A DNA stretch of 64,000 nt from Tritrichomonas musculus (Eukaryota; Parabasalia; Tritrichomonadida; Tritrichomonadidae), in NCBI GenBank assembly GCA_039105265.1, contig JAPFFF010000035.1, forward strand, positions 558,001 through 622,000. The letters run 5' to 3'. The notes beneath the pieces are model-generated. The model did no database searches. It was not told where the DNA came from and saw only the letters and a program-made list of their open reading frames with translations. Positions 1 through 64,000 of this stretch are shown here, in pieces. A program made the translations under genes and the position numbers. Numbering within the stretch: position 1 is the stretch's first letter; every line of letters starts with the position of its first letter.

Positions 1-480
1 ATGATAGGTTAGTTTCCACTAATGTACTTTTGCCAAAAATGATAGTTGATGAATATACAATAATATTATATTTTGGTCAATTTTTTGTCTATACACTTTC
101 GAATGAAAAAAAAAAAATAAAATATTTTTATACAAACTTCTCAAATCCAAAATCCTGAAAACTTATCTTCTGAATAATCATGAATAATGCTTTCCTTTAC
201 TAAGATTATATTCAAACGCATGAATATACTTTCCAAATGTAAATTTTATTTATAAAGTAAAATCATAATTTAGGGTAAATTCTAAGATATTTGGATTCTC
301 TCTTTTAGCTACAGCATAGATTGAGGTTTTCCTTTCAAAATGTTCATAAAGATCATTAATGATGGGAATTTTAAACGTATTTTTCGAGTTAGGAGGAAGA
401 ACTAATTTTATCAGGCCTAATAATTAATAATAATATAAGTTGAATTCAAAAGAGTTTAAATAAAGAAATAATAATCATTT
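1..480. other. Intergenic, no gene seen
   Basis: AT-rich DNA without a supportable reading frame on either strand. Its last bases (474-492) form one arm of a 19-bp inverted repeat whose other arm (614-632) lies inside the neighbouring Sel1 relic. Confidence 0.6.
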
Positions 481-1514
481 TTACACAGTGATCTCATCTT
501 CATTTCCTTCTTCATCATTTATGTGTTCTTCAGCAAGAATAATATGCCATGCAGCCTCGTCAAGGTTTTTTTGAATTCCTTCGCCATTTTTCAACATCTC
601 GGCATAAAAAATCATCACTGTGTAAAAATGATGTTAAATCGATTTAACATGGCCTTCGTCAGATGCCATCTTGAAATAACAGGCAGCTTTAACTTTATCT
701 ACAGAAATACCATTACCATCTCTGTACATGACAGTAAGATTGAACATTGCTTTTTTTTTTTTTCTACAGCTCAAATATGAACATTGCTTTTTTGCCAACA
801 ATCATGGCATAGTTAAACATAGAGAGAACATCGCCTTGGTTGTGCTGCTTTTGTCTCGTCTTGAGGTAGTTTGATGCCTTTATTCAACCGTATGCGTACT
901 TTTGATGGGCTTCTACCAAAGCCACTTTCAGAGGCTTTGATAACGAATTCTGCACCAAATTGCCGGTCGTATAGAACTCCATCATCAGTTAAAAGAAGAT
1001 CACCATAATAGAAGGTGATATGGATATCACCATTGTCTGATGCCGTTTGAAGTGTGAGGCATATTTTCTCTTTGTAGGAAAGGTCATCATCATCTTGTAT
1101 GAGAATGCAGGCCATCTTCATGCAGGCATTTGGGTTTTCCATATCGGCAGCCTTCTTGATGTATTACCTTGCTTCAACCTTATTCAAAGGGACACCTATG
1201 CATTTCTCCATCATTAAACCGAGCTTGAGAGAAATGCATAGGTTAGCTACTTTTCTTGTCAATTTCATCACTGTCATTTTCACTTTCATTCTCACTTTCG
1301 CTATCACTGAAATGATTCTTGTTTAATATTATTTTTGAATTTCTGAATCATCATCATTGTGAATTTTGAAGTCAATGTCACTATATCTTTCTCTGTCACT
1401 CTCACGCATTGAAACAATATTTTCATTATTGGATTTTTCTTTCGTTTTATCATAATCATTTTCTTTGTAGCATGTTGATGCTATGTTAAATGAATTTGGT
1501 CCTTTTTTCATCAT
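481..1514 (-). pseudogene. Sel1-repeat protein, broken
   Basis: The relic reads right to left. It starts with an ATG at 1514 (MMKKGPNSF) and an acidic Ser/Glu/Asp-rich leader (1514-1250). Sel1-type helical repeats follow: AANL..LGLMMEKCIGVP near 1230-1170, a repeat ending SESGFGRSP near 915, and YRDGNGISVDKVKAACYF near 720-670. The frame is broken by a stop after the leader (about 1327), a shift near 1245, an in-frame TAA near 1165, disruption near 750-790 and a stop near 640. A TCATT initiator remains 12-16 nt before the ATG. Sel1 repeats are protein-interaction scaffolds, and two intact Sel1-kinase genes lie elsewhere in the window (1907-4291, 48706-52374). The kinase part seen in those is absent here. 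It is a decayed family member or a badly degraded fragment. Confidence 0.75.
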
Positions 1515-1525
1515 TTTTAAATTTA

Positions 1526-1530
1526 AATGA
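1526..1530 (-). promoter_or_regulatory. Initiator (Inr), TCATT
   Basis: TCATT on the minus strand, 12-16 nt before the ATG of the Sel1 relic. It fits the trichomonad Inr consensus TCAYW. Confidence 0.4.
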
Positions 1531-1906
1531 AGTCAAAGCTTTTATAAAAAAAAAAAAAAAATGTATTTAAATAATAAACTATTTAAATACAAACTGTTTG
1601 TTGAAATTAAAATTAATATATAATAAATAATAATAAAAAAATACGTGAAAGTTTTTCTTTCAATTTTGAATTATAAAAATGCTAACTTGAATTAAAAAAT
1701 CCAATTCAATGAAATGAACGTTTATAAATTCATACAAAAATATATCAAGTTGAATGATCAAAAATAAAAGTCAATTAAAATAATTATATTTTATGATTTA
1801 TAATGTTGTTTTAAACAAGTTTAGATTTCATACTTTATATAAAAAGGAAAAAAGAAAACTAATTAATTATAAACATTTTTTTACCTACATCTAAAATTTA
1901 AACATC
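1531..1906. other. Intergenic, no gene seen
   Basis: Very AT-rich, with homopolymer A runs near 1547-1561. It separates the Sel1 relic from the end of the pseudokinase-Sel1 gene; no motif or frame is recognisable. Confidence 0.6.
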
Positions 1907-4291
1907 CTAAGTATTATTCTCTAATTCACGAATAACCTGGGAGCCTCCCAAATTTTTATAAGTTTGATAATACCTTGTTGCCTTTTCAACATTTTGCTCG
2001 ATATTTTTGTGGAAGTAGTACTCGTTAGCGACTTCAATCAAGCAGTCCATGTCATTTTTATCAGCAGCGATGCTCAAGTATTTCATAGCTTTGACCATTC
2101 TACTTTGTCTTTTTTCATTGCTTTCGCCGCTTTCTTTATTACTGGCCAATTCTCTCTGCTGGAAGCCTACGAATTTGAGAGCTGGTGTAATTTGTTGTTC
2201 AGCGCTGATTTTCAATAATTTATTTGCTTTTACTTGGTCACTAAATTCCAAAGATTTGTACTTATCAATGATGATTTGCACGGCTGTTTCATTTCTAAGA
2301 CTGGCTGCCAAAAAGTAGTACGCTAAGGCCTTTGATGGATCTTTTTGAATTGCATTTTCAATGCCGTTTTCATAGATCATTGCGATCCTTAAGACAGCCT
2401 CGCTTGAAGCCATTCTAGAGGCAGATACGAAGTAATTGAAAGCGCTAACTTCATCCTTTTGAAATATCTGGCCATTTAGCATTAAATTGCCCATATAAGT
2501 CTGTGCATCGGCGCTGTTATTTCTGATTTCAACCATCAAGTTAATCGCTGCATTTCTCTCTTCATCAGTGAAGCCGGCTGGACTTTCAATGACGTACTTT
2601 GCGTAGAAAAATTTGGCCTTGAAATTGCCTGGCTGTGAGCACAAATACTCGAGAGATTTAAAGCACATTTGTTTGTTGTAGCAATTGTCAATTCCGTCGA
2701 ATGATTGAACAATCAATTCGTAAATGGCCTCGTTGCAATTCGAGGTGTAATTCAAGGTCTGCTCAAATTTTCTTTTGGCTGTTTTAACGTCTTTTTTGTA
2801 ATACATTCCATCTCTATAAAAGATGCCGAGAAGATAAAGACTTTCGACGTCGTTTTGGTTGCTTTTAGTGATATAGTAAAGGACGTCACTTCGAAGATCT
2901 TTCCATGAGGCTTGTATCAACTGGTCTTCGTAGTTCTTCCAGAGCAAATGGTCTAGTTCGGCATCGTTGAAGTAGTAGAAGTAGTTCATGAATTCAGTCA
3001 GGTAATAAAAGGACGAAATTCGACTGTCTGGCTCATTACGAATGCACTTTTCATACAGTTCAACAATTGAGCCAAGTTCTATCGGCAATTGTGGCATCAC
3101 ATTTTGATTGATGTAATCTAACCGTTCTTGGCCTGTCAGATTTCTATCCCACACTTCTTGCATGTAGACGAGCTCGTAAATAATCATTCCGTAAAGGCCC
3201 ATAACATCGCGGAAAGAAAGTCCTTCTTTTGGCTCAAATGTTCCATCGGGGTTGCAAACTCGGCATTCGCTCAAGTGGGTCAATGAAACGTCGTATGATG
3301 AGCTGATTAAAATGTTCTTTGGAAGAAGATTTGAACAGACGTAGCCTTTGGAATGAAGGATGTCAATACCGGCCAAAATTTGATACAAAATTCGAGTTTT
3401 CATCGTTCCGTCAAGAGGGACTTTGTTCTCAAATATTTGGTCAAGTGATGTGAAGGATTCAAATTCAAATATAAGTGATGGTTGGAGACTGCTTGGATCA
3501 TCGTCAATATAGCCTAGACAATTGACTATATTTGGATGTATTTTAAAGATTTTTATACGTTCTAATTCTTTCTCAAAAATTGATCGATCTGGGTAATTTT
3601 TGACTACGCATAAAAGTCCTCTCTTTTTTTCTATGCATAGTTTGACTCGGTCTGTTTGAATTGTTCTAAGAAAGCAAAAATCATTTTGTGTGTATTGTTC
3701 AATCTCGGAATGAGTGGGAAAATCAATGGGAATTGATCGGGTAAACTTGTCAACGGGGAAATAATTCCTTCTGATATAAAATATGCTGATTAACGTATGA
3801 GTTATGGCAAGATATTTGGAAAAGGTAAAGTTTGAACTATTTAGTTGAAGATTTAGTTGATTAAAATAGAGCATATCGATATTGGCCGATTCTGTTTGGA
3901 TCTCGTTCATTTGTTTTTCAGATAATTCTCGGAAATTAATTTTTAAGGATTTTATGTAATCGCTGTCTTGTGGAGTGAGACAAATGAGAAAATAACTGCG
4001 CATTTTATCTAACAATTTAAGAATTGGTTTGCCATCTAATGCTTTAATAATGCAGCATAGATTTTGGCAGCAAAAGCAAAAATATGTTATGGAGTTTTCA
4101 ACATAAAATCGTACTGAAACGATTGGCCTGATTAATAAGTAATCAATGATTTTATTTAATTGATTCGAATTAGTTGACGTTAAAACTAAAGGAATCTCCA
4201 AGTTTCCGAAAAAATTGCATTCGTAAAACTTATCATCTTGAATTGGTTGAGTAAAATCAAAGTTGGAATCAATAGTTAGTGCTTGGTTCAT
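1907..4291 (-). CDS. Pseudokinase with Sel1 repeats
   Basis: A 794-aa protein. The open frame extends 13 codons upstream but begins at TTG, so I place the start at the ATG at 4291 (MNQALTID). Residues 1-185 are an unnamed N-terminal region. A kinase-like fold follows to about 430, with a retained lysine in the VVK position (CVVKNYP). The catalytic loop reads YVCSNLLPKNIL, so HRD has become CSN, and no DFG is present in its expected place (SLTHLSE). Both changes predict loss of phosphotransfer. From about 460 to the C-terminus there are Sel1-like repeats, for example MYENGIENAIQKDPSKALAY-type and YLSIAADKNDMDCLIEV. Sel1 arrays bind partner proteins, so a scaffold role is inferred. No good initiator was found upstream. 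The layout matches 48706-52374, which keeps its catalytic residues. Confidence 0.85.
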   Translation of the reverse strand: MNQALTIDSNFDFTQPIQDDKFYECNFFGNLEIPLVLTSTNSNQLNKIIDYLLIRPIVSVRFYVENSITYFCFCCQNLCCIIKALDGKPILKLLDKMRSYFLICLTPQDSDYIKSLKINFRELSEKQMNEIQTESANIDMLYFNQLNLQLNSSNFTFSKYLAITHTLISIFYIRRNYFPVDKFTRSIPIDFPTHSEIEQYTQNDFCFLRTIQTDRVKLCIEKKRGLLCVVKNYPDRSIFEKELERIKIFKIHPNIVNCLGYIDDDPSSLQPSLIFEFESFTSLDQIFENKVPLDGTMKTRILYQILAGIDILHSKGYVCSNLLPKNILISSSYDVSLTHLSECRVCNPDGTFEPKEGLSFRDVMGLYGMIIYELVYMQEVWDRNLTGQERLDYINQNVMPQLPIELGSIVELYEKCIRNEPDSRISSFYYLTEFMNYFYYFNDAELDHLLWKNYEDQLIQASWKDLRSDVLYYITKSNQNDVESLYLLGIFYRDGMYYKKDVKTAKRKFEQTLNYTSNCNEAIYELIVQSFDGIDNCYNKQMCFKSLEYLCSQPGNFKAKFFYAKYVIESPAGFTDEERNAAINLMVEIRNNSADAQTYMGNLMLNGQIFQKDEVSAFNYFVSASRMASSEAVLRIAMIYENGIENAIQKDPSKALAYYFLAASLRNETAVQIIIDKYKSLEFSDQVKANKLLKISAEQQITPALKFVGFQQRELASNKESGESNEKRQSRMVKAMKYLSIAADKNDMDCLIEVANEYYFHKNIEQNVEKATRYYQTYKNLGGSQVIRELENNT

Positions 4292-4433
4292 TAAACAAAT
4301 AATCGAAAATTTTAAAAAATTTTCTTTCAATTTACATTTCTATTAAATATTAAACTAAGTTTTTTAATTATTACCTTATTCACAAAAAAATTGAGAGTTT
4401 TTAATTCAAATTTTCTATGAGTCTTCAGAAAGT

Positions 4434-4707
4434 AGGACGATAAGTAGGGACAAATTATTTTTTTTAAAATACCATATCTTTCAATTTTGAGAAGATGAAA
4501 ATAAAAAAAAAGAATATAAAAAAGTTTTTTATTCAGGAAAAATACCTTTTAAATAGCTTTGGGAGCTTTTGAGGGCTAAGCCCAATTGGTTAAGGTAATA
4601 GCGGGAGCCTCGACCTGAAATGAATGAAGGTATTCATGCCTTAATAACTTAAAAAAAAATATTTAGCTTTATTCAAATTTGAGAGGACGATAAGAAGGGA
4701 CAAATTA
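4434..4707. repeat. 24-bp direct repeats around a 226-bp segment
   Basis: A 24-bp sequence beginning AGGACGATAAG occurs at 4434-4457 and 4684-4707 with one mismatch. Both copies are preceded by a TTCAAATTT tract. The segment between holds the tRNA-like sequence at 4566-4652 and ends in an A-rich tract, as a short retroelement might, but no terminal structure proves insertion. Confidence 0.5.
4566..4652 (+). other. tRNA-like / SINE-like remnant
   Basis: The segment has an A-box-like stretch (AGCCCAATTGGTTAAGG) resembling a tRNA D-arm. About 50 nt later comes a degenerate B-box-like stretch (GGTATTCATGCC), then an A-run. I cannot fold a complete cloverleaf with an anticodon arm, so it is not called as a functional tRNA. 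A tRNA pseudogene or tRNA-headed SINE is the best guess. Confidence 0.25.
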
Positions 4708-4984
4708 AAAAACTTAGTTTATATTCAAAAAAATTTTAATTCAATATTGATAAAAAAAAAATTTCATGCCAAAATAAAACACTCAAAAGTTTAAAATGAT
4801 ATATTATGTTAAAGATTGATATTGCATTTAAAAACAAACAAAAAAAGAGAAAACTATAAATGATAAAAATGAACTTTTTCTTTGACGTTTGTCTATTGAA
4901 AATTTTATTGAACTTTTTGACATATTTTTTTTTTATAAACTTTTTCATACAAAATTTTCCAAAATCTTAAATTTTAAAATAAAA

Positions 4985-5370
4985 TGCGCAGTTATTGAAT
5001 GAATTTGCATATGAGAATGCTACTATTAAGCAAAAATGTACTTGAAGAAAAAAGAAATCTTATGAGCTATTTTTAGTGATGATAATTTATTGGATGGTCA
5101 TGATTCAATTGCAATTAACAGCAGAATTGATGCGTAAAGGCATACAAATTCGAATACATTCATTATATTTGAAACTCAATTCTACTAAATTAGATAGTTT
5201 CCCAATTCGACTTTCACATGACGACGATAAAACTCGTATAATTTTAATGGAAGGAAATATTTACGTTCTTTCCTAAAATTTAGACCTAGACATCGTATTT
5301 TCACAGATTCATGATGCTTTTACCAATTTTGGGGATATTATATCGTGCGTAATTTTCACAGATTTAAATC
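4985..5370 (+). pseudogene. Poly(A)-binding-protein-like RRM fragment
   Basis: Around 5200-5350 the plus strand reads FPIRLSHDDD, then GNIYVLS, a stop, NLDLDIVFSQIHDAF and TNFGDIISCVIFTD. This matches the linker and first half of an RNA-recognition motif in poly(A)-binding proteins: P-I-R before the domain, an N-I-Y/F-V RNP2 strand, then F-G-x-I-x-S-C. The frame has a TAA right after RNP2 and loses similarity near 5370, where RNP1 should begin. Upstream similarity is weaker. The fragment has no start codon or partner exons. It is most likely a relic left by duplication or retrotransposition. Confidence 0.4.
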
Positions 5371-5675
5371 TTCAGTAGCTTGTTTAGCATCTTCGACATT
5401 TCGTTAAATTATATATGCATATACTTGTCTTTTACCTTTGGTTGTGAAAATTTTCACAGATTTAAATCTTAAAAGATGTCTTAATCAATTAAATATTATG
5501 CTGCATTCAATTATTCAATCCTTTTGAACTGCCACATTCATGAGCTCATAGCTTTTGTTTGAATAAAAATATAGATAGATACAAGTTTTAGTTTTGAAAT
5601 AATTTTCCTATGATTTAAATCAGCTAAGCTTGTTATTCTCCGATTCTCGAGATCGATAATTGATTGACTTTTTGG
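5371..5675. other. Intergenic with short repeated motif
   Basis: No gene seen. The motif ATTTTCACAGATTTAAATCTT occurs near 5347-5369 and again near 5448-5470, suggesting a local duplication of the end of the RRM relic. Confidence 0.5.
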
Positions 5676-6050
5676 TATCGATACATAAATATGCACTGAT
5701 TCTCGAGATCGATTTCAGAGATCGAGGATTTTTTTCTCTGCTTTTGATATCAGAATTTTCAATTAAACTTTTTGATAAATATATGATCGTATTTTAATCT
5801 CAAATATTTCATAAAAAAAGAATGTATTTTTTGAATTTAATCTTAAAATAAACATCAATACATTATATTATTTATTTTTAAATATATTAAAATCACAAAT
5901 ACCAATTATAAAAGAAGATAAATCTGTTTGAGATCTCGAGATCTCGGTAATTGATATCAAGTTTACAATTATTTTCATATCACATTTCATATCTGATATC
6001 TTGAAAATGGATTATCTCGAAATCAGATTTTTAAACTGATAGTCGGGGAT
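5676..6050 (+). repeat. Dispersed repeat, copy 1
   Basis: About 370 bp that is clearly the same sequence as 24694-25070. Shared blocks include GATTCTCGAGATCGATTTCA near the start, CTCTGCTTTTGATATCAG, and GGTAATTGATATCAAGTTTA near the end. The copies differ by scattered substitutions and small indels. It is rich in self-complementary GATATC/CTCGAG motifs but has no clean terminal inverted repeat or open frame. Each copy lies within about 1 kb of a legumain-like gene but on opposite sides, so it moved independently rather than with the gene duplication. Confidence 0.75.
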
Positions 6051-6874
6051 TCCCGGGATTTCCGAAAGGTATCCCTAAGATAATGTAATTATTGTTTGCA
6101 TTTATTTACTAAGTGAATTTAATTTCCTTTCTGCATTATCAGAATTAATGCTCATATTTGGCAGGCTCATTTATATCAAACTTGATAAAGTAGGAAACAA
6201 GCAGGAAAATAATGAAACCATACTAACAAATTGAATTAAATGATATCACTTAAATAATCAAGAAAATGAGTTATTAACCACTAGTTCCAAAATTTCAATA
6301 ACTACACAAATATCACTTTTTGATAAGATTAATTAAATGTTCATTTACAAAAGTGACATTAATGATTTTAAACGTCATTTTGTGGAATTAGCTCAATTAT
6401 GCAAAACATGGCTCTTTTGATGAGTGAAAGTTGGTGTTGATATAAATCTAGGTTATCAAGCCTTTCTTGCTTTTTGAGTGTTCACAATTCCTTTCTTGCT
6501 TTTTGAGTTAAATATCTATTGATAAATTTGCATATAAAGTGTTGTAGAATTTGTCTGTTGTAGGATCAGTTGTTTCCCTTCTTCTATATTTATTGAATAT
6601 ATAATTCTGATGGGTAACAATTACTAATGATTTCCTTTTGTTTTGTACTAATTTTCTAAAGATTATTTTTTTCTCATATTTGCCTTCAGGAACTGAAACC
6701 TAAAGCAAAGTCGGCATTAATTGTTATGATTTTTTTCATATTTAAGGAACTAAAATAAATACCATTTTACACCCATAGAATTTAAATGCCTTTTTTATAA
6801 ACTCGAGTTTGTCAAAATTTTGACAAATTATATTTTAATATAAAACGTGATATGAAAATCATTTTTAATACAAG
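6051..6874. other. Intergenic, no gene seen
   Basis: AT-rich DNA without supportable frames. A short tandem duplication of CCTTTCTTGCTTTTTGAGT-like sequence lies near 6458-6509. Confidence 0.5.
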
Positions 6875-7006
6875 ATGTCTGATGATATTATAGAATTTGA
6901 AGAAGGTGATAATGTAGAATTTGAAGAAGAAGATAATGATCATAATGATCATAATTCTGACGATCCAGAATTACTTTTAATTTTCAAAAATATTAGCATC
7001 AAATAA
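6875..7006 (+). CDS. Short acidic protein, 43 aa
   Basis: ATG at 6875 opens a 43-residue frame (MSDDIIEFEEGDNVEFEEED) ending at TAA 7004-7006. It is strongly acidic and contains the tandem motif IEFEEGDN/VEFEEEDN followed by DHNDHN. The stop lies within the 3' flank shared with the second legumain copy, so the frame straddles the edge of that duplication. It converges on the legumain gene 40 bp away. No family is recognised; it may be the N-terminal stub of a gene truncated by the duplication. Confidence 0.3.
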   Translation: MSDDIIEFEEGDNVEFEEEDNDHNDHNSDDPELLLIFKNISIK

Positions 7007-7045
7007 AAGACAATAGATAAATAAAAAGTATTTGACTATGAAAAT

Positions 7046-8221
7046 TTAGAAAACGACTGCAGAAATGCCATCAATAATCTCTTCTTTAGAATGTGTAGCG
7101 GCAAGAGAAACAAGGACATTGAACTTGCCAAAGTCGTCTGGATTGATTTCACCGAATTTCTCTCTGAAGATAGAAAATACTTCGAGATATGTTTGAGAAA
7201 TTTTAGATGAACGATCATTCTTGATTTTGTCACAATTCTTTGGATCAACATATTTAACAAGCATGTCCAAAACTGTTTCAAGTCTCTCTGTCAGTGCCTT
7301 AAGACGAAGCATTTGAAGCTTGGCGCGAGCTCTGACTGACGGACTCGAATGTTCTGAGAGGAATTTGAGTGTCTTTTCAGTAGCTTCACGAGGAGTAACT
7401 GCTTTCAAGTCAGCTTTACGAACAGGCTTAGTTAAAATTCTCTTTGGCTTTCCAATGAATGTTGATAAAGATAATGATTGCATTGATTCATCTCCAAAAT
7501 AGCAAGCATGCGAGTTTTCTGTATTTTCTTTAAGATATAGGAAAAGTTCACCAATTGTTGCCTCTGGTTGTTCATCAATATAAGAGATGAAATAATTTGT
7601 AAATTCATTAGATAAATATGCTCCAATTTCTTCATCATAAATTGCAGCATATGATGATTCATCATCATTGGCAGCAGTAATAATTGCAAGGTTTGGTGCT
7701 GTTATATTTTCTCCAATTGATCCAGAGTAGCATGCTTCAATCATGAAAAGACATTGTTTATATAACTTGGATTCTGCAGCCTTGTCGAATGATTCGGCTA
7801 ATTTATCAACTAAAATTTCATCAAACATATCTGGTGTACCTAAAGTTCCGTATCCACCATGATTATCATAATAAATGAAAACATAATCATCACTTGAAGT
7901 TGGAAGTTTTGAAACTGCATCATAAAAAGCTTTTGAATTAACATCTTTACCTTTGAAATCAACTGCATCTGAACCTGGATAAACATTTATTTTATGATCT
8001 ACTGAATGGAATACTTGGCCTTGAAAAGGATTTTCTTTAACTGTTGCAATATCATCATAAGCATAAAGGCGAATATTTTTTGTAGTGAATCCACGTGCAA
8101 GTAATTGGCCGTAAATTGTAAAAATATCAGCTTGGTGACGATAATTCCAATAAGTGTTTGAACCTGCAAAAAGAACTGCAAATTGAGCTGACAATGCTAC
8201 TCCTATCAGGTAGAAGATCAT
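7046..8221 (-). CDS. Legumain-like cysteine peptidase (C13), copy 1
   Basis: A 391-aa secreted peptidase of clan CD, family C13 (asparaginyl endopeptidase-like). Residues 1-19 are a signal peptide (MIFYLIGVALSAQFAVLFAG), and the mature region begins with NYRHQAD. The catalytic dyad is visible: His121 in YYDNHGGYG and Cys164 in IEACYSGS. The C-terminal third (about 270-391) is helical and charged, as in legumain prodomains. In trichomonads such enzymes are lysosomal or secreted and are linked to host-protein degradation and adherence (family knowledge). Copy 2 at 22914-24089 is about 94-95% identical. Homology extends about 45 bp past the stop and weakly into the promoter (TTGAAAATTGAATGA). 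The ATG at 8221 is real and no competing start is needed. Confidence 0.9.
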   Translation of the reverse strand: MIFYLIGVALSAQFAVLFAGSNTYWNYRHQADIFTIYGQLLARGFTTKNIRLYAYDDIATVKENPFQGQVFHSVDHKINVYPGSDAVDFKGKDVNSKAFYDAVSKLPTSSDDYVFIYYDNHGGYGTLGTPDMFDEILVDKLAESFDKAAESKLYKQCLFMIEACYSGSIGENITAPNLAIITAANDDESSYAAIYDEEIGAYLSNEFTNYFISYIDEQPEATIGELFLYLKENTENSHACYFGDESMQSLSLSTFIGKPKRILTKPVRKADLKAVTPREATEKTLKFLSEHSSPSVRARAKLQMLRLKALTERLETVLDMLVKYVDPKNCDKIKNDRSSKISQTYLEVFSIFREKFGEINPDDFGKFNVLVSLAATHSKEEIIDGISAVVF

Positions 8222-9197
8222 TTTGTGTTTTGAAATAAAAGCTTTTTATTAAAATATATACAAAATTGAAAATTGAATGAAGGGGTTAACCTATATAAAC
8301 AATTTTTTTTTTTCAAAAAGCGAAATAATTTAAAATATATTGAATGCATACTTTTTGAGAGAGAAAAACTATTGAAAAAGTGTTTTCAATTCTGACATTT
8401 ACGAATTTCCTTCCTCACTTTTTTAAACGTAGCTCTCAAAAAGTTGTTACGAGAAATTCGTAAAATTAACCCGATACAATTTATTTGAGAAAAAAATGCT
8501 TTCTTGTTAGAAATATTAAAGATTAATAAACTCTTTCACTCTCATCATCAGCCTTTATTTCTGAATTTTTTTTCAAAATTTTACTCAAAATTTGAAAGGA
8601 AGGATAGGTATTATGACAATGAAATGCTTTACCCGAGAAAAAAATCATTAGCAACAATCATTTCTTAAACTGATAAAAAAATTACTTAATATTTTTAATT
8701 GAAAAAAAAAAACTATAAAGTGAGAGAAATAAAGGGGGGTCGATTCAAAAAATAGGGGGTCGATTCAAAAAATAATTAATTTCAAGGGAAAACGATAATA
8801 AAAATTTATTTTGAGAAAAAAATATTTGAAAAAAAATTTTTTTCTTAAAGTTATATTTTCTGAAAAAATATTCAATTTTTTCTTAACTTGATCTTCGACC
8901 CCTATTTTATTGAATGAGACCCCTATTTTTTTGAGGCACTTTACTTTGAAAAAAGAAGGAAATAAAACTTTTAGCTAAAATATTTTTAAACTTTTTGTTT
9001 GCATTTTAAAAGATGGTCTTTGAATTATAGTAACTATAATTCAATTCAAAAAGTTGATAATTAGAGCAACCCAAAATATGAGAGTAGATTATGCTCTCTC
9101 AAATTTTGATCGTTCGGGGCTATTTCAAAAAGTTTAAAAACAATAAAATTCAGCATATATATCTTCATGATCATATTGTAAATAGCTGATATAGAAC
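8222..9197. other. Intergenic with facing GGGGTC tandem repeats
   Basis: No gene seen. Two perfect tandem 20-bp units (GGGGGTCGATTCAAAAAATA) lie at 8735-8774. An inverted, degenerate pair (GACCCCTATTTT) lies at about 8895-8935. Together they could form a stem around 120 bp of AT-rich DNA, a MITE-like arrangement. Confidence 0.45.
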
Positions 9198-11448
9198 AAA
9201 GGTCGTACAACTAAATTGAATTTAAAAAAAAAAATTAAATAAATTTATATTTATCTTAATAAATAATTTATTTAATAATTATAATATATAATTTATATAT
9301 TTTATATCCAATATTATAAAATGTAATGGTAGAAATAAAGACTTTAATTAAAATTCAATATATATCGATTTCTTATATATTTGTATCATTTAAAAAATAT
9401 AGATGTCATTTGAATGGGTATACTATGTGTTTTACAAATAATATTTTACTTTTTGACGAAATACTTCAGTAACTGAAATATTAGACTTTTTATATTTATG
9501 AAAACAATCAACTAAATCTGCATTTTTAGAAAAAACTGACATTTGATTTGGAATGAAATTCAAATATATTAGAGAGTAAATGCATATAAATAAAATTATA
9601 TTCTTCATTGGACTCCTGTAACGTCCAATTTTTTTAAAATCATCATTTAATAATTCAACAAATTCAATTTTTCTACATTTTTAGCTAAAAAATGAAATTT
9701 TTTTTCAATAATAATAACTATTTTTATATAACACTTAATGTTTTAAAAGTATATAAAAAGATATCAAAAGAATTAATGATTAGAATAAATTATATAAAAA
9801 GTTATCGCTATTCTAAATTTTTATAAAGTGTAATAAAATTCTTATCAAAAATAATTAAAATAAATTGAGATAAAATACTCAAATTTATTTTCTAAAGAAT
9901 ATTTAATATATACTTATATCCTTTTAGTTTTTATTTTAATTTGAATTATGTACGATGCAAATATTTATAAAACTAATTATTAGTATTAAAATAAAATATA
10001 ATTAGTTTAAACAAATCAATCATTGAGTTTTACTGCAAAAATTCAGAGGTGCGGACAGGGTGAAGTGATTTAGATTCGCACCAAAATTTGTATATATTAA
10101 TTATTTTTTATGAGCATTATAATGATATAATTTTTTTTTATTTTCGTCCACGGGGCCGACTTGTGGCGATATATGATTTTTTTTCTGAGGTAGAAAAATA
10201 TAAACCACTGAAAAAAATATAAAAATATGTAAACTATAGAAATAATGCAATTGATAGAAAAATCTATTATTTAGAAGAAAAAAAGTAATAAAAACATGAT
10301 AAAAATCATTTTTATACTATTTAAAAAAATGTGTCTCGTTTGTTATTATTCAATTATTAATGTATGATATAGTTTCCACTTAAATTGGCCCAAAAAAAAA
10401 TTGAGAAAATGAAAATGGGCCAAATTTAATAAAAAAAAAGTATTTTAAAATTATTATATTAATATATAATTGTTATATATATTATTTATATCATATAATT
10501 ATTATAATATAATAAAATAATAAATTACATATTAAGATATGAATTTAAATGCAACGACTCTCAATTATTATTTACTATATTTTCAATTTTATTCTTGAAG
10601 ATTTTTTTATTCAAAATTTATGAAAAAAAAAATAATGAAAAAAAACTTTCTACATTTGATTTAAATTTTAATTAAACTTCAAAATGTATAAAGAAAATTA
10701 TTTTTTTCATTTCTCTCAAATTAACATTTTATGTGAAACGCTTTGAATTTATAATTGTTCAATATTTAGAATATACAGTTATATAAAGTTTATTAATTGT
10801 TTATATTTATTTTAAATATTTATATAGTATATATAATATTATTAAAAGTTATATAATCTATGATATACATATAAATATAAAAAGATATTTGCTTAATATT
10901 TTAATAAAAATATTTTATTGAAAAAAATCGTTATTAATATTTATTATTTTAAAATTGATTTTTGCAGCTCAGCCCCCTGAATCAAATTAAACTAAATTTA
11001 GCATATCTTTATTAAAATAAATGTAAAATATTTAAATGTAATTATAATCTAAATAAATTCTTTATTTATTTAGATATTTCAAAAAAATATGTAAATATTC
11101 ATTAAAATGAACTTTTTAACAAAATATGAAATATTTATAAAATAACAAAATGCATAATTAATCATTAATTTCCAATATATATAATAATTAATCATTATAA
11201 ATTCAATCCATCCATCAGGTGGCTGGATTGGGTTATTTTCATTGGATACTTGTTTGTGTTATTATAACCTATATAATTGATATTTTAAAACATTTAAATA
11301 ATAAATATATAAAATAAGTGCACTAGAATATAATATCAAAATGTTATTTAATAATTATTAATACATAAAAAGATATACATATTTTTATAAACGTTAAAAA
11401 TGTAAAGTAGGTGTCCCAGACCTCTAAAAATTCAGTTGTACGACCTTT
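9198..11448. repeat. AT-rich block between 15-bp inverted repeats
   Basis: AAAGGTCGTACAACT occurs at 9198-9212 and, inverted and exact, at 11434-11448. The 2.2 kb between them is extremely AT-rich and holds no supportable frame. Two more GC-rich patches (10048-10082 and 10146-10165) stand out but match nothing I recognise. The symmetry suggests a non-autonomous element; no target duplication could be assigned. Confidence 0.4.
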
Positions 11449-11549
11449 TTATTATCTCAATAATTTTTTTTCTTTAAAAAATAATACAATATTACCATAG
11501 ATATATTAATATTACTTTAACAAATTATAATAAATATACAAATATTTGA

Positions 11550-13183
11550 TTTTTATTGCAAAATTTTCGCAACTATTTTTATGTATTTCTAAAGAACTCA
11601 TGTGTCTCTTTTTGTTTTTTTCTTTTGGCTTTTTAATTTCAAAAAAAGGGAATACAATTTCTTCTTGTGCTTCTTTTAGTAGTTTTTTTAAACTTTTCCT
11701 TCGTAAACTAAAGAATTGCTATAGAGCCATCTAATTTTGGCTGCTAATATATCTATCTTGCAAGATAAATTCTGTGTTTTGTCGATTTATTAACGGACTA
11801 AATGCTTTTTTCATTATTGATATTCGCCATTCAGGTGAAATTAACTTTATTAATTTTTCATTATTAAATAATGGCATTTCCAGTAGATTGAAATTTTCAT
11901 TATCATTTTTATTTTTAATTTCATTGTATCTAATTAACCTTATTGTATATGAACACGGAATTCCTAAATCGTACCCAATATATCATCCGCATTCTGTGTC
12001 ACTTTTTTTGAAATGCAATGTTTCATTTGATTTCTCACATGTAAATTCGACTTTTATTATTTCATTGATTATATTTTCAGCATAATTCGTTAAAAAACAA
12101 TTTGATGGATAAGTAATTGCGGCACTTTTTTCAAACCAACTTGTAGATATATTAAAAAACTGTCTTATCATTTCATATGCTGAATTTCCATTTTTTTCAT
12201 AAAATTATTAAGCATTTCTATTCTCTGAGATGAAACAATTCCCCTTTTGTGTGTTTGAAATGTTGGCGAAAAATTGTGTGCAACAGTGCAAAAGTATTCA
12301 AAACCTTTAAGTTCAGAATGAATGTTTGATTCTTATTTAATCCATAAACTGCTGAAAATATAACCACAATTGTTCTGATGGTTTAAATTGAAATTTTTTC
12401 AAAAAGTTTTGTTTAAAATGATAAAAACAAAATATGAAATGGAAAATTTTAAAACATTTGGTAGCTGCTTTTCTTATACAACGCGCCATGTCAGCAATTA
12501 TTGTAATAGATTCTTTTCCTATCACTTTTGAAATGAATTGAAAAAGTATTGATAAACCTCAAATTTTCTGCAGAAAAAGTAGCATAAACTATTAATGGAT
12601 TGTAATAGTATTTTATTAAATTTTCAAACCAAGGTGGGAATAAAATAATTGAAGCAGGCATGCCATCTACAAATTCTATGTCAAATTTCCAATTATGTGG
12701 AGAAACCAAATTTTTGCAAAATTCAATTAATTGAGATAAAATTGATGACACTCCTTTGAAAAAGTGTTTTTTAGCGAGTTTTTTGATAAATTTTAATTCT
12801 GATGTAGTAAAATTTTGATTATTAAAGCATTGTATAGTATTTTTTATTTCATTTAAACTCGGAGAACCTTTTTCAAACAAAGGTAAAATTTGTTTTGAAA
12901 GATATTTAGGATCTTTTGTTTGGTCCACGTTTGCGATTGAATTGGGGCAGTTATCCTGGTGTTCTAAACAAGTTCCTTTATTAACTAAATAATATCCATT
13001 TTTACTTTTGTTTGAAACTCTTCGATTATATGTTATTTGAAATTTGCATTTTGTTTCACAACAAAATATTTTGAAGTAAGTGCCACTATTACGATATTTT
13101 GTTTTTATACATTCATTTCCTGCGATTTTCATGCATTGCAATTTCATTTTTTCCTGATTCTCGAAGTAACACGGTTTTTTCAT
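11550..13183 (-). pseudogene. MULE-type transposase, broken
   Basis: The relic starts at an ATG at 13183 (MKKPCYFENQEKM) with a 230-aa frame. It carries a Cys/His N-terminal region (CCETKCKFQITYNRR, CLEHQDNCP) like the DNA-binding part of Mutator-like transposases. The core follows: the usual D-A-T-F motif is changed to YATF (LIVYATFSAEN). After a frameshift near 12525 it reads VIGKESITIIADMARCIRKA and FHFIFCFYHFKQNF, the second acidic motif and C-x(n)-H helper. More pieces continue to about 11550, including a SWIM-type finger region (DTECG..YDLGIPCSYTI). At least two frameshifts and several stops separate the pieces, and the first catalytic Asp is lost. The enzyme is dead. Confidence 0.7.
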
Positions 13184-13640
13184 AATTTAAAAAAATATAT
13201 GACATGTAACATGAAATATTAATTTTTTATTTTTGATAAAAAATTGAATGGAAAAGCTTTTTTCCCTTGCATTTTTGCAAATCTTGTGATATAAAAAATT
13301 AATAAAAAAAATAAAGAATTGTGATATAAAAAACCTTGCATTTTTTCAAGGATTTTGATATAAAAAAACCTTGCAAATTTGCAAGGGGCTAATTTTCTCC
13401 TCATTATCAGTGGTTTATATTAGTTGATTTTTCTAATGAGCCATTTATTTGCTTTAATCGCATAATAGACTAATTTGAAAAATTTCCAAAAATTATTAAA
13501 AAATACGTTTTTATTTAATTTCAATTACTAAATAATCAAACATGTTCAAAAAGTGACTCGTCTAGTTATATTTAGCCGACAATAGAAGGTGAAAATTGAC
13601 CTATAACCGTCCGGTCAAAAAAAAAAAAAAAAAAAAAAAA

Positions 13641-14206
13641 GATATTTTGTGCCCCAATCTCTTTTGACCCCAACGGTTAAGGTCAATATTGACCCTGTAT
13701 CGTACTTCAGAAAAAATCGGTGAGAACTTTTTTGCACTTATGGAAAAATACCATGAGTAGCTCCTTGCGCTTTTTTTACGAAAATTTCAAAAAAATCATT
13801 ATTATTAAAAAGCAGCTCTGGATAAAATTTCTTCCATCCCGAGTATGTTATTCGTAATTAGTATCTCATTGTAGTAATTATTAAACTAATTTTTTCTTTT
13901 TTAGGTAAAAAAAATATTATTCAATAATATTATATATATCTCTTTATAAAAAATATATAAGATTTTCTTCAAATATTCGTGCCTATGATATTATAAATAA
14001 CAATAAATGTTTACTAATCTTTTCAAAACTATACAATTAGCATTATTTGTAAAAAATATAAATTTAGCGAAAAAAGCGTGAGTAGCTACTCATTGTATTT
14101 TACACAAAAGTGCAAAAAAGTTCTTGCCAATTTTTTCTGAAGTACGATACAGGGTCAATATTGACCTTGACCGTTGGGGTCAAAAGAGATTGGGTCAAAA
14201 AATATC
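13641..14206. mobile_element. MITE-like element, ~140-bp terminal inverted repeats
   Basis: The ends GATATTTTGTGCCCCAATCT (13641) and AATATC (ending 14206) are inverted copies. The match continues for about 140 bp on each side (13641-13783 against 14066-14206), including CTTTTGACCCCAACGG and GACCCTGTATCGTACTTCAG. The 280-bp centre is AT-rich and non-coding. The element sits between A-rich tracts, so a target duplication cannot be read. Long inverted repeats with no gene are typical of a non-autonomous DNA transposon. Confidence 0.7.
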
Positions 14207-14269
14207 TCCCAAAAAAATAAAAAATAAAAAATAAAAAAAATAAAAAAAATTAAAATAAAAATAAAAATA

Positions 14270-15101
14270 AAAATGAAGATGAATTTGTTCATATAATTAT
14301 AAGATCAATTTTATATGCAAGATGTTCTTATAATTATATTATCTTCTAAAAATATTTGAGATGGGTGTTTTATTTAACTCTGTTTATTTAGGAGAAACAT
14401 TAGAATAAGAATATTTAATAATATTCGTTTGGTTGCTTTTATTTGTTTTTGAAATCGTTTATATTACCTTATAAAAATGTTTGAGATGTGCGTTTTTTTT
14501 AACTCTGTTGACAATAACGTTATGTTAGCAAACACAAGTGATAACCTTAAAATCACTTTTCTGGTCATTGTTGCATCAGAAAACACAAAGCTCTCATTGT
14601 TATTTTTTGCTAAAGGATTAACTGAATTCGTTGAGCATAGCCAAAATGATGATGTTGCCTATCATTGGTAGTCACATTCTGAATCTGGATGGATTAATGA
14701 TGAACTATTTCAGGAATATTTGATGCACATTAGAGAGTACTTTGATGATGATGAAGAATTTCATTTGATACTTAATGTCTATAAAGCACAAGTAGTATAT
14801 AGTAAGTGACTCCTAGCATGTAGGGCTTTTAACTGCGTCGCTACTGCAAACCTTAATCTCTTGTCTGTCTGCTAAAATAGATCACCGTCTTGAGACGGTT
14901 GACTGAGAATGTTATTTATAGCAATAGGTCAATTACTATATACTTCTTCATTACAAATTTATTCCTTAAAGGGCTGTATTTAAGTAAATTATAAAATTAT
15001 AAGACCAGCTCTGACTGAAAACAATTGAAAATTACAAGAACTGCTTGCATATAAAATTGATCTTATAATTATATGAACAAATTCATCTTCATCTTCATCT
15101 T

Positions 15102-15108
<7 letters not shown>
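14270..15108 (+). mobile_element. Inverted-repeat element with DDE-transposase remnant
   Basis: About 65 bp at 14270-14335 (beginning AAATGAAGATGAATTTGTTC) recurs inverted at about 15040-15108, next to a poly-T run. Between them the plus strand encodes pieces of a pogo/mariner-type DDE transposase: KLSLLFFAKGLTEFVEHSQ, SHSESGW, then LILNVYKAQVV where the family has D in place of N. In a shifted frame there is LSAKIDHRLETVD, the third Asp motif. Stops occur after AYHW and later, and the N-terminal half is missing. This is an internally deleted, dead copy. Confidence 0.55.
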
Positions 15109-15136
<28 letters not shown>

Positions 15137-15805
15137 AGAAAAAATTCTTCTATGGCATTTGTGAAACATCCAAGCGGAATTGTTCTCGTTATCAAAAATG
15201 ATTTATCGTTTAGAAATATAGTGGTTTCTGTCGATGCATTCTGCAGTGCGAACGAAGCAACTCAAAGACGAGCTTAAGAGGGGCCAAGTTAAGCCGTCAG
15301 AAGGCGCTGATTAAAATCTATTATTTGATAATAAAATCAGAGAAAAATAAGAAATACAGAAACTATCCTTTAATAGACTGTCGACAGAAATCAATTTTGT
15401 GAATTAATTTTAATGAATACAATTAAAATGCTTTCTATTTTTTTCCATCGATTTAATACACAAGAAAAAAAATTTTCAAATTAATAGAATCTTGTTGAAT
15501 AACCTAAATTTTTATCATCAAAAGCTTATATACAAAGAGAAAATGGCATATACTATAAAGTATCAATATGCAATTTGGGCTCTAATAAGAACAAAAAGTT
15601 TTAAACACTAACAAACTAGGTTTGTTAAATTTGGAAAGGACCACGTCATGCATCTTTGTAATGGGTTCGACAAAACAAACTAGGTTTGTTAAATTTGGAA
15701 AATATTGTTCTAATTGATTAACATTAAAAAAAGAATTTCATCACAAAATAAAAGATATCTCAAACGTTTAATTAAATACAAAAATCAGAAGTTACTTTGA
15801 ACATA
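15109..15805. other. Intergenic with 28-bp direct repeats
   Basis: No gene seen. After the poly-T tract, AACAAACTAGGTTTGTTAAA plus eight more bases occurs twice, at 15609-15636 and 15678-15705. The unit contains a near palindrome (AACAAAC-TAG-GTTTGTT). Confidence 0.5.
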
Positions 15806-15978
15806 TAGTCAAACGAAAAACCCGTCCCTAACCGCTATAAACCAGTCCCCACTTCATCTATTCTCAGAAATTTTAAATAGTAAAAATTTTATGCTTTGAA
15901 AAATAATTTAGAACACATAAGTAGTCCCCAATAAAAAGTTAAGTGACCAAGAAAGTATTCAAATTGTTAGTTTTATAA

Positions 15979-17322
15979 ATGAGTAAATATTCAATAGAAA
16001 GAACAGCAGTCAATGAATTACAAACTTCTTGGATAACAAATACGAGAGAAAAATTGTTAGTAAATGATGCAATTACATCAGAATACTATTTAAGAGCATA
16101 TGACTATCGTTCACAATGTCATGCTTTACATTATTTACTTCATCCGCATGATTTTTCTAATAGAAAAATTGCAAAATTATTAGGCGTTGACCATAAATCG
16201 TTTGAAAAACAGCTCTCGCTTCCATTAGAATCCCGTCTTAATGGTCGTCCTGTTATTTTAACCAAAGAAGAGAAGGTTTCTCTATTTGAAATCATTAACA
16301 GTTACTTAGAAAAAGGTATAAAACCTACCTTATATGATGCTTTACAACTTACAATTGAAAATTTTCACAAATCATTATCACCAGATACGTTAAGGACTTA
16401 TATAATGGAATCTGGTTACTATAGAATCATCAAGGGAGACCCTATTGACGAGAATCGTTATAATGTGAGCGATGAAAATATGGAAAATTATTTCATTGAA
16501 TTAAAAAAAGCTGTTGATGGTGTGCCAGCCTCGTTGGTATATAATATGGACGAGGCTGGCCAAGATGAGTACGTCGACGAGCATTCCATGAAGGTGATTG
16601 TCAAATCAGATTATCAAGGAGAAGTAACCAACATTCCTGTTAGAAGAGAATCGAAAAGAGCAACGTTGATACATTGCATTTGCAATGACGGGACCTACAC
16701 AAAACCCCTCCTAATAATTCCGCGTAAAACGGTAGATAGTTTAATTCTAAAACGCCTAACATTCTCAAATTTATATATCAAGCACCAAACGAAAGGTTTT
16801 GCAAACACTGACTTAATAAGAAATTGGCTAGAAACCATTTTTTTCCCAGAGATATCTAGAAAATGGGAACTTGAGCACCAGAGGACTGGCTATACAGGGA
16901 ACGTTATACTTATTCTAGATGGAATGTCAGCGCATTCAAAAGCTTTAAGCTTCTATAATTTGCAAGAGTATCATCTTCAGCTTGTTTATCTCGTTCCTCA
17001 CTCCTCACATCTGGCTCAGCCACTCGATTTAGTTGTTTTCTCAATTCAAAAACTCTTTACTACTCGTCGCAAAATATCTGATCCACTTACAACGCAAGTT
17101 GATAAGTTAAGATTAATTATTAAAGGGCTGCAGCAAGCGTCTACAACTGAAAACATCATTTCGGCATTTCAATCAGCTGGAATTTTCCATCTAATTCCAC
17201 CAAAGCAAACAATCAATTTCAACAATTTTATGCCGACATGTTTGGTCATAAAAGAAAACTCAAGGTACTATAAAGGTGACAAATATTTAATTACAGATGA
17301 AAATTACAGGTTAAATTTATAA
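15979..17322 (+). CDS. DDE transposase (DD35D)
   Basis: A 447-aa intact frame starting at an ATG. Residues 55-130 form a helix-turn-helix region (FSNRKIAKLLGVDHKSFEKQ), then an N-terminal linker. The catalytic triad is visible: Asp191 in YNMDEAGQ, Asp314 in LILDGMSAHS and Asp350 in SSHLAQPLDLVVF. The last two are 35 residues apart as in pogo/Tigger-like enzymes (DDE_1). It would bind the inverted repeats at 15806-15863 and 19341-19401 and cut and paste the element into TA. No stops or shifts interrupt it, in contrast to the other DDE relics here (14477-14940, 21100-22264), which belong to different subfamilies by their motifs. Confidence 0.9.
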   Translation: MSKYSIERTAVNELQTSWITNTREKLLVNDAITSEYYLRAYDYRSQCHALHYLLHPHDFSNRKIAKLLGVDHKSFEKQLSLPLESRLNGRPVILTKEEKVSLFEIINSYLEKGIKPTLYDALQLTIENFHKSLSPDTLRTYIMESGYYRIIKGDPIDENRYNVSDENMENYFIELKKAVDGVPASLVYNMDEAGQDEYVDEHSMKVIVKSDYQGEVTNIPVRRESKRATLIHCICNDGTYTKPLLIIPRKTVDSLILKRLTFSNLYIKHQTKGFANTDLIRNWLETIFFPEISRKWELEHQRTGYTGNVILILDGMSAHSKALSFYNLQEYHLQLVYLVPHSSHLAQPLDLVVFSIQKLFTTRRKISDPLTTQVDKLRLIIKGLQQASTTENIISAFQSAGIFHLIPPKQTINFNNFMPTCLVIKENSRYYKGDKYLITDENYRLNL

Positions 17323-18240
17323 AATAATAAAAATATAAAAAAATGATCATTCATTTGATTTTCTTTGAAAATATAAAAACCCATTTAAATGCTTTATTGT
17401 TTACTATTAAGTATATGTTCTGCATAATAATCACAAAATTAAAATTTCTTTTATATTTATATTCCAGATAAATAAATTGAAAATAAAATGATGATATGAA
17501 AAGGAAAATAAAACATCTTATTAATGAACATATAAGAATGAAATTTGGTACAGAGTAAAATTGAATTCGATAGTAGACGAAATAGGTATTTGTTAAGATG
17601 ATCACTAAATTTTAATTTTTATTTGATTGTTGAAAATATTCTCGCTTATTAGTATCCTTGTATGGTAAAAATACAGGAGCATTTTCTAAAATTATTTGCT
17701 TATTTTGTTAAGAAAATTTTGAAAAGGCGAGCAAATATATTAGCCAAAAAAGAAAATTATATAGCTTTGCATGTTTTTTCTGAGATAACTATCATCTTTT
17801 TGGACTTTTTTATGCTTTTTTTGTAAAAAATGGCACTTTTTTAAAAAAATGACAAATGAAAAACATATCTCTTTTCCAAATTTTCATTCATTAACAAATT
17901 TATCTTAACAAACATAATATATTTACAATTTCTTTCAACAGCATCTTGCATGGCAACAGCTCTTTTTTGAATCTTCTCAATATTTTATATTATAACTAAT
18001 CTTTTTTTACCATATGTGAAACTATTCCAGTATTATCTAATTGTTAATTTTAAAGCCTTTTCTTTTTTGATAGTGGATACCAATTTCAAGAATGAATATA
18101 TTTTCTTTTTAATAATTTCAAATTTTTCTTTCGATAATTAACATTTTTTTGGTTGATTTTATTTTTTATACATCAGTTTAACAGTTATCAAGTTTTCATT
18201 CAAATTACATTTTTACATTTTTAATTTTATCTCTTCAAGA
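17323..18240. other. Non-coding interior of the transposon
   Basis: AT-rich, with poly-T tracts and no supportable frame. The hydrophobic 84-aa minus-strand frame at 17351-17605 looks like a chance product of base composition. Confidence 0.5.
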
Positions 18241-18453
18241 TAAAGTTATGACTCACAATTTTTTTTTCCCGAAAGTTATGACTCACAAATTTTTTTCCTG
18301 AAAGTTATGACTCACAAATTTTTTTCCCCGAAAGTTATGACTCACAATTTTTTTTTCCTGAAAGTTATGACTCACAAATTTTTTTCCCCGAAAGTTATGA
18401 CTCACAATTTTTTTTCCTGAAAGTTATGACTCACAAATTTTTTTCCTGAAAGA
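18241..18453 (+). repeat. Minisatellite, 7 units of ~30 bp
   Basis: Seven tandem copies of AAAGTTATGACTCACAA followed by a T-run and CCCG or CCTG. Variation is confined to the T-run length and the CCCG/CCTG end, and the two unit types partly alternate. It lies in the non-coding half of the 3.6-kb transposon. Confidence 0.9.
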
Positions 18454-19446
18454 AAAGATCTCAATTAATAGTTTTACTTAAAACTAGTTCTAAAAACTTT
18501 GCCTCCATTTCAAGTTTCAATTTATTTTATCTTATATAACAAAAATTTTATTATCATTATTTTTCATTTATATATATAAATGAAAAATAATACTTTTTTT
18601 AAATAGATTAATATTAAATCTATTTTAAAAAATCAAATTAATATGCTAAATGTAAAGATATATATTTTTTTTCAAATTAAAAGAACTCGCTAATCAGATA
18701 ATCATCAACATCAATAAAGCAATATTATGGATAAGCCAATTATATCAATGTATGCATGCTTATTCTTCCAATTTTCTCAATTTTTTGTTTTAATCAATGA
18801 TTATCTCATTTCATTAATGCAAAATGTATACAAACTTTAAATCATAATGCAATCAGTTTAGTTACTTGCGCTTGCAAATGACGATCAATTTCTGGGTCTT
18901 CTCATTTAACTTTTTCAAAAAATTTGCTAATAATTTTATTTCTTCCACTTTGTTGAACTCAATACTTTTGGTCATGCTGCTTTTATTGTACTGATATTGT
19001 TGGTATTTGTTTCAGTGGCACATAAAAATGAATTTGAATAAAATTCGATTTTTATTGCTTTTTTTCATTTAAATTTTTCATTGCTTGTTTGTATTTGTAA
19101 TATTATGGTCTTTAACGTTTTCACAATACGGTTAAATGAAGTTTACTATCTTTCATCGAAAAATAATATTGTCAAAAGCATTTTTTTCCGTTAAATAAAT
19201 AAATAAAATGCAATAAAAAGTTTTGAAAAATAACTCTTTTTTAATTACAGCTGTTTTTCTTTTCTCAATCAAGATTTTATGTACGTTATTTGATTTTTTC
19301 TAAAAAATAATTGAAAAAGTGGAATAGGTATTTGAAATTTGAATAGATAATGAAGTGGGGACTGGTAAAAAGCGGTTAGGGGCTACTTTTTCGCTTGCCT
19401 ATAATAGTTTTTGAAAATGATATATCATTGTTTTTAATGCAAGGAT

Positions 19447-19519
19447 TTATGTAAGAATTAAAAAATTATTTGTTCAATTTTTAATAACCGATCTTTTTTT
19501 TTTTTTAATTCTTACATAA
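19447..19519. repeat. Perfect 19-bp inverted repeat (hairpin)
   Basis: TTATGTAAGAATTAAAAAA at 19447-19465 pairs exactly with 19501-19519, leaving a 35-nt loop. It starts 45 bp outside the right end of the transposon. Confidence 0.7.
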
Positions 19520-19559
19520 GGTTAAAAATAAAAAAAAATATGATAGATAGATTATTCTT

Positions 19560-21050
19560 ATTTCTTTCTATATATTGCATCAAAAGGAGCTTCGTATATT
19601 TCATCTAAATCAAGTGTTATGTTTTCAACAAGCATATCATAACCTATATATGTAATTGTATTTCATTCCCATAAATTTCATCCATATACAATTCATTATC
19701 ACCTGCTCAATGATTATAAGTTATTAATCTAACATAATGTTGTTTTTGATTTTTATCTGTCCAAAATAGCAAATATTCGCCATCTTCTACAGGTGCACCG
19801 TCCATTGTAGTAGCATCTACTTGAAAACTATTATCACTATAATAATATCTAAACTAATTCAAATGAGACTCGGTAATGTTCTTAGTAAAAGAAGAATAAT
19901 AGGTTTTCCAACCTTTTGATTTGTTATAGATGGACTAAAACGAATTTGACCTTGAATATTTATTAGGCCTATTTCCGAACAAAAAAATATTTACCAAATT
20001 TTCAGATTTTTTCCAAACTTTCTGTGAATTTTGTAAATTCAAAATATTCATGAAAAAATGAAAAATTTCTTAAATTTTTTTTAAGAACATTTTTATTTGT
20101 ATCATTTTCTTTCATACAAACATTAGTATTCATATCTTTAAAACAAAAAATAAAAAAGATGTCAAAGCTCATTTATTATTTGCATTTGTTTCTGATATAA
20201 ACCTAAACAAATTCATTCTTCTATTTGCTATCAAAAAGTTCAATGTTTACAAAAAATCATTATGTTTACGAAATTTTATATATTAAGAAAAAACATTATA
20301 TTAACAAATATATTTATTTTCATGAATATAAATAAATTTATAAAAAAACAGAATATTTAATAAACATTTTTTTTTTCGGAAATAGGCCTATTATATCTGT
20401 CATTTTGAATAAAAATAAATTACGGTATATTACGATTATAATTGTTTTATGAATATGTTACCCATCGTAAATTAGATAGACAGTCATCTTTACGATTGCT
20501 GGTTTTATGATTGACATCTTTTTTGTGAGAGGATCATCGTTTGGCAAAAATAGTTTGGCAATAATAACGTGTTTTAAATAATTTACACCATTCAAATTAA
20601 CAGTCAAATAATCTTCATTATGTTTTGAATCTTTCAATGATTTACGTGTCTTCTTATTTCATATGGTGAAAGTGTATTTAAAATCTCATTGTCTTTTATA
20701 AAGCCTTTTAATGGAACATAGTTCATTTATCAAATACAAAAAATAAATTTAAAGGCCTTTCACCAAATTCTTGGAAGTCATGTTTTCTCGTATTGTTATT
20801 CAGAATATATCGAATACACAAGCAGTTTCTACGAAGCACTTCTAAATGAGCATTATGACCAAATAAGCTCTTAACACACTTCATATCTTCTGGATTTTTG
20901 AAAAAATGAATGCATGACCATGATATCTACAATTCTCGCAAGTATCCTCACATGTACAAAGAAAAGTGGAGTTATCTGACAGCTCTATAGGGTATTCTTG
21001 CGTCCAGAATTTGATCACATAGTTCTTTCTTTTTCCCCACATTTGTTTTT
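19560..21050 (-). pseudogene. HNH-endonuclease-like protein, broken
   Basis: Reading right to left, the pieces are a Cys-rich start (QMWGKRKNYVIKFW, CTCEDTCENCRYHGH), a helical part (LRRNCLCIRYILNN), then an HNH core. The core reads DYLTVNLNGVNYLKHVIIAK, LFLPNDDPLTKK and, after a shift, DVNHKTSNRKDDCLSNLRW. That last block is the classic N-H-x(3)-N-x(3)-N-L-x-W-V-T pattern of HNH nucleases of the NUMOD/homing type. Stops and at least three frameshifts break it. A 427-bp MITE (19964-20390) lies after the HNH core; beyond it the frame resumes (GWKTYYSSFTKN, TTMDGAPVEDGEYLLFW). Its function when intact is unknown. It may have come from a mobile element or a giant-virus-like source. Confidence 0.55.
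19964..20390. mobile_element. MITE, 427 bp, TTAT target duplication
   Basis: TAGGCCTATTTCCGA at 19964 is repeated inverted and ends at 20390. The match extends about 30-40 bp inward through A/T-rich sequence. The 4-bp sequence TTAT flanks both sides (19960-19963 and 20391-20394). Removing the element and one TTAT copy leaves a continuous local reading frame in the host HNH relic (MTDINIQGQIRFSP on the minus strand). The interior is AT-rich and non-coding. Confidence 0.7.
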
Positions 21051-21089
21051 TAATATGAAGATAAAAAATATAAAAATAGAGAAAAAATA

Positions 21090-22264
21090 CTTATAATTGG
21101 CCTTGGTGAAATCATATGCGCCCTTAGGTCTTGGTTGCCGTTAGGGCGCTCAGCCTAACGTATACTACTATGTCAGCTGACATATATAATTGATCTTCAA
21201 TAGAATACTTTGAGAATCTAGCTTGCTCAAATGCTGAAACAATGTTTGAAGGTTGGGCCTCTGTTTGCCATGAATTAATTATCTTCACAATTTGTTCTGA
21301 TTGTTCGCTGAATTTTTATTTGGATGAATCCATTTTATAATTTTTTTTTTTTGATACCCAAAAAGCTAATATCCAGGACCTGTAATTGATCACCTGAATT
21401 AGGAGGTTCAAAAAAAAAAAAATAACAATGATAAGACACAAAGATTCTACTAAGAAAAAAATCAGATAGATGGGATGTTGTGCCCATCTAACTGAAGAAC
21501 AATTGGGCATCTATATTGATAATCGATTCTTTTTTACATTACAGCTGGGAATAAGATGGTTTCTCCCCATTTTCTCATATCTCTTTTGCCATGAATACAT
21601 TATCTTTTAAAACGTTATTATAACCATTTTGTGGGCGATAGCCATAATAATATAACTCTAGTTCTATTGTTTTACTTGAAACTATAATCAGGTTATCAAG
21701 TATCGTTCCATCGGCAACTACACTTGCAACTAAAGTTGATCTTTAAACCTGTCTTTTAACTGGGTTAAAGGTATCTTTTTGATTTTTGTGTTCAGGTGGA
21801 ATAAGAATGTATTCTGGCTTGGTATTGGCTTATGGCTGAAATCCACTTTCGTCAGTGTTTATCATCATTGTATCAAGTACTTTGTGATATTGTAAAAAGC
21901 TTTTAAGCCTAGAATAATATTCTTTAATATCTTCTACAACCAGTCTTGCCAAAATACTCACAACACTTTTGTTTCTTTTGAAAAGTTTAATAATGGAATC
22001 AGAATCTATTCTCTTATTATATTTACAATAAATATAATAGAGAACTGTGTGAATAGTAGGTAAGTATTGTGATACATCTTCACGTTCTTCATCAGTCAAT
22101 AAACAAGTTGCTTCAACTGGTCGTTTTACGGACTTCTTTCTGTTAAAATGATTATAAACTCTTCCTTGTCTTATTTGGAATAATTGTGCAATATCTCTTT
22201 GTCTTTTCTCATCTCTTAATTCAAGAAAAAAGTTAAAAATAAAAATTAAAAAATCAAAATTCAA
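21090..22264 (-). pseudogene. DDE transposase, broken
   Basis: The first 144-aa open stretch (22264-21830) has no ATG at its beginning. It shows a helix-turn-helix (RDIAQLFQIRQGRVYNHF), then MMINTDESGF, the first catalytic Asp. In-frame stops follow, but the sequence continues as PEYILIPPEHKNQ, STLVASVVADGT and, after a shift, GETILFPAVM, LQLDGHNIPS (second Asp) and EPPNSGDQLQVLDISFLGI (third Asp motif). All three acidic residues remain, but at least three stops and two frameshifts make it inactive. It differs in motif wording from the intact transposase at 15979. No convincing terminal inverted repeats were found. Confidence 0.65.
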
Positions 22265-22367
22265 TACGAATTTGAAAATAATTGAATTAAAAAGTTAATA
22301 ATTGAATAATTATTAAAAAATTAAGATCAAAATTTTTTATTCTATTCAAATTTTTTATTATCAAAAA

Positions 22368-22385
22368 GTTTACCTTAAGGTAAAC
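22368..22385. repeat. Perfect 18-bp palindrome
   Basis: GTTTACCTTAAGGTAAAC, fully self-complementary, in AT-rich DNA with several AAGTTT-containing short repeats nearby (22390-22480). No role is assigned. Confidence 0.6.
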
Positions 22386-22863
22386 CAGAAAGTTTAAGAA
22401 AAGATCATGTAGTTTCAAAAGAAAAAAGGAAGTTTGAGAGAAGATAATAAAGTTTATGAGGAATCAAGGAAGTTTCTGATAACTTAATTAACGGCCACCT
22501 TAATCCACGAAGTTGTCTATTATGAGAAAGTGTACTTATATCAGAAAAAGTTTGTTTTTTTGAAAAAAAAGTTTTTCACACGGGGCTCTAATATATAAAA
22601 TAAATAATAAAAATATCAGAAAATCTTAAATTTTTTCTTTTTTCGAAAGGTTCAAAATCGAACGAACCTTGTGAAAATCCAAAAGTTATATTTCCATTGC
22701 TGATATATATTTCTAAAAAAATAAATATATGGAAATAACAAGTATTATTTTTGTAATAAATTTATATATTTTTTGTAAAGATAGGTTAAAGAAAAAAATC
22801 GTCTATTTTTTCTATCGTTGTAACCCCCATGTTTTCAGGATCTTTTATCTATATTAAATATTT
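22386..22863. other. Intergenic, no gene seen
   Basis: A series of degenerate AAGTTT-containing motifs (22390-22480), then AT-rich DNA up to the 3' flank of the second legumain copy, which begins to match copy 1 at 22864. Confidence 0.5.
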
Positions 22864-22913
22864 GCATCAAATAAAAGACAATAGATAAACAAAAAGTATT
22901 TGACTATGAAAAT

Positions 22914-24089
22914 TTAGAAAACGACTGCAGAAATACCATCAATAATCTCTTCTTTAGAATGTGTAGCGGCAAGAGAAACAAGGACATTGAACTTGCCAAA
23001 GTCGTCTGGATTGATTTCACCGAATTTCTCTCTGAAGATAGAAAATACTTCGAGATATGTTTGAGAAATTTTAGATGAACGATCATTCTTGATTTTGTCA
23101 CAATTCTTTGGATCAACATATTTAACAAGTATGTCCAAAACTGTTTCAAGTCTCTCTGTCAGTGCCTTAAGACGAAGCATTTGAAGCTTGGCGCGAGCTC
23201 TGACTGACGGACTCGAATGTTCTGAGAGGAATTTGAGTGTCTTTTCAGTAGCTTCGCGAGAGGTAGCTGTTTTCAAGTCAGCTTTACGAACAGGCTTAGT
23301 TAAAATTCTCTTTGGCTTTCCAATGAATGTTGATATTGATAATGATTGCATTGATTCATCTCCAAAATAGCAAGCATGCGAATGTTCAGTATTATTTTTA
23401 AGATATAGGAAAACTTCACCAATTGTTGCCTCTGGTTGTTCATCAATATAAGAGATGAAATAATTTGTAAATTCATTAGATAGAAATGCGCCAAGTTCTT
23501 CATCGTAAACAGCTGCAAATGATTCTTCTTTATCATTGGCAGCAGTAATAATTGCAAGATTTGGTGCTGTTATATTTTCTCCAATTGATCCAGAGTAGCA
23601 TGCTTCAATCATGAAAAGACATTGTTTATATAACTTGGATTCTGCAGCCTTGTCGAATGATTCGGCTAATTTATCAACTAAAATTTCATCAAACATATCT
23701 GGTGTGCCTAAAGTTCCGTATCCACCATGATCATCATAATAAATGAAAACATAATCATCACTTGATGTTGGAAGCTTTGAAACTGCATCATAAAAAGCTT
23801 TTGAATTAATATCTTTACCTTTGAAATCAACTGCATCTGAACCTGGATAAACATTTATTTTATGATCTATTGAATGGAATACTTGACCTTGATAAGGATT
23901 TTCTTTAACTGTTGCAATATCATCATAAGCATAAAGGTGAATATTTTTTGTAGTGAATCCACGTGCAAGTAATTGGCCGTAAATTGTAAAAATATCAGCT
24001 TGGTGACGATAATTCCAATAAGTGTTTGAACCTGCAAAAAGAACTGCAAATTGAGCTGACAATGCTACTCCTATCAGGTAGAAGATCAT
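22914..24089 (-). CDS. Legumain-like cysteine peptidase (C13), copy 2
   Basis: A 391-aa paralogue of 7046-8221 with the same signal peptide and the catalytic His121 (YYDDHGGYG) and Cys164 (EACYSGS). About 21 residues differ, many of them in residues 195-260 (for example KEESFAAVYDEELGAF against DDESSYAAIYDEEIGAY), while long blocks on both sides are nearly identical even in DNA. A TCATT initiator lies 14-18 nt before the ATG; copy 1 lacks an equally good one because its 5' flank diverges right at the ATG. Both copies look functional. They lie 15.9 kb apart in the same orientation, with transposons between. Confidence 0.9.
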   Translation of the reverse strand: MIFYLIGVALSAQFAVLFAGSNTYWNYRHQADIFTIYGQLLARGFTTKNIHLYAYDDIATVKENPYQGQVFHSIDHKINVYPGSDAVDFKGKDINSKAFYDAVSKLPTSSDDYVFIYYDDHGGYGTLGTPDMFDEILVDKLAESFDKAAESKLYKQCLFMIEACYSGSIGENITAPNLAIITAANDKEESFAAVYDEELGAFLSNEFTNYFISYIDEQPEATIGEVFLYLKNNTEHSHACYFGDESMQSLSISTFIGKPKRILTKPVRKADLKTATSREATEKTLKFLSEHSSPSVRARAKLQMLRLKALTERLETVLDILVKYVDPKNCDKIKNDRSSKISQTYLEVFSIFREKFGEINPDDFGKFNVLVSLAATHSKEEIIDGISAVVF

Positions 24090-24102
24090 TTTTATTTTTT
24101 TA

Positions 24103-24107
24103 AATGA
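24103..24107 (-). promoter_or_regulatory. Initiator (Inr), TCATT
   Basis: TCATT on the minus strand, 14-18 nt before the ATG of legumain copy 2; fits TCAYW. Confidence 0.5.
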
Positions 24108-24492
24108 ATGATTGAAAATTGAATGAATAGGTTAACCTAAAATTTTAGAATCAAAAAGTGAAACAATTCCTTAAAAAATAATTCAAAAAAAGTGTTATAA
24201 ATATAATCTTTTGAATGAGAATCTGAAAAAAATATTATCAAAAGTTGTTTTATTTTAAAAATCGAAAAAATATATTTTCACCAATTTATATCTAATCTCA
24301 ATAATTATTTACAGTGATAGTTATCGATACTCTTCGATAAAAAGATATTTTCCCCAATAATATCGAAAATATTGGATTATAAAGTGCTTGCAAAAAAGAT
24401 AATCCACCTCTTATAAAAAGTTTAACTTTTTGAAAACATTTCAATGAAAACTCGTTGTTAAGTGGATTATCGTTTTTGAAACCACTTTAGTC

Positions 24493-24527
<35 letters not shown>
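24108..24527. other. Intergenic with 36-nt poly-A run
   Basis: No gene seen. The exact inverted pair GATAATCCAC/GTGGATTATC lies near 24400 and 24460, and a long uninterrupted A-run (about 24494-24528) ends the segment. Confidence 0.5.
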
Positions 24528-24531
<4 letters not shown>

Positions 24532-24612
24532 TGATAAAGTGCTCCAAAAAAATAGGGGAATTTTTTTTTTTTTTCTCCAGAAAATATATTTTTTTGGAGC
24601 ACTTTATCGATA
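24528..24612. repeat. 25-bp hairpin with 35-nt loop
   Basis: TATTGATAAAGTGCTCC followed by an A-run and T (24528-24552) pairs with 24588-24612 with one mismatch. The loop includes AGGGGAA and a T-run. It directly follows the poly-A tract. Confidence 0.65.
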
Positions 24613-24693
24613 TTTTTTCAGAAAATATAATTTTAAGGAAAAATATTTTTTCCTAATAAACTAAGTTTTATATATCGATATATAAAAAATTTA

Positions 24694-25070
24694 TATATCG
24701 ATATATAAATATACACAGATTCTCGAGATCGATTTCAGAGATTGAGAATTTTTTTTCTCTGCTTTTGATATCAGGATTTTCAATTAAACTTTTTGATAAA
24801 TATATGATCCGTTTTTTAATCTCAAATATTTCATAAAATCTGAATGTATTTTTTGATTTTAATCTTAAAATAAACATCAATACATTATATTATATATTTA
24901 TAAATATTATAAAATCACAAATACCAATTATAAAAAAAGATAAAGCTCTTTGAGATCTCGGTAATTGATATCAAGTTTACAATTATTTTTATATCACATT
25001 TCATATCTGATATCTTTATAATCGATTATTTTTATATCAGATTTGTAAACTGATAATCGAGTATCAGATG
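24694..25070 (+). repeat. Dispersed repeat, copy 2
   Basis: Second copy of the repeat at 5676-6050, same orientation. Shared blocks run from ATATAAATATACACAGATTC through the GGTAATTGATATCAAG block. It differs by small indels, for example loss of the doubled GATCTCGA. Confidence 0.75.
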
Positions 25071-25458
25071 CAAAAAAGTGACGTTTTTGATATCGATTCT
25101 CAAAATAACAAGTCTATTCAAAAATAATAATATTTTTTATTCGAAATCTTTAATGAAATTGATAGACCCAATAACCCGCACTTTTCCCTAGATTTACTCA
25201 GAAAAAGTGAACCCTCTCAATTCTCGTTAAATCTTCATAGATTTTGCTTTCAAAAATTTAAAATTAAAAATTTAAAAATAGATTTATCTTGATATTAGAA
25301 AACTTAAATTTTATTAATTAGTAAACTTCAACTATAATACAGTTTGAATTTCAAAATATCTAAGTAGCCTTAAGCAAGAAATGAATATTTAGTCATCTTT
25401 GGCTGATGAATAAACCAAATCGCTTCTAAGTGAAAGCTTGGAGAATGAGTACTATTAA
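25071..25458. other. Intergenic, no gene seen
   Basis: AT-rich DNA with no supportable frame or motif, between the dispersed repeat and the TPR-like fragment. Confidence 0.5.
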
Positions 25459-26010
25459 CTATATATAGTACTTGCCCTGTTGATTGAATATAGGCATATA
25501 ATTAACAAAATATAATGCACAGTCTTTTAAAGTAAAAAGTCGACAATGATCAGATTTGTGTCTGGCTTGGCTGAATCTGAGCTTGACATAGCAGCAAATA
25601 AGGGGATAACGGGCACCTGCGTTGTCATTATGATTAAATCGGACCATTTCTTCGTAATAATTCGTGTCTTGGCCTAATTGAAGACTGGCATTTGCAATTT
25701 CGGTAAGAATGCGCATGTAAGGACGAGTCGTAAAGAATGAATAGAACATTCTAATTTGATGAAATTCTTCTTGATAGAATCGGCGAGAAAAGTGTAGTAA
25801 TTCACGTGTTGCGGTTATAACAGTATCGGAATCGGAAAGTTTGATCAACATTTTGACCATTGCGCGCCATTCATCAACTCACATTAGATCATCAAGCTGA
25901 TAGGAACGATAAGCCATTCCATTGGCATCTTTTAAGCTGCCACTCTCAAATGCGCTATCAACTTTATTGGCGATAGTAATAGCACGCTTTTTTGCAGGAT
26001 CGAGGATTTA
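25459..26010 (-). pseudogene. TPR-like protein fragment
   Basis: The frame begins without an ATG near 26010 (DPAKKRAITIANKVDSAFES), runs through SYQLDDLM to a TGA near 25880, and continues open as VDEWRAMVKMLIKLSDSD to a stop at 25459. The sequence is helical and its base composition is more GC-rich than the surroundings. The block NHNDNAGARYPLICCYVKL resembles the hinge seen in TPR-type proteins with a D-N-x-G-x-R-Y motif. With a missing 5' end and an internal stop it is best read as a truncated copy of a conserved gene located elsewhere. The product's role is unknown. Confidence 0.5.
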
Positions 26011-26112
26011 ATCTAAATATGTAATAAAAAAAAGATGGAATATAAAGAAATTATTTTTTATTTATTTATTTAAAAGTGTAAGTATGAATACTTAGTTAAT
26101 GCATTGATTAAC

Positions 26113-29107
26113 TCAATCCTTTATTGAATTAAGTAAAATTTGCTCAATATCTAAACGATCTTCTTGCTTTGCTAGATTAATGCAGCTTTTACAAGTAACT
26201 CTAATTTTGGAATTCCATAAAATTTTTTCAACTGAAACAACATAAACTACTGTTATCATTGAAAACTTCATAAAAAAAGTTGAAAAAAAAAAATGTTTTC
26301 ATGTCTTATGTCAATCTTGCGGAATGAAATTAGATATTTAATGAGTTCAATATTTTTAGATTCAACTGCTAGGTGCAATAAACTATCATAAATCATACCA
26401 AATTTAGAATTCCATGAAAATTTATATGTTTTAAAATACAATAAAAAAAACTTTTATTTGTAATTTCATTAAAAAAAACAAAATTTAAAAATATTTTGGG
26501 ATTTGAGCGAAATCATATCACATGAAATAATGTACTTGGCAATATCAAAATAACCTAATTTGCAGGCAACATGCAATATTGTATTATAAATATTCTTATT
26601 GGAATTCCATGAATAATTAATGCTTTTATAAAACATAATAAAACTTTTTAATATGAAATTATATAAACTTAAAGAAAAAGTAAAATATTCTTTGCTTTGA
26701 TATCAACTTCATTTAATGAAACAAGATACTTGACAAGTTCAACATTAAATGATTCAACTGCATAATGTAAAATTGTCTCAAAAATTACTTAAATTTTGGA
26801 ATTCTATGAATTTATTGATTACTTGAAATTGAATAAAAAAATAATCAATTAAAAAAACTTCGTTAAAAAAAGAATAAATAAACAATCGTTTTAGCTTGCA
26901 TATCAATCTTGTTTAACGAGATAAGATATTTTACAAGATCAATATTTCCAGATCTACAGGCATAATGCAATATTGTTGCATAAAATTCTATTATTTTTTG
27001 AAATTCCATTTAAAATTCAATGAATTGAAATATTATGAAATTTTTTTTTTAAAAAACTTTATTAAAAAAATATAAATAAACCGCTTTTTGGCTGACATCA
27101 ATTTTATCAAGTGAAATAATATATTTAACAATATCAAGGTTTCCTAACTTACATGCAAAATGCAATAATGTTTCATAAAAAAAAATTGATTTTGAAACAT
27201 CATCAAATCCAATTTGATTGAAACACTATGAAATCATGTAAATGGAACTTTGTAAAGAAACAAAACAATAAAAACAGTTTTTGTTGTTATATCAATCTTG
27301 TCCAATGATATAAGATATTTGACCAAATAAATATTCTTTGATTGACATGCACAATGCAATAATGTAAAATTAGAAAAATTAGATTTTTTTGAATTCCATA
27401 AAAAAAACAAATTGAAACGTAATTAATTACAACTTAATTGAAATCTCATAAAAAAAAGAATAAAAAGGAATTGATTTAGACGTAACATCAATCTTATTCA
27501 GCGACATAAGTTTTTTAACAAGATAAATGTTTCCTGATTCACATGCATAATGCAAATTGTTATAATAAATCTTTAGAATATTAAAATTCCATGAATAAAA
27601 TCAAGAATTAAAAACGAAATAAAGGAAAAAAAGGAGGAACTTCATAAAAAAAATATTCAGTAAAAATTGTTTCTGCATCAATTTCGAATACATCTAATGA
27701 TAAAAGATATTCGACAAGATGTAGATTTCCTGATTGGCATGCGTAATGCAATATTCCTTTAAAAACAAAATTGATTTTGGAATTCCATGAATTTTTAATA
27801 TTTATTTTAAACATAATTAATTATAATGATTAAAGACTTTATTCCTAGTATTAAGATCAATCTTGTTTAATGATATAAGATATTGAACAAGATCAAAGTT
27901 CCTCGATTCACATGCAATATGCAAAACTGTCTCAAAAATTTCATAGATTTTTGAATTCCATAAAATATTTTGAAAAAACATTATTTAAAAATAAAATGAT
28001 TTTTAAAATTTCATAAAAACAAAATAAATATAAAACATTCTTGGCATTTAAATCTATCTTATCCAGAGATATAATATATTTGAAAAGATCAACAGCATAA
28101 GTTAATTTGCTTGCAATGTGTAATATTGTATCATAAATATTTTGAATTTTGGAATTCCATAAAAACAATATAACTAATGAAACTGAATTTATAAAATTGA
28201 AAAGAAACTTTATTTATACTAAAAAAATAAATAAGAAATACTTGTTGCAGCGATATCAATTTTATCAAGTGAAACAAGATATTTTACAATGTCAAGATTT
28301 CCTTCTTCACAAGCAAAATGTAATAATGTTTTATTAATTTTAATGATTTTAAAATTTGATGAATTCATTGTTGATTCAAACATAATAAGATAATATATAT
28401 AACTTTGTTAAAATAAAATTAAAAATATTTTGAGCTGCAATATCGAATTTGTTCAGTGAAATAACATATTTGACAAGATCAAGATTCCCTGATTCACATA
28501 CATAATGCAATAATGTGTCAAAAATATTTTTAATTGATAAACATTATGAAAATAATTGATTTTTATAAATTGCATAAAAAAATATTTATAAATAAAACTT
28601 CATAAAAACTAAAAAATAAATAAACATTCTTTGATGGAATTTCAAACTTTCCTGTCGATATAAGATATTTAAACATATCAAGATCACCAGATATGGCTGC
28701 AAAATCTAATGCTGTATAATAAAAATCTATTATTTTTATGAAATTGCATAAAAAGTAATGATTAGAAATGTAATAAATAATCATTTATATCAAAACGTTA
28801 TAAAAAATACATAAAATAAAATTGATTTTGTTGCAATATCGAACTTATTTAAGGAAATAAAATATTTAACGAGTTCAAGGTTTCCTGACTGGCAAGCATA
28901 ATTAAACGAATTGAAATAAAATCATTTTTATTTTGAAATTCCATAAATATAATTAAATCAAAATCCCATAAAAAACAATCACGTAAAAAAATTTCATCAA
29001 AATAAATAAATATAAATGTTTTTAGCTTCAATTTCAAATTTATTCAAAGACATAAGATATTTAACAAGTTCAATATTACCTGATCTACAAGCATTATGAA
29101 ATATCGT
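26113..29107 (-). repeat. Array of 16 ankyrin-coding cassettes with spacers
   Basis: Downstream of the kinase-ankyrin gene, on the same strand, lie 16 cassettes with a period of about 196 bp. Each is one ankyrin repeat of the type TLLHYACESGNLDLVKYLIS then LDKIDI-x-x-K-N. Starts (high coordinate): 29107, 28909, 28715, 28516, 28329, 28129, 27930, 27757, 27561, 27365, 27171, 26976, 26776, 26582, 26384 and about 26190. Thirteen of the first fifteen are exactly 90 bp; two are 87 and 93. The last is degenerate and ends in a natural stop (LLNSIKD, stop at 26113). Spacers are 83-110 bp, AT-rich, contain stops, and share three motifs on the coding strand: RTT plus a T-rich tract at the 5' side, TATGAARTTT, and TATGGAATTCCAAAA. 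There is no GTAYGT donor or ACTAACACACAG acceptor. Whether the cassettes are exons, silent donors or decay products is open. Confidence 0.8.
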
Positions 29108-29195
29108 CATATAAAAAAATCATAATTTGGAATTCCATTAAATATTTTTCTCATTGAAATATTATTAAATTCTATAAAAAATAAAACTTTATAAA

Positions 29196-30386
29196 TCATG
29201 AAAAATTAAAAAAAACATTCTTTTCAGTTATATTAATCTTATCAAATGACATAAAAAACTTTACAAGTTTGAGATTTCCTGATCTACAAGCAGGAAACAA
29301 AATATTCCCTCCAAAAGACTTGATATATACGTTTTGTAAGTTATCATCACTTTCAGTGAGAACTGAAAACATTTCCATATAATATTCATTTATTCTTTTA
29401 TGACTTGCGATTATCTTTTTGAGTTCTTTGACACTTTCAGCATCGTTTTTATCATCCTTTGGCGATTCATTGATGGAAGAGTTTTCGAGGCATTTCAAAT
29501 ATTTTTCAATTTCTTCTTTGTCGACTTCTTCATTCAAGATAGAAAAGTCAGTTGACAACTTTTCAAATATATCATCAAAAGAAGGCCTTTCATCAGCTTT
29601 TTGACACCAACATTTCAGCAGAAGATCCTTCATTGACTCGCTGATTGAATCATCAAGAATTGGACGATCACCAGATTTCACTTTTTCAATGAATTCAGAA
29701 ACTGTTGTTGAATCATTTTCTATGACATATGGCACTTTTCCTGTGATGATTTCATACGCGAGAATTGCAAATGAATAAACATCAGTCCCTGGGCCAAAAA
29801 TATCTTTTCCTTCAAGTTTTTCTGGGGCCATGTAAAAAAATTCTTCAACTTTTTGATTCTTTGAAAAAATGTGCGGATAATAAAAGTCTGAAATTCGAGG
29901 ATAGAATTTTTCATCAATTAAAACGTTGTTTGGCTTTAAAAAGTGATTAAAAATGCTTTTCTGATGCAAGCATTTCATTGCAGATGAAATTCCAAGTAAA
30001 CAAATCATTTTTTTTGTGCCATTCCACTCATTAATGGCCTGATTTTGTCGTAATTTATAAAAAATTTGCTGTATGGATCCTTGTGGAAGGAATTCTGTGA
30101 GAATCGTTGGCTGAAGTAATGTTTGATCATTAAATGAATGGAAATTGATTCCATAAAATTTGGTAATAGCTGGATGATTTAGTTTCTGAAGGATTGCTGA
30201 TTGTCGCATTAGTCGCATTTGATCATCTCCTGTAAATACTTTTTGTGAATTAATTATTTTCGCTGCATATTTGCTTTTATCTTTGATTTTTTCAACTATG
30301 AATAGTGTCCCAAGTGCCCCTTCACCGAGATTTTGGCTGGTTAGTTCGTAATCAGATGTATTGAAGAAAATTCCTTCAAAATCCAT
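29196..30386 (-). CDS. Pseudokinase with one ankyrin repeat
   Basis: A 396-aa frame starting at a good ATG (MDFEGIFFNTSDYEL). The kinase fold covers residues 12-280: glycine loop GEGALGTLF, lysine in YAAKII, and YMAPEKL in place of APE. The catalytic loop reads IFNHFLKPNNVL, so HRD has become NHF, and DFG has become DFY. Loss of the catalytic Asp predicts a pseudokinase. An acidic linker with LEN-SS motifs follows (also found in the triple-kinase protein), then one ankyrin repeat (NILFPACRSGNLKLVKFFMS) and, a few codons into the AT-rich spacer, a stop. The same ankyrin type continues as the cassette array downstream, so this frame may be the first exon of a far longer protein. A TCATA initiator lies 10-14 nt before the ATG. 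Confidence 0.85.
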   Translation of the reverse strand: MDFEGIFFNTSDYELTSQNLGEGALGTLFIVEKIKDKSKYAAKIINSQKVFTGDDQMRLMRQSAILQKLNHPAITKFYGINFHSFNDQTLLQPTILTEFLPQGSIQQIFYKLRQNQAINEWNGTKKMICLLGISSAMKCLHQKSIFNHFLKPNNVLIDEKFYPRISDFYYPHIFSKNQKVEEFFYMAPEKLEGKDIFGPGTDVYSFAILAYEIITGKVPYVIENDSTTVSEFIEKVKSGDRPILDDSISESMKDLLLKCWCQKADERPSFDDIFEKLSTDFSILNEEVDKEEIEKYLKCLENSSINESPKDDKNDAESVKELKKIIASHKRINEYYMEMFSVLTESDDNLQNVYIKSFGGNILFPACRSGNLKLVKFFMSFDKINITEKNVFFNFS

Positions 30387-30395
30387 TAAATTTTA

Positions 30396-30400
30396 TATGA
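30396..30400 (-). promoter_or_regulatory. Initiator (Inr), TCATA
   Basis: TCATA on the minus strand, 10-14 nt before the ATG of the kinase-ankyrin gene. Confidence 0.55.
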
Positions 30401-30885
30401 GACATTTTTTTCATCTCAATTTTTTTTACGTTACCAAACCAATTTCTTTCAAAATTTTTAAAATTTTTAACTTTTTGATAGTATGCCACTTTAGTAAAAT
30501 CTAAATAAAAGGCATTAATCAGATGTTTTTATACAGCTTAAGTCAGCTTTATCCGACGTATTAAAGCTTAGTTCAATGCTTTATAAGATGGATTAATTAA
30601 ATCGAACCAAAATTTTAATAATGAAATTCATACTTTTGCCCAAATTACTCTAATTGTCACAAAAAAAGATATATGAAAACTACGGATCTGATAAAATTAT
30701 GAATAAGCTATTAAAAAAGTCCAAATAACAAGAATTTCATTACTAAACGGAAAATAATTAACATAAATCATTTGAAATCACCTTTATTTATAAATGTTTT
30801 AATATTTTTAGTTTCATCAATATTAAATTCATACTTTAATTTTTAATTCGAGAATAAAGCCTATATGAAATAAAATAATTATTGA
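30401..30885. other. Intergenic, no gene seen
   Basis: AT-rich spacer between the kinase-ankyrin promoter and the small acidic gene. TTAGTTCAATGC and AAGTCAGC motifs stand out only by composition. Confidence 0.5.
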
Positions 30886-31119
30886 TTATTCATCAATATC
30901 TATTAACATATCTTCTCTTAAATGATGTTTTGTCAAAACATCTACAATCATTTTTTCCGTTTTTTCAACTTCTTCTGGGTTTTCTGTTAGATATGCTTTT
31001 TTTCTCGCATTTTCGATTTTTCCCCTTAAAATTATCTTTTGTACTTTAATTTTTTTCTTTAGCAACTCATTATCTTGCTTAATTGAATCTTCTTCTTCAG
31101 AGCTGGACGAATCAGACAT
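30886..31119 (-). CDS. Small acidic coiled-coil protein, 77 aa
   Basis: The open frame extends 14 codons upstream but begins with TTG, so the ATG at 31119 (MSDSSSSEEEDS) is chosen. An acidic Ser/Glu head is followed by a charged helix (NELLKKKIKVQKIILRGKIE) likely to form a coiled coil, and an acidic tail (DMLIDIDE). No family is recognised. It diverges from the DUF3447 gene starting at 31238 across a 118-bp gap, so the two may share a promoter region. Confidence 0.5.
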   Translation of the reverse strand: MSDSSSSEEEDSIKQDNELLKKKIKVQKIILRGKIENARKKAYLTENPEEVEKTEKMIVDVLTKHHLREDMLIDIDE

Positions 31120-31213
31120 ATTAAAAAAAATAAAAAGTTTAAAAATTTTTAAATCATTCAAATTTTAATAGGGCAAAACTAATTCTATGTAATTTTGAGA
31201 CAGTATAAAATTT

Positions 31214-31218
31214 TCATT
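31214..31218 (+). promoter_or_regulatory. Initiator (Inr), TCATT
   Basis: TCATT 20-24 nt before the ATG at 31238. Confidence 0.5.
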
Positions 31219-31237
31219 TTTATACTTGTTTTTCTAT

Positions 31238-34203
31238 ATGATAGAGCAATCTTATTCCGATGAACCAAACCAAATTGAACAAACTCTCGTAATAAATGAG
31301 AAATCTGAGAATTTACCTCAGCAAACGATGGAAAACTATATTCAAGATAAGGAACTTCTTTATAACGCCATCCTCGAATTCATCGATTATCCCAATGACA
31401 ATTCTAACAATTCTGGCAGTGAATTATGCTTCTATTCGTTAACCAAAATCATCAAAAATCAACAAATTGAAAAAGATCGCGAAGAAATGCAAGAATTCCT
31501 ACAAATAATCAAAAGCATCATTGACAATCATCATCGTGACAATAACTTTTTACCGAAACTCGAAAAAATTTTCCAATATTATAAAAATCAAATCAAACAA
31601 ACCTTGTCAAATATTGAAATATACCATATTTTTGAGAGCAACAAGAAAGTTCTTCTTTATCTTTTACAAAATAATATTGTCACAATCACTGATTCCATTT
31701 ACAGTGAAATGATAAACAAAGTTGAATCAAACGGTAACCGTTACTGCTACTTTTTTTATCCAGAAATTGAGAACTTTGTTGGTGAAGAGAAAATGAAAGA
31801 CGTTAAAAATGAACTTTTATCAAAAGATCCCAATTTTTTTGATAATTATCAATACAAACGTAAAGAAGGTGAAAATGACACCTACATTTGTTCATTGATT
31901 CGAAAAGATTCAGTTGAAGAATTCATTTCTTATGTAACTCGAATGAATTTAGTTCTTTCTAGTAAAATTGAGCCTTCAATTTATGAGACGCACTCTTTCT
32001 TAATTGAGAACAATAAAACCACATTGTTCGAATATTCTGCATTTTTTGGTTCAATTCAAATCTGTCAATATTTACAAATGAGCAATGTGAAGCCAAAGCC
32101 GTCATTGTGGCTCTATTCAATTCATTCAAATAGCCCAGAGTTAATTCATTTCCTTGAATATCTCAACGTTGAACCACCAAGACTTTCTGGTAGTAAAAAA
32201 AATAATGATAAAAATGATGATTATTCAAGATGCTTCTCTGAGGCAATTAAATGTCATCACAATGAAATAGCTTTTTATATTACAAACAACTTTTTAACAC
32301 AAAAAGAAGGAAATGATGATTCAAAACAAAAAGAAGAAATGATCTTGAATAGTATTAAATATCATAATTATTGTCACTTTTCATCTGAAATTGTTTGTGA
32401 GATTGGTTTCTTTTATTTATGTCTTTACGGTTATCATAAACTTGTCAATCTTTTATTGAAAAAGAAAGAGAAAGAAATTGAATCAAAAATAATTTTAAAA
32501 ATTTTTTTTATTCTGTTTCAAATTAATTTTTTTTTGAATGAAATTTTAAATATTATTTTTTGTCTAATCAAACAACAATTCAAATGGCAGCTAATAATAA
32601 TGACATTGAAGTTATCTATTATTTGTTATCCAAAGAGAAAGAAATCAAGGAAGATTTTTTCCGTGAAAATAAAATAATTAAAAAAATATCAATCCCACCT
32701 TCAATAACAACGATTGAAGATTATGCTTTTGAAGGATGCACATCATTGACACAAATAGCAATATCATCATCTGTTACGTCAATTGGATATTGCGCTTTTA
32801 AAGGATGCAATTCATTAAGACAATTGTCAATTCCTTTGTCTGTTAAATCGATTGATAATTTAGCCTTTTCGAATTGTAAAACACTCAAAAAGTTGACAAT
32901 TCCATCGTCTGTAACTTCAATTAATGATAATCTTTTCGACGGATGTCGAAAATTAATGAATATATCTGTTCTTTCTTTTGTGTCTTCATTTGAAGATTTC
33001 GTATTTAGAGGCTGTTGTTCATTGACCAAAATTGTTGTTCCTTTTTCGGTTACTTCAATTGGAGACAAAACTTTTTATGGCTGTTCTTCATTGATAGAAA
33101 TATCAGTTCCTTCTTCTTTAAAGACGATTGGTGAATGTGCATTTAAAGGTTGTTCTTCATTGAAGCAATTTTTGATTCCACCATCACTAACATCAATTGG
33201 CTATTATGCTTTTGATGGTTGTTCTTCATTGACACAAATTACAATTCCGTCCTCAATAACATCAATTGGCGATGGCGTTTTTAAAGACTGTTCTTCATTG
33301 AAACAAATAGAAATTGAATCATCATTGACAACAATTGGTGATTTTGCTTTTAAAGGCTGCTCAGTATTAACAAAAATACCAAATTCTTCATCTTTGAGAT
33401 CAATTGGCGACGGTTCTTTCAAAGATTGCTGTTCATTGACTGAAATATCAATTGAAAATCTAACAATTATTCGAAATAACGTTTTCAACGGATGCACATC
33501 ACTAGGAAAGATCTCCATCCCATCGTCTGTGACATCAATTGGCGATTGCTCTTTCAAAAAATGCTCTTCATTAAAGCAGCTGTCAATTCCATCATCTGTG
33601 ACATCGATTGGATATTCAGCTTTTGAAGATTGTTCTTCATTGAATGAAATAAAAATTGAAGCACATATAACATCTTTAAAAAACAGCGTTTTTGGAAGCT
33701 GTGCATCATTAGAAGAAGTGATAATTCCACCATCTGTGACTTCAATTGATGAATTTGCATTCAGCAAATGTTCATCTTTAAAATTTGTGACAATTCCTTC
33801 GTCTGTAACTTCGATTGGCGGCTCCGCTTTTTTCTGTTGTTCCGAACTGACAGAAATAGATATTCCATCGTCTGTGACTTCAATTGGTACAGATGCTTTT
33901 GCAGAATGTAAATCATTATTGAAAGTGTCTTTATCTTCTTCTTTAACTTTGCTTGAAAAGGAAATTTTCAAAAATTGCTATAGTTTAGTGAAGATAGAAA
34001 TTCCTTCTTCTGTAACTACAATTGAAATTAGTGCTTTCAAAGGATGCAGGGAACTGACAGATGTAACAATTCCATCATCTGTAAGATCAATTAAAAATAT
34101 GGCTTTTAAAGGATGCTCCTCACTAAATGAAATATCAATACCTATCTTGGCTCTAACCGACAGACATACATTTCCGAAAAAAACAAAAGTTTTAAGATTT
34201 TAA
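31238..34203 (+). CDS. DUF3447-ankyrin-BspA LRR protein, split by a spacer
   Basis: The first part (31238 to about 32488) opens at ATG 31238; the longer frame begins at TTG. It encodes the trichomonad DUF3447 domain with the family signatures DNHHRDNNF, KEGENDTYICSLIRKDSVEE, SIYETHSFLI and IKCHHNEIAF, then half an ankyrin unit ending KKKEKEIESK. A roughly 70-bp AT-rich spacer with poor coding quality follows. From about 32565 a second frame resumes at the matching place of the ankyrin unit (QTTIQMAANNNDIEVIYYLL), followed by 21 BspA/TpLRR repeats of 23 residues (for example SVTSIGYCAFKGCNSL) to 34203. The second frame has no ATG near its beginning. The same domain order is encoded without interruption at 42966-45443, so one spliced gene is plausible. 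BspA proteins are expected to be surface or binding proteins. Confidence 0.7.
32489..32560 (+). other. Spacer inside the ankyrin unit (candidate intron)
   Basis: T-rich sequence between two halves of one gene, starting after IESK and ending before NQTT. It contains no GTAYGT or ACTAACACACAG. It sits at the same point of the ankyrin repeat as the spacers of the arrays at 26.1-29.1 kb and 40.4-42.0 kb. Exact edges cannot be set from sequence alone. Confidence 0.45.
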
Positions 34204-34244
34204 TAGCAATAATAATAAAACCTTATTTACTTATTTACTCTGAA

Positions 34245-34286
<42 letters not shown>

Positions 34287-34477
34287 ATTTTATGCCTTCG
34301 TTGAAAAATCAGTATACTATACTTTTATACAACCTAACTTTTTTACACCAAGCTCTTAAATTATTTTTTCTAAATAAATAAAAAAGACTTATCCAATTGT
34401 TTTAGATGAAATAATAAAAAAAATTCAGTCCTTTTCAATATATAAATATAATATTTTTATTTATTTTTTGAATAAAT
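34204..34477. other. Convergent intergenic with poly-T run
   Basis: Between the LRR gene and the seven-TM gene, which converge. It contains a T-run of about 36 (34250-34285). No gene. Confidence 0.6.
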
Positions 34478-36025
34478 TTAAGTGTCCAATTTGATATTTT
34501 CAATAATTGGCTCATTTTTATCATCTTGATTGTTGTCTATATTATCATTATTATCAGCATTTTCATTAACATCATTATTGTCTTCAACTTTTTCATTCTC
34601 TTTATTTTCATCATTTTCATTTTCTTTATCATTTCTCTCTTCATCTTCATTATTATTGGCACCTTCATTCTCATCTCTTGACTGGTTTTCATTAGAAGTG
34701 ACAATGATTGGTCTCGGAGGAAGAATCATTCCATTCTCCCAGTCAACTCTTTCTCTCTGGCTGTCATCATCACCTTCCATCTCGAAAGTACTCAAATTAA
34801 TCTTCGCAATGTCACTTGCTAGAACTCTCATCGGTTCACGTCCGTTGTCATAGTCACCTATTCTTGAGTAGCCGTTTCGCATTCCTTTCCTGTATCTGTA
34901 GTAGAATCCCATCGGGACTGCAAACATCAGCAGAATCAAGTCATGGAGAATCAAACGAACAGTGAAAATAAGGCCAAATAGAAGCCAAATAGCAAACAGA
35001 AAAACACCAAAGAAGAAAACCATAAGAATGCAATTGAATACGCTATCAAACAGAAGATACTCCCTGTAAACCGGCGTTGTGACAGGATGAAATCCGGCCT
35101 TTCCAATTGCGTAAAGATAGACTACAAAACCTTGTATCGTCTTATTTGAATAAGTCGTCATTTGGTCATGAAAGACATAAATACCGACGATAATCACAAA
35201 ATAAAAGAAAAACCGCCAGTTGGTGGATGCAACTTTTGTATTGATCAAAATTGTTGGCGGAAGTGTCAATAATAAAGAAAAACACAAAAATTTGATTTTT
35301 GTTGAGAATGAAACTTTTTCTGTGAGTATACTCAATCCTGTTGATGCTATCAACATTGAATACGAAACGATCAAGTATTGAAAGAATAAACTTGCTATTG
35401 TTAGATTGTGATATGGCTGTGTTTTGTCGTGGAGATGACTCTTCCAGAGTTCGTTGATGATTAAAATGGACGATAAGAGAATTAAAAGGTAACTTTTTGT
35501 GAGCAAATTGTGCATGCTTAATATAAATAATCGACAATTGCCAAAGTACATAATTGAGTTGATCAACCATAATAGTAAGAAAAGGGATAGAAGGCTGGCA
35601 TATGTTGGCTCCCAATATATGCTTGGTAATATAAATGAGTCAAGATACGAATTAGGATTTCGTAATTTGATTAATATCTCTGAATCGATTACATTTTTGA
35701 TTGGGAAGAAAAGAATTTGATACGCTCCTTTTTTGGAGATTGTTCCTGATAATTTATAAGTGGATTCATTGGATTCAACAATTATATTATGATAAATTGT
35801 ACAATTAAAATGATCTTTCTTGTAAAATTTGCGGAATTCACTCTTTTTACAGACAAAAAAGTCAATTTCTATGGGGAATTTTCTTTGTTTGCTTGAATCT
35901 ATTTCAATTGAATATTCCCCAGAAGATTTAAAGTGATAATACTCTGGAAGCTGATATTTGGTATATGGTCTAAGTTTTGAAGAAAATTTGTAATTTAGAA
36001 TGGTAAGTAAATATAGAAAAAACAT
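34478..36025 (-). CDS. GOST-like seven-TM protein (GPR107/108 / Lung7TM type)
   Basis: A 515-aa membrane protein. A hydrophobic start (MFFLYLLTILNYKF) is a likely signal peptide. A luminal domain (about 20-140) with paired cysteines (FVCKKSE, FNCTIY) follows. Seven hydrophobic segments come after the hallmark entry IYWEPTYASLLSLFLLLWLI, with spans around 140-165, 172-192, 208-232, 245-265, 272-290, 295-320 and 335-375. The tail is long, cytosolic and very acidic (ENEGANNNEDEERNDKENEN). This order matches the Golgi-dynamics GOST family, which works in Golgi/endosome trafficking. Overall identity cannot be measured here, so another Lung_7-TM_R member is possible. A TCATT initiator lies 9-13 nt before the ATG. 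Confidence 0.6.
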   Translation of the reverse strand: MFFLYLLTILNYKFSSKLRPYTKYQLPEYYHFKSSGEYSIEIDSSKQRKFPIEIDFFVCKKSEFRKFYKKDHFNCTIYHNIIVESNESTYKLSGTISKKGAYQILFFPIKNVIDSEILIKLRNPNSYLDSFILPSIYWEPTYASLLSLFLLLWLINSIMYFGNCRLFILSMHNLLTKSYLLILLSSILIINELWKSHLHDKTQPYHNLTIASLFFQYLIVSYSMLIASTGLSILTEKVSFSTKIKFLCFSLLLTLPPTILINTKVASTNWRFFFYFVIIVGIYVFHDQMTTYSNKTIQGFVVYLYAIGKAGFHPVTTPVYREYLLFDSVFNCILMVFFFGVFLFAIWLLFGLIFTVRLILHDLILLMFAVPMGFYYRYRKGMRNGYSRIGDYDNGREPMRVLASDIAKINLSTFEMEGDDDSQRERVDWENGMILPPRPIIVTSNENQSRDENEGANNNEDEERNDKENENDENKENEKVEDNNDVNENADNNDNIDNNQDDKNEPIIENIKLDT

Positions 36026-36033
36026 AGATGAAA

Positions 36034-36038
36034 AATGA
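36034..36038 (-). promoter_or_regulatory. Initiator (Inr), TCATT
   Basis: TCATT on the minus strand, 9-13 nt before the ATG of the seven-TM gene. Confidence 0.5.
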
Positions 36039-36089
36039 GCTTTGCCAAATTTTTGCTAAAAAATTTTCCAAAATTTTTCCAAAATTTTT

Positions 36090-36930
36090 TATTCAATTTC
36101 ACTGAACATATCACTCGAGATATCAACAAATCAATTCATTATTTCAGCAGCAAATTAAAATAATCGAAAAGCACAATGCAATCTTGGAGAGATTTATTAT
36201 ACATGAAAATATATTGAACGAGATATTAATAAGGCAATTCATTATTTTACACTTGCTGCAAATCCAAAATTATATTTTAAATTATCCTTTGTTCAATCTC
36301 CATAATCAAACAAACTTAAATTCATCTATTGAAAAATATTTACAATCTGAAAAATTAAACTATAATCAAGCAAATGATGAATTAAGGATGAACTCTGATT
36401 TCAAACTTTTTGAATACTTATTCAATTTTTTCCTTTCAATTTTTGATAAGTCTAATAAAAAAATATTTGTTTTATTGCATTCTAATAATCCTTTTCTTTT
36501 CATGTTTTGGGAATATATAGGAAATATTCTGAATATTATTTTTATGCAAAGACCATTTACAATCTGAAAATTTAACTATTGAATTTGAAAAACAAGTATA
36601 AAATTAAAGAAAATAATGACAAAGATGATGCAATAATCATTGATGATATAGGAAAATTATTTGATTTCGTTATTTCGAACACAGATACTAAAAATATCTT
36701 TGAAATTGAAATTGATAAAATCATTCACATCATGGAAGAAATTATATACACCAAGCCATATCAGATTTTATTTAGTCGAATCAGAATTTTTAGGCAAAAG
36801 AAAAAGAATAAGGAAGTAATTTATCCCCACATGAAGGAAATAAAAGAATTGTTATATGAAGGTTTTCGACACGCCAAACAAAATACTATTGGCGGAATGG
36901 GAAATTGGGGAAAGTTTAGAAAAAGATGAC
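36090..36930 (+). pseudogene. Sel1-repeat protein relic
   Basis: Around 36115-36280 the plus strand encodes NNRKAQCNLGEIYYTRKYIE and RDINKAIHYFTLAAN in shifted frames, the same Sel1 wording as the kinase at 48706. The open stretches at 36184-36567 and 36579-36929 are other frames or tail pieces; the latter ends KEIKELLYEGFRHAKQN, recalling the C-terminus of the 48706 protein (RQKINSLFYEGLGNI). TTACAATCTGAAAA occurs twice (36341 and 36557). Frameshifts and stops show it is dead. Confidence 0.5.
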
Positions 36931-37101
36931 AGGTTTCTAATTCTATGGTGATTCCAAATTACTGTTTTAAAACATGTGTAAAATCTTCTTATTATATTTG
37001 TCCTCATAAAAAAAAAAATTGAGAGATAAATGAAATACCGATGAAAAGAGACATCAAATGATTAAATTTAGTTTATACACCAAAAATAAAGAAGAAGAAA
37101 T

Positions 37102-39013
37102 GCTTGTTTGGTTTACACCAAAATTGAAAGATTCAATGAGATAACGAACAAGTTGAAAATCACCTATTTTGCATTCAATATGCAAGATTGTTTCATAAAA
37201 ATATATAAAAAATTTTATTAAAAAATTTAATATTTAAAATCGAAATGCTATTAAACTATTTAATAATAACATCTTGGGCTTTTCTATCAATTGTATCATC
37301 TGAAAGAAGATTTCGAACAAGTATGGTATTACTTGTTAAATATTTAATGTTGTATTCGAACAAGTGGACGTATTATTATAATTATTTATGATTAAAACAA
37401 ATAAATATTTATTATATCTCTTTCTTGAATGTTGTATTCATCAAATTTCAAGAGGTAGCTAACAAGTTCATAATTCCCAGATTTACAAGCATAAAATAAT
37501 AATGTTCTATAAATGATTAAAATGGTAGAATATTCTGGAAAATTATGAATATAGGGCAGCACGAAAAAATGATCAAAACCATAAATAAAAAAAAGAGTTG
37601 CGTATTTTTTTCAAGGAAGAATTTTAGTAATTATGAGACAAAATTTTACAAAATATAAATTTTTTTCATGAAAAAAATTTTTGACGCAGAAATTTCGATC
37701 ACAAAAAGTGAGAATGAAAAATTTTCCGAAATTTTTTTTGAACAAAAGAATTAAATCTATAAATGAAAGAATTTATTCAATGATAAAATTTTTATAACAG
37801 CAAGCAAAAAAATAAAAAAAATAAAAAAAATGCTGTTATATAAAAGATAAAAGAAAAAAGTCGTGTTCAATTTTGTAAAAAATAATATGTATCTTTATTG
37901 ATCATTTTTACTTATCCAATATTAATGAAGTATTTTATGTTATCAATTGATTTATCGCATAAATCTTCATTGTTTTCATTATTTTCAAGTTCATTAAGAA
38001 TAGCAATAATATTATATGATAAAATTCTTTTCAAATCTTTTCCATAAATTGTATTAAATGATAAGCATATTATTGCAGGCAGAATAAAAAACAAATTAAT
38101 TTCATTATCCAAAATTAATGTATTTCAATGGTCACAAATAATTTGAATTATATTCAAAGATATAATTGCTTTTAATGATAATTTTATTTTAATATTCAGT
38201 AAACACGATATAAAAAATTGGTTACTAAGAATTTTGTTTTGTTTCTTCACAAAAATTTTTGTTATTTTGATAAAATTTTTAATCAAAATTTTTTAAAAAT
38301 TTTTGTTTATGAAATTTTTTAATTTGAATTCAAAAAATTTTGTTTTTAATTTATATGAGCAACAAGTAATCACATAAATTTACCCAATTATATATATATG
38401 ACCACATATTTTTAATAAATAATAATAAAATAATATAATTCAACATTTTAAATAATTCTCAAATATCTTGTCTAAAATATAAATTTCTGTGTTTGAAGCA
38501 TATAATGTTAAAGAAAAAGATAATAAATAAAAAAACTAATGAAAAAAGAGACTAATAAAACAATATAAACATTCATGTTCATAATTGCAAGATTACAAAT
38601 TATTTTTCTCGAATAGGCTTTGAATAAAAAAAATATTTTTTACATTATAATATTTTTATTCATGAGTTTTTTCTTTTCAGATTTAACTAAATTTTTTCCA
38701 TCAAAAACCGTTTTCGGTAAAAATTTTTTTGCATTGAAAATTGATCATTTTTTCTGCGATGAAAAATTTTTAAAATAACAAAAATTTATTTTTTTCTGTC
38801 AAAAATGATCGCAATTTTCAAATATTTTTATTTATTTCGGGCAAAAAAGATCATTTTTTCGTGCCAGCCCTATATATTTTATAACTTTTTTCATTTTAGA
38901 ATTGCATTAAAACATAAGAAAGATTAAATATCTTTTGCTCTCTTATCAATACCTCGTAACGAGATTAAATATTTAACAAGTTCATTATTTGATGATTCAT
39001 GGGCATAATGCAA
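37102..39013 (-). pseudogene. Decayed ankyrin cassette array
   Basis: Four minus-strand ankyrin units remain. They are at about 39013-38924 (LHYAHESSNNELVKYLISLR), 37505-37416 (TLLFYACKSGNYELVSYLLK), about 37358-37263 (partial, NTILVRNLLSDDTIDRKAQD) and 37191-37102 (TILHIECKIGDFQLVRYLIE). Their wording is that of the 26-29 kb array but spacing is irregular (80 bp to 1.4 kb). The first unit's 5' end is replaced by an A-run at 39013-39038. Long stretches between hold nothing recognisable. No kinase or DUF3447 start is attached. Confidence 0.55.
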
Positions 39014-39291
39014 AAAAAAAAAAAAAAAAAAAAAAAAATTGGAAAGTTATAATTTCATTCAATTTCGTTTACCTCCCTTTGGGAAAATATTCAAAACATC
39101 CACTTTTTGAGAAAATTTCACTATTCAAAAAGTGGAAGAAGTTTAAAAATTGAATTAAATAAAAACATAAATATAAAGATTTATATTAAATACTTACAAT
39201 AAAGTTTAGTTATATTTGCTTATAAACAAGAATTAAAAACTCTGGAGTATAATAAGCTTTTTTAGTAGAAAATTGACTACTCACTGTCAGG

Positions 39292-39296
39292 TCATT
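39292..39296 (+). promoter_or_regulatory. Possible initiator, TCATT
   Basis: TCATT 25-29 nt before the ATG at 39321; at the far end of the usual range. Confidence 0.35.
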
Positions 39297-39320
39297 TTTT
39301 TTTTTTTTTTATAAAAAATC

Positions 39321-40553
39321 ATGTGTTCTCCGGAATATTTGAACATGATGAAGCATATTAATGAAAAAATTACAAATTTCCTTGAAGATGAAGCCAATTC
39401 AGAAGAATGTTTTTTAATTCTCGAAGATCAATTTAAATTTAATAATCCGAAAATAAGTGATACCAAGCATGATTTTTTGTCATTGCTACATTTTATTTGT
39501 AAGATTGGAAATAATCACCATCGTTGTCCAAATTTTTTCTGCAAAATCGAAAGAATTTTGCTAATTTTCAAAGAAGATATCAAAAAATCTTTTTCAAATT
39601 CAGAAATATTCAATATTTATAGGAGCAACAAAAGGATTCTTTTATTTCTCATTGAACAACAAATAATTGTTATTGATGAATATATCGTTAAAAAAATTAC
39701 AAAGACAAGTAAATACATAGAAGCCAAATATCCACAGTATTTTCAACCAGAAATAAAGACATTCATAAATGAAAATTGGTTCCCAAAGTATAGTCCATTA
39801 TGTTCTGAATTGAATGGAAATAATTGGGTTAGAGATCTAAAGAAAGAATTACCTGAAAACTTTTATGAAAAACGAAAGGAAGGTGAAAATGACAATCAAA
39901 TCTGTGAATTGATTCGAAAAGACATGGTTACAGAATTTATTGCATACATTAATCTGAATTCTATTTCACTTAATGCAAAAATACAACCATCAATTTATGA
40001 AACAAATCAATTTTTAATTAAAAATAAGAGTTTGTCATTGATTGAATATGCTGTATTTTTGGGTTCAATTCAAGTATTTAATTATTTAAGACTTGAAGGT
40101 GTCAAATTGACAAAATCGTTGTGGATTTTGGCCATTCATGGTCATAATTCAGAAATAATTCATTTTCTCGAAGACAATCATGTTAAAATAGAGGATAAGT
40201 CATACAAACAAGTCTTTCATGAATCAATCAAATGCCACCACAACGACATTGCAAATTACTTTATAAACAACTTCTTACAAAATGATGAAGAAAATTCACA
40301 GGATACATTCAATCAAAGTCTCAGATATTACAATTTTATCTTTCTGAAAAAAGCTTTCATTAATAAATCTTCTTTTTTCAACTTGTGCAAGTACGATTAT
40401 TCTGCATTTGCTGCAGACCTTTTGAAAAACAAAGATATTGATGTCAACAAAAAAGAAATTTTTAATTTTTTTACTAATATAATTTCATATGATATTGATT
40501 TAATTTTGCTGAAACCATTCAAAATCATATCTTTCAATGAAATTTTACAATAA
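39321..40553 (+). CDS. DUF3447-ankyrin protein, first frame
   Basis: A 410-aa frame starting at ATG (MCSPEYLNMMKHINEK). DUF3447 signatures are all present: GNNHHRCPNF, KRKEGENDNQICELIRKDMV, SIYETNQFLIKNK, EYAVFLGSIQVFNYLRLEGV and IKCHHNDIAN. The last coding part is one degenerate ankyrin unit (FFNLCKYDYSAFAADLLKNK then DIDVNKKEI), after which the frame runs into AT-rich spacer and stops. The next ankyrin cassette begins at 40562, so the true protein may continue through the cassettes to 42506. DUF3447 proteins are a large trichomonad family of unknown role. Confidence 0.8.
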   Translation: MCSPEYLNMMKHINEKITNFLEDEANSEECFLILEDQFKFNNPKISDTKHDFLSLLHFICKIGNNHHRCPNFFCKIERILLIFKEDIKKSFSNSEIFNIYRSNKRILLFLIEQQIIVIDEYIVKKITKTSKYIEAKYPQYFQPEIKTFINENWFPKYSPLCSELNGNNWVRDLKKELPENFYEKRKEGENDNQICELIRKDMVTEFIAYINLNSISLNAKIQPSIYETNQFLIKNKSLSLIEYAVFLGSIQVFNYLRLEGVKLTKSLWILAIHGHNSEIIHFLEDNHVKIEDKSYKQVFHESIKCHHNDIANYFINNFLQNDEENSQDTFNQSLRYYNFIFLKKAFINKSSFFNLCKYDYSAFAADLLKNKDIDVNKKEIFNFFTNIISYDIDLILLKPFKIISFNEILQ

Positions 40554-41951
40554 ATTTATAAAACGGTTTTATTTCTGGCAATTGAAAAAGAGAACATCGA
40601 AATCGTTAAACTTTTATTAACAAATGACAGACTTAGAATTAATCTTATGTATAAGAAGTCTTTCACTGATATTCAAAATTAAATTTTTCAATGATATTCA
40701 AAATCATGTTTTTTAATGAAATTCAAAATCATATCTTTCAATTTGATTCAAAATCATATCTTTCAATTCCATTTATAATCATGTCTTTCAATGAAATTTT
40801 AATTTAATAATTATTTATCAAACAGCATTATATTTGGCTGTTGAAAAAGAAAACATTGAAATTGTCAAATTATTATTAAAGAATAACAAACTTAATATTA
40901 ATCTTGGATATATTTCTCTTAATTTTTTTATAAAATTTAGAAAAATATTTTTCAATTACATTGTATATATATAATATTTTCAATTCCATTGAAAATCATA
41001 CCTTTCAATAACATTCAAAATCATGTCTTTAAATTACATTAAAAATCATTTTTTTCAATTTCATTTAAAATCATACCTTTCAATAGAATTCAAAATCATG
41101 TCTTTCAATTGCATTATAAATCATATCTTTCAATTGCATTACAAATCTTATCATTCAATTCAATTTTAAAACTTAAAATTCAAAATCACATCTTTTGATG
41201 AAATTCAAAATCATATCTTTAGATGAAATTACAATAAAATATAATTTTATATGACTGCATTATATTTGGCAATTGAAAAAGAGAACACTGAAATCGTTAA
41301 AATTTTATTAACCAATGACAATCTTGAAATTAATTATATATATATTTTCCTTTTCTTTTTATACAATTCAAAATATTATTTTGAATAAAATTCAAAGTCA
41401 CATATTTCAATAAAATTTAAATTAGTTCCTTTGATGCCATTCAAAATCATGTCTTTCAATGATATTTTAAATTAGGTTCTTTGATAACATTCAAAATCAT
41501 GCTTTTCAATGAAATTTTAAATCATATTTTTTGTTATAATTTAAAAATATACCATTCAACAATGTTCGAAATAATATTTTTCAATGAAATTTTGATATAA
41601 TATTAATTTATAAGACAGCATTATATTTGGCAGTTGAAAAAGAAAGCATTGAAATCGTGAAACTTTTATTAACGAATGACAATCTTGACATCAATAATAT
41701 CAATATTCTTCTTAATTTTTTATAAAATTCAAAATCATTTTTCAATTGCATTCAAAAATATATCTTTCAATTGCATTCAAAAATAATTCTTTCAATAAAA
41801 TTTTAAAAAAAAAATTCAATTACATTTAAAATCATGTTTTTCAATTATATTTCAAATCATATCTTTCAATTACATTCAAAATCATATTTTTTTTAATGAA
41901 ATTCAAAATCATACCTTTCAATGAAATTTTGAATTAATAGTAATTTATAAG
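40554..41951 (+). repeat. Ankyrin cassettes with satellite-like spacers
   Basis: Four ankyrin cassettes, all opening T-x-L-x-L-A: 40562-40654 (TVLFLAIEKENIEIVKLLLT), 40822-40912 (TALYLAVEKENIEIVKLLLK), 41254-41344 and 41615-41705. A fifth opens the final frame at 41952. Spacers grow from 95 to 341 bp. Those after 40654 consist largely of 20-25-nt repeats such as TTCAAAATCATATCTTTCAA. Each spacer ends in TTTAT plus three bases (TTTATAAG before two cassettes) and begins after D/R/E-I-N. Canonical trichomonad splice motifs are absent. Cassettes have no internal stops; spacers have many. Confidence 0.75.
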
Positions 41952-42506
41952 ACAGCTTTACATTTGGCAGTTGAAAAAGAGAACATTGAAATCATTAAAC
42001 TTTTTTTAAAGAATGACAAACTTGACATCAATTTTGCAAGTAAGATTGATAATGGGAACATAATAATAGAAATGAGTCCTCTTCAATTTGCCATCGATTA
42101 TACACCAGATAGAATTGTTGAATTATTCTTTTTACATGAGTTTCAAAGCCAATCAGATAAAATAGATGTAAATAAAAGATCAAAAAAGAGAATAATTGGC
42201 CAAAAAGGTGAAGTTTTTGAAAAAACAGTTCTATATATGTCTATTGAAAAAAATGACACAAATACAATTAAATCACTTTTATCAAGAGCAGACATTGATA
42301 TAAATGAAAAATCATTCCATTATTCAGATGACAATCGAATTGAAGAAAAAACGGCATTACATCTTGCCGTTGAAAATGAAGATATTGAAATTGTCAAACT
42401 TTTATTAGAAAAGAAAGAAATTGATATTAATATTCAAGATTTGCAAGGTAGAAAACCAATTGATTGTACATCAGATAGTGAAATCAGACAATTGCTTTCA
42501 CAATGA
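41952..42506 (+). CDS. Ankyrin-repeat C-terminal frame
   Basis: The open frame runs from the fifth cassette (TALHLAVEKENIEIIKLFLK) uninterrupted to the stop at 42506. It includes two further ankyrin units (TVLYMSIEKNDTNTIKSLLS and TALHLAVENEDIEIVKLLLE) and ends RKPIDCTSDSEIRQLLSQ, a typical ankyrin C-cap. Inside this frame the ankyrin junctions are continuous (DINEKSFHYSDDNRIEEKTA), showing what the spacer-split junctions should look like when joined. The first ATG is not obviously a start, so it reads as the last exon of the 39321 gene. Confidence 0.7.
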   Translation, partial: TALHLAVEKENIEIIKLFLKNDKLDINFASKIDNGNIIIEMSPLQFAIDYTPDRIVELFFLHEFQSQSDKIDVNKRSKKRIIGQKGEVFEKTVLYMSIEKNDTNTIKSLLSRADIDINEKSFHYSDDNRIEEKTALHLAVENEDIEIVKLLLEKKEIDINIQDLQGRKPIDCTSDSEIRQLLSQ

Positions 42507-42723
42507 TTATCACTTTTAATAAAAAAACAGCCACTAGAAATCAAAGATAAAAATAATAAAATATAATATATTATTTTACCATTTTATATATATCTTTAAT
42601 CGCTTTTTTTTTTCATTATTTAATTGATTTTAATGTGAACTGGTAGAACAAATACAAATAAAATATACTTTTTTTAAAACAGAAATTAATATAGGCAAAA
42701 CATATAAGTTATTGATTGCAATT

Positions 42724-42858
42724 ATGAGCAAGCTTACTAAATTAAGATCGAATGCATTTTATTCAATTGAAGTCACAGAAATAGGAATTATTGCTTTTCC
42801 CAATAATATGCAAATTTTAAAAACAGCTTTTCTATCCGAAGTTATTCAAGATGAATAG
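42724..42858 (+). CDS. Short ORF, 44 aa
   Basis: ATG at 42724 gives MSKLTKLRSNAFYSIEVTEI and ends EVIQDE. The phrase LTKLRSNAFYS recalls a BspA LRR unit, so it may be a leftover of such a gene. No initiator and no wider frame. Low support. Confidence 0.2.
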   Translation: MSKLTKLRSNAFYSIEVTEIGIIAFPNNMQILKTAFLSEVIQDE

Positions 42859-42965
42859 AAATTCAGAATCATAATAAAAGTAAGTTTTTTATCATTTAAA
42901 AATAGAGAGAGAAAAAATAATGAGTATAATAAAAGAACTATTCTATTTAAATTACTTCTTACCTT

Positions 42966-45443
42966 TTATTGATGGTTGTGTATTTCATTCAATTTTTTTG
43001 GACTCATTTTAGCAACATCATTGAAAAAATTTTCATAATCTTTTTGTCCAAATTTCCACAATTCTTTATTCACTTTTGCATCATTTTCTATGTCTGTCTC
43101 TGCAAATTCTCCATTATTGAAATTATATAGATAAGTTGTTGGAATTCTGGCATATTTTAGAGCATATAACAACATATCTAAGTAACCAGAAAAATATGAT
43201 ACTACGATGTTTATATTATTAGCAATATCATTACCAAACATTTTTGTGATTGAATCATAAATAAACTTTAAAGACTTTGAACTTTGCGCGTTTAAGTCTG
43301 ATTTAATGATAAATGTGACCGCATTTAGATTATCAATTCCATTGCCTTTTTCATTCATGAAAAATGATTTAAGCTGATCAACTATTTCCATATCGAGCTC
43401 AAATCGTTCATATCCAAATTCAGGTGTATCAATTAATGTCACTGTATATGGAACTGCGAAACCAGGTTGCCAATATAATGTGTATGCTGTAACATAATCT
43501 ATTTGACTGCCAAATTGGTCATTTTGGTTTTCATCTAGAGCAATTTTGAATCTACAATTATCAGTCCATTTTACGCCATATATGTAGTTAACAGCACGAT
43601 TAAGAAAAAGAGTCTTTCCTGAACTTGAGGCACCAAAAATTAATATTTTAATTTCATCTTTTAACGAACTTATTTGAGGTCCAATGGTAATTCTCCTAAT
43701 TTTTTTTACAGGATCAATTTGAGTTATAAATGATGGCAATATATATTTTTGAGAGCATCCTTCTTCTGTTTTTATTGGTATACTGAGTTTTCTGATTATA
43801 TCGATTAAAGGTGAAGTATTTACTTCTCCTTTCTCTTCTTTTATAAGTCCAATTGAATATTCTGAAAAAGGAATCATTTTTTGTATTAATTTTAAACAAC
43901 CATATAAAGTATCTTTACCTGAAGTTACAGAAGAAGGAATTGATACTCCAGTTAGTTTTGAACATCCAACAAAAGCACCATTTCCAATTGAATTTAAAGA
44001 AGAAGGAGTTTCAAATGATATTTGCGTTAACGATGAGCATCCATAAAAAGCAGCATTGCCAATCGAAGTTACAGAAGAAGGAATTATTATTTGCTTTAAC
44101 GATGAGCATCCATAAAATGCAGCATTGCCAATCGATGTTACAGAAGAAGGAATTAATATTTGAATTAATTTTGAGCATCCTACAAAGGCACTATTTCCAA
44201 TTGAATTTAAAGAAGAAGGAGTATCAAATGATATTTGTGTTAACGATGAGCATCCATAAAAAGCAGCATTTTCAATTGAAACTACAGAAGAAGGAATTCT
44301 TATTTGATTTATCACTGAGCATCCATAAAAAGCAGTATTTTCAATGGAAGTTGCAGAAGAATGAATTGTGACCTGTGTAAATAAAAAGCCTAATTTATTC
44401 AAATTGAATCCATTTGTTTTTTCTGGCTTGCAAAACATAGATTCAACTTTATCTGGAAAGAAAAAGAAATTTAATGAATTAATAATAGTTTCATTAAAAT
44501 GGTCTTGGAAATCTGTTCCATTTTGTTCATAAAAATTATCTTTGATGTAATTAGAAATATCATTATGATGACATTTAATTGATTCAATAAGAATATCTTC
44601 AATGTTTTGTTTCGTTGTTTTATTGATATTATTCTCTTCAAGAAAGTGAATTAACTCGGCACTATTGGAATGGACAGCATAAAGCCACAATGAAGAAGTT
44701 AATGGAACGTTGTTGTATTTCAAATATTGAATAATTTGAATTGATCCAAAAAAGGCTGCATATTCAATTAGCTTTGGCTCTTTGCCAATTAAAAATGAAT
44801 TTGTTTCATAAATTGATGAATCAATTTTGACAGAAAGTGATAAATTCGTTCGATTGACATATGAAACAAATTCTTCTATTGAATCTGATCGGATTAAAGA
44901 ACATAGATATGAATCATTTTCGCCTATTCGACACTTTTCTTCAAATGTGGGCAGTTCATCACCATAATGGTCAAATATATCTTTCTCAATCTGTTTCTGC
45001 TTTTCTTCTTCATAAAATTCTTTCATTGTTGGATATAAAAAATGAAATGTATCATAATCAGATCTTTTACTTCGTAAATATTTACTTACAAATGCTGCGT
45101 CTGGCTTAATTAACTTTTTTTCTAAAAGAAGAAATAAAATTCTCTTGTTATATTTTGTAAAATCTGGTATAAAATCAAAAATATTGATTGATGAAGGAAA
45201 ATCTTTGAATAAATATTTAAAAATTTTTTCAAGTTTGTCGAAAAAACCCGATGTTCGATGATGATTGGAAGATATTTTTGATACCAGCTGAAATAACAAT
45301 CTGAATTCCTCTTTGTTTTCTAACTTATTTTTTTCTAAAATCTCAATTAGTGTTTCAAATCCAGATTCATTACTGCTATCAAAAAAATCTAGAAGAGCTG
45401 AATTAATATCTTTCATTTTTTTAATAAAGGCTTCAATTTCCAT
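42966..45443 (-). CDS. DUF3447-LRR-GTPase protein
   Basis: An 825-aa protein. The frame also has an ATG 16 codons upstream (45491), but MEIEAFIKKM at 45443 is favoured because a TCACA initiator lies 10-14 nt before it and it aligns with relatives. Residues 1-330 are DUF3447 (SSNHHRTSGFF, CRIGENDSYLCSLIRSDSIE, SIYETNSFLI, IKCHHNDISN). Residues about 355-560 hold seven to eight BspA LRRs (SVTSIGNAAFYGCSSL). The last 240 residues are a P-loop GTPase-like domain with Walker A FGASSSGKTLFL and G3 LIDTPEFG; no clear N/TKxD base-recognition motif. The domain resembles GIMAP/AIG1-type or related immune GTPases only in outline. The ligand and site of action are unknown. Confidence 0.8.
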   Translation of the reverse strand: MEIEAFIKKMKDINSALLDFFDSSNESGFETLIEILEKNKLENKEEFRLLFQLVSKISSNHHRTSGFFDKLEKIFKYLFKDFPSSINIFDFIPDFTKYNKRILFLLLEKKLIKPDAAFVSKYLRSKRSDYDTFHFLYPTMKEFYEEEKQKQIEKDIFDHYGDELPTFEEKCRIGENDSYLCSLIRSDSIEEFVSYVNRTNLSLSVKIDSSIYETNSFLIGKEPKLIEYAAFFGSIQIIQYLKYNNVPLTSSLWLYAVHSNSAELIHFLEENNINKTTKQNIEDILIESIKCHHNDISNYIKDNFYEQNGTDFQDHFNETIINSLNFFFFPDKVESMFCKPEKTNGFNLNKLGFLFTQVTIHSSATSIENTAFYGCSVINQIRIPSSVVSIENAAFYGCSSLTQISFDTPSSLNSIGNSAFVGCSKLIQILIPSSVTSIGNAAFYGCSSLKQIIIPSSVTSIGNAAFYGCSSLTQISFETPSSLNSIGNGAFVGCSKLTGVSIPSSVTSGKDTLYGCLKLIQKMIPFSEYSIGLIKEEKGEVNTSPLIDIIRKLSIPIKTEEGCSQKYILPSFITQIDPVKKIRRITIGPQISSLKDEIKILIFGASSSGKTLFLNRAVNYIYGVKWTDNCRFKIALDENQNDQFGSQIDYVTAYTLYWQPGFAVPYTVTLIDTPEFGYERFELDMEIVDQLKSFFMNEKGNGIDNLNAVTFIIKSDLNAQSSKSLKFIYDSITKMFGNDIANNINIVVSYFSGYLDMLLYALKYARIPTTYLYNFNNGEFAETDIENDAKVNKELWKFGQKDYENFFNDVAKMSPKKLNEIHNHQ

Positions 45444-45452
45444 TTGAAAAAA

Positions 45453-45457
45453 TGTGA
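45453..45457 (-). promoter_or_regulatory. Initiator (Inr), TCACA
   Basis: TCACA on the minus strand, 10-14 nt before the ATG at 45443. It lies inside the alternative longer frame and so argues for the shorter start. Confidence 0.5.
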
Positions 45458-45491
45458 TAAACCTTAATCTGAAATCTTTTATTTTTAACAT

Positions 45492-45883
45492 CGGTTAGCT
45501 ACAAAAAAAACAAAATTATTAACCAAATAACGATTTTTAAAAATAAATTATAAAATACAAAGAGTATCTATTCTTCCTTGTTTTAATGGATTGAATCCGA
45601 ATCATCTTTTGAAAGAGCATTCCACAAACGATCAAAGTTTAAATGTTTTTGAGTTCAAAAAAGGAATGAAAATCATATAACTTCAGAGTTTTTAAACATG
45701 AAAACATTTAATAGTATTTTTTGGTTTTATTAAAAAATCTCATCAAGTCAATTAAAATAATTTAAAAATCATTTGCAATTTATTATAATTAATTATAATA
45801 AACTTTTTTGTTTTTAAAAATTGGATAAATTTATTTATAATAGGAAAGATATACTTAGCAGATTGCAGCAAGTACTTCCAACT
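45492..45883. other. Intergenic, no gene seen
   Basis: AT-rich spacer between the GTPase gene's 5' side and the calpain gene's 3' end. No RNA or motif recognised. Confidence 0.5.
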
Positions 45884-47842
45884 CTACACTTTGGTGCATG
45901 TAGGTTTGAAATTTTCTACTTGTTTGATTGGTTGTATGTCTGGGAAGTCAGCGTTCTGCTTGTTCACGTAAACATCGCCATCCGGCAACTCTTTAAACTC
46001 GAAAGAGTCCTCTGAGTAGGCAATGAACTTGAACTTCGACATATCATCTGCCTTGTCTCTATAAATGCAGAGTGAATAGTTCTTTTCTGTCTCATTTACG
46101 TCGAATGTGAATTCTTCATAATCCGAGACTTTGTTTATGTGGAAGTGCTGTGCATTCATTCCTTTGTAGCAGAAGCTAATCTTCTCGTTTGTGTAGCATA
46201 AGATGATGTCGTGTTGACTTTTTGATACAGTTTTGAATACCCTCACAAAAAGCTGTGTTGGCTTGGTGAATTTGAATGACCACTGGCGGCATGTTGTGAG
46301 AGGCTTCTGTCCGTAAGGATCACAACCATCGTCGCCGCCTGGAAGGAAGACTCCAGAGCCTGAAGCTGAATGCATGCGCGTGAAGTCATGAGTGATTTTT
46401 TGGATCGTGAAATCTGATGTCGACTCGATTGTAAGTCTGAAATAGGATGGCTGATCGAGCTTTGTAGCAGGATCGTGGCATCTTCCCATGAAAACAGTCC
46501 ACGGTTGATCGATTTTGTCTATGTTGAAGAGAGTCCCATGTGTCTGCGAATCGCATGAATCTCTCTTGCCTTTCATGTCTGTTGTCATAACTTGGACCTT
46601 TTTCCCGTTGTTGTACGCAATGTTGATGCCGTAAAACGCATGAGGGCCTGCTATTTCGACATAAATACGAATAATTCCAACCTGAGAAAACTTCACACTC
46701 CATTGGGGCAAACAGCCTGCATTTTTGTCTCCTGCACAAGGTGTTCGATTGTCGAGATAGCCGTCAATGACACCACAAACAGAATGCGAAATGCAGTTTG
46801 ATTCTGGTGGAATTGTGTAAGATATTTGATCGAAAAAGCGGTAAAAATCTTCATAAAGCATCCAAAATGTGCCTTCATTAATGTCTCCCGGATTGTCAAA
46901 ATTAAGCTCTCGCTTGAGTTCAGGTGTCCACTTACTTGAGTTTCTCGAATAATCGCCTTTCCATTCGAATTTACACCACGGATTTCTGAGCTTTAAGAAC
47001 CTCATATTTCCAACCTTTTTTACATCGAGAATTTGATATGCATGGCCTGTTATTATTCCGTAATATTTTTCTGATTCATTTATCGTTGAAAATATCGAGT
47101 TTGTATTGGTGAACGTGAAAGAGCAAGTAAAACTCGCGTTTCGCATATTCAAATTGTATAGATATTCGAACATTTTTTCTCTGTTTTTAACATCTGCTCT
47201 GTTGTTGTAAACACTGCCATACCAACCCAGGAAATTGTGAAGAAGAATGTGCGATTGGCCAGATTCAATTTCATGAAATCCTCCACAAGCTTTCGCATAA
47301 GCTTTTTCAATCAGTGCAAACCAGGCCGGACTAATCGCGTCATTTCGTGAACAGGCAAATAGTGGCTTCTTTTTTTCAATAGTTTTTCCACTCTTATCAA
47401 CTGTAGACTCCGTAATGAAAGGTAAGCGAGTATCAACTAGTATCGGAAGTGATTCTCCCATGACTTGCAAGTAAATTAGCACGATTCCATGTTCAATGCT
47501 GCTTTTTGGATTGTATAAAGCTTTAACATGGTCAGGAAATTGGGCAATATAAATTAATGCTGAAATAAGATAACAATCTCCCAGCTTTCCTTGACCAATC
47601 TCGCTTGGTAATATTGAATCAAATAAGTTTTTATTTGGATAAACTTCATCGATGTATTTCCATCCTGCATTCTGTAAGATAGGACTATCATCAGCATTTG
47701 GTGGCAATGTTGGATAGAAATCATTATCAACATATTTTTTTTTATTTTTGATGCATTCAGCAAGTTTGTCTTCAAATTCTTTTTCTATGCCGACAGAATT
47801 TTGAAGCCTGTTGAAAAGAACTATGCTTCTTGAAAAATCCAT
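45884..47842 (-). CDS. Calpain-like cysteine peptidase (C2)
   Basis: A 652-aa intact peptidase of family C2. The papain-like core shows the catalytic Cys90 in GQGKLGDCYLISAL, His near 267 in GIITGHAYQIL and Asn near 287 in LRNPWCKFEWKGDYS. A preceding LPPNADDSPILQNAGWKY segment is typical of calpain domain PC1. The region from about 345 to 650 contains two domain-III-like beta-sandwiches (each with PW/QWSVKF or QWSFKF and fxl-ES-like strands). There are no EF-hands, so it is a non-classical calpain; Ca2+ control, if any, is through the core. A TCATT initiator lies 13-17 nt before the ATG. Base composition is less AT-rich than its neighbours, as for a conserved, well-expressed gene. Confidence 0.92.
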   Translation of the reverse strand: MDFSRSIVLFNRLQNSVGIEKEFEDKLAECIKNKKKYVDNDFYPTLPPNADDSPILQNAGWKYIDEVYPNKNLFDSILPSEIGQGKLGDCYLISALIYIAQFPDHVKALYNPKSSIEHGIVLIYLQVMGESLPILVDTRLPFITESTVDKSGKTIEKKKPLFACSRNDAISPAWFALIEKAYAKACGGFHEIESGQSHILLHNFLGWYGSVYNNRADVKNREKMFEYLYNLNMRNASFTCSFTFTNTNSIFSTINESEKYYGIITGHAYQILDVKKVGNMRFLKLRNPWCKFEWKGDYSRNSSKWTPELKRELNFDNPGDINEGTFWMLYEDFYRFFDQISYTIPPESNCISHSVCGVIDGYLDNRTPCAGDKNAGCLPQWSVKFSQVGIIRIYVEIAGPHAFYGINIAYNNGKKVQVMTTDMKGKRDSCDSQTHGTLFNIDKIDQPWTVFMGRCHDPATKLDQPSYFRLTIESTSDFTIQKITHDFTRMHSASGSGVFLPGGDDGCDPYGQKPLTTCRQWSFKFTKPTQLFVRVFKTVSKSQHDIILCYTNEKISFCYKGMNAQHFHINKVSDYEEFTFDVNETEKNYSLCIYRDKADDMSKFKFIAYSEDSFEFKELPDGDVYVNKQNADFPDIQPIKQVENFKPTCTKV

Positions 47843-47854
47843 TGAGATATATAA

Positions 47855-47859
47855 AATGA
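47855..47859 (-). promoter_or_regulatory. Initiator (Inr), TCATT
   Basis: TCATT on the minus strand, 13-17 nt before the ATG of the calpain gene. Confidence 0.55.
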
Positions 47860-48694
47860 ATTCATTTTGCTTTAGATTCTATAAAACTATCTCAATTATT
47901 AATTGAAAAAATTAAATAAGTATTATCAAATTTGGACGATAAATGGTCGATTAACATTATATTTTATTCAAATTTTGAATGTTTTCTATTCCAAAAATAT
48001 GCAATTCAGAATTGTTTTTTTATGATAACTTCAAGTAACAAGATTTTTAAAATCTCAAATTTAAATAAATATATATATATAAAAAAAAGTAAATAATTAA
48101 ATGAAATTATTACTATTTTAATTTCCTGAATTGTCTTTAAAACAAGCTTTTCACTTCCATATTTTAACAAAAAGATAATAAAGACAAAAATCCATTAGCA
48201 ATTATGTTTATAAATCAAATTATTCAAAAATGAGATTATTTTATGAGGGAAAAATAAAATGAAGAATTTGAGAAAATTGGAGTGTTCAGTCATATCAATA
48301 TTGTACTCCATCATCTTATGATGAATGATGAACACTTTTTTAGAATTTGCCATCTTCTACATCTGGATATTCAATCATTGAAGAGAGATTACGAAATTGA
48401 ATCTAAAATAATTGCAAATAAATCAAATTGGGATAAAAAGATTATTGTATTTAAACATATTACTATTTTCAATGAAAAACAACAAATTTCAAAAAAAGCA
48501 ATGAAAAACCAAATTAATCAATTATTAACATGATCCAGACAAATGTCTAATTACTGTATAGCATTTGATGATAGTACAAATGAATAACTGTTGCCAAATC
48601 AGTAAATTTTATTTAAAATTTATATAGGTCAATATATTGAATAAAACGATCAATAATTCTTTGATTTTAAATTGATTGCCCAATTAATAATCCC
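47860..48694. other. Divergent intergenic, no gene supported
   Basis: Between the divergent calpain and Sel1-kinase genes. An 83-codon open stretch at 48282-48533 begins with GTG and has only internal ATGs; it shows no family features and is not called. Confidence 0.5.
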
Positions 48695-48699
48695 TCATT
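48695..48699 (+). promoter_or_regulatory. Initiator (Inr), TCATT
   Basis: TCATT 7-11 nt before the ATG at 48706. Confidence 0.5.
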
Positions 48700-48705
48700 T
48701 TTCAT

Positions 48706-51700
48706 ATGAAGAACCTGTTAAATGAATTTCAAAAAAGCATTGCAACGAAAAAAATCGATACAGAGAATAAATTTTTCCATAATATTCTCTATAATTTGCA
48801 TTTTTACTATTGGATTGATAATCAAATTGAAAAAAATATTTTGCAACTTCAAAATAATTCAAAGATTATAATTATAGATGAATATCAAGAAGGGGAAAAC
48901 ATTTATTATATTGTTTGCTTTGATTACAATTTAATAATATGCAACCAAGCACAAGAATCCAATCTTCTATTAAAACATAATGATTCCAAGCATTATTTTT
49001 TAAAAAATCAACTTCTTTTCGGATCTAATTCATTTTTAGCTGATTCAATTTTTATGCATGAAATAAAGAATTTTTCTTCTAAATTTCAGATCATAAACAG
49101 AAAATTTATCGCATTTTGGAAATCAATTGTCAATTGTATAAGCGGATTCTTAATAAAGAAAGCTTACGACAATTCAAAATCAAATGATAAATTCAATGAA
49201 ATCCAAGAAACAATTGAAAAAGCAAATCAGTGCTACGTCAGCCTAAGAGAAATAGGAAATGGCAGTTCAGCTAGGGTTGAATTAATATATTACATTAAGA
49301 TGGAGAGGATATTTGCATTAAAAATTCCATTTTATAATAAAACTGAACAAATTGAGAAAGAAAGAGAAAATTATTTAGAATTTCAAATTCCGTTTATCTC
49401 AAAATATTACGGTTATTTCATTGAATCGGATTCGCCTGGAAAACGTGTTATTTATTTATTAATTGAGTTTATTGATGGACAAACGTTAGATAAATATGAC
49501 CAAACAAAATTGAGTCTATTAGAAAAAGTTAACATCGTTTTTACGGTTATTTTAACAATCAATTATTTTCATTCAAAAGAATACGTTTATCGAGATTTAC
49601 ATATGAATAACATCATTATTAATAAAGACAAAGAAGTGAAATTAATAGATCTTGATAGATTGATCAAAATCAATAAACAACAAACTCATGATTTTTATTT
49701 TCAAAATGTTCCACCTGAAGTCAAATTAGGTCAAATTTTCACCTATAAATCTGACATTTATTTGTTAGGACATTTAATATATTTTTTGTTATTCAAGAAT
49801 AATGAAATATCTAATCAAAAAGATAGCATTTGTATACCTAACGAAATTATATCAATTATTCCTAAAGAAGAACTTCTTGAAGATGTTTTTAAGCGATGCT
49901 TATGCAAAGACCCAAAAAAGAGACCAACAATATTCCACCTCATTTTAAAATTGTATTTTGATTTTCTAGCATATATTCCACCTCAAGGAAAGAAAGAGCA
50001 AGATTTGATCAGCTTTTTAGAAGAATACGTATTATCATCAAAAGAAAAAGATGAATGTATGTTTCTTGCTATAATTTATAGCGAAGATCGGTACATTTCA
50101 AGAGATCCACGAAAAACTTACCATTATTCTTATCTTGCTGCTGAACAAAATAACCCTTATGCTCAATATATGCTAGGACTAATGTATTACAAAGGACGAG
50201 ATGTTCCCCGTGATATTGAAAAAGCAGTTAAATATTTTGAACTTTCTGCTAACCAAAATAATATTGAATCGCAATATCTTCTTGGCATTATTTATACTCA
50301 TGGTATTAATAATTATTATAATCCTGATGGAGTTAATTATTATTACTTTTATAGTAATTGCGATAAAACTATTCGCATTAATGTTGAGTTTGGATTACGT
50401 GATATCAAGAGTGGGTCAATTGACATTAAAAAAGCCATATGTTATTTCACACTTGCTGCTGATCAAGGTCACGTTGAATCACAGTATAAACTTGGTGAAA
50501 TTTATTATTTATTGGATTCTCCAAGTGATATATATAGAGCAATTCATTATTTTGAACTTGCAGCAAATCAAGGTTATTTAATGTCACTATATTATCTTGG
50601 TATAATTTATTTTGTAGATTCTAGAGTTCCATGTGATATTCACAAAGCAATCCATTATTTTACTCTTGCAGCTAAACATAATCACGTAGAATCACTATAC
50701 GATCTTGGAATTATTTATGAAAAAGGTGAATATGTTCAAAAGGATATTAAAAAAGCAATATCATATTTCGAACTAGCTGCTAAACAAGGTGATGTCGCAT
50801 CACAATATCATCTTGCTTTATGTTATTGTTTTAAAAGTGATAATGTTCCAATGAATATAAACAAAGCTATTCATTACTTTTCACTTGCAGCAAAACAAAA
50901 TTATGAAAGATCATTTTTTTGGCTTGGCAATATCTATTTTGTGGGTTGGTATATTGAGCCTGATTACAACAAGGCATTTTATTATTTAACCCAAGCAGCC
51001 AAAAACAATGATAGCGATTCACAATACTATCTTGGCTTTTTTTACTTGGAAGGAATAATTGGTCAAAAAAGCATTGATGAAGCAATTCATTATTTTGAAT
51101 TGGCTGCAAAACAAAATCATCAGGAAGCAATATTCCAACTTGGTTATATTTATGATGTATACATTCCAGGAAATACAAATAAATCCATCGAATATTTTAC
51201 ACAAATAGCTAAGATAGGCCATAAAAAAGCACAATTTAATCTTGCTGCCATTTATTATTTTGGAAAAGGAGTTCCACATGATCTAAATAGAGCATATTTT
51301 TATTGTAAACTTGCAGCAGATCAAAATCTAGCAGAAGCCCAGAACCTAATGGGTCACATTTATTATGAAGGTATAGTTGTTCCACGTGATATAAACAAAG
51401 CAATTTATTATTATACACTTGCTGCTGAACAAAACTTTTCATATTCATTAACAAATCTTGGCTTATTGTATTTTAAAGGTGAAGATGTAAAAAACGACTA
51501 TGAGAAAGCAATTCATTATTTCTCACTGGCAGCTAAACAAAATGATTCAACAGCCCTATATTATCTTGGAAATATTTTTCTTGACTATTATGATTTAGAT
51601 AAAGCAGTTGACTATTTTTTACGTGCTGCAAAGAATAATCATCGAGATTCTCAATATATGTTAGGAATGATTTATTATTATGATGCTATAATAGACAATA

Positions 51701-52374
51701 TATATAATATAAACAAATCAATTTATTTTTTTTCTCTTGCTGCTGAGCAGAATGTTCCTAAAGCACAATTTGCACTTGGTTGCATTTATTATGAAGGGTT
51801 GTATGTAAATTACGACATTCAAAAAGCTATTCATTATTTTAAAGAAGCTTCTTGCTTCAATCATCAATGTGCAAAAAACAACTTAGGCGTCATTTATAAG
51901 ACAGTAAAGGAAGCAAAGAGGAATATTTATGACGCAATTGAATATTTTGAAGAAGCAATTTCTCAAAAAGATGATGCTGTCGCAATGTTCAATTTGGCTC
52001 ATATTTATTTTTATGAAGAAGTTCCAAATTCAAATATTGAAAGAGCAATAGAACTACTTTATAAAGCATCACAGGAAGGTATTATATATTCACTCGAACT
52101 TTTGTCATTGGCAATAATCAAAAAATACGTAATATTAAATAATCATGAAAAGATAGATTCTTCCAAAATGGTCAAATTCTTTAGATGGTCTGTATTACGA
52201 GAAATTTTTCGAAATTCAACTCGATATCAACAATTATATGATGACTTGAAAGAAATAAATCTTGTATACTATATGAATAAAATAGAAAACCAAACTAGAA
52301 AGAAAAGACACGAAATTAAAGATAAAAGACAGAAAATCAATTCATTATTTTATGAAGGTTTGGGAAATATTTAA
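48706..52374 (+). CDS. Protein kinase with Sel1-repeat array
   Basis: A 1222-aa protein. Residues 1-180 are a helical N-terminal region comparable to that of the 1907-4291 protein. The kinase domain spans about 183-440: glycine loop EIGNGSSARVEL, lysine in FALKI, catalytic loop EYVYRDLHMNNIII with the Asp kept, and a DFG position reading DLD (LIDLDRLI), with PPEVK for APE. It is probably active or weakly active. From about 455 to 1135 there are about 18 Sel1 repeats (for example AQYMLGLMYYKGRDVPRDIE and KAIHYFELAA), a superhelical scaffold for partner binding. The tail is basic (RKKRHEIKDKRQK). Compared with the pseudokinase sister gene at 1907-4291 it keeps HRD-like Asp and a metal-binding Asp. 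Substrates are unknown. Confidence 0.88.
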   Translation: MKNLLNEFQKSIATKKIDTENKFFHNILYNLHFYYWIDNQIEKNILQLQNNSKIIIIDEYQEGENIYYIVCFDYNLIICNQAQESNLLLKHNDSKHYFLKNQLLFGSNSFLADSIFMHEIKNFSSKFQIINRKFIAFWKSIVNCISGFLIKKAYDNSKSNDKFNEIQETIEKANQCYVSLREIGNGSSARVELIYYIKMERIFALKIPFYNKTEQIEKERENYLEFQIPFISKYYGYFIESDSPGKRVIYLLIEFIDGQTLDKYDQTKLSLLEKVNIVFTVILTINYFHSKEYVYRDLHMNNIIINKDKEVKLIDLDRLIKINKQQTHDFYFQNVPPEVKLGQIFTYKSDIYLLGHLIYFLLFKNNEISNQKDSICIPNEIISIIPKEELLEDVFKRCLCKDPKKRPTIFHLILKLYFDFLAYIPPQGKKEQDLISFLEEYVLSSKEKDECMFLAIIYSEDRYISRDPRKTYHYSYLAAEQNNPYAQYMLGLMYYKGRDVPRDIEKAVKYFELSANQNNIESQYLLGIIYTHGINNYYNPDGVNYYYFYSNCDKTIRINVEFGLRDIKSGSIDIKKAICYFTLAADQGHVESQYKLGEIYYLLDSPSDIYRAIHYFELAANQGYLMSLYYLGIIYFVDSRVPCDIHKAIHYFTLAAKHNHVESLYDLGIIYEKGEYVQKDIKKAISYFELAAKQGDVASQYHLALCYCFKSDNVPMNINKAIHYFSLAAKQNYERSFFWLGNIYFVGWYIEPDYNKAFYYLTQAAKNNDSDSQYYLGFFYLEGIIGQKSIDEAIHYFELAAKQNHQEAIFQLGYIYDVYIPGNTNKSIEYFTQIAKIGHKKAQFNLAAIYYFGKGVPHDLNRAYFYCKLAADQNLAEAQNLMGHIYYEGIVVPRDINKAIYYYTLAAEQNFSYSLTNLGLLYFKGEDVKNDYEKAIHYFSLAAKQNDSTALYYLGNIFLDYYDLDKAVDYFLRAAKNNHRDSQYMLGMIYYYDAIIDNIYNINKSIYFFSLAAEQNVPKAQFALGCIYYEGLYVNYDIQKAIHYFKEASCFNHQCAKNNLGVIYKTVKEAKRNIYDAIEYFEEAISQKDDAVAMFNLAHIYFYEEVPNSNIERAIELLYKASQEGIIYSLELLSLAIIKKYVILNNHEKIDSSKMVKFFRWSVLREIFRNSTRYQQLYDDLKEINLVYYMNKIENQTRKKRHEIKDKRQKINSLFYEGLGNI

Positions 52375-52674
52375 AACTTCATTCTTTTTTAATGAATAAA
52401 AAAATAATTTAATTCTATTAAGCATTTTATAAACTCTTTATTGATATATTTTACAATTTTTATGACCAAGTAGTCTCAGAATTGGTTTTTATTCTTTTGT
52501 AAAGTTTTGAAATTATAATTTCATAAAATCATGTTAAAATGAAAATTTTTAGATATACAAATTTAAAATAATATTATAAATATTTTATAGATTATAAATA
52601 TATGATAATTTTTCTATTTAACATTTTATTTCACAAAATATTAATGTTTTTTTAATTTTATTAAAATTTGTGAA
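52375..52674. other. Intergenic, no gene seen
   Basis: AT-rich spacer between two co-directional kinase genes. TTTCACAAAATA near 52630 contains a TCACA that could be an initiator about 40 nt before the next ATG. Confidence 0.45.
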
Positions 52675-55600
52675 ATGTTTATTAAAAAAATTCAAAAAAA
52701 AATGGATTTATATAAATTAGATTTATCTCGTTTCATTTTTCAAGAAAAGATTGGTGTTGGTAATCAATCAAAATGCTTATTAAATATTGAAAAAGAAACC
52801 GAGGCAAAATACGCAGCAATATTATCACGATATTCTTCATCGAATAATCCAATAGTAATAGATAAATTTTTGGGGCAAATAAAAATATTATCCATGCTAA
52901 GTTGCCCCTTGTTTCCCAATTTTTTCGGCTATAGCATGAAAATCAACGATAATTATATTAATACAATAATAATTACAGAATACATTCCTAATGGCACTTT
53001 AGATCATATAATTTCAATGGATCCCAAAGACTATGGTGAATCAAAATGGACCGATACAAAAAAATTGATAAACATTTACGGAATTGCGTTTGGAATGTCA
53101 TACTTGCACTCATTAAACATTATACACCGCGATATTACCACGAAAAGCGTTCTACTTGATGAACATCTATACCCAAAAATCATTAATTTTGCATCAGCTC
53201 TTGATTTAAGTGATAAAATAAAAGCATCATCAAATTTCACTTTTTCTGAAGAAAAAAATCAGATAAGTAATCTTAATGATGATGAAAACAGTAAAATGAG
53301 TGACATTGAAGAAGAAGAAAAAGGTGAAAGAAAATTTAATGATGATAAAAGCAATACAAAAAAAGAAAAAAACATCGATGACGATGAAAAAAATTTTGAT
53401 TATGAAAAATTTTTTGGAGATGTTGAAATTATTCATGTTGATGACAGCATTGAAAGTTTTGTCGGCACACCTTCTTATAGGGCACCGGAAATATGGGAAA
53501 ATATGAAGTATTCCAAATCCAGCGATGTTTTTGCTTTTTCAATCGTTGTCTATGAAATTTTAACGAGCCAATTTCCATACAGATTCAAAGGCACGCATCA
53601 ACTAGCTAAATATGTAGTAGAGGGAGGAAGGCCAGACATAAATAGCAACGAAATTCCGGACTGTTTTATTGATCTCATGAGAAAGTGTTGGGACTCAGAT
53701 CCTGAAAAAAGACCGACATTTGACGAAATTGTTACTGAAATAAAAACAAATAAAAGATTCATTACAGGTTTGAACATTGATGAAGAAGAATTTAGAAGTT
53801 ATCAAAAATTGATTGAATCAAAACAGAATGATGCAATTGTTATATCTAAAAAAGAAAGAAATGTATCAAATGATATCGATGAGATTGACTTATCAAATTA
53901 TCAAATAGAAAAATATATCGATCAAGGCTCATTTTCAAATGTTTATAAAATTAATGATATTAAGACAAATGACGTTTATGCAGCTAAAATCAGCATGAAA
54001 ACAATTAATGATTTTTCTGATTTTCAATTGATCTCACTTAATAGAGAAATTTCAATACTTTCTAAATTGAATTTTCCATCAATTATTAAATTCATTGGTT
54101 ACAATAAAAGAAACTTTAAAAATCGTTTAAAACCAACAATTATTACTGAATTCGTTAAGAATCAATCTTTAGAAGATGTAATTTTGTTTGAAAAGAATTC
54201 ATGCGATGCCATTAATTTGAATGATACAAAGAAACTCATAGCCATTTATGGAATTGCTTCAGCGATGTCATATCTACATTCATTAAATATTATTCATCGA
54301 GATATAAAGCCATCTAACATTTTTCTTGATGAATATTTCTATCCAAAAATTGGTGATTTCGGACTATCGAAAGAAATCAACAACAACAATGAAAACGATA
54401 ATAATGATGATGGTGATGAGTTTTATGTTGGATCTTTGATTTATATGGCTCCTGAAATTCTAACAAATAATAAATATCATAAAGCTGGCGATGTTTATTC
54501 GTTTGCATTAGTTGTTTATTATATTATTACCTTTGAACCGCCATATAAAGGATTCAAATACATTGATATTATTAAAAGAGTTCCTGAAGGAATTCGTCCT
54601 GAATTTAATTCTAGTACTACTGGTTGTTACAGAGATCTAATTGAAAAATGTTGGTCGAATGATTACGAGAAAAGGCCAACATTTGATGAAATTGTTCACA
54701 CGCTTAAAACAAATCCAGACTTTATTACAGAAAACATTGATAAAGATGAGTTTTTAAATTACATTGAATACATTGAAAATAGTAGTAATTCACCCGAATC
54801 AAATAATACAAAGAAATTTCATCCAGTTTCATTTGATATTGATCATCTTAAAGAATTAGAACGTATTAGAGAAACAGAAGAAATGAAATCTTTAATTGGA
54901 GAGCCTTTTGTAGATCTAAATAATTATGAAAAATGCAATTTGATTTCTAAAGATGAAAATTCAAAAATTTATGAAGTTAAAAATAAAGAAACTGGAATTC
55001 TTTATGCTGCAATAATTTCAAATACAGTATTTAAAAACTTATCGAGTGATGATTTAATTAATCTTTCACGTGAAGTGAATATTGTTTCTAAGTTGAATCA
55101 TCCAACATTATTGAAATTTATTGGTTATAGTCCAATTGATTTTAAAAGTAGAAAAAAGCCGGTTATTATAAGCGAACTTCCTTCAAATTTATCATTGTCA
55201 CAAATATTAGATAAAGAAAGATGTAATGAAAAAATTGACAATTGGAATGATACGCAAAAGTTGATATGTTTATATGGAATTTCATTAGGAATGTCTTATA
55301 TACATTCAAATGATATAATTCATCGAAATCTTAATACAAAAAGTATATTTTTTGATGAGAATTTAAATCCAAAAATTGGCAATTTGGGGTTGCTAACTAA
55401 ATCAAATAGAATCTGTAGTTTATCTTGTAAAACGGCGACTAATTTGAAAGAAAATTTATTATATTCGTCGCCGGATTTATTAGAAACAAATGAATATTCA
55501 AAATCAAGCGATGTTTGCGCATTCGCTTTGATAGTTTATGAAATGATGACATTAAAAACTTTCACGAATATCAATGATTTGAAAGAATCGATTAATTCAA

Positions 55601-58407
55601 ATAAACTGGAAACAAATGATTCAATTCCTAAGAGTTACCTTAAACTGATTGAAGATTGTTGGTCACAAAATCGTCCAACTTTTGATCAAATTGTTTCTAT
55701 GCTGAAAAAGGAAGCAGGATTCATAACTGAAAATGTAGATAAAGAATTGTTCGATAATTATGTTGAAAGCTTTGATAATGAAATGGATGATTATAATTCT
55801 GAAAAGAAAGATGATGGCAAAAGCCAAGATGAAAATTCAAATGATGATGAAAGAAGTGAAAAAAGTGAGAGTGTTACCAATATTGAGCAGAAAGATGATG
55901 AAACAAAAGATTATATTGAAAATATAAAAGATGATTTAACAGAAGATAAAATGCAAATTGGTAATGAAGAAAATGTAAATGAAAATGATAATGGAAATAT
56001 TGCAGATGAAGAGAATTTCAAAGAAGCTGAAGATAAAAATGAAATAATCAATAAAATCAACAAAGAAGATGAGGGTATAGAAAAAAACAATGTAGATGTA
56101 AAAGATAAATACGAAGAAATCATTATATTAGAAGAAGAAGAGGAAGAACATGAAGATGAAAACAAAAAAGAAGAAGATAGCAAAGAAAAAGATAAATGTG
56201 AAGAAGCTAGCACTAAAGAAGATAAATGTGAAGAAGCTAGCAATAAAGAAGATAAATGTGAAGAAGCTAGCAATAAAGAAGATAAATGTGAAGAAGCTAG
56301 TAATAAAGAAGATAAATGTGAAGAAGCTAGCAATAAAGAAGATAAATGTGAAGAAGCTAGCAATAAAGAAGATAAATTCAAAGAAGCTAGTAATAAAGAA
56401 GATAAATGCAAAGAAGCTAGCAATAAAGAAGATAAATGCAAAGAAGCTAGCAATAAAGAAGATAAATTCAAAGAAGCTAGTAATAAAGAAGATAAATGCA
56501 AAGAAGCTAGCAATAAAGAAGATAAATTCAAAGAAGCTAGTAATAAAGAAGATAAATGCAAAGAAGCTAGCAATAAAGAAGATAAATGCAAAGAAGCTAG
56601 CAATAAAGAAGATAAATTCAAAGAAGCTAGTAATAAAGAAGATAAATGCAAAGAAGCTAGCAATAAAGAAGATAAACAAGGAGGAATTGACAGAGAAGAA
56701 GAAAGAGAAAACGCCAATAAAACACCCGATTTTGTAGATGAGAAAAGTAGAAACACCAAAAACAAGGGAAATGATGTCAACCAAAATGATTATATTGAAA
56801 TAGAAGACCAAAACTGCAACTACGCAGAAAAAATAAGGGAAATTAAAAGAAAGCCAGGCAACCAAGATCAGGTCCTAAAGATATCATTTAAATTCAACTC
56901 AAGTAACTTTTCATATAATGAAAAAAGTGACAGTGATATCGATAAAGATGAAGATATGATAAAAGAAGAAAGCAAAATGATTAAATCAAGAAGCAAAAGA
57001 CCTACCAGAAAACGTAGAAAAGCTAGAAAAGCTCGAAGAAAGCCAAATGCCAATCAAGATGATAAAGAAAGAAAAACAGATAATGGATTTGCAGAAGAAG
57101 AAGATGAAGATGACAATTTTATTAAAGAATTGGAAAAACTTATGGAAGAAGAAGAAGACAAGCTTAGCGCAGAAGAAGAAAAACTAATAAAAGAACAAGA
57201 AGAAAATAAAAGAAAGGAAGAAGAAAGACTTATGAAAGAAAATGAAGAGAGACTCAGGAGAGAAAGAGCGGAAAAACTTAGAAAGGAGGTAGAAGAAAGA
57301 CTCAAGAAAGAGAAAGAAGAAGAGAAACTCAGGAGAGAAAAAGAAGAAAGAATTAAAAAAGAAGAAGAAGAAAGAATTAAAAAAGAAAAAGAAGAAAAAA
57401 TTAAGAAAGAAGAAGAAAGAATTAAGAAAGAAAAAGATGAAAGAATTAAGAAAGAAGAAGAAAGAATTAAAAAAGAAAAACTTAGAAAAGAAAGAGAAGA
57501 AATGCTTAGAAAGGAAAGAATAGATAAACTTAGAAAGGAAAGAGAGGAAAGACTCAAGAAAGAAGAAGAAGAAAAGCTTCGAAGAGAGAAAGAAGAAAGA
57601 CTCAAGAAAGAAGAAGAAGAAAAGATTCGAAAAGAAAAAGAAGAAAAACTCAAGAAAGAAGGAACCAAAGACAGTTATGCCGATCTCTTAGCCAAATACA
57701 AGGATGTTGAAAATGTTGTTGTCATGCAATTAATAGACGAGCCCAAAAATGACATCCCTTCTTCATCTGATAAAGAAAGGAAAACGAGCCCAAGCACGAA
57801 TTTTCAGCCACAAAACTCTCCTGTAAAATCACCGAGTAAGCCAAAAGGCTCTCCAGCCGATTCCTTCTCAAGGCAGCCGCCGTCTCCTCCTTTTCAAAAG
57901 TCCAAGTTCAAGGGCAATACAATCAAACTAACCGTCACATTGAAAGACATCGGGATGGCCGAATTTGATCCAAATAATGGAAGCGAAATTCAAGCAAAAT
58001 CCACTCAAGATTCGTCAGCATCGAACGAGAAAGAATTGCCAAAGCTGAACCATAACAATAAAGGCAATGTTCAATCACAGGACAGTTCAAATTCGCCTCC
58101 ACAAACTGAAAATAAATTGCCAAAATTGGTTCGAAGCAACCAGTCGAGTGCTTCGATTAAAAAAGATCAGAATCAATCAGACTCATTTGCTCCAGCTGAT
58201 CATAAACTTATCAACAGGTCGCCGAGGAGGCACAAAGAAGGAGCAAGCAACTACAATCCAAATGTTTTTCGCTCTCCTCCAGATAATTTCAAATCAAACA
58301 AGGCTCAGGCGACTCGTGATTTTATCAAAAGTCCGATAAAATTAACAGTGACGTTGAAGGATATCGGAATGGAGGGACTCGATTCATCAACACCTGGCAA
58401 AACTTAA
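52675..58407 (+). CDS. Triple-kinase protein with minisatellite and coiled coil
   Basis: Up to 1910 aa. The ATG at 52675 gives MFIKKIQKKM; the tenth codon (MDLYKLDLSR) may be the real start. Three kinase folds lie in tandem. K1 (about 18-365) has HRD at 151 but L for the VAIK lysine and NFA for DFG, plus an acidic insert. K2 (about 403-700) has lysine in YAAKI, HRDIKPSN near 540, DFG near 561 and MAPE, so it is active by sequence. K3 (about 755-1025) has I for lysine, HRN near 881 and NLG for DFG. Then come an acidic stretch, 16 ten-residue repeats (1175-1333, NKEDKCKEAS type), a basic patch (RPTRKRRKARKARRKP), a long E/K/R coiled coil (1475-1662) and a Ser/Pro-rich tail with two copies of IKLTVTLKDIGM (about 1750 and 1888). 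K1 and K3 may regulate K2 (inference). Confidence 0.88.
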   Translation: MFIKKIQKKMDLYKLDLSRFIFQEKIGVGNQSKCLLNIEKETEAKYAAILSRYSSSNNPIVIDKFLGQIKILSMLSCPLFPNFFGYSMKINDNYINTIIITEYIPNGTLDHIISMDPKDYGESKWTDTKKLINIYGIAFGMSYLHSLNIIHRDITTKSVLLDEHLYPKIINFASALDLSDKIKASSNFTFSEEKNQISNLNDDENSKMSDIEEEEKGERKFNDDKSNTKKEKNIDDDEKNFDYEKFFGDVEIIHVDDSIESFVGTPSYRAPEIWENMKYSKSSDVFAFSIVVYEILTSQFPYRFKGTHQLAKYVVEGGRPDINSNEIPDCFIDLMRKCWDSDPEKRPTFDEIVTEIKTNKRFITGLNIDEEEFRSYQKLIESKQNDAIVISKKERNVSNDIDEIDLSNYQIEKYIDQGSFSNVYKINDIKTNDVYAAKISMKTINDFSDFQLISLNREISILSKLNFPSIIKFIGYNKRNFKNRLKPTIITEFVKNQSLEDVILFEKNSCDAINLNDTKKLIAIYGIASAMSYLHSLNIIHRDIKPSNIFLDEYFYPKIGDFGLSKEINNNNENDNNDDGDEFYVGSLIYMAPEILTNNKYHKAGDVYSFALVVYYIITFEPPYKGFKYIDIIKRVPEGIRPEFNSSTTGCYRDLIEKCWSNDYEKRPTFDEIVHTLKTNPDFITENIDKDEFLNYIEYIENSSNSPESNNTKKFHPVSFDIDHLKELERIRETEEMKSLIGEPFVDLNNYEKCNLISKDENSKIYEVKNKETGILYAAIISNTVFKNLSSDDLINLSREVNIVSKLNHPTLLKFIGYSPIDFKSRKKPVIISELPSNLSLSQILDKERCNEKIDNWNDTQKLICLYGISLGMSYIHSNDIIHRNLNTKSIFFDENLNPKIGNLGLLTKSNRICSLSCKTATNLKENLLYSSPDLLETNEYSKSSDVCAFALIVYEMMTLKTFTNINDLKESINSNKLETNDSIPKSYLKLIEDCWSQNRPTFDQIVSMLKKEAGFITENVDKELFDNYVESFDNEMDDYNSEKKDDGKSQDENSNDDERSEKSESVTNIEQKDDETKDYIENIKDDLTEDKMQIGNEENVNENDNGNIADEENFKEAEDKNEIINKINKEDEGIEKNNVDVKDKYEEIIILEEEEEEHEDENKKEEDSKEKDKCEEASTKEDKCEEASNKEDKCEEASNKEDKCEEASNKEDKCEEASNKEDKCEEASNKEDKFKEASNKEDKCKEASNKEDKCKEASNKEDKFKEASNKEDKCKEASNKEDKFKEASNKEDKCKEASNKEDKCKEASNKEDKFKEASNKEDKCKEASNKEDKQGGIDREEERENANKTPDFVDEKSRNTKNKGNDVNQNDYIEIEDQNCNYAEKIREIKRKPGNQDQVLKISFKFNSSNFSYNEKSDSDIDKDEDMIKEESKMIKSRSKRPTRKRRKARKARRKPNANQDDKERKTDNGFAEEEDEDDNFIKELEKLMEEEEDKLSAEEEKLIKEQEENKRKEEERLMKENEERLRRERAEKLRKEVEERLKKEKEEEKLRREKEERIKKEEEERIKKEKEEKIKKEEERIKKEKDERIKKEEERIKKEKLRKEREEMLRKERIDKLRKEREERLKKEEEEKLRREKEERLKKEEEEKIRKEKEEKLKKEGTKDSYADLLAKYKDVENVVVMQLIDEPKNDIPSSSDKERKTSPSTNFQPQNSPVKSPSKPKGSPADSFSRQPPSPPFQKSKFKGNTIKLTVTLKDIGMAEFDPNNGSEIQAKSTQDSSASNEKELPKLNHNNKGNVQSQDSSNSPPQTENKLPKLVRSNQSSASIKKDQNQSDSFAPADHKLINRSPRRHKEGASNYNPNVFRSPPDNFKSNKAQATRDFIKSPIKLTVTLKDIGMEGLDSSTPGKT
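56199..56670 (+). repeat. Coding minisatellite, 16 units of 30 bp
   Basis: In-frame tandem units GATAAATGTGAAGAAGCTAG plus ten bases, encoding DKCEEASNKE and variants. Units 1-6 are CEE type, units 7-16 CKE or FKE type in the order F-C-C-F-C, F-C-C-F-C. FKE units are followed by AGT, others mostly by AGC, for serine. The arrangement shows a 150-bp block duplicated after the 30-bp units diverged. Confidence 0.92.
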
Positions 58408-58852
58408 AATTTTTGTGAATGATGACTCAATTTGAGCAAAAATTCAGCAAAGAAAACAGTAAATTAATTTTTAATGATTTTCTATAACTTTAACATTGAT
58501 GTAAAGGAAGTATTAAATGTATGCGATCCATTGAAAGAATTGATATATCAAGATAATGAGGAATAATGATTTATATTAAACATTTCATAAGCCATAGTTG
58601 CATTAAAGGTGTCAATAAACTAACATTTTATATATAAAAAAAGTTATTTTAATCATATTTCCATTAAGAAACTTTTTAAATGTTATTTAATCGTTTAAAT
58701 CTTTGATCTACTTACTCTGTTTTTAGTGTTTCGGTTCTATTTTTGTTTATAACTTTTAACAATACTATCTAAAAGTACTCAAATTATAAAATATATCTTA
58801 TAATAAACATATTAAATTACATATATCATGATAATTATATGAATATTATTAC
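58408..58852. other. Convergent intergenic, no gene seen
   Basis: AT-rich spacer between the triple-kinase and Fe-SOD genes, which converge. Confidence 0.5.
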
Positions 58853-59440
58853 TTAGATTAATTTTGCATTTCTGAGATCTTCCTCAACAAATTGCCAGTT
58901 GACAGCACCCCAATATTTGTTGAAATACTCAGCTTTACGGTTTTCATAATCAATATACCACGCATGCTCCCAAGTATCGACACAAAGAAGAGGAACACCT
59001 CCATCTTTAACTGGATTGGCTGCATTAGAGTATTGATTAATTGAAACAGATCCATCTTCGTTCTTTGCCAAATAACACCATCCGCTTCCAAATACAGTTG
59101 AAGCCTTCTGTACGAATTCTTCCTTGAACTTTTCAACACTACCGAAGTGTTTATTTAAAAAGGCAGAAACATCAGCAGGAATTTCTTGTTGTTTTGCTGT
59201 AAGGCAATTCCAGAAAAATGAATGATTATAATGCTGGGCAACATTATTAAATATTGGTCCTGTGGCATGCTTTAAAATCTCATCAATTGGCTTTCCATTG
59301 AATTCACTAGCTGGAACAATCTTATTGGCTGTGTCAACATAACCTTGATGATGCTTTTGAACATGAATTTGAATTGCATGAGGTGAAAGGAAACCTGGAA
59401 GTCCAGATTCAATATAAGGTACCTTAGCAATGCTGAACAT
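58853..59440 (-). CDS. Iron superoxide dismutase
   Basis: A 195-aa Fe-type superoxide dismutase, the normal length for the bacterial/protist family. It disproportionates superoxide to oxygen and peroxide, protecting an oxygen-sensitive anaerobic metabolism. All four metal ligands are in place: His26 (IQIHVQKHH), His73 (AQHYNHSFFW), Asp155 and His159 (CVDTWEHAWYIDY). Gln69 in the AQHYNHSFF block and the absence of a Mn-type GGH/Q pattern further on favour iron. There is no clear targeting peptide beyond MFSIAKVPYI, so cytosol is most likely, although trichomonad hydrogenosomal leaders can be very short. A TCATT initiator lies 9-13 nt before the ATG. Downstream it converges on the triple-kinase gene. 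Confidence 0.95.
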   Translation of the reverse strand: MFSIAKVPYIESGLPGFLSPHAIQIHVQKHHQGYVDTANKIVPASEFNGKPIDEILKHATGPIFNNVAQHYNHSFFWNCLTAKQQEIPADVSAFLNKHFGSVEKFKEEFVQKASTVFGSGWCYLAKNEDGSVSINQYSNAANPVKDGGVPLLCVDTWEHAWYIDYENRKAEYFNKYWGAVNWQFVEEDLRNAKLI

Positions 59441-59448
59441 TTTATAAA

Positions 59449-59453
59449 AATGA
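59449..59453 (-). promoter_or_regulatory. Initiator (Inr), TCATT
   Basis: TCATT on the minus strand, 9-13 nt before the ATG of Fe-SOD. Confidence 0.55.
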
Positions 59454-61295
59454 AGTCCAGATTTAACGATATAATAAATTTATTGAAAAATTTCAATAGT
59501 TTATTTCATTTTATCTATAATCTTGTCTGCCATTTTGCTCAAAAATTGTTCATAAAATTAGGAAAACTATTATTTATTTAATATTACAAAAAAAAATTTT
59601 TTCACAAAAAAGAAAAAAAATTCAATTAATTATTCTTATTTTTCAAAGCCAAATAGAATATTTCTATCTTTTAAAACCTCGATTTATCTTCATTAAAATA
59701 GCATTTAAATCATTGTTTTAATATATTAAAGAAATTTTATTTAACAAAAAATGAAAAAAATTGTTAAAAAACAAATATGGGATTAATTTAGAAATAATTT
59801 TATTACAGTTACTTTTGCCTAATCATGTCCAGAATGTCCAATCTCTTTTGATTAATGTCTAGAATTTGAGAAACTTTGATTTCTAGATTCAGTTTTGGAG
59901 TTGGTCATTAAAAAAGATTCATTTAATTTACAAACATTTGGATAGAAAAGTGCCATTGATGAATTACATATGTATCCTCCAGTTTCACGGTTTCTTATAT
60001 CTTGACTGTTCCGCAGATATATCCAAATAGAAATGTTTATTTATTATAAAATTTTAAAAGAATGCGCAAAATAATTGATTATTTTACTTATAATGATTTT
60101 CACCATAAAAAATAAAAGGAAATTTAGACAGATATTTTTATAAAAAAAAGTATCTGAATTAAAATGATCATAGAACATAAAAAATAATTATTTATGGCCT
60201 CGTTTTAAGAGGTGGAATAATATCCTCAGCAATTTTGATTTGATTATTTATTTTTCCACTTCACACAATATGACAAATGTTTATTGTCAATATGTAAATA
60301 TTCGTCGAGATTCTATTAATGATATAAAGTATTGAATCATTCTAAAAAAAATGCAGTTTTGTGCAGAGAAAGGAGAAGAAAAGTAAGAATCAATGAAAAT
60401 AAAAGAGGTGGAAAAGAAACATTAACAATGGCATTTCTCTCTTTTTCAAATTATGAAAAATTCCTCGGGAATTTCCAATGAAAAAATGAGATATTGAATT
60501 TTGATTTTTAATACGACAAACTCAATTTCTAATGGCGTATTTCAACTATTATCTGAAAAATAGTATTTGTTGAGTATTATTTTAAAATCATTTCTGTTGT
60601 TTGAAAAAATAAATACTATTAGTTGATTAGAAGTAGCAAATCAATGCATGTATAATTGGAATTCGGCAGAAGAGTAATTGTACATGCACTGGACTTTAAA
60701 GATTAAAAAACCTAAAGAGCAACTGAAATAAGACGTGTCTTTCTTAACTGTCGAATCTTTAAAGTGAGGTGAAAAAAACAAGACAAAATTTTAAAAGCAA
60801 GACAAAATTTTTAAAATTTTTAAAAACAAGAAATAATTTTCTAAACAAATTATCAATCATATCAAAAGGATAGAAAATATCACTTCAAAAACATGAAATA
60901 CAAAAAATCTAATAAAAAAAAAGTGGAAAATTTTTGAGAGCCTTATCAACCAAAATTTTTCTCAAAAAGTTATTTTTTTTTTTGTGAGATTCTTCAAGTT
61001 TGACACTTGAATTGGAGTTAAACTATTCTCTTTGTGATTGCTGACTTTTACAGAGAGAAACTTTCAAGCGAAATTTTTTTGAAATTTAAAATCACTTTTT
61101 GAAGAATCTCTAGAATAGCAAGTGCGCCGAGCTCAGGTATAACACAAATCTGTTGCTATTATCAACATCAGCAATGAAAGAACATTGTTCGAGAATCAAT
61201 TGCTAGTTGTTCAACATTATATTATTTTGAATAACTGATTTGATAAATTAAAAAAAGTTTACTCTTTTTGAATGTAACTTTTTTGCTGAATTTAA
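59454..61295. other. Long intergenic with hairpins
   Basis: No gene supported over 1.8 kb. Two exact 12-bp inverted pairs stand out: ACTTTAAAGATT (60693-60704 with 60754-60765, closing about 73 nt) and GAGATTCTTCAA (60986-60997 with 61099-61110). The first could be a small structured RNA or terminator; nothing else supports a gene. Confidence 0.4.
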
Positions 61296-61604
61296 TTATA
61301 AAATAAACATATTTAATGGTATTTCATCAGAAGTTGTGCTAGAATCTTCAGAATGTGATGGGGCTTCAGTATGATTCTGAAGTTTTTTGGAAAGAAGAAT
61401 TAAAATGGCTATAAATATAAAGAAAATCAAAATCATTGATTCTAAAAATATTGTCAAAATCAAAATTTTTTGCGATAAACTATGATAATTCGATCTTTCA
61501 AGCAAATTCAAATTACTTGTATAGTTAGAATTATTAGAAACTGTTTCTGTGAAAGATATTGTGGATTTTAAATTAAAAATTGAATGTGTTAAATCGTTGC
61601 TCAT
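61296..61604 (-). CDS. Small single-TM protein, 102 aa
   Basis: ATG at 61604 (MSNDLTHSIFNLKS). A Ser/Asn/Thr-rich segment with possible N-glycosylation sites (NNSNYTSNLN) is followed by one strong transmembrane helix (KILILTIFLESMILIFFIFI and on to ILLSKK) and a polar, acidic tail (SHSEDSSTTSDEIPLN). Topology with the N-terminus outside and a short cytoplasmic tail resembles the membrane anchor end of trichomonad surface proteins, but no signal peptide or ectodomain is present. It could be a genuine small membrane protein or the leftover 3' end of a larger surface-protein gene. Confidence 0.4.
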   Translation of the reverse strand: MSNDLTHSIFNLKSTISFTETVSNNSNYTSNLNLLERSNYHSLSQKILILTIFLESMILIFFIFIAILILLSKKLQNHTEAPSHSEDSSTTSDEIPLNMFIL

Positions 61605-61803
61605 AAAAAAACTTGTATTATTTGCTTTATTATTAAGGTTCTTTCAAAAATTGATCGTTTTTGGTAAATATTTTACCTATATTAATTTTATTATTTTTAG
61701 ACATTTTTCTCTCAATTAGTTTTTATATGTCTAAAAAATTTGAAATTTGAATGAATGCACAGATAAAGTTGGATAAAACTTTTGGCCAGATTCAAGGAGA
61801 CAT

Positions 61804-62075
61804 TCAAAACTTCAACCTCGGCTAAGATCATCTATTATTCCAAATAGCCAAACTTTACAGTAATCTCTTTCAGAAAAATAAATTTTTAATATAAATATTT
61901 TTCTTCTCCATTGATAAACTCAAATAATCGCGATATTTTATATCTTTCTACTAATCGACAACAAGATATCTCTGATAATTTAAGTTCCACTTTTCTGTCT
62001 AGACAAACAGACCATTCAAGACTTCAACCTCAGCTAAGATCATCTATTATTCCAAATAGCCAAAATTTACAGCAA
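61804..62075 (+). repeat. ~55-bp direct repeat
   Basis: ACTTCAACCTCGGCTAAGAT and the following 35 bases (61804-61860) recur nearly identically at 62017-62075 (ACTTCAACCTCAGCTAAGAT). The second copy translates as LQPQLRSSIIPNSQNLQQ in a frame without ATG. It appears to be a local duplication at the start of the MULE relic. Confidence 0.65.
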
Positions 62076-62159
62076 AGTTTAGTTGAAAAATAATAACATT
62101 TTTCTTCTTGTAGTATTCAGAAATCCCATAAAAATAATGAAGACTCGATTCATCTTAAT

Positions 62160-63835
62160 AAATGATCAATTTTAGATCCAACTCAGTTTGATCAGGTAGA
62201 ATCATCTGAAAAAGTCTTTAATAAAATCGAAATCACAAATTCAATTATATCATATTTTATGAGTTATACTAATGTCGATGACGAAATTTTTGTGTTTTCA
62301 AGTGATTCTTATCCTCTAGATTGGCTGAATACATTATATTCTATGAAAAAGTTTTGATATTTCCTGGATTTTCGAATAAAAGGAAAGAGTGGAATTATAC
62401 ATATCTATCCTGCGAGCTAAATAAATTGAACATGTTTCAAAGCGTCCCACAAAATGATCACCATAAGTTTTGTTGTGTTCACCAAAAAAATCCAAAATGG
62501 AAAGTTTCAATAAAATTTGATTAACAAATTACAGTTAAAGCATAATTGGATTTTGTTAGGAGTTTTTTGCTCTGCCACCATAATCAATTTTTTTCTATTA
62601 AGAGAAAAATTAAAAAATTAAGAACCAAATATGTGTCTCAAATTGAACCAAATAGCAGTTCTTTAAAACTATTGAAATACTCATCTCTAATATTAAATTC
62701 AATATATGACTTTTCAAACGTATTTATTTTTTTTGTTCATAAAATGATCAGAGATGGTATTCAAGAAAACGATGATACAGAAACTATAATAAGATATTAT
62801 GAAACTTTTTGTGATGAAGATACTGAAACTGTTTCAAGCATTGAAGTATTAAAAGAAAAAATAGCTGGATATTTACTATTTAATATCTTTCCTACAGGAA
62901 AAAAACGTAGAAATTATCCAAAAATATCTTATAAAGAAAAAAACTGATATATTATTTCAGGAAGGTATATACTACCTTGGTCGAAATCATTAGTGGAAGA
63001 TAACCAGATTAATAGTTATCTTCTTGATGCAACATTTCGAATAATGCCATATTTTGATACATCAATCATTATGGCTTCAATATTCAATACTGGTATGACA
63101 TTGGGATTCTCTTTCACAAGGACTGAGGAGTCAGAAAGCTTTAAACTACTATTTGATAATTTGAATAGTAAATGCGGAATAAGCTTTGATAAGAAAGTTA
63201 TAGAAACTGATCAAGGAACGGCGCTGAGTTCTACAATTAAACTTCATGAAATGATCCACTTAAAGTGTCTTAGACACTTTTTAAAAAATTTACAGCCTAA
63301 TAATAGTTATCATATGAAACAGTTAATAGAGTACTGTTAAGATTTTGAATTCAAAAAGACTTTGAAAGAGCTAAACAAGTATTTTCAAAAAAGCAATATC
63401 ATTAGAGGATTCACACTTGCAAACAGGGAAACAATCCTTAGTTTCTGTAAAGGCATATATCTATGATATACTTAATAAAGACGGTTTAATATATAACTAT
63501 GAAAATGGTTCAATTCAATTCAATTCAATGAAAAAGATAAATGGGATAAATTATCTATGCTAAACAGAATAAAATATCGGATGCCATCAACGACCAATAG
63601 CCTTGAGAGTTATCATGGTCAATTAAAGGTTCCAATTGATAGCATTTTATTATCGATTATCTGAGTTAAAAAAAGTGCCAAACCTGATAATTGATATCAG
63701 AATAACAAGCCTATATGAGGGGACTATAATTTTGGAGTCTATCTTTTCAAATGTTATTAAATTTTTTTTCTTATACAATGAGTTTTATTTAGAAATAATA
63801 ATTTCAATATGTAGGTGTACTATCCAATGAATATT
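62160..63835 (+). pseudogene. MULE-type transposase, broken
   Basis: Pieces in several plus-strand frames. They include NSIISYFMSYTNVDDEIFVF, WNYTYLSCELNKLNMFQ with a Cys/His part (KFCCVHQKN), a long helical linker (62546-62947), the transposase core SYLLDATFRIMPYFDTSIIM with the first catalytic Asp kept, VIETDQGTALSSTIKLHEM with the second, and HLKCLRHFLKNLQ for the C-H motif. Then comes MPSTTNSLESYHGQLK, the conserved block near the third acidic position. Stops and shifts separate them (near 62355, 62523, 62946, 63340, 63460, 63640). It is a different MULE from the relic at 11.6-13.2 kb, which has lost its first Asp. No terminal repeats seen; it may run past the window. Confidence 0.65.
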
Positions 63836-64000
63836 GAATGAATTATGAGTAATTGCATAATATGTTTTTGCAGTTATTTCATTAAATCAGAAAATTCGCT
63901 CTGATACAGTTTTGTGTATTTGATATAGATTAATAATTTCTAGTCAACTTTTTTATATCCATACAATTGGTTGAGTTATTTAGCAAAGAAAAAGCTATTG

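Follow-up and report, generated by a model that had tools for sequence, protein, structure and literature searches.

Ankyrin genes of Tritrichomonas musculus that seem to be split into small single-repeat exons by intron-like spacers without GT-AG ends

Results

Organisation of the kinase-ankyrin locus

The window, i.e. the whole stretch of DNA analysed here, comprises 64,000 nucleotides from Tritrichomonas musculus, a protozoan of the mouse gut that shapes gut immunity. On the minus strand, where the initial annotation had placed a kinase gene followed by 16 ankyrin cassettes, lies a kinase-like ORF (30386-29217) which already includes the first ankyrin repeat (29306-29217). The array is real; it consists of 15 further ankyrin cassettes without stops, with AT-rich spacers in between, and of a C-terminal exon with, as annotated, its own stop (TGA, 26115-26113). 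Unspliced, the exon 1 ORF extends to a stop at 29198-29196. The HRD and DFG motifs of the kinase-like domain are degenerate (FNHFLKPNN and DFY) and, judged by these, the window copy is probably a pseudokinase. A recount of the 15 following cassettes gave 14 of exactly 90 nt and one of 93 nt, rather than the 13 of 90 bp initially counted. Their GC content is 28%, versus 14% in the spacers. The exons below are given in a 33-codon convention with cut points that may be off by a few nucleotides; spacers are putative introns.

29217..30386, minus: exon 1, kinase-like domain (PF00069) and first ankyrin cassette (29306-29217)
29117..29216, minus: spacer 1, begins GTTTTTTTT
29018..29116, minus: exon 2, single ankyrin repeat
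28922..29017, minus: spacer 2
28823..28921, minus: exon 3, ankyrin repeat
28725..28822, minus: spacer 3
28626..28724, minus: exon 4, ankyrin repeat
28526..28625, minus: spacer 4
28427..28525, minus: exon 5, ankyrin repeat
28339..28426, minus: spacer 5
28240..28338, minus: exon 6, ankyrin repeat
28139..28239, minus: spacer 6
28037..28138, minus: exon 7, ankyrin repeat with one additional codon (93-nt cassette, 28129-28037)
27940..28036, minus: spacer 7
27841..27939, minus: exon 8, ankyrin repeat
27767..27840, minus: spacer 8, the sole non-RTT start among 15 measured
27668..27766, minus: exon 9, ankyrin repeat
27571..27667, minus: spacer 9
27472..27570, minus: exon 10, ankyrin repeat
27375..27471, minus: spacer 10
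27276..27374, minus: exon 11, ankyrin repeat
27181..27275, minus: spacer 11
27082..27180, minus: exon 12, ankyrin repeat
26986..27081, minus: spacer 12
26887..26985, minus: exon 13, ankyrin repeat
26786..26886, minus: spacer 13
26687..26785, minus: exon 14, ankyrin repeat
26592..26686, minus: spacer 14
26493..26591, minus: exon 15, ankyrin repeat
26394..26492, minus: spacer 15
26295..26393, minus: exon 16, ankyrin repeat
26197..26294, minus: spacer 16, precedes the C-terminal exon
26113..26196, minus: exon 17, C-terminal, terminates in SCINLAKQEDRLDIEQILLNSIKD-stop

Exon 17 has a weak 3' boundary signal. By eye, it resembles the tail exons of other arrays.

A second gene and a possible third one are located on the plus strand of the window.

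39321..42506, plus: second gene of the same kind, with a 379-aa N-terminal exon, ankyrin exons and a C-terminal ankyrin exon
40458-40553, 40653-40812, 40912-41244, 41344-41605, 41705-41942, plus: its five putative introns, 96-333 nt
31238..34203, plus: possible third gene, in which a single intron of this type would lie between an ankyrin-type exon and an exon that continues into BspA-like leucine-rich repeats

The introns of the second gene are made mostly of ~25-nt units; all five show [AT]TTTAT-NNN-AC and four have ATT at the 5' end. The possible third gene contains a frame change near 32490-32580, its boundaries were set by eye and its 3' signal is missing. A locus at 37.1-39.0 kb appears broken.

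Coding selection on the cassettes

The annotated lack of internal stops was confirmed, with neither stop nor frameshift in any near-full cassette of the window (16/16), family A (66/66) or family B (126/126). These counts derive from a DNA-profile search in which an open frame was not required; a 127th family B match ran off its locus, and the 16 window matches are 15 from the kinase-ankyrin array plus one at 38.9 kb. Cassette 16, a partial profile match only with an open frame, is not included. At the stop rate of the spacers, 480 stop-free codons would occur by chance with a probability of about 7e-16. From xKN to TxLH, the 15 spacers between cassettes span 83-110 nt; as described, they contain stops, at 108 of the 1,539 codons counted in all three frames.

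Window cassettes differ by 0.36, 0.19 and 0.44 at codon positions 1, 2 and 3. To call these differences largely synonymous was too strong (pS 0.56, pN 0.29). The proposed comparison between cassettes gave a dN/dS of 0.36 for the 14 distinct ones, which is not near 1. The values are 0.18 for the L041 array, 0.26 for the family A core and 0.46 for the family B core, and core cassette codons are under purifying selection. Codons 5, 8, 9, 19 and 20, picked by their variability within families A and B themselves, show dN/dS of 2.25 (family A) and 2.08 (family B); in the window and L041 dN/dS at these codons is not above 1. Judging from the fold, the fast-varying codons of families A and B would sit where ankyrin proteins are expected to contact their targets.

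Three cassettes scored above curated Pfam cut-offs, one each from the window (PF13606 30.7, cut-off 22.3; PF00023 27.7, cut-off 21.1), of family A type (29.3 and 25.6, same cut-offs) and of family B type (PF00023 37.9, cut-off 21.1).

One of the options initially offered, a recent tandem amplification now decaying into a pseudogene array without product, is contradicted by the intact frames of all 208 near-full cassettes and by core dN/dS values of 0.15-0.46 overall. Moreover, spacers in the family A, family B and window arrays vary freely in length (73-126 nt, all classes modulo 3) and cassettes do not, which counts against decay as well. The degenerate kinase motifs of the window gene, the broken look of the 37.1-39.0 kb locus and the incomplete arrays described below are what decay would have in its favor, and we regard it as very improbable.

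Arrays elsewhere in the genome

Other ankyrin arrays of the T. musculus genome share the anatomy of the window gene. Among the 17 arrays of at least four units (five of family A, 12 of family B), 16 have a tail exon and 15 have both head and tail, a count including two family A heads truncated by the edge of the fetched DNA with their frame open. Heads are either a kinase ORF, an ORF of 392-435 aa or an ATG-AGC-AAC start. No head was seen for the second array of L015, and the nine-unit array of L011 has neither head nor tail in view. Some clusters of two to three units without head or tail are fragment-like. L015 (3 units), L016 and L020 begin with an ATG of their own, the tail exons of L015 and L016 continue into a long downstream ORF, and L010 and L023 have both array ends. 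One small exon per ankyrin repeat, with intron-like spacers lacking GT-AG ends, seems to be a genome-wide pattern.

It had also been suggested that the cassettes are silent donors, in which case only the first repeat, within the kinase ORF, would be expressed and the others would serve as templates for gene conversion. In L043, the first cassette is identical to a later one except for one residue, and nine out of ten arrays show no significant correlation between the divergence of cassettes and that of spacers (p 0.073-0.858; p=0.001 in L012), which suggests conversion or shuffling. However, silent donors could do without a conserved C-terminal exon, a 3' boundary signal or junctions in phase 0. 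The heads and tails owned by 15 of the 17 larger arrays, the separate ATG starts and the strong divergence of the window cassettes among themselves (mean 0.35) also fit poorly, which makes this option improbable.

Spacer boundaries

As annotated, the spacers lack consistent GT-AG ends. Pairs of a GT donor and an AG acceptor that preserve the reading frame and leave 2-5 linker residues were found in 0/58 family A, 0/108 family B, 1/15 window and 1/10 L041 spacers (2/191 in total), and 55 of the 58 family A spacers contain no GT anywhere. The published trichomonad intron signals are equally missing from the window, where CTAAC/T occurs anywhere in the spacer in 2/15 cases; the figures are 0/58 for family A, 0/10 for L041 and 96/108 for family B, with a mid-spacer position in those printed. 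The strict Trichomonas pattern GTATGTN{10,40}ACTAACACACAG had no match in the genome, and a branch-point motif common to families A, B, window and L041 was not found. Identity with canonical GT-AG or Trichomonas-type introns was therefore rejected, since GT-AG ends and the fused CTAAC 3' end are lacking. The genome contains four matches to poly(A) polymerase genes; of the two inspected, the one at L049 shows by eye no intron at the gene start, and in the L050 stretch the start of the gene was not seen.

Boundary motifs of another kind are common to unrelated arrays. RTT opens 14 of the 15 window spacers as annotated, and the motifs TATGAARTTT and TATGGAATTCCAAAA are found as well, although degenerate. 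TTTWT-NNN-AC, or TTTAAT-NNN-AC as the family B variant, marks where the following exon begins (window 14/15, family A 57/58, L041 8/10, family B 103/108). The equivalent residues, a hydrophobic-aromatic (or Phe-Asn) pair right after spacers, are present in none of 44 linkers from uninterrupted repeats. Frame-keeping AT-AC ends of the U12 type are possible in 7/15 window, 51/58 family A, 6/108 family B and 4/10 L041 spacers and hence are not uniform.

Pairing between spacer ends was rejected as a general rule. Pairing was stronger than in mononucleotide shuffles in family A only (mean end-duplex energies -6.7 vs -3.4; window -3.7 vs -3.5, L041 -2.7 vs -3.3, family B -3.25 vs -3.27 with 57 spacers from six loci). 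Exact 5'/3' hexamer repeats, found in 46/47 family A and 6/15 window spacers, were likewise rejected as a rule, being absent from family B (0/98) and L041 (0/10). The near-identical hexamers flanking family A spacers would suit an excision from the DNA itself, in the manner of the internal eliminated sequences of ciliates or through recombination between short flanking repeats. Family B and L041 lack such flanks, though, the assembly carries the interrupted form, and a junction-pattern search for an intronless family B copy returned no match. We know of no case of this sort in trichomonads and find it scarcely credible.

Candidate splicing machinery

Six U2 snRNA candidates over the cut-off carry a normal GUAGUA, and two U6 candidates at 42 bits, just below the 44-bit cut-off, a normal ACAGAG. 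The spacers mismatch what these candidates should recognise. U1 was not found by Rfam, which gave no match in control genomes either. These core motifs, together with CTAAC/T in most family B spacers, allow for removal of the spacers by an ordinary spliceosome that accepts ends other than GT-AG and a loosely defined branch point (e.g. UCUAAC in family B). Against this stand the 189 of 191 spacers without an in-frame GT-AG pair, the missing common branch motif and the missing fused CTAAC-AG end, as the excerpts from PMC12316389 describe it for Trichomonas; this form of the intron explanation appears possible but doubtful.

Discussion

Among the three options initially raised, introns of a new class fit best, given the intact cassettes, the spacers of all classes modulo 3, the head and tail exons and the common boundary motifs; "short" does not apply generally, as introns of the same type reach 333 nt. 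Our reading of the sequence, held with a probability of roughly 0.7, is that the window array represents one multi-exon gene whose spacers are introns removed from RNA without GT-AG. According to this model, exon 1 would encode the kinase-like domain with the first ankyrin repeat, 15 more exons would supply one repeat each and the last would cap the ankyrin solenoid, every junction being in phase 0 within the ankyrin linker. The spacers would leave the transcript by a non-GT-AG route, guided by RTT and a T-tract on the 5' side and by TTTWT-NNN-AC where the following exon begins. The array would have expanded as exon-plus-intron units were duplicated in tandem and converted; in related arrays, diversification may be concentrated at codons predicted to face ankyrin targets.

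Trichomonads are described as intron-poor. If the spacers are spliced, ORF- or GT-AG-based models of such kinase/ankyrin genes end near the first repeat, exon counts for T. musculus are too low, a large class of non-GT-AG introns exists outside euglenozoans, and the fast-evolving codons would point to numerous recognition proteins in a mouse-gut protist. The genome paper reports introns in only 5.66% of genes.

According to excerpts from PMC12316389, the type A and type B spliceosomal introns of T. vaginalis and T. stableri are parabasalid and short too, with some in kinase and ankyrin-repeat genes as here. They have GT-AG ends, their 5' end is of the GYAYGY type and their branch site merges into the 3' end, unlike the GT-AG-less spacers of T. 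musculus, and 63 are confirmed in T. vaginalis, compared with 16 spacers in the window gene alone.

Euglenid nonconventional and diplonemid noncanonical introns, as excerpted from PMC4770533, PMC6221363 and PMC12621601, resemble the spacers in having no conserved GT-AG, a preferred 5' purine and direct repeats that sometimes blur the borders; non-canonical, variable borders are common to both. Diplonemid introns coexist with a functional spliceosome according to the same excerpts. In euglenids and diplonemids the intron ends are drawn together by base pairing, whereas a structure of this kind was found here in family A only, and most of their introns carry CAG/CTG at +4..+6/-8..-6, where T. 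musculus is T/A-rich at +4..+6. The spacers further differ by their regularity, one per ankyrin repeat, and by common sequence signals.

Designed ankyrin repeat proteins have defined randomised positions. In T. musculus the variation is natural and spread across tandem exons, and its target-facing position is inferred from the fold. As in the designed proteins (PMC8683736), the variation would occupy a single face of a rigid ankyrin scaffold.

The kinase-ankyrin proteins P0004, P0009 and P0023 have uninterrupted repeats of the same ankyrin sequence type behind the kinase domain, and the uninterrupted L047 array of the T. musculus genome is also of this type, with no kinase in the fetched stretch. 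A joined protein had no close match in the protein database among the 120 matches listed out of 295 and out of 3,897.

A more speculative and rather unlikely extension is that T. musculus has an intron class peculiar to its lineage, whose excision would need no GT-AG recognition and perhaps no spliceosome, and whose introns would grow from a 22-27 nt minisatellite unit. With phase-0 junctions on either side of the ankyrin exons, exon choice and unit shuffling could then yield combinatorial kinase-fused ankyrin binders; such a repertoire in a gut protozoan would bear a loose likeness to antibody and VLR repertoires. Units of 22-27 nt that include a hypervariable triplet do occur in the spacers. 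A role of this triplet as codon or anticodon outside exons was dropped, as unit length shifts the frame. The exact 16-mer TATGGAATTCCAAAAT has six copies in the genome, two of them within the window array.

Structure of the window array

In the window, at G000:C35:558001-622000, the ankyrin array lies on the minus strand and consists of ankyrin repeat units (cassettes, TxLH to xKN) divided by AT-rich spacers, which are read as candidate phase-0 introns. Its principal features are:

30386 (start), minus strand: kinase-like ORF (PF00069, 125.6 bits), catalytic motifs degenerate
29306–29217, minus strand: first ankyrin cassette, inside the kinase-like ORF, whose open frame ends at 29196
26115–26113, minus strand: TGA of a short C-terminal exon following the last spacer

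The initial annotation had counted 16 cassettes after the kinase gene, 13 of the first 15 being exactly 90 bp. The array and the constancy of length stand, but the 16 units are 15 further ankyrin cassettes and the C-terminal exon with its TGA, and 14 cassettes have 90 nt, one 93 nt. That the cassettes lack internal stops while the spacers contain them was borne out: at the stop frequency of the window spacers (7.0%), the probability of the 480 stop-free cassette codons is ~7e-16. When the 16 window exons are joined at a 3-residue linker, every one is a multiple of three; a 4-residue linker is also in frame, so that the exact cut points are not fixed by frame.

Judged from sequence, the simplest account is one of genuine genes in which every ankyrin repeat has its own exon and the putative introns lack GT-AG. 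The expected look of the joined product is that of the database proteins P0004, P0009 and P0023, kinase-ankyrin proteins with uninterrupted repeats found among 120 listed of 295 matches.

Related arrays elsewhere in the genome

A protein search of the genome of T. musculus, which lives as a commensal in laboratory mice, gave at least 157 matches (150 of 4,035 candidates scored), and 26 stretches and some smaller loci were then studied. The search returned uninterrupted arrays (e.g. a 2,098-aa frame on contig C3) and many short-frame arrays. In family A (stretches L043–L046 and L048) a kinase ORF, at L044 and L045 cut by the edge of the stretch and still open, is followed by cassettes at a mostly 189-nt period; all five arrays end in the C-terminal exon TAIEIS...FLTKQIKK-stop or a variant. 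The cassettes detected in L046 form four groups with longer gaps between them. Family B (contigs C20, C15, C43, C59 and others) has a period of about 188. Among its 12 arrays of at least 4 units, a head is present in 10, as a 392–435 aa ORF that ends ~95 nt upstream of cassette 1 or as an ATG-AGC-AAC start. Tail exons of K[TA]AID.AR..NH.EIVDL type are present in 11; both ends are missing from L011, and the head from the second array of L015. At two loci, L015 and L016, the tail exon continues as a long ORF; by eye, that of L016 begins like a kinase. Clusters of 2–3 units occur with ends (L015, L021) and without (L010, L017, L022 minus strand, L023), others running off the locus. Diverged relatives of the window array lie on both strands of L041, and the window holds a further gene:

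39321–42506, plus strand: second window gene, ankyrin exons with five putative introns of 96–333 nt between them

Family A-type matches at G000:C12:4458650-4484551 are repeated in ~12.6-kb steps with identical internal spacing, probably through recent duplication of whole genes. Scattered single ankyrin cassettes in broken surroundings (window 37132–39013, minus strand) are likely a decayed relative of the window array.

Selection on the cassettes

Near-full cassettes were sought by a DNA-profile search that did not require an open frame. It gave 66 in family A, 127 in B and 16 in the window, none broken among those judged; one B match ran off its locus and, like the partial matches (1 A, 11 B, 4 window), was left unjudged. 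Of the 16 window matches, 15 belong to the array and the other lies at 38.9 kb; the array's cassette 16 counts among the partial matches and has an open frame. The dN/dS between cassettes (NG86, distinct cassettes), a comparison proposed in the initial annotation, is below 1 in the window at 0.36 (14 cassettes), with 0.18 in L041 (10), 0.44 in A (30) and 0.71 in B (100); core codons give 0.33, 0.15, 0.26 and 0.46, respectively. A decaying array fits much less well than real genes.

Codons 5, 8, 9, 19 and 20, which by the ankyrin fold would be binding positions, were picked by the entropy profile of A units (35 distinct, with 99-nt spacers, from four of five loci) and B units (54 distinct, with 98-nt spacers). 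Since they come from A and B themselves, the excess there (2.25 in A, 2.08 in B) is partly by construction; in the window (0.55) and L041 (0.35), outside the codon choice, dN/dS at these codons does not exceed 1. Randomised positions make up the potential binding surface, according to a passage of the DARPin paper (PMC8683736).

Cassette and spacer divergence showed no significant correlation in 9 of 10 arrays (L012, p=0.001; L023, 0.073), and neighbouring units were more alike than distant ones in two (L044, 0.037; L048, 0.031), some of the 10 sets merging two clusters and resolution being low. These results suggest that units may be shuffled or converted. Silent donor cassettes fit much less well than real genes with one exon per repeat.

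Spacer boundaries

The boundary set comprised 191 of 216 units (window 15, A 58, B 108, L041 10), after exclusion of five single units (L001, L007, L018, L027, L028) and of 20 units in L039 and L040, which repeat the window.

Spacer features in the window, family A, family B and L041
RTT at 5' end: 14/15; 58/58; 104/108; 10/10
3' signal at -9..-4 before TxLH: 14/15; 57/58; 103/108 (mostly TTTAAT); 8/10
Frame-keeping GT-AG pair (linker 2–5 residues): 1/15; 0/58; 0/108; 1/10
AT-AC possible: 7/15; 51/58; 6/108; 4/10
CTAAC/T: 2/15; 0/58; 96/108; 0/10
Near-identical hexamers at both ends: 6/15 (~1 expected); 46/47; 0/98; 0/10

None of the 44 linkers examined between uninterrupted repeats had a residue pair matching the 3' signal; their spacing was 34 residues in 35 cases and 33 in 9, and 31 came from L047, an uninterrupted array. 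All three mod 3 length classes occur among the spacers of each family. The absence of consistent GT-AG ends noted earlier was confirmed, and GT-AG introns were rejected, an in-frame pair being present in 2/191; 55/58 A and 94/108 B spacers hold no GT anywhere. By these counts and those of CTAAC/T, the spacers do not belong to the GT-AG introns, nor do they all share one branch motif. U2 (6 matches) carries the usual GUAGUA motif and U6 (2 matches, at 42 bits under the cut-off of 44) the usual ACAGAG motif. Base pairing of spacer ends exceeded shuffles in family A only.

In T. vaginalis, moving the branch site by 2 or 7 nt abolished splicing (experiment cited in PMC6679479, in excerpt), which lowers the likelihood, for this species, of a loose form of the ordinary splicing pathway. 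The T. musculus EAF2021 genome paper gives 2,500 genes with introns (5.66%), and ‘ankyrin’ and ‘splic-’ are absent from its main text (PMC11978803). T. foetus is termed intron-poor in an excerpt of a review, and, according to sections of its chromosome paper, genes predicted de novo have no more than 2 exons each. No description of such introns in Tritrichomonas was found among the open-licence PubMed Central papers listed by the searches. Comparison of the spacers with euglenid introns draws on parts of PMC4770533, PMC6221363 and PMC12621601.

Minisatellite-like units

The A and B spacers hold 2–3 copies of a YAT-NNN-ATTYAA frame, ~24–27 nt apart, with variable NNN and nearly fixed flanks; two large size changes of A spacers (73 and 126 vs 99 nt) equal about one such unit. 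The first variable codon of the exon comes after TTTWT (B: TTTAAT) in the same manner as the spacer triplet. The B junction GGAATTTAACTCGAACATTTAAT-NNN-ACGGC has 254 genome matches (control 0), with no stop among the NNN codons of the 100 listed, many of which are tandem copies and non-independent. Introns of the second window gene are rich in ~25-nt units CAAT-NNN-ATTCAAAATCATA, and a 22-nt relative, TTTTAT-NNN-ATTTCAACAAATA, has 1,082 exact copies genome-wide (reversed control 0).

Minisatellite units of 22–27 nt, with a hypervariable trinucleotide in a rigid frame, occur at window 40650–41942, in L037 and L042, and genome-wide. Triplet entropy in L037 and L042 is 1.5–1.9 bits per base; AT and ATTTC beside the triplet were fixed by the search pattern, and the TTTT that precedes and the A that follows, both unselected, are also low at most positions (0.2–0.95 bits). 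From 1714 in L037 and 1775 in L042 (both minus strand), arrays of the same minisatellite unit lead directly into the ORF of a coiled-coil-like repeat protein, possibly as a 5' intron or promoter array.

Other features of the window

7046–8221 and 22914–24089, minus strand: two nearly identical 391-aa ORFs, ~16 kb apart
15979–17322, plus strand: 447-aa ORF

The former presumably resemble legumain-type cysteine peptidases, and the latter a DDE-type transposase.
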